Assembly (NCBI GenBank): GCA_025558095.1
Contig: JAIVFI010000003.1
Span: forward strand, 434,001-498,000
Reading direction: 5' to 3'
Origin: Hyaloraphidium curvatum
Taxonomy: Eukaryota > Monoblepharomycota > Hyaloraphidiomycetes > Hyaloraphidiales > Hyaloraphidiaceae
DNA length: 64,000 nt
How positions within the stretch are numbered: position 1 is the first letter of the stretch; each line of letters starts with the position of its first letter. The translations under genes were made by a program, and so were the position numbers. The notes beneath the pieces were generated by a model. It was not told where the DNA came from. It saw nothing but the letters and a program-made list of their open reading frames with translations, and did not search any database. This document shows, in pieces, positions 1 to 64,000 of this stretch.

Positions 1-2648
1 GCGCGAAAGACCTCTGGGGCTAGCGGGGCTCGTCAGCCGGAGCCGAGCCCCTTCCATAGCGACAACAGCATTTCGGAATCACGCCCATCCACCGCCGCAA
101 GCGCGGTCGTCCCTCCGCATCCGCATTGGGAAAACGGGGAAGCGAACGATGACACGGAGACGGAGCCGCTCGTGGAGCAGCTGGTGGTAGGACCGCTGAA
201 GAAATCGAGCGATCTCGCACATGCCCTGCAATTCAACGGTGCTTTGTTCCTCGAAACTAACGTGAGACATTGGGTGGAGAAACTGGATCGTACTCTTAGC
301 GCCACCGCAAGCCGATCCGATGTAGGAGGTGCCCTCGCTGCCATGTTCTCCGATCTTGCGACGTGCCTGGAGAACTATTTGTTGGCGGTAGGCCCGTTCC
401 TCTTCCTGGAGTGGATTCCTTTCTGAATGCAAAATCTTGCAGGTCTCTGCCTCGGATTCCAAGGCGGTTGCCGCCCTTGCTGGGCTCAAACAACCCACCG
501 AGCCTCTGGTTCGGCACGTGCTGCATTTCCTTCGTCTGCATTTGCAGTTCCTGACCCGCTTACGGGACCGGCAACGGACAATAGCCGAGTTCCTTGACGA
601 ATTTGCGCGCATGGAGGAGTGGTACCGCTGCTGGGGCCTGATACAGGGCGAGGTTCCGTCCTTGTCCGCCGGGGACGGGGCGGACAATCGCCTTGGGGAT
701 GGCCGAGACGAGGTTGCAGAGGTTGGCATGAAGCTGGGACGCCTGGTCGAAGAGATCAGGCTTCTTCGTGTCGGTGTGCGTGGCGAGGCTCCCTTGCCAA
801 CGGGCAAAAGGGACAATGCGCCGGCCGTTACAATGACCACAGCAACCAAGGCAGAGAAGAACACAGGCACAGAGCCGCTGTGGCTTTCAATTCGAAGAAC
901 TGGAGTCACCGCGCAGAGACGCAACTTGGAGCTTAATGTTTCAATTCCTGATTACTGGGCTGAACCGACGGCGCCCTATGCCGTTCAACATGTCGCGCTG
1001 GCACCGCGAGAGCTCGGTATTGGCCGGGCGGACTATGTTGTTTGCGATGGCGCCGTCGCCGAGTGTTCAGCCCAAACGAACCCGTTGCCCGACCTAGCTA
1101 GCACGTCGTCGGAAACGACTCCCGTGCAAGTGATGGATGCGGGAAGCCAGTCGCACGTGCTCCGCGACCTCGGCCAGCTGGAGGAAAAGGGCGTCGGAGA
1201 CCCGGTCGCCTGTAGAACCGCGCAGACCGAGACAGAAGCAGTCCGCACAGCATCCAAGGCCCTTGACACAGAGCCTCGCATAGAGGTTGGATGGGTGGAA
1301 CGGGCTGTTTTTGAGGTACGCGCAGTATTCCGCTGTTGGTGTTCAGATCTAATCCGCGCAGGCGCAAGTTGCCAAGAACGAGATGCGGATACTGCAGCTC
1401 ACGAGGAAGTTGCAGCAAGACACTGCAGCACTCGAGACCAAGCTGCAAGAAGCGGAGGATAGGCGCGTAGCAGAGAAGGATCGGGCGAAGAAGGAACTGC
1501 TGCTGGCCGAGGCACAAAGTGGGTTGGGCCGCTCCGATGCCAGAACGCACCTGACGTGGCCGTTACAGACGAGACGCTCCAGATCCAGTTGGCTTCCATG
1601 ACATCAGCTCTTGCCGATACCAGGATACATCTGCTTCAAACGTCGGACGTGCTGGTTCAGGCCACCAACAACGGCGACCGATCTGCGGCAGAGCTGGCAA
1701 CGCTGCGGAAGCAGCTGGCGGCCACGGAGGAATGCCTGGCAGCTTGCAAGACCGAGCTGCACGCCAACGAAGCCAGAGTTCAAGAGCTGCAGGGCGACCT
1801 ACACGCATCGAAAGCACTGGTCTCGCAGCTGGAGGAGAGCAAGGTCGAGCTCCAGGCAGAGACCGCGAGGCTGGATTCGACGATGCAGTCCCATCTTGTA
1901 AGGCGGCCCCCGACACATCTCCGTCTTGCTTATCCTTTTGCTGTAGGCTGCGTTCGACCAGCAGAAGCAGCAGCTTCTCCGCCAGGTTTACGAGCTTGAG
2001 GTCGAGCTCCAATCCTATCGACGTGGCAGACACCAGAGCAAACCGTCGCATGAGCGCAACGGATCTGCAGTTCTCCGCATCAAGGGCAAACCCGCGAGCA
2101 TTCAGCCCACGAATCCGCAGCCACGCTTGCCTGTGGGGCCGATGGGCAAGAACGCCCCGGTCGCGTCGTCTGCAGCCGGCCCCACGCTGCCGCCGCTACC
2201 TTCGGATATGGAGCTTCCAGCTCCGTCGGACGTCGCTACGGGGCCTACGACACCGACGGGGACGGGAACGCCGCCGATCGGCGTTCCGGAAGCCCCTTTG
2301 CCGGCCATGAGCACCGCCTTTGCCATGGCCGTCGCCGGCCTCGCGACCGACCATGCCGGCGCAAATGCCGAAGCACCGCCGCGGCTGGTCGCAGGCAGCG
2401 AAGCCACTGGAGGAGCCGCGATGGTGGCGGCGGAAAAGGGAACCGGGCCATCCCTTCCCGCGCCTCGACAGACGCTAGCCCAACCACAGCCTTGGCCGCG
2501 ACGTTCATGGTCTCCTCCGCGCATGCCGGCCGTCGAAATGGTTGCTCCGCCGTTTGCCGGCACTCCTCCAGCACACTGGGGCACCGCCGGCAACGGAGAT
2601 CTCTTGCGAAGCGGGCCGACGCCGACTGTAGAGAAGAGAGAACAATGA
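1..2648 (+). CDS. Coiled-coil protein with proline-rich tail (5' partial)
   Basis: The reading frame is open from base 1, so the start lies left of the window. Proposed exons are 1-387, 443-1315, 1362-1518, 1569-1897 and 1947-2648, which join in frame to at least 815 residues. The first two exons encode a mixed helical region. Exons 3 and 4 encode a long heptad-like coiled coil rich in E, K, Q, A and L (for example LATLRKQLAATEECL). The last exon begins with more coiled coil (DQQKQQLLRQVYELEVELQ), then becomes proline-, alanine- and glycine-rich and probably disordered. I do not recognise the family; a scaffold or cytoskeleton-associated role would only be a guess. Its stop codon lies 25 bp from the stop of the convergent glutaredoxin gene. 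Confidence 0.6.
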
Positions 2649-2673
2649 AGCACACGTTGACGAATTTCCACGA

Positions 2674-3812
2674 TTACAGAGCGGCCTGAGTTGCGGGCGC
2701 CACGACGTCCTTGAATTCCCCGCTCGCGACCATCTCCTTGACAATGTCCAGGCCGCCAATGAGCTCGCCCTTGACGTACAGCTGCGGGAACGTCGGCCAA
2801 TCGAACAGCTGCTTCAGACCCGCCCGGACCTCCTCATCCTCCAAAATGTCGCTGGCACGTCAAACGGTGAGCTTCAATACATGAGGGGGAGGTCGGCCCG
2901 GCTCACAAGTATCCGAATTCCACACCCTGCTCCTTGAGAATCGTCACAATCTGCCGGGAGAAGCCGCAACGGGGAGCCTCTGGAGTGCCCTTGATAAAAC
3001 ACATCACAGGTTCCTTTGAGACCAGCGCCTTGAGCTTCTGCTCCGTGTTGTTCCGCGGGACCGTCTTTTCGAACTCTCCGCTGGCGATCATCTCCTTAAC
3101 GATGTCGATTCCTCCGACCAGCTCTCCTTTCACGAAGAGCATTGGGTACGTGGGCCAGTTTGCCCAGGTCTTGAGGCCCTGCCGCACTTCCTCGTTGGAA
3201 AGGATGTTGTAGAAGCCGTAGTCGACCTGTTGCTCCTTCAGGATCTCCACGAGCTGCCTCGAGAAGCCGCAACGCGGCTGTGACGGCGTTCCCTTCATTG
3301 CCAGAAACACGTCGTACTGCGAGACGAGCTTCTTGAAGCGCTCATTGGGATCCGCAGATGCCGAGATGGCGGCCTCCTGCGGGCCTGCGGCGGCCTTGGC
3401 GGAGGCAGCAGCGACGGCCGCGGCCGACAGCTTGGCCGCTTTGGCGACGGCCGCGGAAAGTTCGGGGGCGCTGGCGCCGCTGATGCGCTCGGCAATCTGC
3501 TTCCGGTCCTTGAGGACCACGAACGACGGAACCGCGTCGATCTCGAACTCCTCCGACACATCCGGCACGTTCTCGGCCTCGATCTGACCCGGACGTGAGA
3601 GAATGTACGATTCTCGCATCGTTTCCACCGACCTTGAGGAACTTGAGGTCCGGGTACTTCTTGCTGAGCTCCTCGAAGACCTCGTTCATCTGCACGCATT
3701 GCTCCGCCCACGATGCCCAGAAATCCAGCACGGCAAAGGTCCCGGGGGGCAGTTCCTTGAAGATCTGGTCGAACTGCGCCTCATCGGCGACGTCGACCAG
3801 GTTTCCGGCCAT
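2674..3812 (-). CDS. GRX4: Monothiol glutaredoxin, Grx3/Grx4/PICOT type, with two CGFS domains
   Basis: This is a cytosolic/nuclear iron-sulfur cluster-binding monothiol glutaredoxin. The family acts in iron sensing and Fe-S delivery. Exons 3633-3812, 2907-3583 and 2674-2851 give 344 residues. The order is an N-terminal thioredoxin-like domain (residues 1-105, with WASWAEQC in place of the dithiol site), an Ala/Ser/Lys-rich linker to about residue 135, then two glutaredoxin domains. Each carries the monothiol motif CGFS (Cys about 165 and 266) after KGTP, and the conserved WPTYP/WPTFP and GG-D-I-V glutathione-site motifs. Yeast Grx3/4 have one glutaredoxin domain, whereas animal PICOT has two. 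The start [13 protein letters not shown] fits the family's short N-terminus. Confidence 0.93.
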
Positions 3813-4214
3813 CTTTGGCGGATTTCGAGAGCGATGGAATGAGCCGATCCCGGTTCGGGCAAGGGAGCTTCTGCATAAGTACCGCCTCGCGTGGCCGGCG
3901 GCGTCTCCACGTTGCACCCCCTCGCGGCTGGCGCCCATTGTGGCTGACAGCGCTTAACGTGGGTGTTTGATCGGCAGGCGCACCTCGGCGGCCGCGGGCA
4001 CCTCGTTGGGCGGACAGGCCTCTTCGCGGAACTGCGGAGGCCAAACATCTCGGCGTGGGACGCACACGCCCGGCCGGAGCGAAGCACCGCGGGCCGCAGC
4101 GCACGCGGCTGTATTTCGGGCGTCGGTGGCGGCGGCCAACCGGCGGGGTTGCGTGCTCCCCTCCGCTCCCCGGACCCCCGCCGACATCCCGGCCGTCTCG
4201 CAGGCGCCGCCGCC
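3813..4214. other. Divergent intergenic region, glutaredoxin/ZFPL1
   Basis: These 402 bp separate two divergently transcribed genes and should hold both promoters and 5' leaders. The sequence is GC-rich and I see no TATA-like element or recognisable operator. The apparent reading frames have no family motif. Confidence 0.4.
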
Positions 4215-5162
4215 ATGGGCCTCTGCAAATGCCGCACCGTTACGAATCTCTTCTGCTTCCAACACCGGAAGAACGTCTGCGAGAAGTGCATCATCACGGA
4301 CCACCCCAAAGTGAGCGGGGCGCCGTGCCCTCTCCCTGGAATCTCCTCACGCCGGTGTGACTCGCCCCGCAGTGCGTGGTTCGCTCGTACCTGCAGTGGC
4401 TGCAAGACAGCGACTATGAGCCTCTGTGCCAGCTGTGCAAGGGCTCCCTTGACCAGGGCGAGCTCGTCCGGTTGACCTGCCTCGGTGAGCGACCCCGCCC
4501 GCGGGCCTGTCGCGGCGGAGACTCACAAGCGGCGCAGACCTCTTCCACACCAACTGCGTAAACGATGCCTGCAACCAGCTCCCCAACACCACCGCCCCCG
4601 CTGGCTACATGTGCGCGACGTGCCAGACTCCCATCATCCCTCCCGACAACGTCAACTCCCCCCTCGCGGAGATCATCCGCTCCAAATTCCAGGACGCGAA
4701 ATGGGCGCAGCACATCCTGCCGCGGAAGCCGCTGCCCTCGGCGGCGGCGGAGCCCACACTGGACGGGCACAAACACGACGACGCGGACGCGAACGGGAAG
4801 CCGCCGCCGATAGTCACCCAGTTCGACTCGGGGGCGGGGGCGGCGGCCGTGATACCCATGGGGAGCGCCGGGCCGACGACGGGGATCCCGGAGACTCTGC
4901 CTCGGAAGGCGGCGGCGAGGGAGAACAAGGATGCGGACGACGACAAGTACGGCAAGGGGGGGAGGGGCGAACCGGGGATGCTTGGCACCTTGCTCAGGTG
5001 GGCACCTTCAGGCATGGTGCCGCGGAGGCCCGCTAACGGTTGCGCTGCCGCAGTGACCTGAAACCGCGGAGAATCGGGTACCGAAAGGCGCTCATCTATT
5101 TGCTAGTGGCTGTCATTGTCGTCGGCGTCGTCCTGGCATCCATGTATCAGACCGAAGAGTGA
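4215..5162 (+). CDS. ZFPL1: ZFPL1-like zinc-finger integral membrane protein (Golgi)
   Basis: This is a homologue of zinc finger protein-like 1, a cis-Golgi membrane protein that in animals supports Golgi integrity. Exons 4215-4310, 4373-4484, 4538-4997 and 5054-5162 give 258 residues. The N-terminus [15 protein letters not shown] begins a B-box-like cysteine/histidine cluster ([12 protein letters not shown]). A RING-like finger follows, spanning [18 protein letters not shown], the FHTNC motif and CATCQTPI. A disordered, acidic and glycine-rich middle leads to a basic patch (KPRRIGYRK) and a C-terminal membrane segment, [19 protein letters not shown]. The order of both fingers and the terminal anchor match the family. 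ZFPL1 is patchy in fungi, which is one reason to suspect an early-diverging lineage. Confidence 0.9.
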
Positions 5163-5469
5163 TTTGAATGCACTGCTTTACTACCTCGCTGGCGGTGGTG
5201 AGGAGTTGTGCGCACCAGTCGGCACGTGAACCGACAATCAACAAAGTCTCCAAACGAGTGCAGGCCGCACATCGGTCTCGCAGAGTTGATTTGGACTCGG
5301 AGAAACATCTTCTTGGACTGCGGGATCGCGCCAGACCCCGGCCACTGAAGCTTGGCCGCCGTCTCCCCGCCTTCCTCGTTGCCTGGCCCCTTGTCGGCAA
5401 TCTCTCCGCCCGCCGAGGACTCCCTTGAATCCGTGCTGCACATTTGTTTCCTGAATTCAGCTTGCCGGA
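5163..5469. other. Intergenic region, ZFPL1 to PXMP4
   Basis: About 307 bp lie between two tandem plus-strand genes. They must contain the ZFPL1 3' end and the PXMP4 promoter. I see no repeat, RNA gene or conserved coding motif here. Confidence 0.4.
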
Positions 5470-6240
5470 ATGGCCGAGCTCGGCACCTTCACGAAGAAGA
5501 TTCTGTTGAACCCGGAGTGGCAGGAGGTCCTTGCCATCGTCAAGGGCGCGCGCAATGGCGCCGTCTACGGCGCCAAGATCAGGTTTCCCCATGCCCTGGT
5601 CATGACCTTCATGTTCCGCGACGGCCCGTGGGTTTTCCGTGCGCATTCGCCCGCGACCGTGCTGACCTGGCGGTGGCAAGGCTGCGGGACAAGATCCGCT
5701 TCATCCTTACCGCGACCATCAACCACGCGACCAACCTGCTCAAGTTTGCGACCATCTACAAGTCGATCCTCTTCGTCCTGCGCCGGCTCCAGGGCAAGGA
5801 GGCCTTCGTCGACACCTTCATCGCCGGCGCCGTCGGCGGCTACATCGTGTTCCACGACGAGAACCCCATAAACCAGCAGGTGGGTGGCACGTTGAAGGTT
5901 GAGCTGCAGATGGACCCCTTACACGGTTCCGGAAGATCGTGCTGTACCTCTTCTCGCGCGTCATGTTCGGCCTGGGGAAGCTTGCCTACAAGAAGGGCCT
6001 CGTCACCGCGCCCAACAACTCGTTCGCCCTCTTCGCGGCCTTCTGCTGGGGCATGGTCATGTTCCTGTTCAGGCACGAGCGGGACATTCTGCAGGCCTCG
6101 CTGGCGTCGAGCATGCAGTACATTTATCTTGACTCTGGTACGCCAACGCTTGGCCGCTCGCCGTGCCACTCTGATGCTCTGCTTGCGTGCCTCCAGAGAA
6201 GTGGACTTCGCCGAGGACCTTCTTGTGGCACAACAAGTGA
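5470..6240 (+). CDS. PXMP4: Peroxisomal membrane protein 4 (PMP24), Tim17-like fold
   Basis: This multi-spanning peroxisomal membrane protein is related in fold to the Tim17/Tim22/Tim23 family; its function is not established. Exons 5470-5627, 5681-5879, 5936-6137 and 6197-6240 give 200 residues, close to the 212 of the human protein. Family signatures include KGARNGAVYGAKIRFPHALVM near the N-terminus, a stretch around ATINHATNLLKFATIYKSIL, GAVGGYIVF followed by NPINQQI, and SRVMFGLGKLAYKKG. The last exon gives the short tail EKWTSPRTFLWHNK. Every junction restores continuous similarity to the family, so the model is secure. Confidence 0.93.
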
Positions 6241-6478
6241 ATGGACTGTGTCTCGGAGGCGCCAAGCAGGTATCAGGTCTGTGTCGCGGGGACGGAAGGT
6301 GGAATTGCAGAGATCTTGGAGTACAGCCGCTTGCGAATGTATCGAATGCCATATACGCCGATCGTCGAGGCGGTTTAGGACGAAAGCGTGACACGCTAAA
6401 GCTGATCCCGCGGTGACCTCGCGAGTCACGAGCCCCCTGATCTTGAGCCCTCAACCCGCGATAAGCCCCGGCAGGCCG

Positions 6479-9400
6479 ATGGACAGCGAAGCGTCGATTG
6501 CGCTGAGCACGGCCGGGGGCTCGCGGAGACCGGAAGCGGCCCCGGAGGCTCAAAGCTCGCCGCAACTGTACGCCTCTACTGCATCGCCTCCTCCGGCGGT
6601 CCGCAGGTCGACGGTCTTCCCTCCACGCCGCGGTTCCGATGATGAGTACAGCAGCGATGGGTCCGATGACGACCACGACCCGGAGGCATTCCTGTTTGGC
6701 GACCGGAGCGAGGACGATGGCCACCGGAGGTCCCATGACGGGCAAGCGTCGGGCCAGCTTTCGGGCCAGCTTTCGGGCCAGCTTTCGGGCCAGCTTTCGG
6801 GCCAGCTTTCGGGCCACGGCGAGCCACCGCGGATAGTGACACATGACGATGAGCGGGATAGCCTGCACGAAGACGGTGCTGCGAGCCGGGGGAACGGCCA
6901 AGGAGCTTCGGCATCGTTCCGCGGGTCGGGCCGGTACGGGAGGGCCAGCGGCTCGCGAAGCTTCTACGAGGCTCCGTTGAACTACGGCTCGGACTCGGAG
7001 GACGACGATGACGAAGACGCCGGACCTACGCAGTCTCTTCTCGTGGAGCGCGGCACGGATGGACCTGGGCCTAGGCCGCCAAAGAGCCGCCGAACTCGCA
7101 GGGCGCCGTCGGGGGCCAGATCGAAGCCGCCTTCAGGGAGCCGCGTGGGATTTCTGCGTTTTCTCGCCGGTGCAGGGAAGCGTCCCGTGGAGGAGATCCC
7201 CTCGAGACCTATGAACGCCCCGTACTCCACTTTACCGCACAGCCGGTACGATGATGGGCCTACCATCACGATTGACTACGGGCCGGATACGCCGGATCCC
7301 GATCTGAAGTTCCTGCCCCGGGAGCAGTCCATCAGGCTGTGGCAGCAGGCCACGTCTTCGTCGAGCAACCTCGATCGCTTCCTGTCACGGTGCTACTCGT
7401 ACTTTGTCGGGAAGGGTATCCATTGCATCGTGTTGGAACGCGTGCTCGGCCTAATGTAAGTTGCTGCTCGACTCTAAGCATGGGCGACACCATGCTAATC
7501 CCTGCTGATCAGAATCTTGGCGTTCGTCATGTGGTTCTCCATTTTCCTGTTCAGCTGCATCGACTACTCGCTCCTGACAAAGGGCAAGTCCCTGTCGGAT
7601 ATCATGGTTCCGCAGTGCTTGAGCAAGTAGGATCAGAAGTGGCATGCGCTCCCATTGTACTCACAGCTGCCTGTCCGAAGGATCCACGGACTCCCCATGA
7701 TCTTCATTGTCCTCTTTTGGTTCTGGTGGATTTCGCAGTGTGTCCAGCTTTTCCTTGACTACCCCAAGCTTCGGGAAATGTACAACTTCTACACGTTCCT
7801 GCTCGAGATCCCAGATGTAAGTCGTGCATTGCGCGATTCCGCTCCTGCTCACATCATGCCGATCAGGTCGACGTGCAATCGGTCTCTTGGACACTCGTTG
7901 TTTCCCGCCTCACCAAGCTGCCCCTGCCAGAGCCTTCCTCCCCGGTTTCTAGCCCTCCTCGCCACGGCGAACCAGCCGTCCCTGCGGAGCTCTCTTCCCT
8001 TTCTATCGCGTCCCGGATCTTGCGCCGCGAGAACTACTGGATCCCGGTGATTACGCAGTCGGAGCTCGTGGATCTTGGCATGCCCTTTTTCGGCGACGTC
8101 CTTACCAAGAGCATGGAATGGAACCTGTGGGTGTCGATCTTCGGCTGGCTCTTCGACAAGAGCGGCGGATCAGTCCGGCGACGAGTCAGGCAAGGGGGGC
8201 AACGAGCAAAGGCCGGCCTAGTGTCGGGGTAGGTTGCGCTCCTTGTCGTGTCGCGCAGCTCTCACCGTGGCCCTTCTCTAGGCTTAAGCGTCGTTTCATC
8301 ATTCTGGGGATCCTTAACTTTGTGTTCTCGCCCCTGATCGTCGGCTTTGTTTTGCTGTACTTCTTCTTTAAGTACGCTGAGGTGGGCGCGAACATCAGAG
8401 ATGCAAAGCCGAGAACCGCGTTGAAACGGACCCGTTCGCAGCAACTTCAAAAGTCGCCGACCCTGCTCAACATGCGCGGATACTCGAGGATCGCAAAGTG
8501 GAAGTTCCGCGAGTTCAACGAGCTGCCGCACTACTTCCACGAGCGACTGAACAAGTCCCATTTGAAGGCGGTAGCGTACATGGACGGATTCCCCAAGGCC
8601 AAGTTGGCCATCGTTGCCCGCTTTGTCACCTTCATTTCTGGCTCTTTCGCCGCGGTGCTTGCTCTCGCTGCTTGGCTGGACGAGGATCTGCTCCTCAACT
8701 TCTATATCACTCCGGGTCGATCGGGCTTATTCTACATCGGACTTTTCGGTGGCATCTTGGCCATTGGGCGGGCCCTTACGCCGGATCCGTACGCTACCTA
8801 CGATCCCAGGCGGCTCATGGAGACGGTGGCGCGGGACACGCACTATCTGCCGCCCGAGTGGCAGTCGAATCTCCACGCGGACGAAGTGCGCAAGGAGTTT
8901 TCGAAACTGTTCCAGCTCAAGATCCTTCTTTTCGTGCAGGAGATCGTGGGCATCTTCTGGACTCCGTGGGTGCTCCTGACGAGGATGCCGGACAATGCCG
9001 AGCGGATCGTGGACTTCTTCGTGGACAACACGGCGTTCGATGAGGGTGTTGGTTGGGTGTGCCGGTTCGCGCTCTTTGATCTGGCCCGCGCGCCCGATGC
9101 GGGAGCTGCTGGCCACGACGATGGTTATTTCGAAGGGACTGCGAAGATGGAGCAGAGCATGGTCGACTTCCGTCTCCACCATCAGGACTGGCAACCGAAC
9201 CCCGAGTCGTCAATGTACCTGTCTCGAGTCTTGGAGGAGCCCAGCCAGCCGACATCGCCGTATACCACGGCCACGAGGCCGGACACTCTCGCTCCGCCTG
9301 TGCAATCACGCGGACGCATCTCTGTGAACGCCCTCTTTTCTCACCAGGCCAGAATTGGTGCCGCGAAGCGCACCGTTTCAGGGCAAACTGCGCGGCCTCT

Positions 9401-9653
9401 GGAGCCCGAGATGCCTCTCACGGATCTTGCTGGAAACTCCGTCCCGGTTGCTCCGGGGACGTCACTTTTCGGATCTCCGTTTAGGGCTGATGGCTTGGCA
9501 GCCACGGAGCTGCAGCCCACACCGCCGAGGACTCACATCGGCGATTCGGCATCCGCAAGCCGGTTCTCGAGCGTCAGCGTCATGGACGGAAAGCAGGGAG
9601 TCGTCAACGTTTTCAAGGAGGTGTACGACGTTGGGATGCAAGGGTTGCTCTAG
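6479..9653 (+). CDS. ATG9: Autophagy protein ATG9 (lipid scramblase)
   Basis: ATG9 is the multi-spanning membrane protein that seeds the autophagosome and scrambles lipids between leaflets. Exons 6479-7455, 7513-7626, 7681-7816, 7867-8228 and 8282-9653 give 986 residues. The first 300 or so residues are disordered, Ser/Asp/Gly-rich and cytosolic. They contain five exact SGQL repeats at residues 91-110 (6749-6808). The conserved core begins near FLSRCYSYFVGKGIHCI. It continues through the membrane segment LAFVMWFSIFLFSCIDYSLL, the VPQC motif, IPDVDVQSVSWTLVV, the hallmark ASRILRRENYWI, and LLLNFYITPGRSGLFYIG. The 3' splice site at 7680 was chosen because it joins VPQCLSK to IHGLPMIFI in frame. 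The C-terminal tail is Ser/Thr-rich. The stop is 7 bp from that of the convergent PP2C gene. Confidence 0.95.
6749..6808 (+). repeat. Five perfect 12-bp tandem repeats inside ATG9
   Basis: The unit tcgggccagctt is repeated five times without a mismatch and encodes SGQL each time. A sixth, diverged copy follows (SGHG). It lies in the disordered N-terminal tail, and the 12-bp period means length changes keep the frame. Confidence 0.95.
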
Positions 9654-9660
9654 ACACTCT

Positions 9661-10911
9661 CTATGTCTGCCACTCGAAGAAGACGCAAACGACCGTGATG
9701 TTGTCGCTGCCCTGCATTTGTCCGAGCTTCCCGCAAAGCAGCTCAGCGGCCTGCTGGGGCGAAATTCCTTCTTCCTTCCGATCCGCAATCCATTCGACAA
9801 TGTCCTGGCACGAAACGAGCAATCAGATTGCGTCAGTCAGCGGCTTAGCCAAGCAAAAACCTCGTCTTGTACGTAATCCCAAAGGCCATCACTTGCGAGC
9901 TGGCATGCGACCAGTGATCAGTCGGACTGGGCGGCAGCAGCAGCCTATCCACTCACGACCAGGAACTGATGGCCAGGCTGAAGCTGGACTCGCACGATCG
10001 TGGGAGCAGAGGAGACCCAGTCGGCTTCTTTCTGCGATCGGCGTACATCGTAAATCACGCATGACCACGAGGGCTGGATTTCGCACTCGCCTCATTCGCA
10101 GGTGCTTTAAATGCAAAGTCTCCGAGAGCACGAGTCATGTTGAGCGACTGTGCGAGCGCGTAAGTTCCAGCCAGAGCAATCGAACACTATACCCACGTGC
10201 GTTCTTGTGTGCACGCGCCCCTGACTGACGATCGCCTCCGTGTTTTGCAGCCGAACCTGCTCCTTCGGCACTGAAGGCTTGTGGTCCTGGGAAACGCGGA
10301 TGGCGAAGAAGTCGGTTCCTTCCCCTCGCTCCGCGAGAACCGCTCGGCTGTCGCCGACATTGGCAATGAAAAGCATGTCGTCGACTATCAGCGCAACTGT
10401 GGGGTGTGGGAGCATGAGTTGTCCGAGGCGCTCTACCTACTAACGAAAAAGCCCCACCCGTCGCGGTCGTCCCTCCTCTCTTCTCCTCCACGTGCACAGT
10501 CTGGTACAGCTCACGGTCCTCGGCAAGGAAGCCGTTTGCCAGAGCGAGCGGGAAATTGCCCTCCGTGAACGCCTTGTCTTCGACGATGTGCCGATGTATG
10601 TTCTCGGATGCGTGGCGAGCATATGACTCCGAACCATGTCCGTCGAAAACGCCGATGATCGCATGCCGACGAGCGCCCTCTGAGGGCAAGGGCGAAGCTG
10701 TGAGGGGCGGACACCCAGGCGACCAGGCTTGCCAACCCTTTTCCGCCACTGGCGAAGGCTCGGCCATTGCAGCGGCTTCTCCTTCAGCCATGAGCCCGTT
10801 GTCTACAAACGACAGTGCGTCTTGTTGGTAACCGCGCGAGCCCTGTGCCTGGGCGGCGCCGCAATGGAGGTAGAGGGTCGGCCTCTCGTCGACAGTCTGG
10901 TCCGATTCCAT
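9661..10911 (-). CDS. PP2C-family protein serine/threonine phosphatase
   Basis: This is a metal-dependent (PPM/PP2C) phosphatase. Exons 10458-10911, 10197-10396, 10087-10147, 9957-10027, 9861-9899 and 9661-9804 give 322 residues. The metal-binding signatures are in order: GYQQDA near the N-terminus, GVFDGHGSE, ANVGDSRAVL, MTRALGDFAFK, LASDGLWDYV and GSDNITVV just before the C-terminus. Two junctions needed care. The acceptor at 10028 (AAAG) restores the run into KADWVSS, and the acceptor at 9900 restores FLVLASDGLWD. The start is the first ATG giving a sensible N-terminus (MESDQTVDE); the frame is open further upstream but without an earlier ATG. Substrate and pathway cannot be told from sequence. 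Confidence 0.9.
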
Positions 10912-11051
10912 GGTGTGCACGGCGTAGAAGGCCAAAAGAACGAAGGCGGGGAGAGCCCGATACGGCGTCTGCCGCTGGATTTCGGAGGAGTTCGGGGACA
11001 AGTTTGCGTGGCGGACGGTGACGTGGCCAGGCGCGGGTAAACTTCATTGCC

Positions 11052-12677
11052 TCACATCACAACGTCTACTACCGCTAACGCATGATCGCCGCCGACGGAA
11101 ATGTCAACCACCTTGGCGATTGGCATGGGAAACTCGACTTCGGTAGCCTCAAAGAAGTCGGCGCCGTCGGAGCCCAGGCCGAGCTGCCCGTTCTGGTTCC
11201 GACCGAAACCGAACACCGAAGCCTTATCCGTGACCACAAAGAAGCAATCCAGCCCCGCAAAGATCTGGTGCACGTCCTCTTTCCGAGCAATCCAAGGAGC
11301 TAGGGCTCCGGCCAGCTTCTTTATGCCCGACCCTGGCTTGCCGACCGTCCCCACGTCAGGTCCTAGGCCGAGCACCCCACCCCCAGAGATCCAAACGTCG
11401 TTTGAGGTTATCATATCGCTGTCGTGCACGGATGTCGGCTCGCCGATCGCCAGCACCACGGATGCCCGCCCCGCGGCAGCACAGCCGATCGCATAGCCCC
11501 GGCCCTTGATCCGGCCCTGGAACTTGCCAAAACCCTGACCAGACACGGGAAGATAGTGTCCGTTGACCTGTGGGCCCGCTGGCGTTCCGTACATGCACTG
11601 TCCGTACTCGTTGTTGCCCCAGCTCCACACCGTTCCCGTGGATTCCATCAAGGCTATCGTGTGGTCGCCTTTGGTAAAGAGATGCGAAGTGTACGGCGGC
11701 AGTGAAGGTATCATGCGGAGCACGGGGTCGTGAACAGGGGCTTCGGATCCGTTGCCGTCCACGACAGCGGGCAGAGGTCGTCCGAGCTGTCCATCTGGGC
11801 CCCAGCCCGCGGTGAAGACGTAGCTTTCGCGCCGCTTGCCGGCGATCTTCCTGTCCAGGAGGACCGCAGTGTGATCCAAGCCGCAAGCTACAGCGCGCAT
11901 CACGCTCCAGGGTTGAACCGAGACGTCGAAGGGCTCGCCATATCCGTCCGATTCGGGCACCTCGGGTAACGGAACATGCTGGGGCGACGTAAGCTGCCGC
12001 TCGCGAGATCCAATGGCGAGCTGTCCGAGAGCATTGTCGCCGAAAGTGAACAGGCGAGCGTCCGATCCGTCTTCGCGCGCGACGAGCACGGCGCTGTGTA
12101 GACGCCCCGCCGACGTGCCCACGATCCTGTCGCCGGGCTCGCCCAAAGATACGACGGCAATGTCATAATCCTCTGAAGTCGATCCGTTGCCAAGCTGTCC
12201 TCTCGTGTTGAGCCCCATCGCGAGGAGCAGCGGCGGCAGTCCGTCGAATCTCGACAGGGCAACCAGGGAGTGCGAATGGCCGGCGGCAACGCGTTCCACT
12301 TCCGTGGAATCCAAATGCGGCAGGTAGTCGGCCCCAATCCACTTCCCATCGGCCGATCGCCATTCCAAGGACGTCAGCCGATCCTGAAGGATGTGCTTCC
12401 AATCGAGAGGTTCCGGTCGCACGGCGGCCGGCCCGTCAGCGCCCCCGCGATTCGGCTTTCCGATGGCGTAGCCGTCCGTGTTGCGGGCGCCCCAGCCAAA
12501 GAGGACGCGGCGCGTCGGGGCGGCCGGGGGCTCGGGCTCGGCGTCCGCCGCGAGCCCTCCGGGAGGTTTGAACCACGACGGCAGCCGCCGCGACGACACG
12601 CATCGCCTTCCGGACAAGCCGCTGAGCAAAGCAGAAGGCGCGAAATGCCGCCTATGAGGCAGTCCGGAGATTCTCAT
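11052..12677 (-). CDS. RCC1-repeat (beta-propeller) protein, probably mitochondrial
   Basis: This single-exon gene encodes 541 residues that form an RCC1-type seven-bladed propeller. Repeat signatures include FGWGARNTDGYAIG, MGLNTRGQLGNG, FGDNALGQLAIG, AGWGPDGQLGRP, WSWGNNEYGQCMYG and FGFGRNQNGQLGLG. The N-terminus is rich in Arg, Ser and hydrophobic residues and nearly free of acids over about 40 residues. It reads like a mitochondrial presequence, and the closest known types would then be RCC1L (animals) or Fmp25 (yeast). That assignment is inference: nuclear RCC1, the Ran exchange factor, lacks such a leader. It stands divergent to the GMF gene, 137 bp away. Confidence 0.85.
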   Translation of the reverse strand: MRISGLPHRRHFAPSALLSGLSGRRCVSSRRLPSWFKPPGGLAADAEPEPPAAPTRRVLFGWGARNTDGYAIGKPNRGGADGPAAVRPEPLDWKHILQDRLTSLEWRSADGKWIGADYLPHLDSTEVERVAAGHSHSLVALSRFDGLPPLLLAMGLNTRGQLGNGSTSEDYDIAVVSLGEPGDRIVGTSAGRLHSAVLVAREDGSDARLFTFGDNALGQLAIGSRERQLTSPQHVPLPEVPESDGYGEPFDVSVQPWSVMRAVACGLDHTAVLLDRKIAGKRRESYVFTAGWGPDGQLGRPLPAVVDGNGSEAPVHDPVLRMIPSLPPYTSHLFTKGDHTIALMESTGTVWSWGNNEYGQCMYGTPAGPQVNGHYLPVSGQGFGKFQGRIKGRGYAIGCAAAGRASVVLAIGEPTSVHDSDMITSNDVWISGGGVLGLGPDVGTVGKPGSGIKKLAGALAPWIARKEDVHQIFAGLDCFFVVTDKASVFGFGRNQNGQLGLGSDGADFFEATEVEFPMPIAKVVDISVGGDHALAVVDVVM

Positions 12678-12814
12678 TGCGTTGTTTACGCAGTCATTCG
12701 ATCACGGCGTCGGAGTCGTTCAGAGCGTCAGAACATCTTCACGCGTCTCCAGACGACCAGGGACGTGGACGTTGCCGAAACGCGTGCAATTCGCGGCGTC
12801 GGACGTGCCCAATC

Positions 12815-13381
12815 ATGAACTCGGGGACCTGCGACGTGAATCCCGCTCTGGTCGAGAAGCTCAAGGCGTTCCGCCTGAATCAGAGCAAGGCCACGCGCGC
12901 ATTCGTCGTCAAGATCGACAAGCTCCAGATCATCGAAGACAAGTGGGTCCGACCGGGTCCAGGCTCCGGCTTGGCGTGACGATTCGAAGGGTGCTTGATC
13001 CGACGACGTGGGAGGACCTCCAGGACGAGCTCCCGGACACTCAGCCCCGCTACGTGGTCGTCTCCTTTGAACGGACGAGCACCGATGGACGTGTCAGCTA
13101 CCCGCTGGTATTCATCTATTATGTTCCTGAGTCGGCAAATATGGGATCCAAGATGATCTACTCGTCGGGCAAGACGGCGTTCTCGCAAGCAGCGGACCTG
13201 GGCTCAAAGGCGGGTGAAATGACGACAGCACACGCCTCCGCGGCTCACGCAACCGATTCCGCAGGTCGTGGACGTTCAAGAGCTGGAGAAGGTGAGCATT
13301 GCTGTGATTTGGGGGCGCGGCCGTGTCTGATCACCACTTTGTCAGATAAACTACGACTACGTCGTGTCCCGGTTGGCTTGA
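12815..13381 (+). CDS. Glia maturation factor (GMF), ADF/cofilin family
   Basis: GMF binds Arp2/3 complex, debranches actin filaments and inhibits nucleation. Exons 12815-12942, 12990-13209, 13265-13291 and 13346-13381 give 136 residues, the usual family length. Signatures are CDVNPALVEKLKAFRL at the N-terminus, then LQDELPDTQPRYVVVSFE, DGRVSYPLVFIYY and KMIYSSGKTAFSQAADL. The third exon is only 27 bp (VVDVQELEK) and the last gives INYDYVVSRLA. The second intron appears to begin with GC (AAG/GCGGGT at 13210): only that donor keeps SK joined to VVDVQELEK in frame, as in other GMF proteins. Confidence 0.9.
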
Positions 13382-13587
13382 GAACACGGGCGGAAGGACA
13401 CACCGAGGACGGACATGGCATCTGTCAGATACCCGAGCACTGTATCTTGGCTTTCGCGCAAAACATATTACGCTACCGGGGATTAGGTCCGTCGTCCGAG
13501 AGTCATCGAAGGAGGGTATCGAGGAGGAGGATGAGAAGAGAAGGGAGGTGGTAGATCGCCCGGCCGGGTCGGGCGGGGGGGGGTGGT

Positions 13588-14285
13588 TCACTCGTTGAGG
13601 AGACCGAGGATCATTCGGCTGTGGAGGAGAGGTGAGCATCGCGGCGATTGAGGCAAAGAGGCGCGAAACATACTACAAGAAGAAGAAGAAACTGTTGCGG
13701 TGAAGGAAGGAATGGGTCACTCCTCGGAGTCGAAAGGAGGGCGGCGCGCTCACCTCAGGAGATAGAACCCGAGCTTGATGAAGCACTCCTTCTTGTGGTT
13801 CGGCAGCGTACGGAAAATCTCTGTCGGGTCGTACAGCTGCCTCTTGTCCATGACTCTGCCACCGCCACAGGGCCGTCAACCAGCGTCCGCCGCCAGAACC
13901 CGGACCACGCACTTCTTGATGTTGTACCCGAGAAGCGGCACGTTCATGAGGAACGCCGTCCAGCTCCCCGTCAGCAGGAACAGGACCGTGAGGAAGCCAT
14001 GTGCCCCCATTTCGGGCAGAACGAACTGCCGCCGCGAAATCGCGCGTGAGATCCGGCCGGCCGACGCGTCCGCCTGGCGCACCTGGTTCAGCTTATTGCA
14101 CAGATCTATCGGGTTGATGTAGTCGCACTCCAGGTCCGAGAACATGATGATCTGGCCGGCGCGACGCCGTCAGACGTGCGGCAGGGCCCGGTTGCGGCCC
14201 GCCAACTCACGAAGAAGACCATGGCAAAGAGGAGCACCGCGGCCATGATGACCGCGAACAGGAAAAGGAGCGCCTCCCCGTTCAT
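13588..14285 (-). CDS. ERV14: Cornichon-family ER cargo receptor (Erv14-like)
   Basis: Erv14/cornichon proteins load membrane cargo into COPII vesicles at the ER. Exons 14211-14285, 14083-14151, 13913-14025, 13754-13855, 13674-13691 and 13588-13618 give 135 residues (yeast Erv14 has 138). The protein starts [16 protein letters not shown] and carries the family signature [19 protein letters not shown]. It continues with [33 protein letters not shown] and [20 protein letters not shown]. It ends in the conserved [15 protein letters not shown]. That last segment needs an 18-bp micro-exon at 13674-13691. Read without splicing at its GTATGT donor, the frame meets TAG immediately. Confidence 0.93.
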
Positions 14286-14433
14286 CGTGTCGCCGTGCGC
14301 CGATGAGTGCGGGAGCGGCTAGAATGCCCGCGCGGCCGATCCGTGCGGGTGCTGTTGGGTGAGGGCGGGCCCGCGTGATGGTCGTGGCGTGAGAACAGAA
14401 GGGACGGCAGCCCCCGAAGCTCAATCTTTTCCG

Positions 14434-15689
14434 ATGCTGACGGCCGTCGAGCCCGGCGGCGCGGCGGAGTTTGTCGACAAGCGGTCCGATGCCGAGCGCG
14501 ACGCGATGCTGCTGGCGGTGTTCCGCTTCTTCTTCATCCGGGACATGCTCGCGGCGGACGCCTTCCCGCTGGCCGTTCCGTCGGACGGATCCGCGGGACC
14601 GCGGACCGCCTTTCGCCTCGCGGGCGCATCGTTCCCGTTCTTCCGCCGCGTGCGCGTGTCGGGCACCGTCGTGGACCGGATCGAGGACGAGACCACGCTC
14701 ACCGCGACGGTCGACGACATGACCGCGACGATCCGCGTCCGGGTTTCCAAAGCCGATGTGCACCGAAAGAAGCTCGCCGAGGTGACCAAGGGCGCCTTGG
14801 TGACATTCCTGGGGGACCTCGTGTGCGACGAGTCGGGGAAACGCTGGGTGGAGAGCAACATGTGGGGCCGTCTTCCGCTTCCGGCCCGAGGAACCTTCTC
14901 CTAACCTCGCGCCGACAGCCTGGATGTCAAGCAGGATGCACTCTTCACGATCATGTTCCCCATGCAGACACTGCAGATGTACACTGAGCAGTACTTCCCC
15001 GACCGCTTCCCGGAGCAAGCGCAGCGCTACACCCAGCGCATCTCGCAGCTGCAGTCGCAAAAAGGCTCGCAGATGCCCGTGGGCCCGGAGGAGGAGGCCG
15101 ACTTCAAGGCGGCGATGGAGGAGCTCGGGGAAGCGACGGACCTTGTGCCTGCGCCGGAAGCTCCGGAGGCGGCCGAAAACGCCAAGGGCGGGGACTTTGA
15201 GTTTGACGACGACCTCGACGAGGGCAACCTGATGCTTGTGGACTTTGATGCGGCTGTTGCCAATGCCGCCGCGCCCTCGGTGCCGGCTGCGGCGCCGCAG
15301 CCGGGGTTGCCAGTCGCGCCGAATGCCGGCAAGCCGGCCAACACCGGAGACAGTCCTTCCTTTTCGCAGTACGAGATCAACGACATGGACGATGCGCTCT
15401 TCATGGACGTGGTTGTGGACGTTCCGATGCCCAACGCCGCACAGGGAGAGCGGAGTACAGAGGTCATGGCCGCGATCCGGACCTACCTTTCGTCGGCAGG
15501 AGGCTTGAAGTCATTAGACGAGATCCGCTCGCAGTGCACCGCCCAGTACAAGGAAGAGGAGGTTCAGGACGCGCTGACAAAGGTGAGCGATCGGACAAAT
15601 GGTCGCTCACCAGCATTTCTCACACGGCTCCGCAGCTCGTGGACGGATTCGAAGCGTACAGTCGCGACGGCAAATTTGCCTTGATGTAG
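14434..15689 (+). CDS. OB-fold protein with C-terminal winged-helix-like domain (RPA32/Stn1-like)
   Basis: Exons 14434-14861, 14919-15582 and 15636-15689 give 381 residues. Residues 60-140 look like an OB fold of the RPA32/Stn1 type (VRVSGTVVDRIEDETTLTAT, VDDMTATIRVRV, GALVTFLGDL). A helical stretch follows (MQTLQMYTEQYFPD), then an acidic Ala/Pro-rich linker. The C-terminal segment resembles a winged helix (VMAAIRTYLSSAGGLKSLDE, with YKEEEVQDALTKLVDGF and AYSRDGKFALM at the end). This architecture fits replication protein A subunit 2 or a Stn1-like single-stranded DNA binder, but the similarity is weak and I cannot choose between them. An upstream in-frame GTG exists; the ATG at 14434 was preferred. 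Confidence 0.55.
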
Positions 15690-15795
15690 TTTCATTCATG
15701 GTGGTACAATTCATGTACGTGCAGCGAAGAAGGTGGGGGCGCGCCCCGAGCTTCTGAATTATGCAGTCCGACGTTGTTTCATTCCGTGCCACAGT

Positions 15796-17630
15796 TCAAG
15801 CACGCAAAGCCGCAAAGTAGTGCAGATATGCGCCGAGTGTCTTGACCCCGTTGATCAGGTTCTGTAGAAGGCGACGGTCAAGATGGAAACGGGAGGCGGC
15901 GCCGCTGTTCGAACCTTGCGGTCAACCTTCTCGTTCGTCGAGTGCGCGCCGTCATCTGGATGAAATAGCGGTGAATTCCAATGCCTCTCGCCCATTTGCT
16001 TGGCGACACCAACCGCCCTGGCCGACGGGGAGCAGCATGACTGATTTCCCAGTCGCATCGGCGAACGTGAGCGTGACGGGTATAGAGCCACCCTCCCGGG
16101 TGAGATCCGGAGTGATTCCCCACACCTACGTCGCGCATGAGACGCCAAGAACACGACCGAACGTTGGGATGGCCCACCTTCTCGGTGGCTTTGATTCCGG
16201 CGGTGAAGTTGGCGTCCTTGAAGTCGCCCACCCACGCCTTGGCCCCGTGCCCCATGCTCAGCTTGATCTTGTTCCTGGACTTGAGCTTGGCAAACTCGGA
16301 TTCCACGTGGGCCTTGACGAGCTTGTGGATCTTCTCGGGGTCCTGGTCGGGGACCAGGCGGATCGAGAACTTGCCGATCACCTTGGCGGGGATGACTGTC
16401 TTGGCGCCCGCACCGTAAAAGGCGCCCTCGATCCCGTGGAGGGACAGGGAGGGGTACCTCCACCGAGCCATGACGGCCGGGACAACGGAATCGTGGATCG
16501 TCGTCTTGGCGCCGATCGCGTCTTCAAGCGCCGACATTTCCAACTCGATCCGCTCGTAGATGGCCTTTTCCTCGGGCGAAACGGGGGCGACGTCGTCGTA
16601 GATGCCAGGGATAAGGATCTTGCCGTCCGGCTCAACGAGCGAGGCCATGATCTGGTGACGGGGTATAAGAACGAGGGTCACCGGCTCGTGGCAATGCTCT
16701 CACCTTAATGAGATCCGTCATGGGTTCATGGCTCACCCCGCCCCAGACCTGGTTAATGAGCACAATCCATAGCAATGAGCTATGGAGGATGACTAAGCAA
16801 TGAGAGTCGACTCACGCCCGAGTGAAGATCTGCTCCGGGCCCAGAGACTGCGAGAGTGAAGTATGTTATCCCACGAAGCCCATACGTGATGCACGGCTTC
16901 GTGGTGCCTTTTCAGACTGTGAGCCAAGACACGTGGGTTTCGGTGCTCAGGACTTACCAAGCCAGTAGTTGTCCGAGATGGTCACGCAATCCACGTCCTT
17001 GAGAAATCCGTTCGCTTCCGCCAGGATGACCTCGTCCAAGCCCTCAGAGCCGGATTCCTCCATAGCCTCGAACACCATCTTCAAGTTCACAGGCAGCTCC
17101 TTCTTGAGTTCCTGGTGGGCCTTGATCACCCACAGCCAGCACAGAACCGGACCCTTGTCGTCCGTGGCACCCCGGGCATAGAGCTTTCCGTTCTTTTCCG
17201 TGAGCTTGAATGGCTCCGTGTCCCATCCATCGGACTTGAACGCGGGTTGCTGGGTGACAGGTCAAGAAAGGTATCCAGGGCAGCCTGCTTTACCTACAAC
17301 GTCCAGGTGGCCGTAAACGCAGACGGTGGGCTTCTTGGGATCGTTCCCGTAGGTGCCCAGGATGATGGGAGGCAGAGGGACCTTCTCGTCGTCGATTGTC
17401 TGGAACCCCAGCGGGTTCGGCCTGATTTCGACCTTCACGCCGAGCTTCTCCAGCTTCTCCTTGGTCCAGTCCACCATTCTGATGACCTCGGGCCGCCGGA
17501 CCTTCTCGCCGCTGACCGACGGGATCGCCACGGCCTCGGCGAGAAGGTCGATGATGTCCGCTGCGTGAGCATCGGTCCAATCGAAGAAGGGCTGCAGGTC
17601 CGGGTCCGAAGCGCCGTTCGCGGCAGCCAT
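15796..17630 (-). CDS. DUG1: M20-family cytosolic dipeptidase (CNDP2/Dug1)
   Basis: This zinc/manganese dipeptidase cleaves Cys-Gly and other dipeptides; in yeast Dug1 acts in glutathione breakdown. Eight exons (17298-17630, 16958-17249, 16816-16907, 16704-16748, 16178-16651, 16014-16125, 15915-15955, 15796-15861) give 484 residues, against 475 in human CNDP2. All metal-site motifs are present: [40 protein letters not shown] and [10 protein letters not shown]. The acceptor at 16908 (AAAAG) is needed to avoid a stop and to join WLG to [12 protein letters not shown]. The N-terminus [16 protein letters not shown] was chosen because the upstream in-frame sequence has no family character. The promoter is shared with RAD51C (140 bp). 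Confidence 0.94.
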
Positions 17631-17770
17631 CGCGCCGATCGAGTAGCTAAAAGGCGAACAAGTCTCGGCAACGCGGCAGAAACTGGGACCCCGAGGGAGC
17701 CCTGGCGTGCGCGTCGATCGAACGCGCTTGATTCGCGCTATCACCCTCGAATCAAACGCGCGAGTTCGCC

Positions 17771-19301
17771 ATGCTGTCTGCCTCCAGCAGCGCCACACCG
17801 AACTCCAGGGGCGCAGCATCCTCGACATCGGCATTTCCGAGCCGGGGAAACGCGTCCGGAGGGCCTCCGAGGAGGGACCAAGGCGATTCCCAGAGGAGCG
17901 TCGAGACGCTCGATCTCGCACCGGCCCTGCGGGCCAAGCTCATCAACGGCGGATTCCGGACCGTCGGCGACCTCAGGGATGTCACGCCTGCCCGGCTCTG
18001 TCAAGGTGGGCCCACCCGCAGCGCGATGGCCCTTCGGACTGGACGTGGGACGACCGCCCCGCAGAGCTCGGGCTGCCGATGGACGAGGCGCTGTCTGTGG
18101 TGAGACAGTACAATCAGGGTAAGTCCGCAAGACGGTGCCGTGGAGCCTTGCCACAGGCGATGACCTAGGAGCGCGGTGCCAGACCCGTATCCCTCGACAT
18201 CCGCGCTGGACCTCTTGGAGCGCGACCTGAAACGGAGACCTATAACGACATGCTGCGCCGCTTTGGACGGTCTGTTGGACGCGAAAGGGAGCGGGGTTCC
18301 TGTCGGCGTGGTGTCGGAGTTCTGTGGGGAGCCGGGGGTGGGCAAGACGCAGATTGGGTGAGCTTTGCCGACCGGCGCTGGGGTTCGCGACTCGAACATC
18401 GTTCGCAAAGGATGCAGCTGTGCGTCAACGTGCAGATCCCGAGATCTCTCGGGGGTGCGGGCGGCGAGGCACTGTACATCGATTCGGAGGGCAGCTTCAT
18501 CGTGGACCGGCTGGCCCAGATTGCCGCAGCCACGGTCGCCGAGACGAACGAACGTCTGTTGTCGCGAGGCTTGGAAGCAGACTTGATGGATCTGGAGCAG
18601 GTGCTCGACCGGATCCACTACTTTCGCGTGCATGATTACGTCGAGCAGGTCGCGGTGACGCACTTGCTCGCCGAAACCCTGGCCGAGAACCCGAGGGTGC
18701 GTTGGTGGACCACCACGCTTCTCTTGCGTCGCAGCCTCACCTATGCTGTGCCACAGATAAAGCTCATCGTCGTTGACTCGATCGCATTCCACTTCCGCCA
18801 GCACTTCAGCGACATGGCGATGCGCCAACGGCTCCTCCTCAACATTGCAAACACCTTCATGGCGCTGGCCAAGAAGCACGAGCTTGCCGTGGTCATGATG
18901 AACCAGATGACTACCAAGCTGGGGAAAGACGCATCCGGGGAGAACCAGTACGGAACAATGGTTCCCGCACTCGGTCGGTCAGGCAGGGGAGCTTTTCTTC
19001 GCAGCTTGCTAACCGGCCACGTTCGCAGGCGAAAGTTGGGGGCATTGCAATACCCACCGGGTCATCCTCGCGTTCGACAATGGCGGGCGGACTCGAAAAG
19101 CAATTCTTGTCAAGTCCCCCAACATGCAGGGCAGGACAGTCTACTATACCATCACTGTGAGTCCAGACATGTCCCTGCAGTATCTTGCATTCACGCTCCA
19201 GGCAGCGGGACGGCGTGCGTGACGTGGAATCCGCGCGGAGGGCACCCGAGGGGGGAGACACCAGCGCCGAGCCGCGCAAGCGACCGCGAACGGACGAGTG
19301 A
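17771..19301 (+). CDS. RAD51C: RAD51C, RecA-family recombination paralogue
   Basis: RAD51C is a RAD51 paralogue that assists homologous recombination. Exons 17771-18005, 18065-18118, 18183-18357, 18411-18696, 18757-18973, 19029-19156 and 19206-19301 give 396 residues. An N-terminal helix-hairpin-like region (LRAKLINGGFRTVGDLRDV) precedes the core. Walker A is GEPGVGKT and Walker B is IKLIVVD. Further signatures are EALYIDSEGSF, AVVMMNQMTTKL, and VPALGESWGHCNTHRVIL, which is diagnostic for RAD51C. The C-terminus ends in a basic, NLS-like PRKRPRTDE, as in the human protein. The last acceptor (GGCAG at 19205) is required to enter the frame RDGVRDVES. Confidence 0.93.
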
Positions 19302-19454
19302 TCGTCGAAGGCGCTGAGGATCGCGATCTTATTCATGGAACTGTGTCTGCCTTTCAACGTCATTTCAATTGAGGTTGTACATCGATCAATTGTCTCCGTG
19401 CGCAAGCAAGAATGCACGTCCATGGCTCCATGGCACACATAGCCCCATCCTGCC

Positions 19455-20398
19455 TCATAGCGCGGTCGTTGGCGGATCCTCCAGGTGAGAAGTCACAACG
19501 TCCTTAATCTTGGGGAAGTTTGCCCGCTCTTCCAGCTGCTGCTGCGACCAAAGCAGCATCCGAATCAAACTCGGCAGCTTGGGGCTGTCGTCCTGGGACT
19601 GCGAAATGAGAACCGCCGAATTCAATTCCGACGCTATTCGTTGCCGCTGTGATTGGTCAAAGAGGTCTGCAACTGGAGACGCGGAGACTGCCTCGAGAGG
19701 GAAGGCGAGGAGGGCCATTGTCCGCTCGAGCTCGGACAGAAACTCGGGCTGCGACAGAAAGCCTGTCAGCGCAGAGGCGACCGAACTGCCACGAGCGCCC
19801 ACGTTTTCCTCGCCTCGCGGTGCGAGCTCTTCTTGTGCAAACTCGAGCGCCGCCACCACATCCCCCGTCCGGATGAGCTCGATCAGTTTCTGCTGCTTCA
19901 GGTGGAAGTAGAGCTTCGGGTTCACGTCCAGGATCTGAGCAACAGGAATGAGAAACCCTTGCGGATCCTGCCCGTTTACGGGCCCACCTCGGGATCGAGG
20001 TCGTTGACGTGCGCAATGGCCTGGTCAATGTCCCCGTTCTGCACGGCGTTCCGGATATTCATGCGGTCCTCAATGGACTCCAGCTCCACGCTTGGCTCCA
20101 GCCCGGTCTCCTGCGCGAACTTTTCCGCCGCGTCCTTGTAGCCTTCAATGACGAGGTAGTTCATGACCAGCTTGTTGAGATCCCTGGGGACGCGGCGCCC
20201 GTCGGCGGGCCGAAACGCAGCCGCTCCGCGTGGAAACACCCACTGCTTGTTGATCTTGACCTCTGCGAGGCGCTTCTCCCATTCGTCGCGCGGAATGGTA
20301 ACCTTCTTGGTCTGTGCCGGAGGATTCGGCTTCTGGGTCCAAGTCCGGTCCGGGGACCACGCGACCGTCAGTGTCGCCAACTCGATACTCAAGAGCAT
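19455..20398 (-). CDS. GID8: GID8/TWA1, LisH-CTLH-CRA subunit of the GID/CTLH ubiquitin ligase
   Basis: GID8 is a scaffold subunit of the GID (CTLH) E3 ligase, which degrades gluconeogenic enzymes in yeast. Exons 20244-20398, 19988-20183 and 19455-19934 give 276 residues; the family is about 230, and the excess is at the N-terminus. The LisH motif is LNKLVMNYLVIEGYKDAAEKF. CTLH follows (ESIEDRMNIRNAVQNGDIDQ, then ILDVNPKLYFHLKQQKLIEL). The CRA part contains ALEFAQEELAPRGEEN, FLSELERTMALLAF and QRQRIASELN. The true start could be the ATG at 20398 or 20416; neither N-terminus is conserved. The gene is divergent to SWP1, 111 bp away. Confidence 0.92.
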
Positions 20399-20509
20399 AC
20401 GCGCGAAGCGTACCATTGCGACTCGAAACTCCCTCGAGCTCCTGAGCAGGAACGGTGTTGTCGGCCGGGCGGACCAGCGCGTGTCCATCACGCGCCTTCA
20501 AACGCAGAC

Positions 20510-21931
20510 ATGGCGCGGCCAAGAGCGCGGCCAACGCGCCGCATCGCGGCACTGATCGTCCTGGTCGCTGTATTCTTTGCGCTCGCCGTCTTTTCGGCGG
20601 CCGCCCGCGCCGCGGAGGACGCGTCGGACGAGGCTGGCGGCGTGGTCGAGCAGGTGGTCGAAGAGGTGGCCATCGCCGACATAGGTAAGAGGATCCTGCG
20701 TCGCGGTTATTCGCGTGCTGATTAAGTTCCCCAGTGCCGGACGAGCTGTTGGTGGGATTGGCCGAGGGGCAGGAGGACAAGACCACCGAGGCCGTCCCCG
20801 ACCCTCCCGCCGCCGAGGAGCCCGCCGCCGATGCGGCCGAGAGCAAGTCCGCGGCCGCAGAGCCGCCTGCAGAAGAGCCGGTGCAGGAGGAGCCGATGCT
20901 GAAGGTGCTGCCGCACTATGCCGAGATCGCCATAAAGGAGATTCGCGCACGCGTCGCCGGCGCGGACGGCTCCATGGGGGAGGTACAGAAGTGGGTTCGG
21001 AGCTCAAGACTTTATCGGAATTGCATCTCACGCTCTGCTTCAGGCTGACGTACCCGAACAAGTTCCCGCAGCCGCTCGAAGTGTCGTACCCCGGCGCTCT
21101 GAAGCTCGCGTTCAAGGTCTACGACGGCAAGCTCGAGGACAAGCCGCCGCTTGCCGTCAACCAGGCTGTCCTTGTCCTGACCAACCGGGAAACAAAGGAG
21201 GACTCGTCCTTTATCGCCGAGGCCTCCAAAGTCGGAACTTACGGACTCGATGTCGTGGGTAGAGCGTCCGAGTGCAGGGAAGGTCGCTCACCTTTTGGAA
21301 AGGATCTCAACTCGGCAGCCGTGCTGGAATCGCTGCGCTATAGGCCCGGCACGTACGAGATGAGCCTCGTTCTCGGTTCCTTCTCGACGACGCACGCCCT
21401 CAAGTACGACGTCGGTGCCCTCAAGATCATCCTGCCCCTGCCCAACGAGCCCGGCTACGTTGCACCGGCGAAAGAGGGACCTGCCGGGGCAGGTGCGCAG
21501 GACCCGGTCAACTACGCGGTCAAGCCCGAGATCACGCACGTGTTCCGGCCGGGACCCAAGCAGGCGCCCGTCGTCGTCAGCGGATTCTTCACGCTGCTCG
21601 TGCTGTCGCCGTGGTTGCTTTTGCTTGCTGGGGTATGGCTTGCAGTCCTGCTTCTTGGTCCCGTGCTGACTCCTCTCTCCAGTGGCAGCAGCTCGGTTTC
21701 AGCCCCTTGTCCGGGTCGAGCGCCAGCACTTCCCAGGGTCCCTTCGTCATCGCGATTGCCGCGCTTCCGGTTCTCATGTACCTCTACTGGACGCGCCTGA
21801 ACCTGTTCCAGCTGCTCGGATATATGGCGGGTTGGGGTTGCTTCACGTTCATCACGGGACGGAGAGCTTTGAGGGAGCACGCAGCGCAACGGATAAGGAC
21901 CGAGGGGGGCAAGGCAAAGAAGACCGAGTAG
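20510..21931 (+). CDS. SWP1: Oligosaccharyltransferase subunit Swp1/ribophorin II
   Basis: This is a non-catalytic subunit of the ER oligosaccharyltransferase complex that N-glycosylates proteins. Exons 20510-20684, 20735-20990, 21044-21254, 21303-21632 and 21683-21931 give about 406 residues. An Arg-rich start leads into a signal peptide (AALIVLVAVFFALAVFSAAARA). The luminal part carries LTYPNKFPQPLEVSYPG, AVLVLTNRETKEDSSF and RYRPGTYEMSLVLGSF. The diagnostic C-terminal block is KPEITHVFRPGPKQAPVVVS. Membrane segments follow (GFFTLLVLSPWLLLLAG, FVIAIAALPVLMYLYW, LLGYMAGWGCFTFITGRRAL), with a lysine-rich end (GGKAKKTE). The 48-bp intron at 21255-21302 is less certain, because the frame also stays open through it. 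Confidence 0.9.
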
Positions 21932-22694
21932 TATGTAGTCGGAGAATAGCTATACCCTTGGGCGGTGATCGTGGTTGGATGGTCGGAAAGATGCTTGAGC
22001 GGCTCGTCATCAATCCACACGGGCTTGCCCACGATTCCACATTCTAAAGCCAACCGAAATAGGCCGTTCCGGCCAGACCTGTCTGCTGCGAAGAGTATCG
22101 AAGTCGAGGCCGGGGGCCCGAGGACCGGGAAGCGGCCGTTCGACCCGGACCTCGGTTCGTTCGAGGCAGCCCGGATGCCGGACCAGGAGCCGCAGCCCGC
22201 CCCCCCCCGGCCCGTGGCTGCATGGGACGCGCACCTGTGCGGAGTTCGTCCCCATTTTCAAACAGTAGGCTGCCACCGAGTGCTGTCGGGCGAGATTACG
22301 AGCTGACGTGGCGTCCTGCGACCAGCGACGACATGCTCGTGTACAGGGGTCCCGCGTCCAACTTTTGGGAGGATGAACGCAATCGGGCGGTCGGACGAGC
22401 ACAACCCTTTCGGCCTCTGGCGTTTTAGGGATGTCTAGTTCTAGTTCCGCTCAGCACCATAAAGTCACATGGCTGTATCGATTGCAGATGTACACGCAGG
22501 CTGCCCGGTACGTCTGAAGATGCCCTACGTTGTCCCAAGGAGAACTGTACAAGTTCGGCACGAGCCGATCGCAATAGGGGTCCGTTGCATAGCTGATGAT
22601 GCGCTCGCGCACAGGCACAAGTCCGGCTAGCTGATGATGCGCTCGCGCACAGGCACAAGTCCGGCTGGCCGAGTCGAGCCCAAACCAAAGCCAG
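21932..22694. other. Gene-poor interval between SWP1 and a small membrane-protein gene
   Basis: No gene could be supported in these 763 bp. A 130-codon minus-strand frame (22010-22402) and short plus-strand frames ending at 22428 are open but have no recognisable motif or convincing splice structure. The right part holds a perfect 38-bp tandem duplication. Confidence 0.35.
22591..22666. repeat. Perfect 38-bp tandem duplication
   Basis: Two identical head-to-tail copies lie at 22591-22628 and 22629-22666. Each begins agctgatgatgcgctcgcgc and ends acaagtccggct. It is outside any supported gene. Confidence 0.95.
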
Positions 22695-23138
22695 TCACTG
22701 ATTAGGGCGGCAGATGCACTCGGCGGCGTGCACCGCCTGCACCGCCTTGCCTCTTTCGCACTCGTCGTGGTGGGGCTCCTCGCTCGGGTGTGTCATGCTC
22801 CGCACCTTGTGGTGGTGCGCGAGCTCCTCGTCCCTGCTCTTGTGCCCGTGGAACTCGTGCTTGGCCGCCTCCTCGTCGGCCATCCGCTGCTTGCGGGAGC
22901 GGCGGACAAACCAGAACGAGATGGCGACGGCGAACAGGGCGCAGGCGGCGAAGCCGATGAGGAGCCAGCCCCACCAGGCGACTCCAAAGTCGCTCGTCGT
23001 GGAGGAGGCAGAGGCCGTGGGGGAGGAGCAGGCGCAGGTGTACGAGGCCGAGGTGCCGTTGCGGACGCACGAAAGCACGCGGTCCACTGTGGTGCGCTGC
23101 GCGGCGCAGAACGAGACGCACTCGTCGAGGCACGACAT
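22695..23138 (-). CDS. Small single-pass membrane protein with cysteine-rich ectodomain, unknown
   Basis: The frame encodes 147 residues from the ATG at 23138 (MSCLDECVSFCAAQ). The N-terminal 45 residues contain six cysteines and an N-glycosylation sequon (NGTS), followed by a Ser/Thr-rich spacer. One strong membrane segment follows (WWGWLLIGFAACALFAVAIS), then a basic stop-transfer stretch (FVRRSRKQR). The tail is rich in His, Glu and Lys (HEFHGHK, AHHHK, EEPHHDECERG). The frame stays open upstream of 23138, so an upstream exon is possible. I do not recognise the family. The layout suggests a cell-surface or secretory-pathway protein with the cysteines outside. Confidence 0.55.
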   Translation of the reverse strand: MSCLDECVSFCAAQRTTVDRVLSCVRNGTSASYTCACSSPTASASSTTSDFGVAWWGWLLIGFAACALFAVAISFWFVRRSRKQRMADEEAAKHEFHGHKSRDEELAHHHKVRSMTHPSEEPHHDECERGKAVQAVHAAECICRPNQ

Positions 23139-23863
23139 GGCGGCTAACGACGCGGGGTGCGAACGAGGCACTGATGCTGGTATTTGTCGCAGGGGTTTTC
23201 TGTGGCGCCGTGGAAACCGTGTGCGCCTTTTGAATCCTGGTTCCTTGGTTCCTGCGCAAGGGCAGCGCACGAATGACTCAAGTTGCGACACAGCTCTGCA
23301 GAAATCATGGACGTACGGCACGCTGGAGACTTCGTTTTGCTCGGATACCAGTGCCCGGAGGTAGTCGCCGAATGACCATGCGTCTGTCGGCGCAGAAGCT
23401 CGCTTAGGACGGATCTCGGCAATGACGTATTCGCCAGCGCCACACCTGGTTTCCGACCCGAAGCGGCCCTCGCTCGGCCCTGAGCACACGTCACAGCAAT
23501 CCCTGCTTCATCCATTGTGCGGCCTCATCCGGAAATGCGTGATGTCGTGTCGCGGGGGGGGGGGGGGGGGGGGCGGTCAGGCAAGTCTCCGAAGGAAAGG
23601 TTGCTCGGCAGGCCTGGCGCTGGGGCCGACACCGTGGGAGGCGGAAGTAGTCGGCATGATGCTTCGAGTGGTCACCTCTCACGTTCTCACGTAGCTGAAT
23701 TCCAAATGATTTTCTCCGCCGGGGTTGTCGCCGTTGAAGGCGTGGGGAGCAGTCGGCTCCCAGCGTCGCCCCCCTCAAAACACTCCATCGTAGCTCCCGG
23801 CCATACGTCGCTCCACGGCTCAACAAATCATACGACGCGTCTACCGAAAGCGTCCACACGGCA
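23139..23863. other. Divergent intergenic region containing a 20-G tract
   Basis: These 725 bp separate the small membrane-protein gene from the TPR fusion gene and must hold both promoters. The main visible feature is an uninterrupted run of 20 G at 23554-23573. I see no coding motif or RNA gene. Confidence 0.4.
23554..23573 (+). repeat. Homopolymeric G tract (20 G)
   Basis: Twenty consecutive guanines lie in the intergenic region about 290 bp upstream of the TPR fusion gene. Such tracts can form quadruplexes, but they are also frequent sites of assembly error or slippage. Confidence 0.95.
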
Positions 23864-26623
23864 ATGGACCCGCACGACGGCGGCCCGCCGAGGGACGCGT
23901 CCCACGACCCGGCGACGTGCCTCCAGTGCCGTCTGCAGGCGTCGTTTGTGTACGCGCTGCAAGCGGCGCTGTTCGGCGAGCGCGAGGACTCGGACTCCGA
24001 GATGCCGGAACTGGAAGGCCCTCCGGAACCCCCGGCTGCGCCGCCGGCCGCGGTCTCTGGGGGAGGCGCGAGCCCCGGGGCCGCGCTGCCCGTGGGGACG
24101 GACGTCACGGAGGACGACAGGGCCCGCAAACGCGTCTTTTCCGTGGATGCGAAGCAGGGAAGAAGGGCTCCTCCCGTGCCCCGCGCGCCGCAAGTCGAGC
24201 CCGCGCCGCCGGCGGAGCCCGCCCCCGAGGTACCGATGATTCCAGAGGCGGAGGAGCTCAAGAAGCAGGGGAACGCGGCGCTGGCGGCGGAGGACTTTGT
24301 CGGGGCCATCGACGCGTCAGCTTTCCCGTTTGCAGCAACCGCGGGCTTTCTTCTAACGTTCAGGCCTGCGACAGATACACCAAGGCGATCGAATGCTTCC
24401 CGGAACCGAGGGCGGATAAGCGGCTTGCGGTGCTGCACTCCAATCTCGCGCTCGCGCACCAGCGCTTCCACAACCTGGGCTCGGCGGTCCTTAGCGCCTC
24501 CAAGGCCATCGAACTGGATCCTTCGTACGCCAAAGCATACTACCGGAGGGGCACCGTCCAGAAGATGCTCGGCAAGCCGCGCGAGGCCTACGCCGACTTT
24601 CGCACGCTGCTCGCTCTGGAACCGCACAACCGCGAGGTGCTGAGCCTCATGAAGGACCTGGAGCTCGAGGTGCGCAAGCTCGGGTTCTCGGAGGCCATCA
24701 GCGGCGGCAAGGCCGAGACTGCGGCGGCGGCGGCAAAGCGCAAGGCGGCGGCCAAGAAACCCGAGGGCAGGGACTGGAACACGACGGCCTCGCTCGCCGT
24801 GCTGGCGGCCCGGAGGATCGCCGAGGAAGTCAGCAAACTCCCGGAAGAGTTTGCGCCGTTCCTCGAGGACATCGACGAGGTCTACGTGGACAAGATCGTC
24901 GCGTGGCTCGACTGGCCGACGATGCAGAGCTACAAGCAGTCCGGGGCGCTGGGAGGGCGCTTCGCGTCGACCAAGGTCAACGAGCTGATCAAGGCGCAGG
25001 ACGACTTCCACCGGACCCTCTTTGCTTCCGACCGCGAGCACCCGATCATCAGGGACCCGCACCTTTCCCTTCTCAACCCGTTCGAGCCGGCCGTCCAGCC
25101 CTTTCTCCATTACAACAAGCCCGACTACGAGGACGTCGCGCTGCCGCGCCTGTTTTCGCGGCACATCAAGCGCGAAGGGCTGGCGGTCGTGCCCAAGCTC
25201 GACGAGTTCGAGAGCAAGGTCGACGTCTTCACGGGCGGCCAGCTGCGGTACCTGGACTGGAGCAACGTCTTTCTCGCCGGGGGCGCCGCGCTCGCCGCGC
25301 TGGTTCCGACTCCCGGTGGCGTGCTGCTGGAGGACTACTACCTTTCGACGCCCATGCACGCGTCCGCGGACGTCGACCTCTTTATCTACGGCGTGACCGT
25401 CGATGAGGCCAACGCGAAGCTGCGGCAGATCTTTGGGGCCATCGAAAAGGCCGTCAAGGAGCAGAAGCCCAAGTCGCGCGTGATCGCCGTCCGGACGCAG
25501 CACACCTGCACCTTCGTCAGCGACTACCCCTTCCGGCACGTCCAGGTCGTCCTCCGGATCTACAAGTCGCCCGCCGAGATACTGATGGGGTTCGACGTGG
25601 ACGCCTGCTGCGCCGGCTACGATGGGACCAACGCTTGGATCAACGCCCGCTGCGCGAGGGCCCTCACGACCCAGGTTTGTCTCTTTTCGACTGCTGTGTG
25701 GGAACGCACTCAAACTGACTCCGCTTTGCAGTCCAACATGGTCGATCTGAGCAGGCGGTCGCCTTCGTACGAGCTGCGCCTCTTCAAGGTAGGGGAGAAG
25801 TGAGGTGAAGTTCCCTGGTCGCTGACGCTGTGTCAACAGTACGCCAAGCGGGGCTTCTCCATCGTCGTTCCCGACCTGGACAAGGATCGCGTCAAGAAAT
25901 TTCCGGACCACATCTGGGGCTGGCACCGGAGGAAGGAGAAGGGACTCGGCCTTCTGTGCATGCTCGAGCATCTCTGGTTCGCGTTTTCGTCTGCTTTCCG
26001 ATCCTCGCGCTGACGCCCCGTTGCAGGCTCAACCCCGAAAAGTCTCGCCAGAGCTACGCCGGCCTGAATCACTTCGATGTCGACAGCGAGATTTTCTTCA
26101 GCGGTGACCACACGCAAGGAGCAAGGCCGCGGGATCCCGACAAGGCCATCAGCGACTACGATTCCATCAAGTGAGCGATCGAGATTTTGTAGGCCGGAGC
26201 TTCGCTCACATCGTGCTTCACCAGGTTGCCTTTCGGGCCGAAGTACCGCCTCAGCGACATCGAGCGCCGAATCCACGACTTTTCGTGGTCCGCCAACAAC
26301 TGGTACAGGAAGGTGCGGTATTTCCCGCTTGTAGCTTTTGGGGCCACTCAGTTTTGCATTGACAGGAAATGGCTTGCATCGATCTCGACGACGAAGTGGA
26401 GGCCGTACTGTGGGGCTCCATCGACAAGGTCCTGGACGGCCGGCTCCGGCTGGTCCCCTCGGGCGCCACGCGCCGATACCCAAAGATCATCCGCGCCGAC
26501 AGCATGTGGCTGACGACGAACCCCGGCACCCAGCAAAAGATGCTTTCCGGCTCCTTCAACCCCATTCCGGACGATACCGAGGCGTGGTACCGGAGTGCCT
26601 ACGAGGACGTGCCGGAGAAGTGA
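23864..26623 (+). CDS. TPR (carboxylate-clamp) domain fused to a nucleotidyltransferase-like domain
   Basis: Exons 23864-24315, 24375-25674, 25732-25788, 25840-25955, 26027-26170, 26225-26312 and 26366-26623 give 804 residues. Residues 1-125 are acidic/Pro-rich with a CLQC motif. Residues 130-245 form a three-repeat TPR. It starts EELKKQGNAALAAEDFVGAID and carries all residues of an Hsp70/Hsp90 carboxylate clamp (K and N in LKKQGN, N in LHSNLA, K and R in KAYYRRG). A lysine/alanine-rich linker follows. Near residues 450-490 there is a nucleotidyltransferase-fold signature, FLAGGAALAAL followed by SADVDLFIYG. The remainder (VVPDLDKDRVKKFPDHIWGW, KWLTTN-like end) is unfamiliar. The acceptor at 24374 was chosen because it restores the exact TPR spacing (FVGAIDAYTKAIE). 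Function is unknown; client-linked nucleotidyl transfer is speculation. Confidence 0.8.
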
Positions 26624-26784
26624 AGATCGCGCTGTTTGGAAGGCACGACGATTCCGGACCACCGAGGACCCGAGATACCCTCTACTGACATACTCTGCCG
26701 ACCTGACACAAATAGCTTTGACGCATAGGATTGTCTTTTCGATGTTGTTCTTTTGTGCCAAAATGGCATCTGATCGTTTGACGC

Positions 26785-27687
26785 TCAAGCCTGGATCGAA
26801 GCGAGCCACCTCAGCACCTTCTCCCTCGACTGGCGCATCCGGTCGGGGAAGGGGTGGTCCGCGGAAGGCTCCTCGCTCCTTGGAGGCTGCTTCTTCTTGG
26901 CGTACGTGTGCGCGGCGCGGAACGGGATCGGCGCCCGGGTCAGCGGCTTGGTCGGGCGGTGCGGCTCGGTCTTGGGCTTCATCGCGGCGGCCAGGATCAC
27001 ACGGCGCTTGCGCTTGGGCTGCCCGACGGGCACGAAGCCTTCCTCCTCGTCCTGCTCCCACCGCAGCGCAACGCTGTTCTCGGCCGATCGCTGCTCCGGC
27101 TCTCGCGGTGACGCGGACTCGATCTCTGGCACCATTCCGGGTCCGTCCTCGAGCTGCGGGCTCTCAGGCACGGCGTGCGGTCCGTTGTCCTTGGCGGGAG
27201 GCGTCGGAGGGACCTGTTCGACGAAGCGCGAGTCGCCGAGCGAGGCCGCGAGTCGATCGGCGGCGGAAGGTTCCTTGGCGGCTTCCTCGACGACCGGCTC
27301 CGTCCGCAGCGACCGCATGTTCGCGCTCGTCGGAACATTTTCGTCGCGCTTGTCCACTCGCGTGTCCGCCCGGATGGAAGAGGTCGCGCCCCGGGCTGCG
27401 ATCGGGCGGCGCTCTGGCGTGGTGAGCTCGTTGCCTTGGCGCGGGGGCGCGTTTTCCGCTGGCGCGGCGAGCAGCCCGCGGTCGAACGCGTCCTTCAGGT
27501 TGTCGGGAAAGGCGACGTCGAGAGCTGGGCGGGAAGGCTTCCTGTCCGAGTGCTTCGTCCGGGACCGCGTTTTCTCTGCGATCGGGGTCGTCTCCGGCGC
27601 GGCCTCGGCGGTCCTCCGCGGCGTCGGGACGGCCACAGCGCGGTGCGCGACGACGTCGTAGAGCAGTGAGACAGGTCCGCGCGGCAT
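26785..27687 (-). CDS. Unknown protein, mostly disordered
   Basis: One uninterrupted frame of 300 codons starts at MPRGPVSLLYDVVAH; an in-frame extension to 27756 is possible. The protein is rich in Pro, Arg, Glu, Ala and Ser, with low-complexity character and short basic clusters (QPKRKRRVILAA) that could be nuclear localisation signals. A somewhat ordered motif sits at residues 55-70 (FPDNLKDAFDRGLL). The C-terminus is helical (MRQSREKVLRWLASIQA). I do not recognise it. Its 5' end overlaps the plus-strand retroelement relic, so one of the two models is probably trimmed in reality. Confidence 0.4.
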   Translation of the reverse strand: MPRGPVSLLYDVVAHRAVAVPTPRRTAEAAPETTPIAEKTRSRTKHSDRKPSRPALDVAFPDNLKDAFDRGLLAAPAENAPPRQGNELTTPERRPIAARGATSSIRADTRVDKRDENVPTSANMRSLRTEPVVEEAAKEPSAADRLAASLGDSRFVEQVPPTPPAKDNGPHAVPESPQLEDGPGMVPEIESASPREPEQRSAENSVALRWEQDEEEGFVPVGQPKRKRRVILAAAMKPKTEPHRPTKPLTRAPIPFRAAHTYAKKKQPPRSEEPSADHPFPDRMRQSREKVLRWLASIQA

Positions 27688-28202
27688 TCTGGCGGTTTTG
27701 GGAGATTGGCTTCGACAAAAACAGCGAGGCCGAGGAGCGCCTTCAGACGGACCCACGCAACCGGGTGGACCACTGGTTCTCGTTCACGGACCACCCCTCT
27801 GCCGCAAAGGGCGTCGACGTCGTCATCACCTACCCCAACCCTCACTCCCTCCCTGCGGTAGCGACGACTCGTCTCCGTGCTGCGGACGCACGCCTCAAGG
27901 CCAAGATCGCCAAGTACAAAAAGCGGTGGCAGGTCTCCCTCGAGGGCGCGAACGCTCTGGCCATCTTCGCTGCGGAGAGCTCTGGCGCACTGCACAAATC
28001 CTCCGAGCAGGTCATCCAGCTCATCGCTCGGCTTGTGCACCCGCCGCAGCCCGAGTCCGCCGACCCGGATGGGCTCCGCTCGCAGCTCACCTGCCGTATT
28101 CGGCAGGCGGTATCTGTGGCCATCCACCGCGGAAGCGCGGTGATGACCACTCGCTGGATCAACAACTGCTTCCCAATTGTAGTTGAGGTTATGGGAGGGT
28201 AG
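27672..28202 (+). mobile_element. Probable relic of a non-LTR retrotransposon (LINE) ORF, C-terminal end
   Basis: A frame of about 175 codons resembles the region downstream of the reverse transcriptase in many fungal and algal LINE elements. It has a DVVITYPNPHS-like beta strand, then a Lys/Arg-rich helix (ADARLKAKIAKYKKRW) and [20 protein letters not shown]. It ends with RQAVSVAIHRGSAVMTTRW, matching the usual LQRGNA-like ending. No reverse transcriptase catalytic core is found upstream, so the copy would be 5'-truncated, which is typical of LINE insertions. A short T/G-rich stretch follows the stop. The identification rests on remembered motif pattern, not a search. Confidence 0.45.
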
Positions 28203-28289
28203 GGGGCTTTTGTATCTTTGTAGTTCCGGTTTCTAGACTCTGATTCTCTGAAAACAGCCACCACCCCCACTCCACATCTGACGACTCCG

Positions 28290-30182
28290 ATGGGGGACGC
28301 TCCAACAAAATGGAAGTTCACGGGCGCCAGCCCGGGGGCGCCTCCGCCGCCACGTTACGCCGCGTGCCTGGCGTGCCGCGCGCGGAAGACCCGCTGCCAC
28401 GGCGTGCCCGGCGAGACGTGCGCGGGGTGCCGCAAACGCGGCGTCGCGTGCGAATGGCGCTCGCCGGCAAGGACGGTCGCCGGCTCCGCCCGGAGCTCGC
28501 CGAACAGCAGCCCGTCGCCGCTGTTCCCCGCGCCGGCACAGCTTGCGGACTCGGACGATCCCCGTCTGGACTCCGCCGTTCTGCCGCTGCTCTTCAGCTC
28601 CTTCTTCGCCAGTCTGGCGCTGCCCGTGCTCTCGGAGGGCCTGTTTCGCGTCTTTGCGGGGAGCGCACGCTCCGGTGCTCTGCCGCGGATCTACGGCCAC
28701 CCTGCTGTTCGCTTGGTAATGCTCTGGACAGGCACACAGACCCTGCTCGGTCAAGGTCTGGCGATTCCCCTGTCGAAGGACCTCTCCGCTGCTGAGGTCT
28801 GCCTGCGTCTGCGGAAGCTCGTCCACCGCACGCTCGTTGACCAAATGTCGCGGATCTCGGCCGCGGCTACCTTCCAACGGATCACATCGGGCAATGACGC
28901 CGTGCAGGGCGCCACCGATCCGGACGACGTGGCGGTCCTGCTGGCCGTCATTCTCGCCCTGAGGCCGCTGTGCGAGCTCGGGCTGGACGGCGCGTCCCGC
29001 AGCCTGAGAAGGGCGTTCCTGAACCTCGTGTTTTCGTCCGGTTTGCTTCGGCACATGTCTCGCCGTGGGTGGGAAGCAGGGCAGACGGTCCCCGTGTCTG
29101 GCTTGTGCATCGAACAAACGCTACTCACCCTGGTCTGGGCAGCCGTCGTGGGTGACCTCGGGGACTCCTTCTCCGTCCCAGGCGCAGCTTGTGCCCTGCT
29201 TGTGGACGCGGCGGATCCGTCGGGTTCCGAGGGAGCATCGCCTATCATTGGGACCTCGGAAGTTGCGGGGCTGCCGTTTCCGATGTCTTCTGCCGCCCTC
29301 GGGGAGTTGATGGCGCCGCTGGACCCGTTTGCGCTCGACTCGACGACGTGCACCATCCTGGCCCGGCCCCTGACCGGTGGCCAGGTTTCCCTCGCGGTGG
29401 AGCACGGCAGCGTCTCGGAACTGGGATCCCTCTTCGGTCTAGGCATACCGGTCGTCTCGTTTGCGGTCTCGGAGTTGCTGGATCGCTCGCTGTCGCTGGT
29501 CCGGCGGGCGCGTGCACTCGGTTTGGCCATGACGGACCTGGCGGTGATCGAGGATTCGCTTCAAGAGGTGACCGTTCATGATTCTTGGGAATTCGATGGC
29601 CGGCTTTCCAGCACGGAGCTGTGGCCCGTAGCGCGCGCGCTCGTCAACGAGAGGATCAAATTGCTGTCAGCCTCGCGGACCGTTTTCGCAACGATGCCTC
29701 CCGATTTGGTTCCGTTTGACGAAGCTGGAGATCTTCGTGCTGTTTCGATTCTGGCGGCCAGGCAGCTGGGGGACATGCGCGGGGAGCTCTGGGTCCACCT
29801 CCTCTTCCTGCGGTACTCCACGTTGGTCCTTCTGGCGCCCGCTCCGGGCTCGTCGGCGGGCGGCCCCAACGGCCAGCGGTACATGCACACGCCGGCTTTG
29901 GCCGCGGCCATCGGGCATTCCATCACCATCGGCAGCTACGCGGCGTCGCTATTGAAGCTCATGTCGGCGCCCTCGGTGTTCCGTTCCGGGATGGCCCCCA
30001 GCCGGCCCGTGGCGCCGCCCTTTCTCGCGCAGACGTTTGCGGGGACCGCCGCGGTCTCCTCGGCCCTGATCGAGTGGTGCAGGGCGGAGTTACCTGCTGA
30101 AGCCATCGGAGACGGCCTGCTTGCCCCGCTCCTGGCCGGTGCCGACAGCTGCAAAGCGATCGTGCAAATGCTAGGACCTTAG
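28290..30182 (+). CDS. Zn(II)2Cys6 fungal transcription factor
   Basis: This is a fungus-specific binuclear zinc cluster regulator of 630 residues with no visible intron. The N-terminal cluster is Cys26, Cys29, Cys36, Cys44, Cys47 and Cys54 (spacing C-x2-C-x6-C-x7-C-x2-C-x6-C), beginning CLACRARKTRC. A Ser/Pro/Ala linker follows. The rest is hydrophobic and helical (LPLLFSSFFASLALPVLSE, KLVHRTLVDQMSRISAAATF), consistent with the variable regulatory middle-homology region of such factors. Target genes cannot be inferred: no metabolic cluster adjoins it. The start MGDAPTKWKFTGASPG places the cluster about 25 residues in, as is usual. Confidence 0.9.
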   Translation: MGDAPTKWKFTGASPGAPPPPRYAACLACRARKTRCHGVPGETCAGCRKRGVACEWRSPARTVAGSARSSPNSSPSPLFPAPAQLADSDDPRLDSAVLPLLFSSFFASLALPVLSEGLFRVFAGSARSGALPRIYGHPAVRLVMLWTGTQTLLGQGLAIPLSKDLSAAEVCLRLRKLVHRTLVDQMSRISAAATFQRITSGNDAVQGATDPDDVAVLLAVILALRPLCELGLDGASRSLRRAFLNLVFSSGLLRHMSRRGWEAGQTVPVSGLCIEQTLLTLVWAAVVGDLGDSFSVPGAACALLVDAADPSGSEGASPIIGTSEVAGLPFPMSSAALGELMAPLDPFALDSTTCTILARPLTGGQVSLAVEHGSVSELGSLFGLGIPVVSFAVSELLDRSLSLVRRARALGLAMTDLAVIEDSLQEVTVHDSWEFDGRLSSTELWPVARALVNERIKLLSASRTVFATMPPDLVPFDEAGDLRAVSILAARQLGDMRGELWVHLLFLRYSTLVLLAPAPGSSAGGPNGQRYMHTPALAAAIGHSITIGSYAASLLKLMSAPSVFRSGMAPSRPVAPPFLAQTFAGTAAVSSALIEWCRAELPAEAIGDGLLAPLLAGADSCKAIVQMLGP

Positions 30183-30569
30183 TTTCGGGGACGAATACTC
30201 CGTCACGCCAACTGGTGATTGCGTCCGGATCGATGGCCTTTGCTTGTGGCGGTGGCTCCCGTCCATTTTCTTAGCTTCACGTCATCAATACACGGGGATT
30301 GATAATCGACTGTCCTTGCCCTTCTGACGACAAGCCTTCTTGTCAGTGATTCGATCCGGCATCCGGACGGTCACAAAAGACGATGTTGGGGCGACAAAAA
30401 CCGATCTCCCTCATGCACGGACTCGAACGCTCATAAAAGAGAAGACGAGGTATCAGGTCTTTTGCGGTATCGTGCGTGTGTTTACATATAGCTGTCTTTG
30501 AAGATACGATCGGGTATCGTGCTGTTTGCATAGGCCCGAGCCCGGTCCGGGTTCGGCACACATCCGCAT
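30183..30569. other. Convergent intergenic region
   Basis: About 387 bp lie between the 3' ends of the Zn2Cys6 gene and the unknown minus-strand gene. It is noticeably more AT-rich than its surroundings, as expected for 3' untranslated sequence. I looked for a tRNA-like cloverleaf and found none I could support. Confidence 0.4.
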
Positions 30570-32507
30570 CTACTTGCGGTCCAGCGCCTCCAGTTCGGCG
30601 ATCAGCGCGCGAGGAGCAAAGTCATAGGCGTCGAAGATGTTGCCCTCCAAGCTCAACAGCTCCTGCTCCGCCTCGAGGTTGCCGCCTTCGACGATGCAGC
30701 TCAGGTCTGCCACCCCGTCGCAGAGCGCAGCGAGGTGTTCGAAACGTAGGCTTTTCCGGGGGTACGACAGGGCGCGCATGCGGCAAGCCATTTGGATCTG
30801 CTTGGCGACGACAACGAGGCCTCGCACGAGCGTCCTCAGGCCGGTCTTGACTCCCTCGAGCGCGCCGGCCATCCGCTCGCAGGCCTGTCCCGTGGCGCCG
30901 TTCATCTGCCTCGCAAAGCCGCGCAGCTCCGACTGGTACTGCTCGACTGTGGCGAGGAAGGCATAGGCCGCGCCCGTTATGCCCGCCATGGCGTCGTGCA
31001 CGACCTTGAGGCGGCGCACGTAGCCCGACGTCGAGGCCAGCCAGTCCCGAACGCCCCCGAGGGTCTTGAGCAAAGCGAGGGCTGGGCGGGCCCGGGCATC
31101 GAGGCACTCCTTCGGGGTCCTGCCGAGCTCCTCAGTCGACTCAAGGACGGCGACGAAGTTGGCGAAGGCGGCGCCTTGCTCGAAGGAGGCCGTGAAGAGG
31201 TCGAGGAGGTTGTTCGCGATGGCGAGGGCGGCGGGGCTCTTGGGGTTGGCGAGCGCCGGGCGGGCCTTGCGCGGCTTGAAGACCTTGGCCTTGAGGATCT
31301 GGAACTTGATGCGGCATTGGTCGATGAAGTCGATGGTATCGTCCGAGCCGCAGCTGGAGCCGGTCGAGGTGGGGCTGGGCGCGGCGGTCGAGTCCGAGTC
31401 GGAATAGGCGTCGACGGCGCCGTCCCTGGTAACGTTGAGGCCGAGGGTGGCCCATGCCTCGATCTGCAGCTGGTCCGTCTCGAGCTCGGCCGCGGGCTGG
31501 ATGTCGTGCGCAGCGGCCAGCTCCGGAGCGGGCTGCTCGACCGGCTCGACGTAAAGGTCGACGATGGAGGCGACGACGGAGGCGTTCTGCTCGTCCTTGT
31601 CGGTGAAGATGATGGGCTCGATGGCGTAGGCGAGCTTGATGTCGAGGGTGTAGTCGTCGAAGATTTCCGAGACGGCGCTGTAGGTGCTGTCGGTCTCGCA
31701 CTTGGAAAGGGCGTCCTCGGCGACGTCGGTCTCGATGGTCGCGGTGCTGAGCTCGATCGACTCGCGCAGGTGCTTGAGCGAGTGCAGGCGAGTCGGGATG
31801 ATCTGCAAGGAGCGCAAAGGTAAGGAAATGCATCGTCGAGGGACTGCGCATGCAACTCACCACCTCGTCCAGCGCGAGCGCGTCGGACACGGAGTCCTTG
31901 ATGTCCTTGGGCTCGAAGGCAGGGGACGTCTGCGCGTCCGAGCTGTCCTTGAGGACCTTGACGATGTCGATGCCGGTCTGGGCGCACGGCTGGGGTGGGG
32001 ACGCATTTCAGGGGCGAATTCCATCGAAACAACGCAGCGACGTACCGGAGCGACGATCAAAGCAATGGGTATGACGGTGGAGACTTCGGCGGCCTCGGGC
32101 GACTCGACGGTCTGGACGGCGGCGGCGGCGGCGGTCTGCGTGACAGGTGGCACTAGGTCAGCGGCTGCGGGCGAGAAGCGCAGGCTCTGATGCGCCCTAC
32201 CTGCTCCTCCGTGGGGGTATCAATGCTTGCGATGGCGGCGGCGGCCTCGTGTTGGGCGGGCGAGTCGTTGCTCATCTGCGACGTGGCGGAGGGAGGTGTC
32301 AATAAAGGGTGCACTCGCCCTCCCATATCCCCGCCGGCGACACCCACCTCGGCGAAAATGGCCTTGAAGGAGTCGATGACCGTCTCGGCAGCTTCGGGTA
32401 TCGACTGGGGAGGGCGGGACGGCGTCAGAGGGAAAGGTGGCGCACCCGGCGCCGGGCCTCACCTCGGTGAAAAAGCGCTGCGCGCGACGCAGGGCCTGCT
32501 TGAGCAT
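30570..32507 (-). CDS. Unknown helical protein, six exons
   Basis: Exons 32463-32507, 32348-32404, 32201-32275, 32046-32135, 31861-31989 and 30570-31802 give 542 residues; all five introns fall between codons. The first exon is MLKQALRRAQRFFTE and the second SIPEAAETVIDSFKAIFAE. The middle is acidic and Ala/Thr/Ser-rich (EPKDIKDSVSDALALDEV, YSDSDSTAAPSPTSTGSSC). The C-terminal 250 residues are predominantly helical (ALALLKTLGGVRDWLAST, LRTLVRGLVVVAKQIQMACR) and end LIAELEALDRK. I recognise no domain. The uniform phase-0 introns and continuous composition support one gene, though the first exon choice is less certain. Confidence 0.6.
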
Positions 32508-33744
32508 GTTGTTTCGAGCTAGGAACTCGGAGCACAGGACACGTTGAGGCAAAGCACGGGTGCTGCGGCGCGAAGAGCCGGGGCAGTGTTTGCGGTGTCG
32601 AGTGCAATTCTCTCAGTTTCAATTGCCGCCGCCTTATGTACCTTGCGGAGCGCTAGGTTAGGCTACGCGGCCCCTCTGCTGCTCCCAGGCCTCGCACGCG
32701 GTCTTTGAGTGACGCCCGGGGTGCGGAAGTCCTCTGCGGACCCCGGGAAAGCAATGCCGGTGGCAGCGCGGCGCCGGGGAGCGGTGGGGCGCCCCCAGGA
32801 TTCCCGGGCTTCCCCCCGATCTTTCGACGCGCTGGAGTCTCCTGGGCATCTTCCGGCGCTCCGACGGCGAGCGTCAGACCGAAAGGGCTCTCCTCGGCCC
32901 CAGAAGCCTCCCCAGACCGATGGCGTGGCGCTCCGAATTCGTCAACCAAGGAACTGGAGCTCGATAGTCACGTCAGCTTTACATTCCGTCGTGGATGAGC
33001 AAATCCTGGCGCTCTATGGCCCGTGCTTTGTCTTCCGTGGTTGCAAGAAGAGGATTCCTCCCGGAATGCAACTCGCGCGCAGCGAGCGTCGGCAGATCAA
33101 AGCAGGGAGCGGATCCGCGGTACCCAAGCAATTCCAGGCCAATTTTAAACCGTGGCCAAAGCTGGAAACGTGCCGAAAGAACTTGTGTGCTGCAATTTCT
33201 CCCCGAGAGGTGGTTCAACGAACCGGCGGGCCTGATCCGGACATTCCACCGAGCGGAACCCATTATCGACCCCCGGATCACCTCAGAAAAATGCTTAAAA
33301 TCCGGGTGCCACGCATTCGTGTTCGGCTCAGCGGGATTGAAGTTTCGGGAGCGGAGGCCGTCGGGGACAACATCACTTGGAACCGCGGATCCCCCAATCC
33401 CCCTCCGGCTCCAAAACGGGGCGGTCGCGCCGTAATCTCTTTCATTCACTTTCTATCCTTGTTGAGGCGCGAGCGGGAGTCAAGGCGGCCATGGAGAAGC
33501 GTCGGAGCGCGTGTTGCGTTGGAGTGTGTTTGGGCAGACGACCGACTACTGATCATCACAGTAGTAGTTTCAAATCTCACCAACTTCTTTTCGCATTCAG
33601 GAGACCATCTGTACATCCGCCCGACATATACATCAACGATTTCATCATCCCCGCGCTCATTGCCGTCCCGATCCTCCCGCATCCGACCAAAGAGCCCAAG
33701 ACGTCCCGCAAGCAACCCCTCGCAGCCCGTCCCCATTCAATCGA
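32508..33744. other. Gene-poor 1.2-kb interval
   Basis: No gene is supported here. A 360-codon plus-strand frame (32709-33791) and smaller minus-strand frames are open, but their composition is typical of chance frames in GC-rich DNA. They lack motifs, and the long frame runs into the 3' end of the MYST gene on the other strand. The segment 33560-33680 is AT-richer. It should contain the promoter of the unknown gene on its left and the MYST 3' untranslated region on its right. Confidence 0.4.
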
Positions 33745-36039
33745 TCACTCCTCCCCGCTCCCGACCCCCGTGTTGGGATCCGTCCACGTGACCAGCTCCG
33801 GGTCCACCATCCGCGCCCGCTGCACGCCCGGCCTGTGCGCCAGGTACTCCCGCACCGCGTCCCTCGCGACCAGCACCTCGGACCCCACGCCCTCGGGCCC
33901 GGTCCAGTACTTGAGCAGGCCGAGGCCGGCCAGGGTGGCGACCACGTCCTCGTGCTTGATCCCCGTCGCCAGCGAGATGCTGCGCAGGGTGAGCGGGCGG
34001 TCGGTCGGCAGCCCCGCGACGAGGTTGCCCTCGGCCGGCGGCTCGAGCCGCGAGTCGGACGACGGGCGGCGCCCGCGGCGGGTGCGCGGCTGCGCGGCGT
34101 CCCAGGTGCGCAGGCAGTTGAGGATCTCGCCCTCCCAGAAGGCGCGGTAGCCGCGCAGGCCGAGGTCCGAGAGCGGGCGCTCCGGGGTGCCCGTCACGCC
34201 CTCGAGCTTGCTGAGCTCGTAGCCTGAAAACGCGGGAAGGGGGAGGAGAGGCGGGGATTAGAGCCGTGAGTCGCCGTCCCGCTGTTGCAGACACCCACTG
34301 AACTCGATCAGCATCCTCCCCAGGCCGCGCCGCTGGTGCTGGGGGAAAACGATGATGCACGCGAGGTTGTAGCCTTCCGCGGATGCCTTTTCCTTGGAAA
34401 AGTAGCCCAGCACGCGCTCCGGCCCGCCGCCCTTCTTGCCGACGTCCGCCTCGACGAGGACGTAGAAGTAGAACGAGTCGATGTCGTAGTTGACCGTCTG
34501 CAGACGGGACAGGCGGTGGTTGCAGGCACGGGAAGCGGCAGATGGTGGAAATGGCGCGGGAACGGGCGGAAACCGGGGGTTAGCACCTCAAATGGAAAAG
34601 TCACGGGACCCAGCCCCGAACGCACCTTGTGGTCAAGGAACAGCTTCCCGACCAAGCAGAGGTTCTGCGCATACAGTTTGTCCACTTTCCCGTCGATCTC
34701 GTAGATCCGGAGCCGGTCCTTGGCGTACACGCGCCTCCCCGGGGGCCTGTGCTGCCTGCACGTGCGCACGTGCTTGACGAACGTGTCGGGCTGCTTGCAG
34801 TAGCGCAGGCACAGGTCGCAGACAAAGAGCTTGCGCAGGTTGCGGTATTCCTCTGAAGGGGGGTGGGGGTGGGGTGGGGGTGGGTTGCGAACCACGACGG
34901 CAAGCCAAGGTCAGTGAACCAACAAAACACACAGCCCGCAGCAACGACGCACCGGGATAGGGCGAAAAGTACCAGGTGTTGACCTCGTACGCGCCAAACT
35001 GCACCACCTCGATGCCCTTGACCTTGGTCGACTCCTCCCTCTCCTTTTCCCTCTCGCGGTCCAGCACCACGTTCCCCGCAAACAGCCCCGTGATCACCTC
35101 CTTGATCTCGTGCGGGCGCACCTCTGCCACCTGCGGGCCGATCACCGACGCCGCGCGCGGGATCGACAGGACGACGGGGCGTGGGCGGTTGCGGTACTCG
35201 AGGCGGCGGCGCTCCGCGGCGGTCAGCTTGGGCGGTTTGGGCGGGGATGCGGGGATGTTCGGGGGTGCGGCCTCCTTGGCCGGTGCGGGGGCCGGGGGCG
35301 CCGAGGCGGGGCGGGGGGGTGTGGGCGGGGGTTGGTGCCGCCGCGCGCGGAGCAGCGCGCGGCGGGCGTCCGCGGCGGCGGCGATGATCTCGTGCACGGT
35401 GGGGAGTTCTGGTGCGCGGGTGCGCGTGCGTGCCGCCGGGCCCTCCTCGCCGCCTGCGGCGTCGCCTCCGCCGAGCGGGTCCGGCTCTGGGGACGGCGAG
35501 CGGCGGCGGCGGCCCGACCGGCCCCGCCCCCGCGCGTCCGGCTCGTCGTCGTCGTCGGTCCACAGCTCCGCGTGCGCGGTGTGCGGGCCGCGGGGCGAGC
35601 GCCGAGCGCGCTTTGCGGGAAAGTCGTCGTCCGGCGGCGCGCGCCGCTTGTCCGCCCGCCTGCCCCCCCCAAATGGCTCATTCGCGGTGTCTGAGAGGGG
35701 GCGGGCGGGCGCGGCGGCGGCGGGGGCCGCGGGCGGCGGCGGGGCGTCTGCGGGCGGCGCGGGGGACGCGGACGGCGCCGGCAGCGGCGGGAAGCCCGCC
35801 ACGTCCTCGGCCACCGCGGCGATCGCCTTCGGGTCCACGCGGTCCTCGGGCACCCACTCGTCCAGCCGCCGGTCGCAGTTGGCGTAGTGGATGTAGTACT
35901 CGACGCCCGCGCCGCCCGCGCCCCCCCGCACGTCGAGGATCTGCGCGCGCACCAGCGACTGCCGCCACTCGACGTAGTGCCAGCTGCCCTCGGCGAGCAG
36001 CGGCCGCGCCTTGACGAACGACGACGCCGCGGAGGGCAT
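33745..36039 (-). CDS. ESA1: MYST-family histone acetyltransferase with chromo-barrel domain (Esa1/Tip60-like)
   Basis: This is a nuclear lysine acetyltransferase of the NuA4/Tip60 type. Exons 34953-36039, 34626-34852, 34299-34497 and 33745-34223 give 663 residues. A chromo-barrel (Tudor-knot) domain lies at about residues 17-65 (WRQSLVRAQILDV, YYIHYANCDRRLDEWVPEDRV). About 230 residues of Pro/Arg/Asp-rich disorder follow. The catalytic domain has the zinc finger C-x2-C-x12-H-x3-C (CDLCLRYCKQPDTFVKHVRTC), LCLVGKLFLDHKT and YFYVLVEAD. It also has GYFSKEKAS, the catalytic cysteine in YNLACIIVFPQHQRRGLG (which includes the acetyl-CoA loop), and SKLEGVTGTPERPLSDLG. The paralogue assignment (Esa1 rather than Sas2 or MOF) is inferred from the chromo-barrel. 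Confidence 0.93.
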
Positions 36040-36487
36040 CTTGCCCCGCTCGACGGTTGTGGGCGGCCGGATCAGCGAAAAGGTCACGTGATGGGCCCTA
36101 ACACGCGCAGCCAAGAAAGAGCAGATCGGGCGCGGAAACGTGAAGCGGGCACCCTCGCCTCGCCTACGTCGAAGCACCCTGCAGATGCCGCCCGTGCGGG
36201 GATTCCCCTGCTTGGGCGGGATTGACCCCTCCCGTGCCCCCGCAGGGTGCACGCACCGATCGCCGCCCCACCCATCCGCCCGCACGGCCCCGCTAAATCC
36301 ACCGGCCACTTGCCTGGCAGTTCTAAATTGGTTCTGATCGCGGACAGTGGGGCACGGCGGCCTGCCCCGCGCGGGGCACCGGAGGCGTCGATTGTTGACA
36401 CCCGCGGGTTTTCGGTCACGCTCAGGCGCCACCTGATATATTCTACTGACCGCACCCGCCGCCGAGGACCGCCGGGCCGTGCGGACG
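36040..36487. other. Divergent intergenic region, MYST/mtIF2
   Basis: About 448 bp separate two divergent genes. A short AT-richer patch (tgatatattctact near 36434) lies about 50 bp upstream of the mtIF2 start and could be a core promoter element, although that is a guess. Confidence 0.35.
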
Positions 36488-39400
36488 ATGTCGTGGACGC
36501 GGCGGGCAGCGCAGCGCGGCATCGCCACGGGCGCCGCGGCCGCCGATGCCGCGGCGCCGCCGCCGATGCCGCCGCCGACCGAGGCGCGCCTGCAGCGGCT
36601 GCTCGCGCAGTCGCAGCGGCTGAAGCTGCTGCGGGCCATCGGCGGCACGGCGCCCCCGCCCGGGAACGCACAGCCGGACATCGGCTGGCCCGCGCTGCCC
36701 TCGAACGTGCAGCCGCAGACGCAGCCGCCGCGGGCGGACACGCAGCCCGTCGGCCCGCCGCCGATGCCGCTCACCGCCGAGCAGGCAAGGCAGCGCGAGG
36801 ACCTGCTGCGTATGGTGCGGCTGCACCGTGAGGCGTCCCAAAAGCTGGCAAGGCCGGAACCGGTGCCGGCGCCGGAGCCCGTGATCCGCGCCACGGAGGA
36901 GAGGGACCCCGCGCTGCCGCCCGCGGACATCCTGGATCCCGTGTTCCGCACCGCCGAAAGCATGCTCGGCCCCCTGCCCGCCCCCTTGCCCGCCCCGGAG
37001 CCCCCATTATCCCCCTCGCCCGTCTCGTCGCTGGAGCCCGACCAGCAACCCGCACCGGCGCCGGAACGCCCCCCGCCGGACCTCCTCGACGGCATCCTCC
37101 CCGGCCTCCTCGCCCACGCCGCACCCCCGCCCGCCCAAGCTGCCCCCCCTCCCGCCCACGCCGCGCCCCCGCCGCCCCCACTGATCATCCGCGAGCCCGA
37201 TCCCGCGGCCGCGGCCGCCGCGGCCGTCGGCAAGCGCGGCTACGCGCCCGTGCAGGCCGTCCGCGTCAGCCCCGCGGCGCCGCCGGAGCCGAGCGCCGCG
37301 GAGCTGGTGGGAAAGGTGCTCGAGGGGCAGCTCGCGGCGGCCAGGACGGAGGCGGCCAGGGCGGAGGCGGCAAGGGCCGAGGCCGCGAGGACGCAGGCGG
37401 CAAGGGCCGAGGCGGCACGGCACCGCGCCGAAGCCCGCGCGGCGCCGGATGCGGAACGGCCGGCGCCCTGGGATCCCGGTTTCCGCCCGCGGTTCGCGGC
37501 GGGGGCGGAGCTCGCGCCCCCGCCGGGGGCGCGGCTGCAGCCGGACATGCTCGCGGCGCTGGCCCGCCCCGCGCCGGAGCCGGCGGCCGCACCACCGCCC
37601 CCGCCGGATTTCGAGGACGCGTTTGCCGGCGCCGCCGATGCCGCGACCTCCGCCCCGCGGCTGCGCGTCCCCGCTCCCCGCGTCGAGCCCCAGATCGCCG
37701 CGGAGCCCGCGCCCGCCATCGATCTGCAGCCGGAAACGCAACCCGAACCAGAACTGCCCCCACCCCCGCCTCCCTCCCTCCCCGAGGACGCCTTCGCGCA
37801 GGCCGTCGGCCCCGGCCCCGGCGTCCCGCGCCTGCGCATCGCCACCCCGCCGCGGAAGGCCACCCCCCCCGCGCCCCCAGCGCTCCCCGAACGCGCCGCC
37901 GCCCCCGACGCCTTCCCCGACGCCATGGCCGCATTGGGCGGCGCGAGGGAAGGGGGAGTGCGCAGGGCGCTGTTTGCCGTCGCGAGGAGGGAGGCGGCGC
38001 GGCCGAGGGTGCCCGAGGTGGTGGACGCGTTCGAGGGGGCGGCCGAGGCGCCGCGCGAAGGGCCGAGGCTGAGGAGCTTCGTCCCCGTGCGGCCGCCGGC
38101 GCCGCCGCCGCAGGAGGAGGAGGAGCCGGTGGACGAGCCCGAGTTCGGGCTGCTGGAGGGGGTCGAGGAAGAGGAATGGGCGCCGCGGCGATCGGAGCGC
38201 TACGCGGCGCCCGTGCCGTCCCCCGACCCGGCGCTGGTCGAGGCCTGGGATTCGTTCCCCGAGGAGCAGCCCGCCAGGCTGTCGGGGCTGATCAGCTTCC
38301 CGCCGCGGCCGGCGCAGGACGCCCCCGTGCGCATGCCGGAACCCGAGGTGCCGGTGCACAGGCCGCGGCCGGCACCGCGTGCCCGCGCCGCTCCGCCTCC
38401 GCCTCCTCCTCCTCCGTCGCAGCCGACACTCGACCCCTTCGACGAGGCGTTGAACCAGCCCCGCGCGGCAAAGACGGATCCCTTCGTGGAGCACCTCCGC
38501 GCGCGCTACGCCGCCCGATCCGCCGCCGCCTCGGCCGCGGCCGCCGCCCAAGCACCGCCTGCCCCGGAGGCGCCGACCCCGGCCCCCGCCCCGCGCGTCC
38601 GCGCGCCCCGCGTCGCACAGCCGCCCCCGGATGCCGCGCCCCACGACCCCTTCGCCGACGTCGCCGCCCCCCCCGGCTCGGCACCCCGCCTGGCCGCCCT
38701 CGCGCAGGCCGCGCTCCGGCCCCTGGATGCCCCCGTGGCCGGAGAGTACGAGGCCGCCCACGCTGTGCCCGCCGCGGAGCCGTCCGGTGGCCCGCCGGCG
38801 TTCGTGAACCGCCTCCGGCTGATGCTCGGCGGCGCCGTGCCCGAGCAAAAGGCCGCGGCGGAGGCGCGGGCGGCGCAGGAAAAGTTCGAGGAGTGGAAGA
38901 AGGCCAGGCACGCCCCGACAAAGGCGGAGAAGGAGGCGGAGAGGAAGGCCGCCGCCAGGGAGGCCGAGCGCAAGGCCGCCCCCGCCGCCAGGGCCAAGCA
39001 GGAGGAGCAGGCCGCCGAGGCGACGCGGGGACGGCACCGCCTGCACGCCGCGCCCGTCAGGGAGGAGAAGCACGCCGGCCGGGACCGGGACCGCGACCGG
39101 CGCGACCGCATGCGCGGGCGCATGGACGAGGAGGAGGCGATGCTCGAGGTGTTCAAGCGCAAGCGCGCCCGGGCCATCCTCGAGTCGTCGGCCTACGCCA
39201 AGGTGGCCCCCGCCAAGGCCAAGGCGCGCAGGGACATCCTGCTGCCGGCCGTGGTGTCGGTGGCGGGGCTGGCGGACCTGCTGGCGCTGCCGATCGGCAA
39301 GGTGCAGCGCAAGATGCGTGACATGGGGTTGGAGGAGGCGCAGACGTTCCAGGATTACCGTGGGTCGCCGCATCGCTCGCGTCCCGACCTTCAGCTGACC

Positions 39401-41252
39401 GTCGCCCGCCCCGCTCCCCTCAGTCCTGTCGTACGACATGGCGTCGCTCGTCGTGCTCGAGTTCAACCACAACCCGCTCGCCGGCGGCGAGGCCGCGCCG
39501 GCGCTCACTCCCGAGGATGCCCTCCGCGCGTCGCAGGTCACGGACCTGCAGCCGCGGCCCGAGCCGGCGTCGTGGGCCGGCTACCCCGAGCGCCCGCCCG
39601 TGGTGGCCATCATGGGCCACGTCGACCACGGCAAGACGACGCTGCTGGACACGCTGCGCAAAACGTCCGTGGCCGCGGGCGAGTTTGGCGGCATCACCCA
39701 GCACATTGGCGCCTTCACCTTCGTGCCCTTCGCCGACGAGGGCCGCCCCACGCGGCCCGTCACCTTCCTCGATACCCCCGGCCACGCGGCCTTCACCAGC
39801 ATGCGCGCGCGCGGCGCCAAGGCCACCGACATCGTCGTGCTCGTCGTGGCGGCCGACGACGGCGTGATGCCGCAGACGGTCGAGTCCATCCGGCTCGCGC
39901 AGGAGGCCGGGTCGACGATCGTCGTGGCCATCAACAAGTGCGACAAGCCGCAGGCGGACCCGGTGCGGGTGCAGGAGCGCCTGCTCGAGCACGGCATCCA
40001 GACCGAGGAGCTGGGCGGCGACGTGCCCGCGGTCGCCGTGTCGGCGCTCAAGAACCAGGGCCTGGACCAGCTGGTCGAGACCATCCTGACCATCGCCGAG
40101 GTGCAGCTCGACGTGCGCGGCGACCCCACGGGCCCCGTCGAGGGCGTCGTGCTGGAGAGCAAGATGGACCGGCGCCGCGGCATCGTCGCCACGGTGCTCG
40201 TCCGGCGCGGCACGCTGGTGCCCGGCAAGGTGGTCGTGGCGGGTGGGACGTACTGCAAGGTCCGCAAGATGGACGACGAGAACGGCCAGGACGTCGAGGA
40301 GGCCGGGCCGGCCATCCCCGTCGAGATCATCGGCTGGAAGGAGCAGCCGTCGGCCGGCGAAATTGTACTCGAGGCGCCCGACGAGCCCACGGCGCGCAGG
40401 GTGGTGGAGACGCGGGCGCTCAAGGCGCAGATCGAGGAGGAGGTCAAGTCGCTCGATGCGCTCAACGAGGTCCGCGCTCGGCACCGCGGGCAGCGCAAGG
40501 AGGGGCTCAGCACGGACGATGCTCTCGCGGTGCAGACGAAGGAAGAGTCCGAGGCCGAGGCCCAGCGCAGCCGCACGGTGGCGCTCATGGTCAAGGCCGA
40601 CGTGGACGGCTCGCTCGAGGCCATCCTCGAGTCGCTCGGCAAGATACCCCAGAACGAGGTGAACCTGTACATCGTCGACAGCGGCGTCGGTCCCATCACC
40701 GAGTCGGACCTCATGAAGGCCGAGGTCGCGGGAGGTGCGTTGATCTCGGCGGACCGCGAACCTGGCGCTCATCCCCCTTGTCTTCCAGCAACAATCATGA
40801 CCTTCAACGTCACGCAGGACAAGAAGCTGATGGAGGAGGCCTTCGCCCGCGACATCGACGTGCGGGAGCACAACATCATCTACCGGTTCATTGACGACCT
40901 CAAGGAGGTCATGTCGGAGCGGCTGCCGCCTATGGTCACGGTCGAGATCGTCGCCGAGGCCAACATCCAGGCCATCTTCGAGATCACCAACAAGAAGGGC
41001 TTCAAGGAAAAGGTCGCCGGCTCCAAGATGGACTCGGGCAGGCTGCAACGGAAGCACAAGGTCCGCATCGTGCGCGCGGGCGACGTGATCTGGGAGGGGC
41101 ACATGCGGTCGATGAAGCACTTCAAGAAGGAGGTGGACGAGCTCCTCAAGGGCCAGGAGTGCGGCATCATGCTGGACGGGTTCGAGGACTTTGAGCCTGG
41201 GGATGTGATCCAGGCCATCACAATCACAGAGACGCGGAGGAAAATCACCTGA
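36488..41252 (+). CDS. IFM1: Mitochondrial translation initiation factor IF-2 with long N-terminal extension
   Basis: This translational GTPase delivers initiator tRNA to the mitochondrial small ribosomal subunit. Exons 36488-39359, 39424-40734 and 40789-41252 give 1548 residues. The start [15 protein letters not shown] resembles a presequence. Residues 25 to about 800 are Pro/Ala/Glu/Arg low complexity, then lysine-rich helix ([16 protein letters not shown]). An IF2_N motif ([20 protein letters not shown]) sits near residue 920. The G domain shows [28 protein letters not shown] and SALKN. Domains II-IV follow ([63 protein letters not shown]). The conserved part is normal in length; the extension is unusually long. 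A separate upstream gene read through by chance cannot be excluded. Confidence 0.88.
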
Positions 41253-41292
41253 AGCAAACTGTAATTGAGGGGGATACATTCTCAGACATCTG

Positions 41293-41916
41293 CTACCCGT
41301 TTCCTTCCCCATCGTCCTCCGGCTTCCGGTACAGGAAGGCGCCCGACGCCGTTGCGTGCCACAATCGGAAGCCCGCACCGAGCTGCGAGAGGTCGAAATG
41401 AGGCGCCACCACCACCGCTCCCCGGTCATAAGCCGACAGCAATATCCGCGAGACCGCCGGCAGGACGACGCTGTCGGGCAGAAGGTAGCAGACGACCACG
41501 TCGCAGGCCTCGAGAAGCGGATCCGCAATGGTGCCGAAGTCGGCGGCGACGAACCGCGCCCGGTCGCCGACCCCGCACTCGCGCGCCGTCTGCTGCGCTT
41601 TCACCACGAGATCCTCGTCAATGTCTATGCCCAGGGCCTCCGAAAAGCGGTGCTTCTGGGCCCCGACGATGCACCAGCGGCCGTCGCCAGACCCGAGATC
41701 GACCATGGTCCAACCCGCAACCGGGTTCCTCGGGCGGCCATGGGAAACTGCGAAAGCCAGAGACTCGTCGATCATGGACATGGGCGAAGGCTGAAACGGT
41801 GCGTAGAAGCTGGCTTCGAGGTCCGAGTCGAGGTGCAGCCCAGCAAAGGGGGCGGCGTCGTTCGCTTCCGCATCGGTCTGTGACAATTCAAGGAATGCAT
41901 CCAGGGCATCTTTCAT
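41293..41916 (-). CDS. Class I SAM-dependent methyltransferase (FAM173/ATPSCKMT-like)
   Basis: The frame encodes 207 residues from the ATG at 41916 (MKDALDAFLELSQTD). Motif I is MVDLGSGDGRWCIVGA, and the acidic end of strand 2 is LGIDIDEDLVVKAQ. Then come RARFVAADFG and ACDVVVCYLLPDSV. This order resembles the small lysine methyltransferase family FAM173, which modifies ATP synthase c subunit or ADP/ATP carrier in mitochondria; the substrate here is inference. The frame continues upstream of 41916 into the promoter region of the neighbouring gene, so a longer N-terminus or an upstream exon is possible. The stop is 40 bp from that of mtIF2 (convergent). Confidence 0.75.
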   Translation of the reverse strand: MKDALDAFLELSQTDAEANDAAPFAGLHLDSDLEASFYAPFQPSPMSMIDESLAFAVSHGRPRNPVAGWTMVDLGSGDGRWCIVGAQKHRFSEALGIDIDEDLVVKAQQTARECGVGDRARFVAADFGTIADPLLEACDVVVCYLLPDSVVLPAVSRILLSAYDRGAVVVAPHFDLSQLGAGFRLWHATASGAFLYRKPEDDGEGNG

Positions 41917-42229
41917 GGGCCGGCTGGTGGCCAGTCCCGTGGAAGCTGTTGGGGATGTCGACGTACAGCGGCTGGCCGCCGGCGCGGCGGACGCACATCG
42001 CACCTCAAGCTCGCGTGGCGAACGACAGCCCACCGCGATGGTGAGCATTTCAGCATCGGAGGACGCTTTTGGAACATTGCGGAGCACAATCGCGCGGCGG
42101 ATCGTGGCGGAACTGGAGGATGCGCGGCCAACGGAGGCGCGTTCGAGGCCGGACGGCGGCACCTTCCCGCACAACATCGCGGCTGGATCGCGGCGAGGGT
42201 CTTTCTGGCGGACTCAGGAGACGTGGAAG

Positions 42230-42781
42230 ATGATGCCGGTTGTTGATGGCGCAGCGGCACTGGGCCTGCGTCGCCCTGTTCTCCCGTCGGCGTGCTTGGG
42301 CTGCGGAACCCACGCTCACCATTTCTCCCCAATCGACGACATACAGGGTGGCGGTGGACGGTTCCCGTACCCGAAATGGGTGTGGTCTCCGGCCGGCGGG
42401 TGGTGGGGCCAGCCCAAGAACTGGAGGTCCAACTTTGCGGTGGTCCTCGTTGGCATCTCGGCCATCGCGTACCAAATCCACAAGGTGTCGGCGGAACGCG
42501 AGGTGCGTTGACGATGCCGTTGGAGTCGGACGCCTTGCTGACTCGGTCTTTTCGTAGGTCCGGTTACAGCCCCCGATCGGCTGGATCCCGTCTATGCTCT
42601 GGGCGGCCGAGTTCAAGGTGAGTAGCCATGCGAGACACGGTGCAACTTCTGACGTCCTTTCTAGAACAAGCCGTACCAAGAAGAGATCAAGAAGCACTAT
42701 GACGAGGGCATCTATCTCGGAAAGCGCTACTCTTTCCAGAAGGCGGAGGCCCACGGCCACCACGAGGAGTCTCACCACTGA
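42230..42781 (+). CDS. Small single-pass membrane protein, possibly mitochondrial inner membrane
   Basis: Exons 42230-42502, 42558-42617 and 42665-42781 give 149 residues. The N-terminus is MMPVVDGAAALGLRRP, and the first 50 residues contain THAHHFSPIDD and a glycine run. A distinctive aromatic motif follows (FPYPKWVWSPAGGWWGQPKNW), then one membrane segment (FAVVLVGISAIAYQIH) and an Arg/Glu-rich stretch. The C-terminal domain has IPSMLWAAEFKNKPYQEEIKKH and GKRYSFQKAEAHGHHEESHH. The size, single membrane span and P-x-x-W motif remind me of accessory respiratory-complex subunits, but I cannot name a family. Intron junctions keep phase and composition well. Confidence 0.65.
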
Positions 42782-42841
42782 CGTGTATAGGATCTCATTA
42801 CAACGCAATCTCCATGATTGAGACGGAGGGGGGTATACGCT

Positions 42842-44390
42842 CTAGAGCTCCTCCTTCCCCGCTGCTGGTTGCGGTTCCGCCGCGAACGTCTGGATCGAGC
42901 TTCGGACGTTCGAGACCATGGCCGACGCTTTCTCGGCAACGTCGCCGAGCCATTGGAAGTCCTGTCCGGGCAAAAAGGCCATCGCCGCGATAAAGAGCGC
43001 CACAAGGAAGAGGACCAAAAACACGTAGGACAGAAGGGAGCCTGATTGCGAGAAGGTTTAGCCCTATATGCCAGGGCAATAAGCAGCAAGCACTTGCCTG
43101 ATCGTCGCTCCGGAACGCTGGCGAAACCGACGGTGCAATCAGCGGAGCTGCTGCACAGCATCGGTCTCTTGTTATGGCTGGTTTCGCGCGAGAAAACGAG
43201 GTTCGTTATCGGGAACGAATGCGCGTGGGTGAACTGGTGGATGATCTGGCCAAAAGATGAGCTGTAGCCAAAGGGTGCGGCGGACGGGCGCTCACATCAA
43301 GGGTATCGGCGTCGATTACGGAGATGCTGAGGTCCGAGAAAGCCATGGCCAGGAGATTTCCGCCGTAGCTCACAGCGGCGGCCGTCACGGGTTTCCGTGC
43401 CACCGCTTTGGCCCTAACCTGCGTCCAATCCGCCGTCTTCCATTTTGACACGAAAGACCGCGTCTTGTCCTTGGTGATGAGGAAAAGGAAAATGTAGCCG
43501 GCCGACGCGTGGGATCCATAGCTGCCACAGATACCGGTCAGCTTCCGCTTCCTACGACTTCCGCCCGACTGTTGAATTCACCGGCAAGCGCGATACTCGC
43601 ACGGGACCTTGCCATTCATCTCGCCCGGGGGGATCTCCTGGACGACGCTGCCGTCATTCGCAGAATGAACAAGGAGCTTCCTGGCAGAAACCGTGGCGAC
43701 AAATTTCCCCGAAGGATCCCACGATCCGTCGTGGATTTCCGAAACTCCGTGGTGCTGCGAAGCGTCCCCCGATCCGGAGCCAGAGGGCTGGTACAGCAGC
43801 ACTTTGGTCCAGCTCGGATACTCGTAGATTGCCATGGAGCCGTCGGAGCACGCGGCGAGCACGTGCGTTCCCGAGGGGCTCCACTCCGTCACTTTCTGAT
43901 ACGGGTCGCCGGTTGGTGCCGATGAAACCGGCAGCTCCCTGAGCAGGTCCAAGCCCTCGGGTCCGACTTTGTAGACTTTCAAGGACTTGTTGTGGCCCGA
44001 AGCAACGGCGTCCGCATTGCTGTTGAGACCGCAGGCGACGAGCTTCTCCTGCGACCACGTGAAATCAGAGACGCGCTCGCGGCGGCCGTCAGGCACCCAT
44101 TCGAACCTTGGGATGGACTGACAGACTCATGACGGCGTCGCTGCCCGCGGGAAACACGTGTTCGAACGATTTTTCCGACTTAAGCGTGGCGGGATCGATC
44201 TTGAACATGCTCTGGCAAACGGTGTCACGCGCGTGCCCGGCAGTCCGGCCAGCGGCGGGCTCACGACCGCATTCTTGACTCCGCTCTTGCTGCTTCCGCC
44301 ACCACCACCCACAATGAGCCTGTTCTTGGTCGCGAATCCCATGGAAAAGACCGGGAAGTCCAGCGACACCTTCTCCCTCGCCGGCGCCAT
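42842..44390 (-). CDS. SEC12: SEC12/PREB-like guanine nucleotide exchange factor for Sar1
   Basis: SEC12 is an ER membrane WD40 protein that loads GTP on Sar1 to start COPII coat assembly. Exons 44265-44390, 44107-44211, 43603-44048, 43296-43521, 43098-43245 and 42842-43041 give 416 residues. The N-terminus holds the SEC12 signature VGGGGGSSKSGVKN (the potassium-binding loop region). WD40 blades follow (VTEWSPSGTHVLAACSDGS, DGSWDPSGKFVATVSARK, AAAVSYGGNLLAMAFSDLS). A C-terminal membrane segment (SYVFLVLFLVALFIAAMAF) precedes a luminal tail ending in KEEL. The last intron (43042-43097) starts with GCAAGT, a canonical GC-AG donor. It shares a 204-bp promoter region with the esterase gene. Confidence 0.92.
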
Positions 44391-44594
44391 GCTGCGCTTC
44401 CAAGCCCCGCGGCGCGGCTCCAACTAATTGGGATAGTGCGCCGGCAATTGAATTGCGCTCGGGCGGGCCACAGCGAGAGTCGTCCGTTCTATCGGGTGTG
44501 CTGCGCGACGCCCGCCTGCGCCGCCTGTATGCGCCAGCGCCCAGCGCGCGACGAATCATCACGACCTGTCTCCCGCGTCCTTTCCGAAACCGAA

Positions 44595-45567
44595 ATGGAG
44601 CTTCAAAAGATTACGGACGCGTCTCTGCCGTACCTGCTTAGCGTCCCGCCTGGTGCCAAGCCGGGCGCGAAGCTACCTCTTGTCATTTTCTTACACGGCC
44701 GCAACGTCTGCGCCGAGCCGAACGGGGACAAGGCCAAATCGCTCGACCTTCTGCTGGACGATGGAGTGCCAGCCCTTCTTGCGGGCAACGGAGGAACTAC
44801 GACCGAATTTGATGCGGGGTCCTCTTTTCCGAACCCGGTGGCGGTGAACCTGCTGCGGCAGGTGGTCACGATCAGCCCTCAGATGAGATACGATGACAAA
44901 GTGCCGCGCGATCAGGCTCGATGGGCCGTTGGAGCTCTGAAGACGTTTGTCGGCGAGGTGCTGAAGAGACACGCCGACGTGATCGACACATCACGGGTAT
45001 ATCTGACCGGTGGGTCATTCATTGCCTTTAGCTCCTCGGAATTACTTGTGCTCACCTTGACTCGTTTCTTTCAGGACTGTCGATGGGCGGGGGAGGGACC
45101 TGGAGGTGCGCTTTCACACTTGCGAAAGTCAAGCCACCGATTGACGCATCGTCACAGCCTGGCACTCGCGGAGCCCGATCTCTTCGCGGCTATCCTGCCT
45201 CTGTGCGCAGGGGGCAACGCTGCGAGGGCCGCTGCGCTCAAATCCCTCCCCATTTGGTGTCACGCGGCTACGGACGATGTGCTGGTGCCGATCAAGGCGG
45301 TGGACGGTGCGGCAAGAAATCGGCCTCTAACTCGGTGGATTGACGGATGCGCCCGCAGGACTCATGGACGAGCTCAAGAAGATTAACGTCCACGTCGGCT
45401 ACTCTCGCCTTCCGGGCTTCCCGCACCAGTGCGCATTGATCGGCCGCCGCTTGCCAAACGCTTTATGAACCGTTCACTATATTAGGCTCTGGACCGCCGT
45501 CTACAACGATCCTCGCGTTTGGCAGTGGCTTTTGAAGCAGCGAAAGGGTGGCGAGGCGAAGATGTAA
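44595..45567 (+). CDS. Alpha/beta-hydrolase (feruloyl-esterase/predicted peptidase type)
   Basis: Exons 44595-45009, 45075-45105, 45158-45306, 45359-45428 and 45486-45567 give 248 residues. The oxyanion strand is LPLVIFLHGRNVCAE. The nucleophile motif GLSMGGGGTW (G-x-S-x-G) is assembled across the first intron and the 31-bp second exon. The acid and histidine regions are LPIWCHAATDDVLVPIKAVDG and GYSRLPGFPHQLW, ending AVYNDPRVWQWLLKQ. This pattern is typical of the esterase family that includes PHB-depolymerase-like and predicted phospholipase/carboxylesterase proteins. No signal peptide is seen, so it is probably intracellular. Its stop is 1 bp from the proposed stop of the convergent RTC3-like gene. 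Confidence 0.85.
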
Positions 45568-45568
45568 A

Positions 45569-46302
45569 TCACCCATGTGCGGCTGCGCGATGTGTTAGCG
45601 ATTCAATGTAGCAGAACGCATAGCAACCAACCGTTGTTGCCGGAGTGCTCATGGTGATGCTGCTTACCGGACTTGTGGTGGTGCATGGGCTGGATCTCGC
45701 CGTTCGTCAGAATCTACAGAAAGGAGAGATGAGAAAGCGAGGCGGAGCGGGGAGATGAGAACAGACAAATTCGATAACATCCGTGGTGTTGCTCGTTCCA
45801 AAGAACTCCTCCAGGACAGCCTTGGAAGGGCGCTGGCCGACCCCTTCTGCGCCGCCCGCGCGGTGCTCGTACACGTCGAAGCCTGACCTCCTGATCAGAC
45901 ACCCATCGTGCTAGCCTCACGCGCGCCGTCCTCACGCTGCACGACGTCGACCAGAGGGACGCTCTTGTCCTTGCGCCACTTCGCGGCCATCCCACTGTTC
46001 GTGATGACTTCAAACAGCGGAAGCTCGCCTTCCTTCCCTTCGGTCTGTTTGGGAGTGTACACAACTGGAGGGACACTTCGATGAGCTTCAGAGCTCTGCC
46101 GAAGACCAGCTACTGCTGACCGTGCTCGGCCATCGCGGACTACTGGGTCTACGGGCTCAGGAGGTAATGCGATGAACTCGAGCACCGCGGCACTGCTCGC
46201 CTTGGGGCGCGTTGTTTTCTTCGCGCGCGGGCAGTCGGCAACCTGCTTCGGATTTCGATTTCGGAGGTTCGCAGGCGGTGGCTGTGCAGCGTCGTGAAAC
46301 AA
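45569..46302 (-). CDS. SBDS N-terminal-domain protein, Rtc3-like
   Basis: This small protein contains the FYSH (SBDS N-terminal) fold, like yeast Rtc3 and the first domain of SBDS; Rtc3 is implicated in RNA metabolism. Proposed exons are 45936-46302, 45767-45882, 45668-45713 and 45569-45582. The core reads PPVVYTPKQTEGKEGELPLF, then FEVITNSGMAAKWRKDKSVP, LVDVVQRFDVYEHRAGGAEG and SKAVLEEFFGTSNTTDVIEF, followed by ILTNGEIQ. This matches the family along its length. The N-terminal 70 residues are not conserved and the true start is probably further in or on another exon. The last exon (14 bp) is likewise tentative: reading through its GTAAGC donor would end the protein at 45603 instead. Confidence 0.75.
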
Positions 46303-46359
46303 ACCCCTGGTCGGTCCCGAGGGGCGGGCAACAACTTTGTCAACTTCATCTGGTAATAA

Positions 46360-48360
46360 TCAAGGCTCCAACGGTCGCTGCCAGATCTTCAGTGCCCCTT
46401 GCCTGCAGCTCGTCACCAACGCGGTCTCTTGGAACTGAAGGGAGCACATCGGGTCGTTGTGCAGCACCTTCGACTGCCGATCGGACGTCAGCATACCGAA
46501 ATGACACGGAGTCGGCGCACACTCACGACTACAGGGTATATCACCGCCACCTCGCCGCGCGGAATCACGGGGTGGACGATCTCGTGCTTGCTTTCCGCTT
46601 GCTCGCCGCCCCTGACCTTCTTCATCGTCTGCACAGGAACTGTCAGCCGGGATTGCCGGATGCACGACCAAGAATACCTACTCCTCGTGGCCGGTGTAGA
46701 CTGTGCATGCCAAAATCCCAGAGACACAGCCTCGCATCCTCTCCCACGCTGCCGAATCGATACACGCGATCCGTGCACCGCCAGCGATCAAACTGCACGC
46801 TCGTCACCCAGCTCTGGTGACCCTGCGCCCGTGCAACCACGCGGCGCAACGGCAGGGAAAGGACCTCGATGAGGTCGTCCTGCCCTCCCGTGAGGAGGAA
46901 TTTGCCGTCCGGCGACCATGACAGCGTCGTGATGCCGCCAAAGTACGACGGAAACGTGTCCGAGAGCCTGCAGTGTGCATGTTGGTTGGCAGAACAGGTA
47001 GAGCGAGGAGGACAGCTCACCTCTCATTGACGTAGTCGACGATCTTGAGCGACCCGTCCATCGACGTTATTCCGACGTGCTGGCAGTCTGGCGAGAAGGA
47101 AATGGCGGTGATGGCCCTCTTCGACACCTTGTAGTAGACCACGGGATTTAGCGCGGCCATGGCCGGCGCCGGTGCTTGGGCTTTCGGTCCCGCGCTCTGC
47201 GGTGGGACGAAAACGGCGGGACCGGTGCCCTTTAAAGCCTTGAAAGTCCAGAAAACCGTGTTATATGGTGACGTCCCGGGGCCCTGCTGCCCCTGGGTCT
47301 CTTTTGCCAGCGCAGCCATCCTCTGCGCAATGTCGTCCTTTGGGAAAAAGTCCGGCGCCGGGTCCTCGCGCTCCTTGTCCCAGACAACCACGCTTCCGTC
47401 GTCGTATCCGGCCATGAACTGCGTTTCGGAGCCCGGCATCCACTTGATGCAGGTCACACCGGCACCGGGTGGAAGGATCGAGCCACGGTTATGTCGCGAG
47501 TACCGGCCGGATATCGGGCTGAGGCAAAGGATCTCCCCGGTGCTGAAACCTGGAGGTGGGATGACAGTCGGTCAGCCGGAAAAGCTGGGCAACGGTGCAA
47601 ATCTTAACGTACCGACGCAAATGTCCAGATTATCCCTCGTTATCACATTCACGTCGTGGCATGTGGGATAGGCCTCCTTCATGTATATGCAGGCAAGCGG
47701 GTCGCCGATCCTCTGTCCCTCGCTGCGCGCAACGAAGTCCAGCCACAAAATGACCTTGCCAATGTTGGCAAACAGGTACGTCGGCGGTACCGCCGATGCC
47801 GCGGGAGACGGCGTGGGCTGGAGGATCAGCCGAGGCAGGGCCTCGTGGGCAACGACCTTTGACACAAACTGGCTGAACGGCACCGAATTGGCGGGAGGCG
47901 TCGCCGATGCGCCTCCCGAGGGAGTTCCCGAGCTCGAGCCAGTCTTCCCTCCGCTGGAACCCGGCCGTCCGAGTTGGAGAGGTTTCCGCCTTTGGAGGGA
48001 AGGCGGACTGTCCTTGAAAAACACCATATAGCCCCGATCTCCCGAGCCCGGATCGCTCTGAATGGGCACCTCGGTAAAGCGTCCCGCCGAAGTGCCCGAC
48101 GCGGACGGGTTCGGGCTGTTGGCCTTGGAGCCGGACAGGGATGTCCCGAACTTGCTCAGCTGGCCGAACTGGGCCGGGTCCACATCCGCACCATCGGTGC
48201 CCGATGACAGGCTACCGCTGCCGCCCGGTGCGGCGAGGGTCACCATCGAAACCGAGGAGCCGATGAACGTGTTGGGCGAGAGGTCATAGCGGAGCTCATC
48301 CCGGAGACGCCACTCTCCCTCCGGAGAGAAGAACGAGGTTATAGGCTCAGGTCTCTGCAT
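46360..48360 (-). CDS. creC: CreC/WDR20-like WD40 protein
   Basis: In Aspergillus CreC partners the deubiquitinase CreB in carbon catabolite repression; animal WDR20 activates USP12/46 in the same way. Exons 47613-48360, 47021-47549, 46678-46967, 46527-46639 and 46360-46473 give 597 residues. Family blocks include YPTCHDVNVITRDNLDICVG, GEILCLSPISGRYSRHNRGS, IKWMPGSETQFMAGYDDGS and SKRAITAISFSPDCQHVGI. SDTFPSYFGGITTLSWSPDG, LLTGGQDDLIEVLSLP, YRFGSVGEDARLCLWDF and MCSLQFQETALVTSCRQG follow. A disordered Ser/Gly/Pro insert occupies residues 45-150. The 38-bp intron 46640-46677 is shorter than any other in the window and is the least certain junction. Confidence 0.92.
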
Positions 48361-48493
48361 TCCATGAGCTATCGACGCGCTCCAAGATTCCGATGGGAAG
48401 GGAGCGGAGCGGAGGTCCTGAGGGCGTCCGCGGCGTTTCGTCGCCGGGCCCGATCACTCGCACGGAAACTGGTGGTGTCCTGTCCTCTTCCAT

Positions 48494-49930
48494 ATGCTGC
48501 GACTAACGCTTGTTAACAATGCGAGGCAGACGGAACGATGCGTCGTCTTGCTCAAAAACGCCGGATCCGGGGTTTCGCTTGCGGACGTGAAGGATTCGGC
48601 GAAGAAGAAGCTTCGGGTCAAGGCGACGCGCCTGTTCAACAAGGAAGGGAGGGAGCTACAGGCAGACGGCGATCTCGCTTCGTTGCAGAACGATGCGGTG
48701 GTCCTGGTCAGCGCCGGGGAGGACTTTGTCGGCCGCAGAGCAGTACCTGTGGAGGATGCTGTCCCACCGACTGTCGCGACGGTCACTCTCGTTGCGAAGC
48801 ACAGTTTTGTTCATGAGCAGGCCGTAGCTCAGCTGAACCAGACGTCTCTCTTGCCTGGCGTGGTTCTTGCGGCCGGCATGCCGGACCTACACCCGGGTAA
48901 CACGCACCCGATCGGCGCATCCTTTGCTTCCAGGGGAATGATCTACGCCGGCCTGGTCGGATCTGATATTGGGTGCGGGATGCTCTTGCGTACGACGTCC
49001 CTGCCGGCAACGAGCGATCCCCACCGCATTGCCCAGAAGCTGCATCTCGAGGGTCCCTATGGATCAGCGGAGCAGAGGATGCGGTGGATGTCGGACGCCG
49101 GGGTGGAAGCGACGGGCTTCGAGGAAAGCCTCGGAACAATTGGCGCAGGGAACCATTTCGCCGAGCTTCAGGCCGTGGAAAGGGTTTTGGACGAAGAATG
49201 CGTTCGCGAATCGGGAATCGACGGTGGCAAACTGTTGCTGCTGGTTCATTCCGGATCGCGTGGCTTCGGTCAGAGCATTCTGGACCGGCACGCGGCCCAG
49301 CATGGCAGCGCTGGCCTGGAAGTTGGAACTGCGGATGCGGATGCGTACCTCGCAGGCCACGAGAAAGCCATCCGCTGGGCTCGGGTGAACCGAGCGCTCA
49401 TTGCGCACCGCATAGAATCTGCCCTCGGGATCCAAGGTTCATCGACATCGCTGGACTCGTCGCGGAACGTGCTGGACGTCTGGCACAATCTGGTCGAGCC
49501 CAAGGAAGTCGCTGTATCTGGCGTGGAAGCGCTGCCTGAAACTCTCTGGATCCATCGCAAGGGTGCGGCACCGGCCGACAGGGGATTGGTCGTCATACCG
49601 GGCTCCCGTGGCACGTTCTCCTTTCTCGTCCAACCTATTGACGGACCCGCTGCGGTGCCGAGCTGCTACTCGTTGGCGCACGGGGCGGGCAGACTTCTGA
49701 CTCGGCACAAGGCCCTGGAAAAACTAGGCGACCTGGCGCGCAAGAAGGGCTTGGATCTTGAGCAAACGTCTTTGGGAAGTGTGGTGGTGTGCTCCGACAA
49801 GACCCTGCTCTACGAGGAAGCGCCCGAGGCGTACAAGGATTCGGATGCCGTGGTGAAGGACCTCGAAGAAGCCGGGCTGTGCCGAGTAGTTGCCGTCTTG
49901 CGGCCTGTAGTGACGTACAAGGTGCGGTAG
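48494..49930 (+). CDS. RtcB-type RNA ligase with N-terminal ubiquitin-like domain
   Basis: This intronless gene encodes 478 residues. RtcB ligases join 2',3'-cyclic phosphate and 5'-OH RNA ends using GTP and Mn2+. Metal- and GMP-site motifs are present: AAGMPDLHPGNTHPIGASF, GSDIGCGM (Cys about 161), GTIGAGNHFAELQ, VHSGSRGFGQ, VIPGSRGTFSFLV, and SLAHGAGR with the guanylylated histidine. Residues 1-85 are an extra domain that looks ubiquitin-like or doublecortin-like (SLADVKDSAKKKLRVKATRL, NKEGRELQADGDLASLQNDA). The canonical DCHxGYGFPIG is altered to DLHPGNTHPIGAS, placing it with the divergent RtcB2/RtcB-like branch. Substrate is unknown, because fungi normally splice tRNA with Trl1. Lack of introns among intron-rich neighbours may hint at transfer. 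Confidence 0.88.
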   Translation: MLRLTLVNNARQTERCVVLLKNAGSGVSLADVKDSAKKKLRVKATRLFNKEGRELQADGDLASLQNDAVVLVSAGEDFVGRRAVPVEDAVPPTVATVTLVAKHSFVHEQAVAQLNQTSLLPGVVLAAGMPDLHPGNTHPIGASFASRGMIYAGLVGSDIGCGMLLRTTSLPATSDPHRIAQKLHLEGPYGSAEQRMRWMSDAGVEATGFEESLGTIGAGNHFAELQAVERVLDEECVRESGIDGGKLLLLVHSGSRGFGQSILDRHAAQHGSAGLEVGTADADAYLAGHEKAIRWARVNRALIAHRIESALGIQGSSTSLDSSRNVLDVWHNLVEPKEVAVSGVEALPETLWIHRKGAAPADRGLVVIPGSRGTFSFLVQPIDGPAAVPSCYSLAHGAGRLLTRHKALEKLGDLARKKGLDLEQTSLGSVVVCSDKTLLYEEAPEAYKDSDAVVKDLEEAGLCRVVAVLRPVVTYKVR

Positions 49931-50244
49931 AGAGCGACGCGAAGAGATTGGGCGGCACTTGCGGTTGATGGCGTTGGTTCAAGCTTCCGCGTGCAAACAA
50001 GTGCCCCGACTCTTCGCTGAACCCACCGCTCCACTGTCTGTCTGGCGCGGCAGGACCGAGCCAACGACTCTGCATCGCGGCTTTCGTGGTCCCTGGGGCC
50101 TGCACAGTGACCGCTGAGTCCGGAAGGCAAGTCCGCGGCCGTTCGCTCTCCGTGTTTGCTCCAACCGTCGGCCCCATGTCGCGCCACTTCCTGCAGCCAG
50201 CTACCTCGAATTCCACCGAGAAAAACGCGCATCAGATCCTCACG
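49931..50244. other. Intergenic region, RtcB to Rho-like GTPase
   Basis: About 314 bp lie between two tandem plus-strand genes. The frame of the GTPase is open back to 50086, so part of this may be coding if an upstream start is used. I see nothing else in it. Confidence 0.35.
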
Positions 50245-51318
50245 ATGTCTTACGGTGCCACGACGGAGATGGGGGCGCAGGACGTTGCCGGCGCACCGCC
50301 GCAGAAGCGCTGGCTGTCCAAGCGTCTCTCCATGCTCTTCCCGAGCCAGGCGACGCTTCCCGGGGATTCTTCTCAGCGCTCGCTGCAGAGGCTGCCATCG
50401 GTGCCTGCGATACAGAGCCGCGCTGCCGTCGCGCCTGCGCCGCGCGAGGAGCGGGCCGCTGGGGTTTCGCCCGCGGACATGTTTGCGGCTTCGCTGGGCC
50501 TCAAGCAGGTCCACGAGCGAAAGGTCGTCGTCATTGGCAGCGCTGGCGCCGGCAAGACGACACTGCTCAGCGTCTACGTGACGGGCAAACAACCCGAATC
50601 GTACATCCCCACCATCTTCGAGACCACCAACACCCGCGTGGACATTGATGGGCACCAAATCAAGGTCTCGCTTTGGGACACGGCTGGTTGGTTGCAGGTC
50701 GATTCTCGACGGGTAATCGCTTTGACACATGCCAACTTAGGTCAGGAGGAATACGCCCGGATCCGCGCACTTTGCTACTCGAATGCGAGCGTCATACTGT
50801 GTTGTTTCCCCGTCAACAACAAGGATGCTTACCGCGAGGCTGAATTCCACGTGCGTGTCGGCTGCTTCTCCCCGTTCTGGCCCGAGTGCTAACTTCCGTT
50901 TCGCAGTGGATCCCCGAAGCCCGGCATTTTTGCCCCGACACCCCGATCATCCTCGTTGGAACGAAAGCCGACACGAGGCAGCCGAGGAGCGAGGAAAACG
51001 ACGCAGCGGACGCTCAGAGCATCTCGTCGGATGATTCTTCGGTTTTTGTGCACTTCGACGAGGTAGGGCAGCTCGTTTCGCGCAGATTTGCAGCATCTCA
51101 CAAGATTCTGCCAGGGATCGGCGATGAGGGACCGTCTGGGCTTGCACTCCTACATGGAGTGCTCCTCCAGCACGGGCTTCCATGTGCGGGAACTGTTCGA
51201 CGGAGCAATTCGGGCGAGCCTGGTGGGACCGGCCGTCGACGGGTTTTCCTCCAGGTCTGCCCCTGGCAGCCCCGTCAAAGGCGGTCGGAAGAAGGCCCGG
51301 GACTGCAAGATCCTTTGA
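50245..51318 (+). CDS. Rho-family small GTPase with N-terminal extension
   Basis: Exons 50245-50686, 50741-50850, 50907-51062 and 51115-51318 give 303 residues, about 100 more than a typical Rho. The excess is mostly a Ser/Ala/Pro-rich extension of about 90 residues. The G domain has P-loop GSAGAGKTTLL, switch I SYIPTIFETTN, DTAGQEEYARIRALCYSNAS (switch II), LVGTKADTR (G4) and ECSSSTG (G5). A polar insertion (SEENDAADAQSISSDDSSVF) sits at the Rho insert position. The polybasic KGGRKKARD and CaaX box CKIL predict geranylgeranylation and membrane attachment. Upstream in-frame codons are open, so the N-terminus could be longer. The specific Rho subtype is not clear. Confidence 0.88.
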
Positions 51319-51455
51319 TCTTGTTGTAGAGCAGGACACACGGAGCGAAGCGCGACAGAGATGATGTATCGACATATTGTCTAGTTTTTTCTTCTTTGAT
51401 CATCCAGAATACAGGGGTATCATATTTCAGCAAGCCGTGGGGCAGCAGAGCGCCA

Positions 51456-52113
51456 TTATTGCAGGGCCCATTCGCTCTTGCCCATGTTTGGCGACCATTG
51501 AGAATACGGATTATCGTCCAAAATCCTCTCCCGAGATATCGCGTGCACGTGGAACACGCCCGGAACGGTCCTTCGCGGAGACGGGTTCTCGAAAAGCAGC
51601 AATTCGAAGCCTTCCGGGGGGAAGTGGTGCTTCAGGATGTCCAGGGTCTCGGCGAGTTGCAAGTGCCTGGTAGACCACACGACCCAATGTGTCGCCTCCG
51701 GGGGGACGAAGTACGGGAAATTGTTCCTTCTGAGCACGGGTTGCGCCGTAGCAGCTGAAGGAAGGGGCGGCAGAGCGACGAACCGTCCGCAGTCGTCCAT
51801 AGACCCCGCGTACCCGAACACGTCGATCTTGATGTAGTCCTCGACGGTGCGATACTGGTTGGCCCCGAGTCAGAGAAAGTGGGCCCGCCTGCGGGGACGT
51901 TTGACACCGCACCTCCTGCCGACACCACCGCGCCCAGAGCGCATATCGCCGAGCTACGTCCTCATTTCGCACAAGCCTGTTGTAGTCCCCCGAAGTAATG
52001 ATCTCGGCGAGCTCGCTCCAGGAGTGCCCAGAAGTGCTCCAACTGCCCAGTTCCTCGGGACTCAGGTCGGCCGCCTCGAAGCTATCGTCGAATCTCGGTG
52101 GCACCGCTGCCAT
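51456..52113 (-). CDS. DUF3605 protein (N-acetylglucosamine-induced protein 1-like)
   Basis: Exons 51913-52113 and 51456-51854 give 199 residues. The family is widespread in fungi; Candida Gig1 is induced by N-acetylglucosamine, but its activity is unknown. Signatures are HSWSELAEIITSGDYNRLVR near the N-terminus, then YRTVEDYIKIDVFGY across the intron. The hallmark NNFPYFVPPEATHWVVWSTR and a C-terminal FENPSPRRTVPGVFHVHA follow, ending near NPYSQWSPNMGKSEWALQ. The donor after CRQE (GTGCGG) was chosen because it alone joins in phase to YRTVED. The start MAAVPPRFDDSFE is the first plausible ATG. It is divergent to eIF2A with 274 bp between. Confidence 0.85.
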
Positions 52114-52387
52114 CGCGATCTCCAACCGCAGCAACCTCTCTGAGTGGCTTGTATATGCCCTGAAGCTCAAAAGTGCTCCGAGCAGGTAGATACGACATAC
52201 TACGGAAGGTGCCCTCTCAGAGACCGACAAGTAGGGCCATATTTTTGCGCACGGAACGCGGCACCTTGACTGGTTGCTCGCGAGCCTCTGGAGCCCTCTG
52301 GAGGCACAAATCGGCTCGATCAGGAGGCGATTTCGGGGTCCAGTGCGCGTGGATCCGCGGACCCGCTGTGTTTGAAGCCCTTGCGCG

Positions 52388-54882
52388 ATGGCGGCGTCGC
52401 AGTTCACCTGTGGGTTTCCCCCGGCATCGCTGCTTGTGCCGCTACGGGAGGCTCACTCGAACCGTCTTTCGATCGTTCTGAATTGAATTGGGGATCTCGT
52501 GGCGACTGTGCGCTCGCAAGATCGCTCCATTGCTGGGCTGACGGTGACCACGGGACCACCCACTGTGGGCATCGCGAGCGACTTTGAGCGGTACGAGCGG
52601 CCGAGTACGCTGCTCATTGGCAGCTTGACTGAGTTTATTGCCGCAGGCCGACCGGAAACATCCGGACGTTCGAGTACAGCCCGGATGGATCTTTGCTCGC
52701 TTGGACCTCCGCGGAAACGGTGCGAATCGTCAACGCGCAAAGCGGCGAGCATGTCCGGGACTTGACGACAAAGGGTGTGATGACCATTGGTGGGAGCCTC
52801 GGCACGATCTGGACGGCGCGACTCCTAACTCGGGCCAGGTTTCTCGCCCAATGGGACGTTCGTTTCGACGTGGGAGCGCTACGTGAAGCCGGAGGACGAG
52901 ACTGCGCAACATCGGAATCTGATCGTGTGGCGCGTATCCACCGGGGAGCAGGTGCTGTCCTTCACGATGAAGCAGCAGCAGCTCAACTGGAACGTCAAGT
53001 GGACCGACGACGAGAGGTTCTGCGGGCGGCTCCAGACCGGGGAGGTGCAGATCTACGACGCCTCGGATTTCGCCAAGGGAGTTCATTCGCGGCTGAAGCT
53101 GGAGGGCATCACCGATTTCGGCATCTCCCCCGGCGCGAATCCGCATGTGGCCGCGTTCGTCGGCGAGAAGAAGGGCCAGCCGGCCTCGATTGCGCTCTAC
53201 TCGCTCACCAACTTTGCCGCTCCCGTGAGCCGCAAGACTTTCTTCAAAGCCGAAAAGTCGCAGATGTTTTGGAATCAGCTAGGTCCGTGCATCCGCTGGG
53301 AACGTGCGTCGGCTGGCCTAACTTTAGCCCTCTAGGGACTGGACTGCTGCTTCTGACGCAGACCGAAGTGTCACAAGGGTCCTACTACGGAGATACTGCG
53401 CTGTACTACCTCGCGACTGCCGGCAACTTCGACTGCCGCGTGTCTCTCGACGAGGATGGCCCGGTCCACGACGTGGCTTGGTCGCCCAATTCCAAGGAGT
53501 TCATCGTCATCTACGGAAAGATGCCGGCAAAGACCACGCTCTTTGACCACCGCGCGGAGCCCATCTTCAACTTCCCCCGGAACCACCGCAACTTTGTGCG
53601 TTTCAACCCGCAGGGCCGCATCATCTGCACCGCAGGTTTCGGCAACTTGGCCGGGGACATGGACTTTTGGGACAGGAGCACGCTGACCAAGATCTGCACC
53701 GTTCACTGCCCGAATGCGACCTTTGCCGAATGGTGCCCCAACGGGCGCCACCTGCTCACCGCGACTCTGACCCCGCGGCTGCGCGTGGACAACGGCTTCC
53801 GCGTGTGGCATTATCGGGGGGTCGTGGTACACAAGGAGGACGTCAACGAGCTCTATGGCATCGAATGGAGGCCGGTTAAGAAGGTGGAGGCGTGGCCGGA
53901 AAAGCGGGAGCTCAGCCCCGCACCGGTTGGCCTCGAGGCAGCTGCATCGGGTGAGGCGCCGGCACCCAAAAAGCCCGCCGGACGCTACGTTCCCCCCGGC
54001 ATGCGCATGGCGCAGGCGAACGGGGCGGCCCCGCCGCAGTCTCCGTCATCCCCCAAGGGAGACGAGGCACTGCCGGGCCTGGCCGGATTGGAGGCGCGTT
54101 TGACCCGCCAAGGCGTCCTTGGAGCCCAGGATCCGTCTTTGGTCCCGGGCCTGCCTCCTGGATACCAGAAGACCGTGCCCGGAGCGCCGGACCAGCAGAC
54201 CAAAGCCCAGAAGAAGAACCAGAAGAAACATGCCCACGCGAAAACGGGCGCTGCTCCGGGACAAGACGGCAAGCCCCCAGCTGCCGACGGAGCCCAGGGG
54301 ACAACCGGTGCGGCGGACGCCAACGCTTCCGCTGGAGCCCGGCTACTTGCCCTCGTCCAATCCGGACAGCAGCTACCGCAGATGACCCAGGAACAGTACC
54401 TCGCGTACCAGCAACAGCAGTACGCAAACATGTACGGCGCGGGGCAGCCGTATGGCCCGCAGGTCTTTGCCGTTCCTGGCGCCCCGCAGCAGTACTACGT
54501 GCAGCACCAGGGCCAGTTTTACATGACGCAGCCTGGTTGGGTGCCGGAAAACCATGTCACTGCGGCTTCCTCGGGATACCCGAATCAGCAAGCGACACCC
54601 GCCCCTGCGGCACCCGTCGGAGCCGCCGCGCCAGCGGATGGCAATTTCCCCGAGTCTGAACGACAAAAGCGTCTTCGCACTCTGCAGAAAAAGATCCGCG
54701 AAATCGACGAGCTCAAGCAGAAGGTCGCGTCTGGACAAAAACTGGAGCTCACCCAGGTGCGTTCGCATCCTATCAGTGATGGCTCGCCATCCTGACCACT
54801 TGCTTCGCAGATCAAGAAGATTGATCGGGAGAAGGAATTCCAGAAAGAGTTACAGGACCTGATGGGCGGGATGGCGATTTGA
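52388..54882 (+). CDS. Eukaryotic translation initiation factor eIF2A
   Basis: eIF2A is a WD40-propeller initiation factor that can deliver initiator tRNA independently of eIF2. Exons 52388-52409, 52521-52590, 52647-52774, 52839-53282, 53336-54756 and 54811-54882 give 718 residues. The 22-bp first exon (MAASQFT) is proposed because the next frame has no ATG and because the junction gives the family N-terminus (FTYRSIAGLTVTTGPP). Family blocks include FEYSPDGSLLAW, FSPNGTFVSTWERY, FGISPGANPHVAAFV, SYYGDTALYYLATAGNF, IVIYGKMPAKTTLFD, TAGFGNLAGDMDFWD and LTATLTPRLRVDNGF. After the propeller comes a disordered Gln/Pro/Ala region, then the conserved C-terminal helix (LRTLQKKIREIDELKQK, ending DLMGGMAI). 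Confidence 0.93.
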
Positions 54883-54966
54883 AGGAGTGTGATCCATACC
54901 ATGCAAACCCGAAACAGATCTATTTCCTCCCCATGACGAAGCAGTTCTTCAACCGTGACCAGTCCA

Positions 54967-57900
54967 CTAGAGTGCAACGGAACCTCCAAACAACTCGATC
55001 AGATCCCGCAGAGTCAGCCTATTCGACTCGCCGCCCGTCCCGCGATCGTCTCCAAGCGTTCCACGGGCAAGGCGGCTCTTTCGTTCCTGCAGACGATAGA
55101 TTGTGTCTGAGGACAGTGAGTTTGATCGTCTTGGTTGCGGTGGCCCATCCCTTACCTTCAATCGTTCCAGTGATGGTTATCCGTGTGACTAGGACGTCTT
55201 CCTGTTGACGTGGATCGGTGCTGAGTTAGCCGCGAGACATCAGTGGGAGCCTTTTGCCCACCCGTTGCCCAATGCGGTGGATTCGGTCGATTGCTTGTTC
55301 TTCCGCGGCGGGATTGTACCAAACATCCACGAGGTAGGCCCTGCTCGCAGCGGTCACTGGCGAAAAGAAGCTCAGCAAAGCTCCTCAGGCATCCGGCGAC
55401 TACACACGATTCAAGCCTACGCCGCCAGCCTTCAGGCTCACGAGCAACACGAGCGTGCGCGGATCGCTGTTCAAGGATCGAATGGCGGAGTTCCTCTGTT
55501 CCGGAGTCATCTCGCCGTCGTATCTGTGGCAGAAACTCAAGTAGGGCCCGGGATTTCAATGTTGAGATGCGTACCGCGCGAAACCTATGCCGGCATCCTT
55601 GAGCGCCTTGCCGCAAAGGTCGAGCATCGACGTGAACGAGCTGAACACGATTGCTTTGCTGCCCGGCTTGGATTCCTGCTGCGCTCGGAGAAGTTGGAGC
55701 AGCCGTAGGATCTTCGCCCCGCATTGGGGGCCCTCCTGCAGGACCTTGCGGATGGCCGCCTCGTCCTGCTGGTCCTGCTTGCGTTCCTCCTCGTCCAGGG
55801 CAGCCTGCGTAGAGTCGGCGTCGGCGGGGACCGCAGGAGCGACGTAGAATGCCTCTGCCGACACCAGTTCGTTGGCCCTTGAGATTCACGTTAGCACGTT
55901 CGCGGCGCAGCCCAGGGGCCATGACGCACTTGATGGGCGTGAAGGAGCAGACGGGGCATCCCGAATCCTTGTTTGATTCGTCGTTGGCGTAGTTGGTGAT
56001 GCAATCCCGGCAAAACACGTGGCCGCAGCGCACGACCGTCGCCGCCTCGCACTGGTCCCGGCAGATCGGGCACGTGTCGGCGAACCTGTTCTTGCCGCCC
56101 GCTTCCGAGCGCTCGGCTTCCTTGCCGGCCCGCACGAGGCCCTCGAAGACCGCCTTGGGGAAGAGCTTGCGCGCGCGCTCGAGCTCCCGCGTGCGGTCCT
56201 GCTCCGTGACGTCGCCAAAGATCTTGGCCAACAGCTCGTCGTACGAGAGGCCCTCGTCGCCGAGGTCCTTCTTGGTGAAGTGCGCGCGGATGATGCGGTA
56301 GTCGTCCGCGGCCTGACGCTCGCGAAGGATGCGGACGAGCACCTGCGGATCCGACGAAGGTGAGTCCGCGGCCCGACGCACGACGATCATCAGCGCTCAC
56401 GTTGCTCCAGTTCCGCATCACCGTCCCGCGCTTCATGAGGCGCGCGAACATCCTCCGCGTGTTACGGGCGATGGCGTTGTAGAACCTGCGCTCGTCCTCC
56501 GAGAACTTGGCCTCGCTGTCCAGCACCACCGTCCTCCCGGGCAGATCCAGCAGTGGCTTGCCGAGCGGGCTGAGGTCCGTCTTGCGCCGGCGCAGGCAGT
56601 AGTCCCGCAGCACGCCGTGCAGCCTGGTCATGGCCTCGGCCGAGCGGCGGGTGGGGAGCAGCGAGGCGATCGAGCGGTCGAACGCCTCCTTGGTCGGAAA
56701 GTCCGGGACGCCGAGGAAGCGAAAGGGCGGGTACAGGTCCGAAACCGAATTCTGCAGCGGCGTGCCGCTCAGGCACCAGCGATGTCGTCCCTGGAGCTCC
56801 AGCACGGCGCGGGTCCGCTCGGCCGCGGGGTTCTTGACCCAATGGCTCTCGTCCAGGACGATGCGGTGGAACTCGACGCGGAACAGCGGCCCACTCTCGT
56901 TGGCGGGCTGCTCCTTGCGCGTGGCCTTCTTGGCCGGGCCCGCGCCGGCGGCGGGCTTGGCCGACTTGCGCGGATGCGGGCTCTCGCGCGTCACCATGTC
57001 GAAGGTGGTGAGGACGACGTCGTAGAGGGAGGTCATCTGGCCCGGGCTGAGCTTTTGACCCACGGTGGGGTGGTGCACGCCGACGCGAAGGGTGCCCTTG
57101 AAGGTCTTTTCCCGGATCTCGGTGTACCACTGGTTCAGCACGCCCAGAGGGCACACGACGAGCGTGGTCTTGGCCTTAGACGAAGGCGCCGGCGGGTTGG
57201 CCAGGATGAGGGCCAGTGCCTGGATCGTCTTGCCCAGGCCCATGTCATCGGCGAGGATCCCGCCCCCGCGGGTGGTCAGGAGCTCCTGCCGGAGCATCCA
57301 GCGCACCCCGCACACCTGGTGCGCGAGCAGCTGCACCTTGAGCCCCGGAGGCTGCAGGTCCACCAACTTGAGGTCCCTCCAGATGTCGAGGTCCTCCGTT
57401 TCGGCGGCCACGGGCGGGGTGCCCGCCGCCTGCTCGGAATCCTCGTCCTCGTCTGCGTCCAGATCCACGCTGATCGGCCGGGGCTTGAGTACCGTGCCGC
57501 TAGCCTCGCGCTCGGCGCGCTCCTTCCAGACCCGCTCCTTCAGCCGCTCGAAACACTCTTCCGGCGGCGCCGACTCGAAAACCAGCGGCACGGGATCAAT
57601 CCCCGCACCTGCTCCGACGATCGGTATGGGTATTGATGCGGGCCGTGGGGCCGGCGCGGGCGCGGGGGCGGCCTGGCCGTTCTGCGAGCTCGGCGGGAGG
57701 ACCACCCGGCGGGCGGCCCGGAGACGGTAACCTTGACGCCGCCAATGTCGATGAAGGACGTGGCGGGCTCATCGGGCTCATCGTCGTCCGAAAGGCTGAT
57801 GTAGCCGCCGCTACCGCGCTCGGGCGAGGCCATGCTGCTCGCCTCCAGCTCCGAGTTCGCCCCGTCCCCGCAGAGGTCCACCGTCGACAGCGAAGCCGGT

Positions 57901-58517
57901 TCGGGCGCAGGCTTGGCCTCCAACGCCGCACGCGATGCACTGCCAAAAGCGCTGCTCCCGCCGGCGTTGGAAGGACCCGCGCTCCGCGTCTGGTGGTCCA
58001 GCACGAAGTTCATTGCGCGCTCCAGCAGGCTCATTTCCTCCTCCACGCGCCTGCCCTCCGGCAGCGACATGAGGCGGTCGACCCCGTATACGCCGAGCAC
58101 TTTGCGCAGCGCGTCCTCCAGCAGAGATCTGTCGAACGGGCCGTCGTCCGCGTCCCCCACGCCCAGGAAGTCCCGCAGCCGGGGCAACAGCTGCTCCACC
58201 AGCTTCGCGTCGCCCGGGTGCCGCGCATCGTCGGGCTTGGCCTCGATGGGCAGCACCACCCGGCGCCGCTTGGCGGGCGGTTCCGCGGCACCGCCCTCGG
58301 CGACCCGCCTGCCGAACGCGTCGATCTTGCTCCCGTCCGCGGCCACCGCGCCGGGCGCGCCGTACGACTCGGTCTTTGCCGCCATCGTCTGCAGCCACGC
58401 CTTGGCGGACCGCGGCGACGCCTTCTTCGGCGTCTTTGCGGGCGTCTTTGCCGGCGACGGCGCGTCCGCCTTGGGCGGCGGCGGCTCGCCGGGCGCGTCC
58501 CTGTCCGGGCCGACCAT
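54967..58517 (-). CDS. SNF2-family ATPase with embedded RING finger (RAD5/ULS1/RAD16 group)
   Basis: This is a nuclear SWI2/SNF2 translocase and likely E3 ligase of the group acting in DNA-damage tolerance. Exons 57732-58517, 56401-57681, 55898-56342, 55575-55854, 55408-55523, 55262-55356, 55156-55201 and 54967-55106 give 1062 residues. The N-terminal 360 are mostly disordered with helical patches. Helicase motifs are [16 protein letters not shown] (near residue 410), [14 protein letters not shown], the box [52 protein letters not shown] and [16 protein letters not shown] finger ([29 protein letters not shown]) sits between the ATPase lobes. No HIRAN domain is seen, so RAD5 itself is less likely. 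Confidence 0.92.
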
Positions 58518-59017
58518 TCAGCGGCGGCGTGGCAGGGCGGAGAGCGTCGTCATGTGCCGCAGGTTCAGACAGGCTCCGTCAGCGGACAGCGCCGACTCGA
58601 CGACGTTTCGGCGGGGACCGGTGTCCCCGCCATCAAGGCTGTTGAGCGAGACCACGCCACAGCAGCGAACAGTCTGGGCACGGACGATTCCCTGGGTACC
58701 GGTCGCAATTGATTGAATGAGGTATCCCGTGCTGCCTGGTCGGCGTCATCGGCGCAGATGGATGCCTAGCATCCGATTGCTCGCCTACAGCAGCCGGTTC
58801 GTCCGTGAGGCTGCCCAATGCGAGTCTAGCTTACTGATCGGATGAATGAGCAGTCATTAAACTGCCGTTCAAGTCGCAGCGCATTCTGGGTGCATCTCTG
58901 GGCAACTTCACAGAGCGGTGATGAGTTGGCGCACTCCGTCCACGCGGCGGAGGAAGAAGACGCTGCCATCCGGGCCCCGCGCGTGACGCCCGCCTGCGCG
59001 ACGATCAGCGCGCCGCG
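58518..59017. other. Divergent intergenic region, SNF2-RING/UBR1
   Basis: About 500 bp lie between two divergent genes. The middle (58690-58900) is clearly AT-richer than the flanks. No coding motif or RNA gene is visible; both promoters must be here. Confidence 0.4.
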
Positions 59018-62000
59018 ATGGCGCCCGGCGGTTCCGCGGCCGGCGATGGCGCGTTGTTTGCGGCGTTCGACCGGCGGCTCTTCGCGTTCCTCGCGTCGTT
59101 CGCCGCCGCGCCCGCCGCCGCCGCGCCGCTGCCGCCCGCCGCCGCCGCCGCGATCGCCGCCGCGCTCGACGGCGCACTGTGCGGAACCGCGCCCGGCGGC
59201 CCCGCGGGCCCCGACGCGGACGCGCGCCGCCTGAGGCTGTTCGGCGCGCCGGACGTCGCCGACGCGGAGCTGCCGCCGGAGTACCGCAAGACGCAGATGG
59301 GCAAGGCGTGCGGGCACGTGTTCAAGCGCGGCGAGGCCGTGTGGAGGTGCAGGTAAGCGGCCCCGTGCCCTGCCCTGTCGCCCCGATCTCACTCTGCCCC
59401 CTTAAAGGACGTGCGCCCTCGACGACACGTGCGTGTTCTGCTCGCGCTGCTTCCACAACTCGAACCACGAGGGCCACGAGACGTCCTTCTCCATCACGTC
59501 CGGCAACGGCGGCTGCTGCGACTGCGGCGACAAGGAGGCGTGGCGGCTCGACTCGGGATGCAAGTACCACTCGGCTGCACCCTCGGACGCCCCCGCCGGG
59601 CCTGCGGCGCCGCTGCCGTCCGATCTGGCCGCGTCCATCGGCTCGACCGTCGCCACCGTGCTCGACTTCCTCCTCTTTGCCCTGGCCAAGGCGCCCCTGC
59701 ACCCGTGCCCGCTGCCCGCCACGGCCGACGACATCGCCGCCATGCCCTACGGGAGCGAGCCCCCCTCCAAGTTCGCCCTCGTGCTGTGGAACGACGAGCT
59801 GCACAGCTTCGACAACGTGATCGACGTCCTCGCCAAGCACGTCACGGGCGGCAACCGCGCGGAGGCCAAGCGCACCGCCGAGGCCGTGGACGCCCGCGGC
59901 CGCGCCGTGGTCCTCGTCTCGGACGACGCCGCGCAGCTGCTCCGCACCGCAAACAGGATCGCCGCCGACTCGTCGCACGGCCTCGGCATCCTCGGCACCG
60001 CCATCACGCTGCGCCGCCCGCCCTTGGTGCTCACGGTGCAGCCGCTTTCGCAGACGGTGCACGAGGAGGTCGCGCATGCGTGCGCCGACTGGCTGCACGC
60101 GCTGTGCAGGCGGATCGCGGATCCGGCGGGGGAGGAGGCCGCGCGCAAGGCCGTGTGCAGGGAGCTCGGCGCGGGGAGGTGGAGGGTGCCTTCAGGGCTG
60201 GCGAGGGACGGGCCGCCCAGGGATGTGACCGAGGAGGAGATGGTGGCGGGGTTCGTGGCGTTTGCCGAGGAGCCGGAGCCGCCGCCCAGGCCGCCCAGGC
60301 CGGCGCCGGCGCCAAGGCCACCCAGGCCGGCGAACGACAACGAGATTCCGGACCTCGAGGACATCGACTCGGATTCCGGGTCCAGCGACGGCGGGTGGGG
60401 CCCGCCGCCGGCGCAGCCCGCAGCTCCCGCGCAGCCGGCCCAGGCCCCGCCGCCGGGCAACAACGACGAGCTCCCGCCGCTGGAGGGGATCGAGGACACG
60501 GACGAGGAGGACGAGGAGCACGAGGAGGACGACGACTACGTCCCCAGCGGGCAGGAGGACGAGGAGATGGAGGTCGACGAAGAGGGCTCGGACGGGGAGG
60601 ACGAGGACTTCGAGGACGACGAGGGCTCGGAAGACGGCGGCGCGGGCGGAGGTCTCCCCGTGCTGGCCCTCGAGGACGTGCAGGGTCTCGTCGCGCTCGC
60701 GGGCCAGGCCGGCGCCGCTGGCTTGCTGCCCCCCGGGATGCAGGAGATCCTCGCCGGCGCGGCGGCGCAGGCCGGCATGGGGTTCGATTCGGACGACGAG
60801 GGGATGGAGGGCGAAGCGGAGCTGCAGATGATGCAGGAGGCGGCGATGGACCTCGATGCCGCGTTCCCGCCCGGCGGGCCCGGGAGCGGCGCGGGGGAGG
60901 CCGGTGCGGCGCAGCCGGCGGGTACGCCGCCCAAGGAGGAGCCCGTAGCGGTGGCTGTGCAGGAGCAGGAGCAGCCGGCGTCGCCGTCGCCGCCCGGTCC
61001 TCTTTCGGCCGACGTCGGCAGCCTGGAGGTGCCGGACTTTGAGCCGCCGCCGCCGCCGCCGTTCGGGTCGGAGCCGCCGAGGTCGCGGCTGGACATGCTG
61101 CTCGAGTGGGACCTGAAGCAGTGGAAGCAGTTGCGCTCGCTGCTGCGGGAGCTGTACATCGGCACGTTCGTTGTCACGGGCGACGAGTACAAGGCCATGC
61201 TCGGTGGGTCCCTTCCGCGCTCGCCATGCGCCTCGGCTGCTGACGTTGCTTGCCACCGCAGGGCTCAAGTACGCCGCAAACTACGTCGTCACGGGACCCT
61301 CCTACGTCCTGCTCGACCGCGAGGCCCCGCTCTCGGTCTTCTTGCTCGCCGTGCAGCTCTTCACCGTGCCCACGGTCGCGCAAAAGGTCATGCAGCACCC
61401 GACCCGCAACTTCTTCGCCGAGTTCCTCACCCTCCTCAAGTCCATCTACCTCTGCAACCTGCCCACCTCGGGCATCACGATGGAAAAGTTCCGCCAGATC
61501 TACCTGCGGACGTGGCAGGCGCACCCGGACTCGTACTCGCCGCACCAGCTGGCGCTCAAGATGGACCAGAACAGGACGCGCGGCGTCGGACACCTGTTCC
61601 TCAACGTCCGCTACCTGCTCGCCGCGGCACCGCAGGCCTTTGGGGCGGGCTACGTCGCCAACATGCAGTGGCTGCTCTCGACTCTGACGCCGTGGCAGGG
61701 TATGAACCCGCAGAAGCGCGCCGCGGTGATGCACGTCGAGTTCGAGAACGACTGGGCCGACTCGGTGACGGCGGCGCGGAACGCGGCGGAGCTGATCCAG
61801 GTCGCCGCGCACTGCTTTGCTCCCGCTTCTGACGGCGAGCCCGGGACGACGAAGCTGGACCCGTTCGCGCCCGACTCGTGGAGGGTGATGCTGCATGCGG
61901 TGCGGTTCGCGTACACGGCGGCGTACCGCTGGTGCCAGGCCGAGAATCCGCGGGACCCGCTCGCGTCGGACCAGCCGAGGGTGCTCGAGTCGACCATGAG

Positions 62001-64000
62001 CTTCCTGCACCCGCTGCACTGGATGCTCGCGCAGCTGCTCGCCAAGATGCAGCAGATCGCCGCGCTTCGGTCCGCGCGGGGCGCCAAGCCCGGCGCGCTC
62101 GGGATCGGCGCCGAGACGGAACCCGAGGGCCGGCTCAGGGTGTGGAAGCAGGTGTTTGACCTCGAGGCGGCGCCCGGGACCGAAGTGCCCCGCATCAAGC
62201 TCATGAACCTGCAGCGCGTCGTGCTAAAGCCCGTGCGCGTGCAGGCCTTCGTGGCCCAGATCCGGGCCAACCTGTGGGTGCGCAACGGTGACGCCATGCG
62301 GATGCAGGCTTTCCACTACAAATACGAGTCCCTGCGGGAGCTCGGCTACGATCAGGACCTCACGGTGATCCAGGCTGCCCTGTGCGTGATGGAGCCCGAG
62401 GGCGTGCTGCAGACCATGGCCAACGCCTTCAACCTGGACTGGTGGCTGCGCGGGCGGTCGGCGACGTCGGCGCGCCTGCACGGCATGGAGCCCAGGCAGA
62501 TGAACGTGCTGGCGGAGGAGTTCATGGAGCTCCTCATCTTTTTGCTGACGGAGCGCACCGCGGCCGCGGCGCTTTCGTACGAGGAGGTGGCGAGGCGCGA
62601 GATCCGGCACCACCTGGCTTTCCAGCCGAACGGCATGACGTACAGCGCGCTGGTGAAGCGGGTTTCGGACCGGGCGACCGAGTCGGCGACGGACGAGAAC
62701 CTCGAGCCGCAGTTCGAGAGGATCCTCAAGTCGATGGCCAGGTTCAAGGAGCCCGACGCGACCCGCGAGTACGGCGTCTACGAGCTGCACGACGGCGAGT
62801 TCGACGCGGTCGATCCCTGGTTCTGGCATTACTCGCGCAACCACCGTGCCGAGGTCGCCGAGGTGGGTTTCGTCGAGGGTCGGCCAGCGGTACCGCACCC
62901 GCGCTGACGCTGCTTCCGACAGATCCTCAAGAAGCGCGCGTCGGCAAAGAAGGGCATCCACGTCCCCGCCCTGCTCCCCGTGCCGCCCAACACGCCGTTC
63001 TCGCACCTTGCGGATCTCGTGCACGACAAGCACTTTGCCTCGGTGATGTTCTTCACGATCTGGAACTGCACGAAGCGTGCCGACGCCAAGGTCCGGGTCG
63101 CCAAGGACGTCAAGACCTGGTCCGCGGAGGACATCCGCGAGTGCGGCCACAGCAGCGGCATCCTCGACGCGTCTCTGCACCTGCTGCTTGTGGCTTGCCA
63201 GGAGGAGGTCGAGGGTTACGCCAGCTCGGTCTCGCGCCGGCGTGGTATCAACGCCCGCAAGGCCGGCTTCATGGCCAATGCGACATCGTGCGAGTTCGAG
63301 GTGCCGTTGCCCACCGGCGACAAGCTGGTGAAAAAGACGCTGCTGTCTTTGCTTCTGGAGCTCATCGAGGCTTTCGGAGGCGGAGTGACCCTTTCGGGGT
63401 CCACCAAGCTCAAGGCCAAGGAAGCTTCGGCGGGCTTCGTGGAGGAGTCGACGGTTGCGGATTTCGTCCCGCGCATGTACTGGATCGTGCAGCGGATCGA
63501 GGAGTGGGGCTCGGACGAAGCGCGCACGGCCGTCGCCGAATGGAGGATTCGCGTGGTCGAGAGCCAGGAGGACCGGGGCGGTGCCGACGAAAAGCCGAAG
63601 GAGCTCACGGACGTGGACAAGAAGAGGCAGGCGGCCAAAGATCGGCAGGCCGCCATCATGGCGCAGATGAAGGCGCAGCAGCAGCAGTTCATGGTCTCCC
63701 ACGGCTTTGGCGGCCCCGAGAGCGAGGAGGAAGACGACGACATGGACCTGCAAGCGGACGATGGGGCGCCTGCCGAGGACTCGCTGCGCGAGAGGGCGTG
63801 GAGATTCCCCGCCGGAACCTGCATCGTGTGCCAGGAGGATGCCGACAAGGGCAGCGAGCTGTACGGGATGCTGGCTTTCGCGCAGTCGAGCCGTCTGGTC
63901 CGGCCCCTGAACCCGGCCGAGCCGGACGAGGCCACGGCCGCCCTTGCTGGCGTCGTGCACCTACCGTCATCGCTGGACGAGGATGCTGGCCCGGCTTCCG
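59018..64000 (+). CDS. UBR1: UBR1-type N-recognin E3 ubiquitin ligase (3' partial)
   Basis: UBR1 recognises N-degrons and ubiquitinates their bearers. Exons 59018-59352, 59408-61203, 61262-62862 and 62923 onward are in frame, and the gene leaves the window inside what looks like the RING region. The UBR box begins near residue 97 (CGHVFKRGEAVWRCRTCALD) and includes CVFCSRCFHNSNHEGH and CCDCGDKEAW. A ClpS-like type-2 site starts near residue 233 (FALVLWNDELHSFDNVIDVL). Between them and the helical core lies an insert of about 280 residues that is Pro-rich and then strongly acidic (60260-60650, for example DEEDEEHEEDDDYVPSGQED). The core has TRNFFAEFLTLLKSIYLCNL and FNLDWWLRGRSATSARLHG. The final visible part, AGTCIVCQEDADKGSELYGM, fits the start of the UBR1 RING-H2. 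Confidence 0.93.

What the first reader, a model, noticed from the sequence alone, without database searches (positions are those of the whole stretch)
23864..26623. Carboxylate-clamp TPR fused to a nucleotidyltransferase-like domain
The protein joins a co-chaperone-type TPR, with all five residues that grip an EEVD tail, to a domain carrying FLAGGAALAAL and SADVDLFIYG. This GG...DxD pattern is that of polymerase-beta-like nucleotidyltransferases. I know of no characterised protein with this pairing. It would suggest a nucleotide-transferring enzyme recruited to Hsp70 or Hsp90 clients. The 300 residues after the DxD motif have no recognisable family.
Basis: partly seen in the sequence, partly recalled or inferred. 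Interest (0 to 1): 0.8.

Follow-up and report, generated by a model that had tools for sequence, protein, structure and literature searches.

The report
Chaperone-docking TPR nucleotidyltransferase in a fungus
A gene of the alga-like fungus Hyaloraphidium encodes one protein that joins a module of the kind that grips the tails of the chaperones Hsp90 and Hsp70 to a probably active nucleotide-transferring enzyme domain, a pairing that recurs in other chytrid-like fungi and in brown algae and whose function is not yet known.

Summary
Window 23864-26623 (+) is one gene of 7 exons. It carries a PP5-like TPR with all five carboxylate-clamp residues (K133, N137, N174, K204, R208), a helical linker, and a domain filed under Pfam PF26128, a large eukaryotic family. 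GG (453-454) and DxD (483, 485) are near-invariant in the family. AlphaFold models match class II CCA-adding enzymes and TENT5 best: a polymerase-beta-superfamily nucleotidyltransferase. The usual third-acid strand bears an invariant Gln541; two invariant acids (D558, D560) follow. The "300 residues of no family" belong to this domain. The pairing recurs: 11 of 230 retrieved family proteins have a TPR, from chytrids to brown algae, and 9 of 12 aligned rows keep all five clamp residues. The organism's Hsp90 ends in MEEVD. Best reading: an Hsp90/Hsp70-recruited, catalytically competent nucleotidyltransferase, possibly gated like PP5. Substrate (protein or RNA) unknown; no activity or binding was tested.

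The parts
23864..24315 (+). Exon 1: mostly disordered N-terminus with a CxxC (TCLQC) and an acidic SEMPELE motif; start of the TPR (clamp K133 at 24260-24262, N137 at 24272-24274)
   Evidence: pLDDT under 50 in residues 1-13 and 38-122
24316..24374 (+). Intron 1 (59 nt, GT-AG)
24242..24702 (+). TPR domain with a PP5-like C-terminal helix (residues 127-260; spans intron 1); clamp N174 24442-24444, K204 24532-24534, R208 24544-24546
   Evidence: Pfam TPR_1 E 2.7e-14; PP5 highest among single-stretch PDB matches of the profile; Foldseek ranks 1-5 are PP5, VIA-align does not single PP5 out; clamp conserved
24375..25674 (+). Exon 2: later TPR repeats, linker, and core of the nucleotidyltransferase domain in one open frame of 433 whole codons
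24787..24963 (+). Helical linker (residues 289-347), alignable with the other TPR members and with Anaeramoeba proteins that have no TPR
   Evidence: alignments A4 and A6; helices; no family match
25000..26623 (+). PF26128 nucleotidyltransferase domain (residues 360-811; spans introns 2-6)
   Evidence: PF26128 precomputed on P0001 and on 45 of 45 proteins; AlphaFold pLDDT mostly above 90 in the core; fold search with relative P0008
25279..25284 (+). GG motif, Gly453-Gly454 (FLAGG)
   Evidence: G453 202 of 202; position 454 G or S in 201 of 203
25369..25377 (+). DxD motif, Asp483 and Asp485 (SADVDLF)
   Evidence: 206 of 207 and 207 of 207
25543..25557 (+). Strand where other NTases usually bear the third acid: near-invariant Gln541 and Arg545 instead
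   Evidence: Q541 227 of 228; R545 219 of 228
25594..25602 (+). Second pair of near-invariant acids, Asp558 and Asp560 (GFDVDACC)
   Evidence: 231 of 232 and 228 of 232
25732..25788 (+). Exon 3, with the RRSPSYELRLFK motif (to Lys603)
25840..25976 (+).
   Evidence: identity to the deposited protein; GL..L..LE-like stretch in relatives
26027..26170 (+). Exon 5
26225..26312 (+). Exon 6
26366..26623 (+). Exon 7, with the NPGTQ and GSFNPI tail motifs and the stop codon

Best explanation
It is a co-chaperone-type enzyme: a PP5-like TPR binds the EEVD tail of Hsp90 (and perhaps Hsp70) and so brings a catalytically competent, metal-dependent nucleotidyltransferase domain to chaperone-bound proteins. 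Shown: one gene, the fusion, the clamp residues, the NTase fold with conserved catalytic-type motifs (by prediction), and an Hsp90 with MEEVD in the same genome. Inferred: that the TPR binds EEVD, that the domain transfers NMP from an NTP, and that, as in PP5, the helix after the TPR holds the enzyme off until EEVD binds. For the substrate I commit, weakly (about 0.4), to a protein (NMPylation of a client or of the chaperone) rather than RNA, because the fusion partners seen across the family are mostly protein-binding or protein-modifying modules (ankyrin, TPR, BTB, RING, kinase, PARP). The confidence given is for an active, chaperone-recruited NTase without regard to the substrate.
Confidence: 0.6

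Rival explanations
1. An RNA terminal nucleotidyltransferase of the CCA-adding/poly(A)-polymerase/TENT5 kind that is parked on Hsp90 or Hsp70 and tails RNAs near chaperones, for example at translating ribosomes.
For: Closest folds are RNA-tailing enzymes; a published structure-based clade unites bacterial/eukaryotic CCA enzymes, bacterial PAP and FAM46B/C (PMC11646218, passages seen), the same mix as our best hits. C2H2 zinc fingers in 2 of 58 members.
Against: No RRM, KH or CCHC accession (accessions recalled) in the precomputed lists shown for the 230 proteins; the partners seen are mostly protein-binding. Profile-profile comparison with 80 CCA rows, nearly all gammaproteobacterial, was not significant (probability 0.4 percent; rows counted).
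Confidence: 0.25
2. A catalytically inactive or binding-only NTase-fold domain used as a scaffold or NTP sensor.
For: Gln541 stands on the strand where other NTases usually carry a third acid.
Against: G453, D483, D485, D558, D560, K603, Y604 and R607 are near-invariant over the 230 proteins held, from fungi, algae and amoebae, as expected of an active site.
Confidence: 0.1
3. The TPR binds some other acidic C-terminus rather than Hsp90/Hsp70, and the enzyme is brought to a dedicated partner.
For: PP5 is reported to engage a non-chaperone substrate directly (ELP1; PMC11259706, passages seen).
Against: All five clamp residues are retained across distant eukaryotes, and an MEEVD Hsp90 is present.
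Confidence: 0.1

Closest known systems
Protein phosphatase 5 (PP5/PPP5C)
   Same: Carboxylate-clamp TPR followed by the same kind of extra helix (query ..LELEVRKLGFSEAIS, Arabidopsis PP5 ..ECEKAVMKLKFEEAIS), N-terminal to a catalytic domain
   Different: Catalytic domain is a nucleotidyltransferase fold, not a metallophosphatase; a helical linker lies between
Class II CCA-adding enzymes / bacterial poly(A) polymerase I / TENT5 (FAM46)
   Same: Best fold matches by Foldseek and VIA-align
   Different: No PF01743 match, GFDVD rather than the RRD motif of the host's own CCA enzyme, Gln on the third-acid strand, no significant sequence-profile link
FICD/HYPE, the TPR-containing AMPylase of the ER Hsp70 BiP
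   Same: TPR plus nucleotide-transferring enzyme tied to a chaperone (PMC8097203, passages seen; BiP as target from a title and abstract listing)
   Different: Fic fold, not polymerase-beta fold; ER-resident; its TPRs are not the EEVD-clamp type (recalled)
GS-ATase (GlnE) and DrrA
   Same: Polymerase-beta-like nucleotidyltransferases that AMPylate proteins (PMC8097203, passages seen), so the proposed chemistry has precedent
   Different: Bacterial, other sequence families, no clamp TPR (recalled)
Other PF26128 proteins (ankyrin, PARP, BTB, kinase, PNKP, RING fusions; partner names from recalled accessions)
   Same: Same enzyme domain and motifs
   Different: Other modules in place of the TPR

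Membership tests
PF26128 family (name and description not available here) | Profile match | tested here: met
   Precomputed PF26128 on P0001, which equals this gene's product. The local Pfam copy lacks the model, so it was not rerun.
Polymerase-beta nucleotidyltransferase superfamily | G[GS] followed by DxD | tested here: met
   Residues 453-454, 483, 485; conservation
Polymerase-beta nucleotidyltransferase superfamily | NTase fold | tested here: met
   Relative P0008 modelled alone: Foldseek and VIA hits led by NTases (TM-scores low); same order of strands and helices in the P0001 model
Polymerase-beta nucleotidyltransferase superfamily | Third catalytic acid | tested here: inconclusive
   Gln541 on the usual strand; D558/D560 near-invariant further on; no coordinates to measure
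Class II CCA-adding enzyme / PAP (PF01743) | Pfam PolyA_pol match | tested here: not met
   Scan at E up to 10 lists only TPR families
Class II CCA-adding enzyme / PAP (PF01743) | Head-neck fold | tested here: met
Class II CCA-adding enzyme / PAP (PF01743) | Profile-profile homology | tested here: inconclusive
   hhalign probability 0.4 percent against 80 rows of nearly all gammaproteobacterial CCA; a narrow profile; second trial flawed
Carboxylate-clamp TPR co-chaperone | Five clamp residues | tested here: met
   K133, N137, N174, K204, R208
Carboxylate-clamp TPR co-chaperone | Binds EEVD | not testable with these tools
   A ligand exists: Hsp90 ending MEEVD in the same genome
PP5 | Metallophosphatase domain | tested here: not met
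   No such match
FICD | Fic domain | tested here: not met
   No such match
Elongin A / F-box-like adaptor (linker) | Profile match of the linker | tested here: inconclusive
   No such match in Pfam or PDB sequences; the resemblance was by eye

The most novel reading that the evidence does not exclude
A chaperone-gated nucleotidyltransferase: binding of the Hsp90 (or Hsp70) tail to a PP5-like TPR-helix switch turns on a polymerase-beta-fold enzyme that NMPylates the chaperone or its client, a cytosolic counterpart, of unrelated fold, to FICD acting on BiP.
Probability: 0.15. Interest if true: 0.88.

Novelty: new variant of a known kind. Interest (0 to 1): 0.58.

Why it matters
If right, nucleotide transfer joins dephosphorylation (PP5), ubiquitination (CHIP) and prolyl isomerisation (FKBPs) as an activity that eukaryotes hang on the EEVD docking site of Hsp90/Hsp70. 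It also gives a testable handle on a very large enzyme family for which my few searches found no paper (for its accession): the TPR names the address, so the substrate can be sought in chaperone complexes.

Tried and rejected
Sequence link to CCA-adding enzymes: by eye, GFDVDxC and YExRLxKYAxRGF look collinear with the RRDxTINA and DDPLRVLRVIRFA stretches of the fungus's own CCA enzyme, but hhalign against 80 CCA rows gave probability 0.4 percent and aligned only the GG turn (rows counted). A second trial with 22 mixed rows gave 1.3 percent, its reversed control 0.1; I discount it because several added rows were evidently in a wrong frame. The link is at the level of fold only.

Linker as an Elongin-A/BC-box or F-box-like cullin adaptor: suspected by eye, no support.

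One origin of the TPR fusion: FastTree on 202 of the 230 proteins puts the 14 TPR-class rows (11 with a TPR by Pfam, and P0007, P0152, P0159, which I take to be truncated) on one side of a branch, support 90, not starred (rows under 75 percent coverage were dropped, but five TPR-class rows were kept whatever their coverage). A careful tree of 61 rows does not settle it: 2 changes, and 26 percent of bootstrap trees with one (nine long or odd rows barred, of the others 27 chosen and 20 drawn at random). One origin is possible, not shown.

EEVD count in the genome: 11 matches of the pattern against 12 for its reversed control, so no excess; the pattern also allowed TGG. I read the frames upstream of 10 of the 11 (one had no locus); only L103 is a recognisable chaperone. 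No Hsp70 tail was found this way, which does not show that none exists (its last codons may be split or coded otherwise).

Viral contigs scanned with the family: 2 weak, partial loci, not analysed. Phage records: no match. Giant-virus matches come from predicted structures only.

Print: nucleotidyltransferase + carboxylate clamp + TPR (none), PF26128 (none), tetratricopeptide + nucleotidyltransferase domain + Hsp90 (one paper, unrelated by its title), and two domain-architecture searches (none). The library is open-licence PMC only.

Full report
What is there. The window lies in a 31.9-Mb genome (G000:C3); its contig has the length listed for the contig of the deposited Hyaloraphidium curvatum protein DFJ74DRAFT_653493 (1,154,631 bases). 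Splicing seven exons between 23864 and 26623 gives 811 residues identical to that protein. The longest exon (24375-25674) holds the later TPR repeats, the linker and the GG/DxD core without a break, so the fusion is real at DNA level. Two relatives with the same order, P0005 and P0006, bear transcriptome-assembly names.

Third acid. The strand 540-547 carries Gln541 where NTases usually have the third carboxylate; D558 and D560 follow a short helix. Class II CCA enzymes are recalled to work with two carboxylates, which would make the Gln harmless; this is memory and not a test.

The family. Partners read by eye from the precomputed accession lists (names recalled from accessions): ankyrin repeats in many; TPR in 11 of 230; PARP catalytic domain in P0011, P0015, P0060, P0069, P0074, P0187; BTB in P0031, P0036, P0038, P0039, P0135; kinase in P0119, P0123, P0141; PNKP domains in P0023, P0094; RING in P0088; WWE in P0031, P0038. 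TPR members come from Hyaloraphidium, Gonapodya and Borealophlyctis (chytrid-like fungi), the brown algae Pylaiella, Scytosiphon and Ascophyllum, and unnamed sources. Giant-virus proteins match the fold (Fadolivirus E 1.4e-42).

Mechanism. PP5 is held off by its alpha-J helix and switched on when Hsp90/Hsp70 tails bind its TPR (PMC11259706, passages seen). A similar TPR-helix unit stands here before an NTase, so delivery to chaperone complexes with possible gating is the simplest reading. Polymerase-beta-like enzymes that AMPylate proteins exist (GS-ATase, DrrA), and the TPR AMPylase FICD acts on BiP (PMC8097203, passages seen; BiP from a listing). The partner modules argue for protein substrates, the fold neighbours for RNA; I lean to protein at about 0.4 against 0.25 for RNA, the rest open.

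Verdict. The pairing is not unique, and the searches made found no paper on it. I rate it a new variant of a known kind: an EEVD-docking co-chaperone enzyme with a new enzyme type. The odds are as I first set them; the check changed facts of detail only.

Noticed in passing
P0021 (EukProt protein, 743 aa), residues 1-19: A PF26128 protein begins MARTKQTARKSTGGKAPRK, which reads as the histone H3 tail (recalled), before the nucleotidyltransferase domain; Pfam at E up to 10 shows no histone fold. The only one of 230 proteins with ARTKQTARKS. Histone-tail mimic or assembly chimera.
   Followed up: partly
L103 (G000:C19:267813-267827) and window 23864-24315: The fungus's Hsp90 tail reads DDDMPPLEE...SSMEEVD; a similar acidic motif ([DE]..[MVIL]P[PEADS]L) occurs in the disordered N-termini of 5 of 10 TPR-NTases, repeated in P0003, P0005 and P0006; 14 of the 220 other proteins have at least one match somewhere. 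Shared docking motif or coincidence.
   Followed up: partly
L002 (G000:C12:554503-554829): A second PF26128-like gene in the same genome, 37 percent identical over about 107 residues, with a weak MYND-finger-like segment upstream (E 0.26).
   Followed up: partly
P0011, P0015, P0060, P0069, P0074, P0187, P0023, P0094: The same domain is fused to PARP catalytic domains or to PNKP domains, hinting at a link with ADP-ribosylation or end repair.
   Followed up: no
BFVD matches to model m02452e3d3c28: Many giant-virus proteins (Fadolivirus, Pithovirus, Pandoravirus, Hokovirus and others), several named for ankyrin or BTB, match the domain's fold; gene exchange between giant viruses and eukaryotes is possible.
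   Followed up: no
N-termini of P0001, P0002, P0003, P0153, P0154: A short CxxC motif sits in the N-terminal part of 5 of 10 TPR members; function unknown.
   Followed up: no
window 23554-23573: A run of 20 G upstream of the gene.
   Followed up: no
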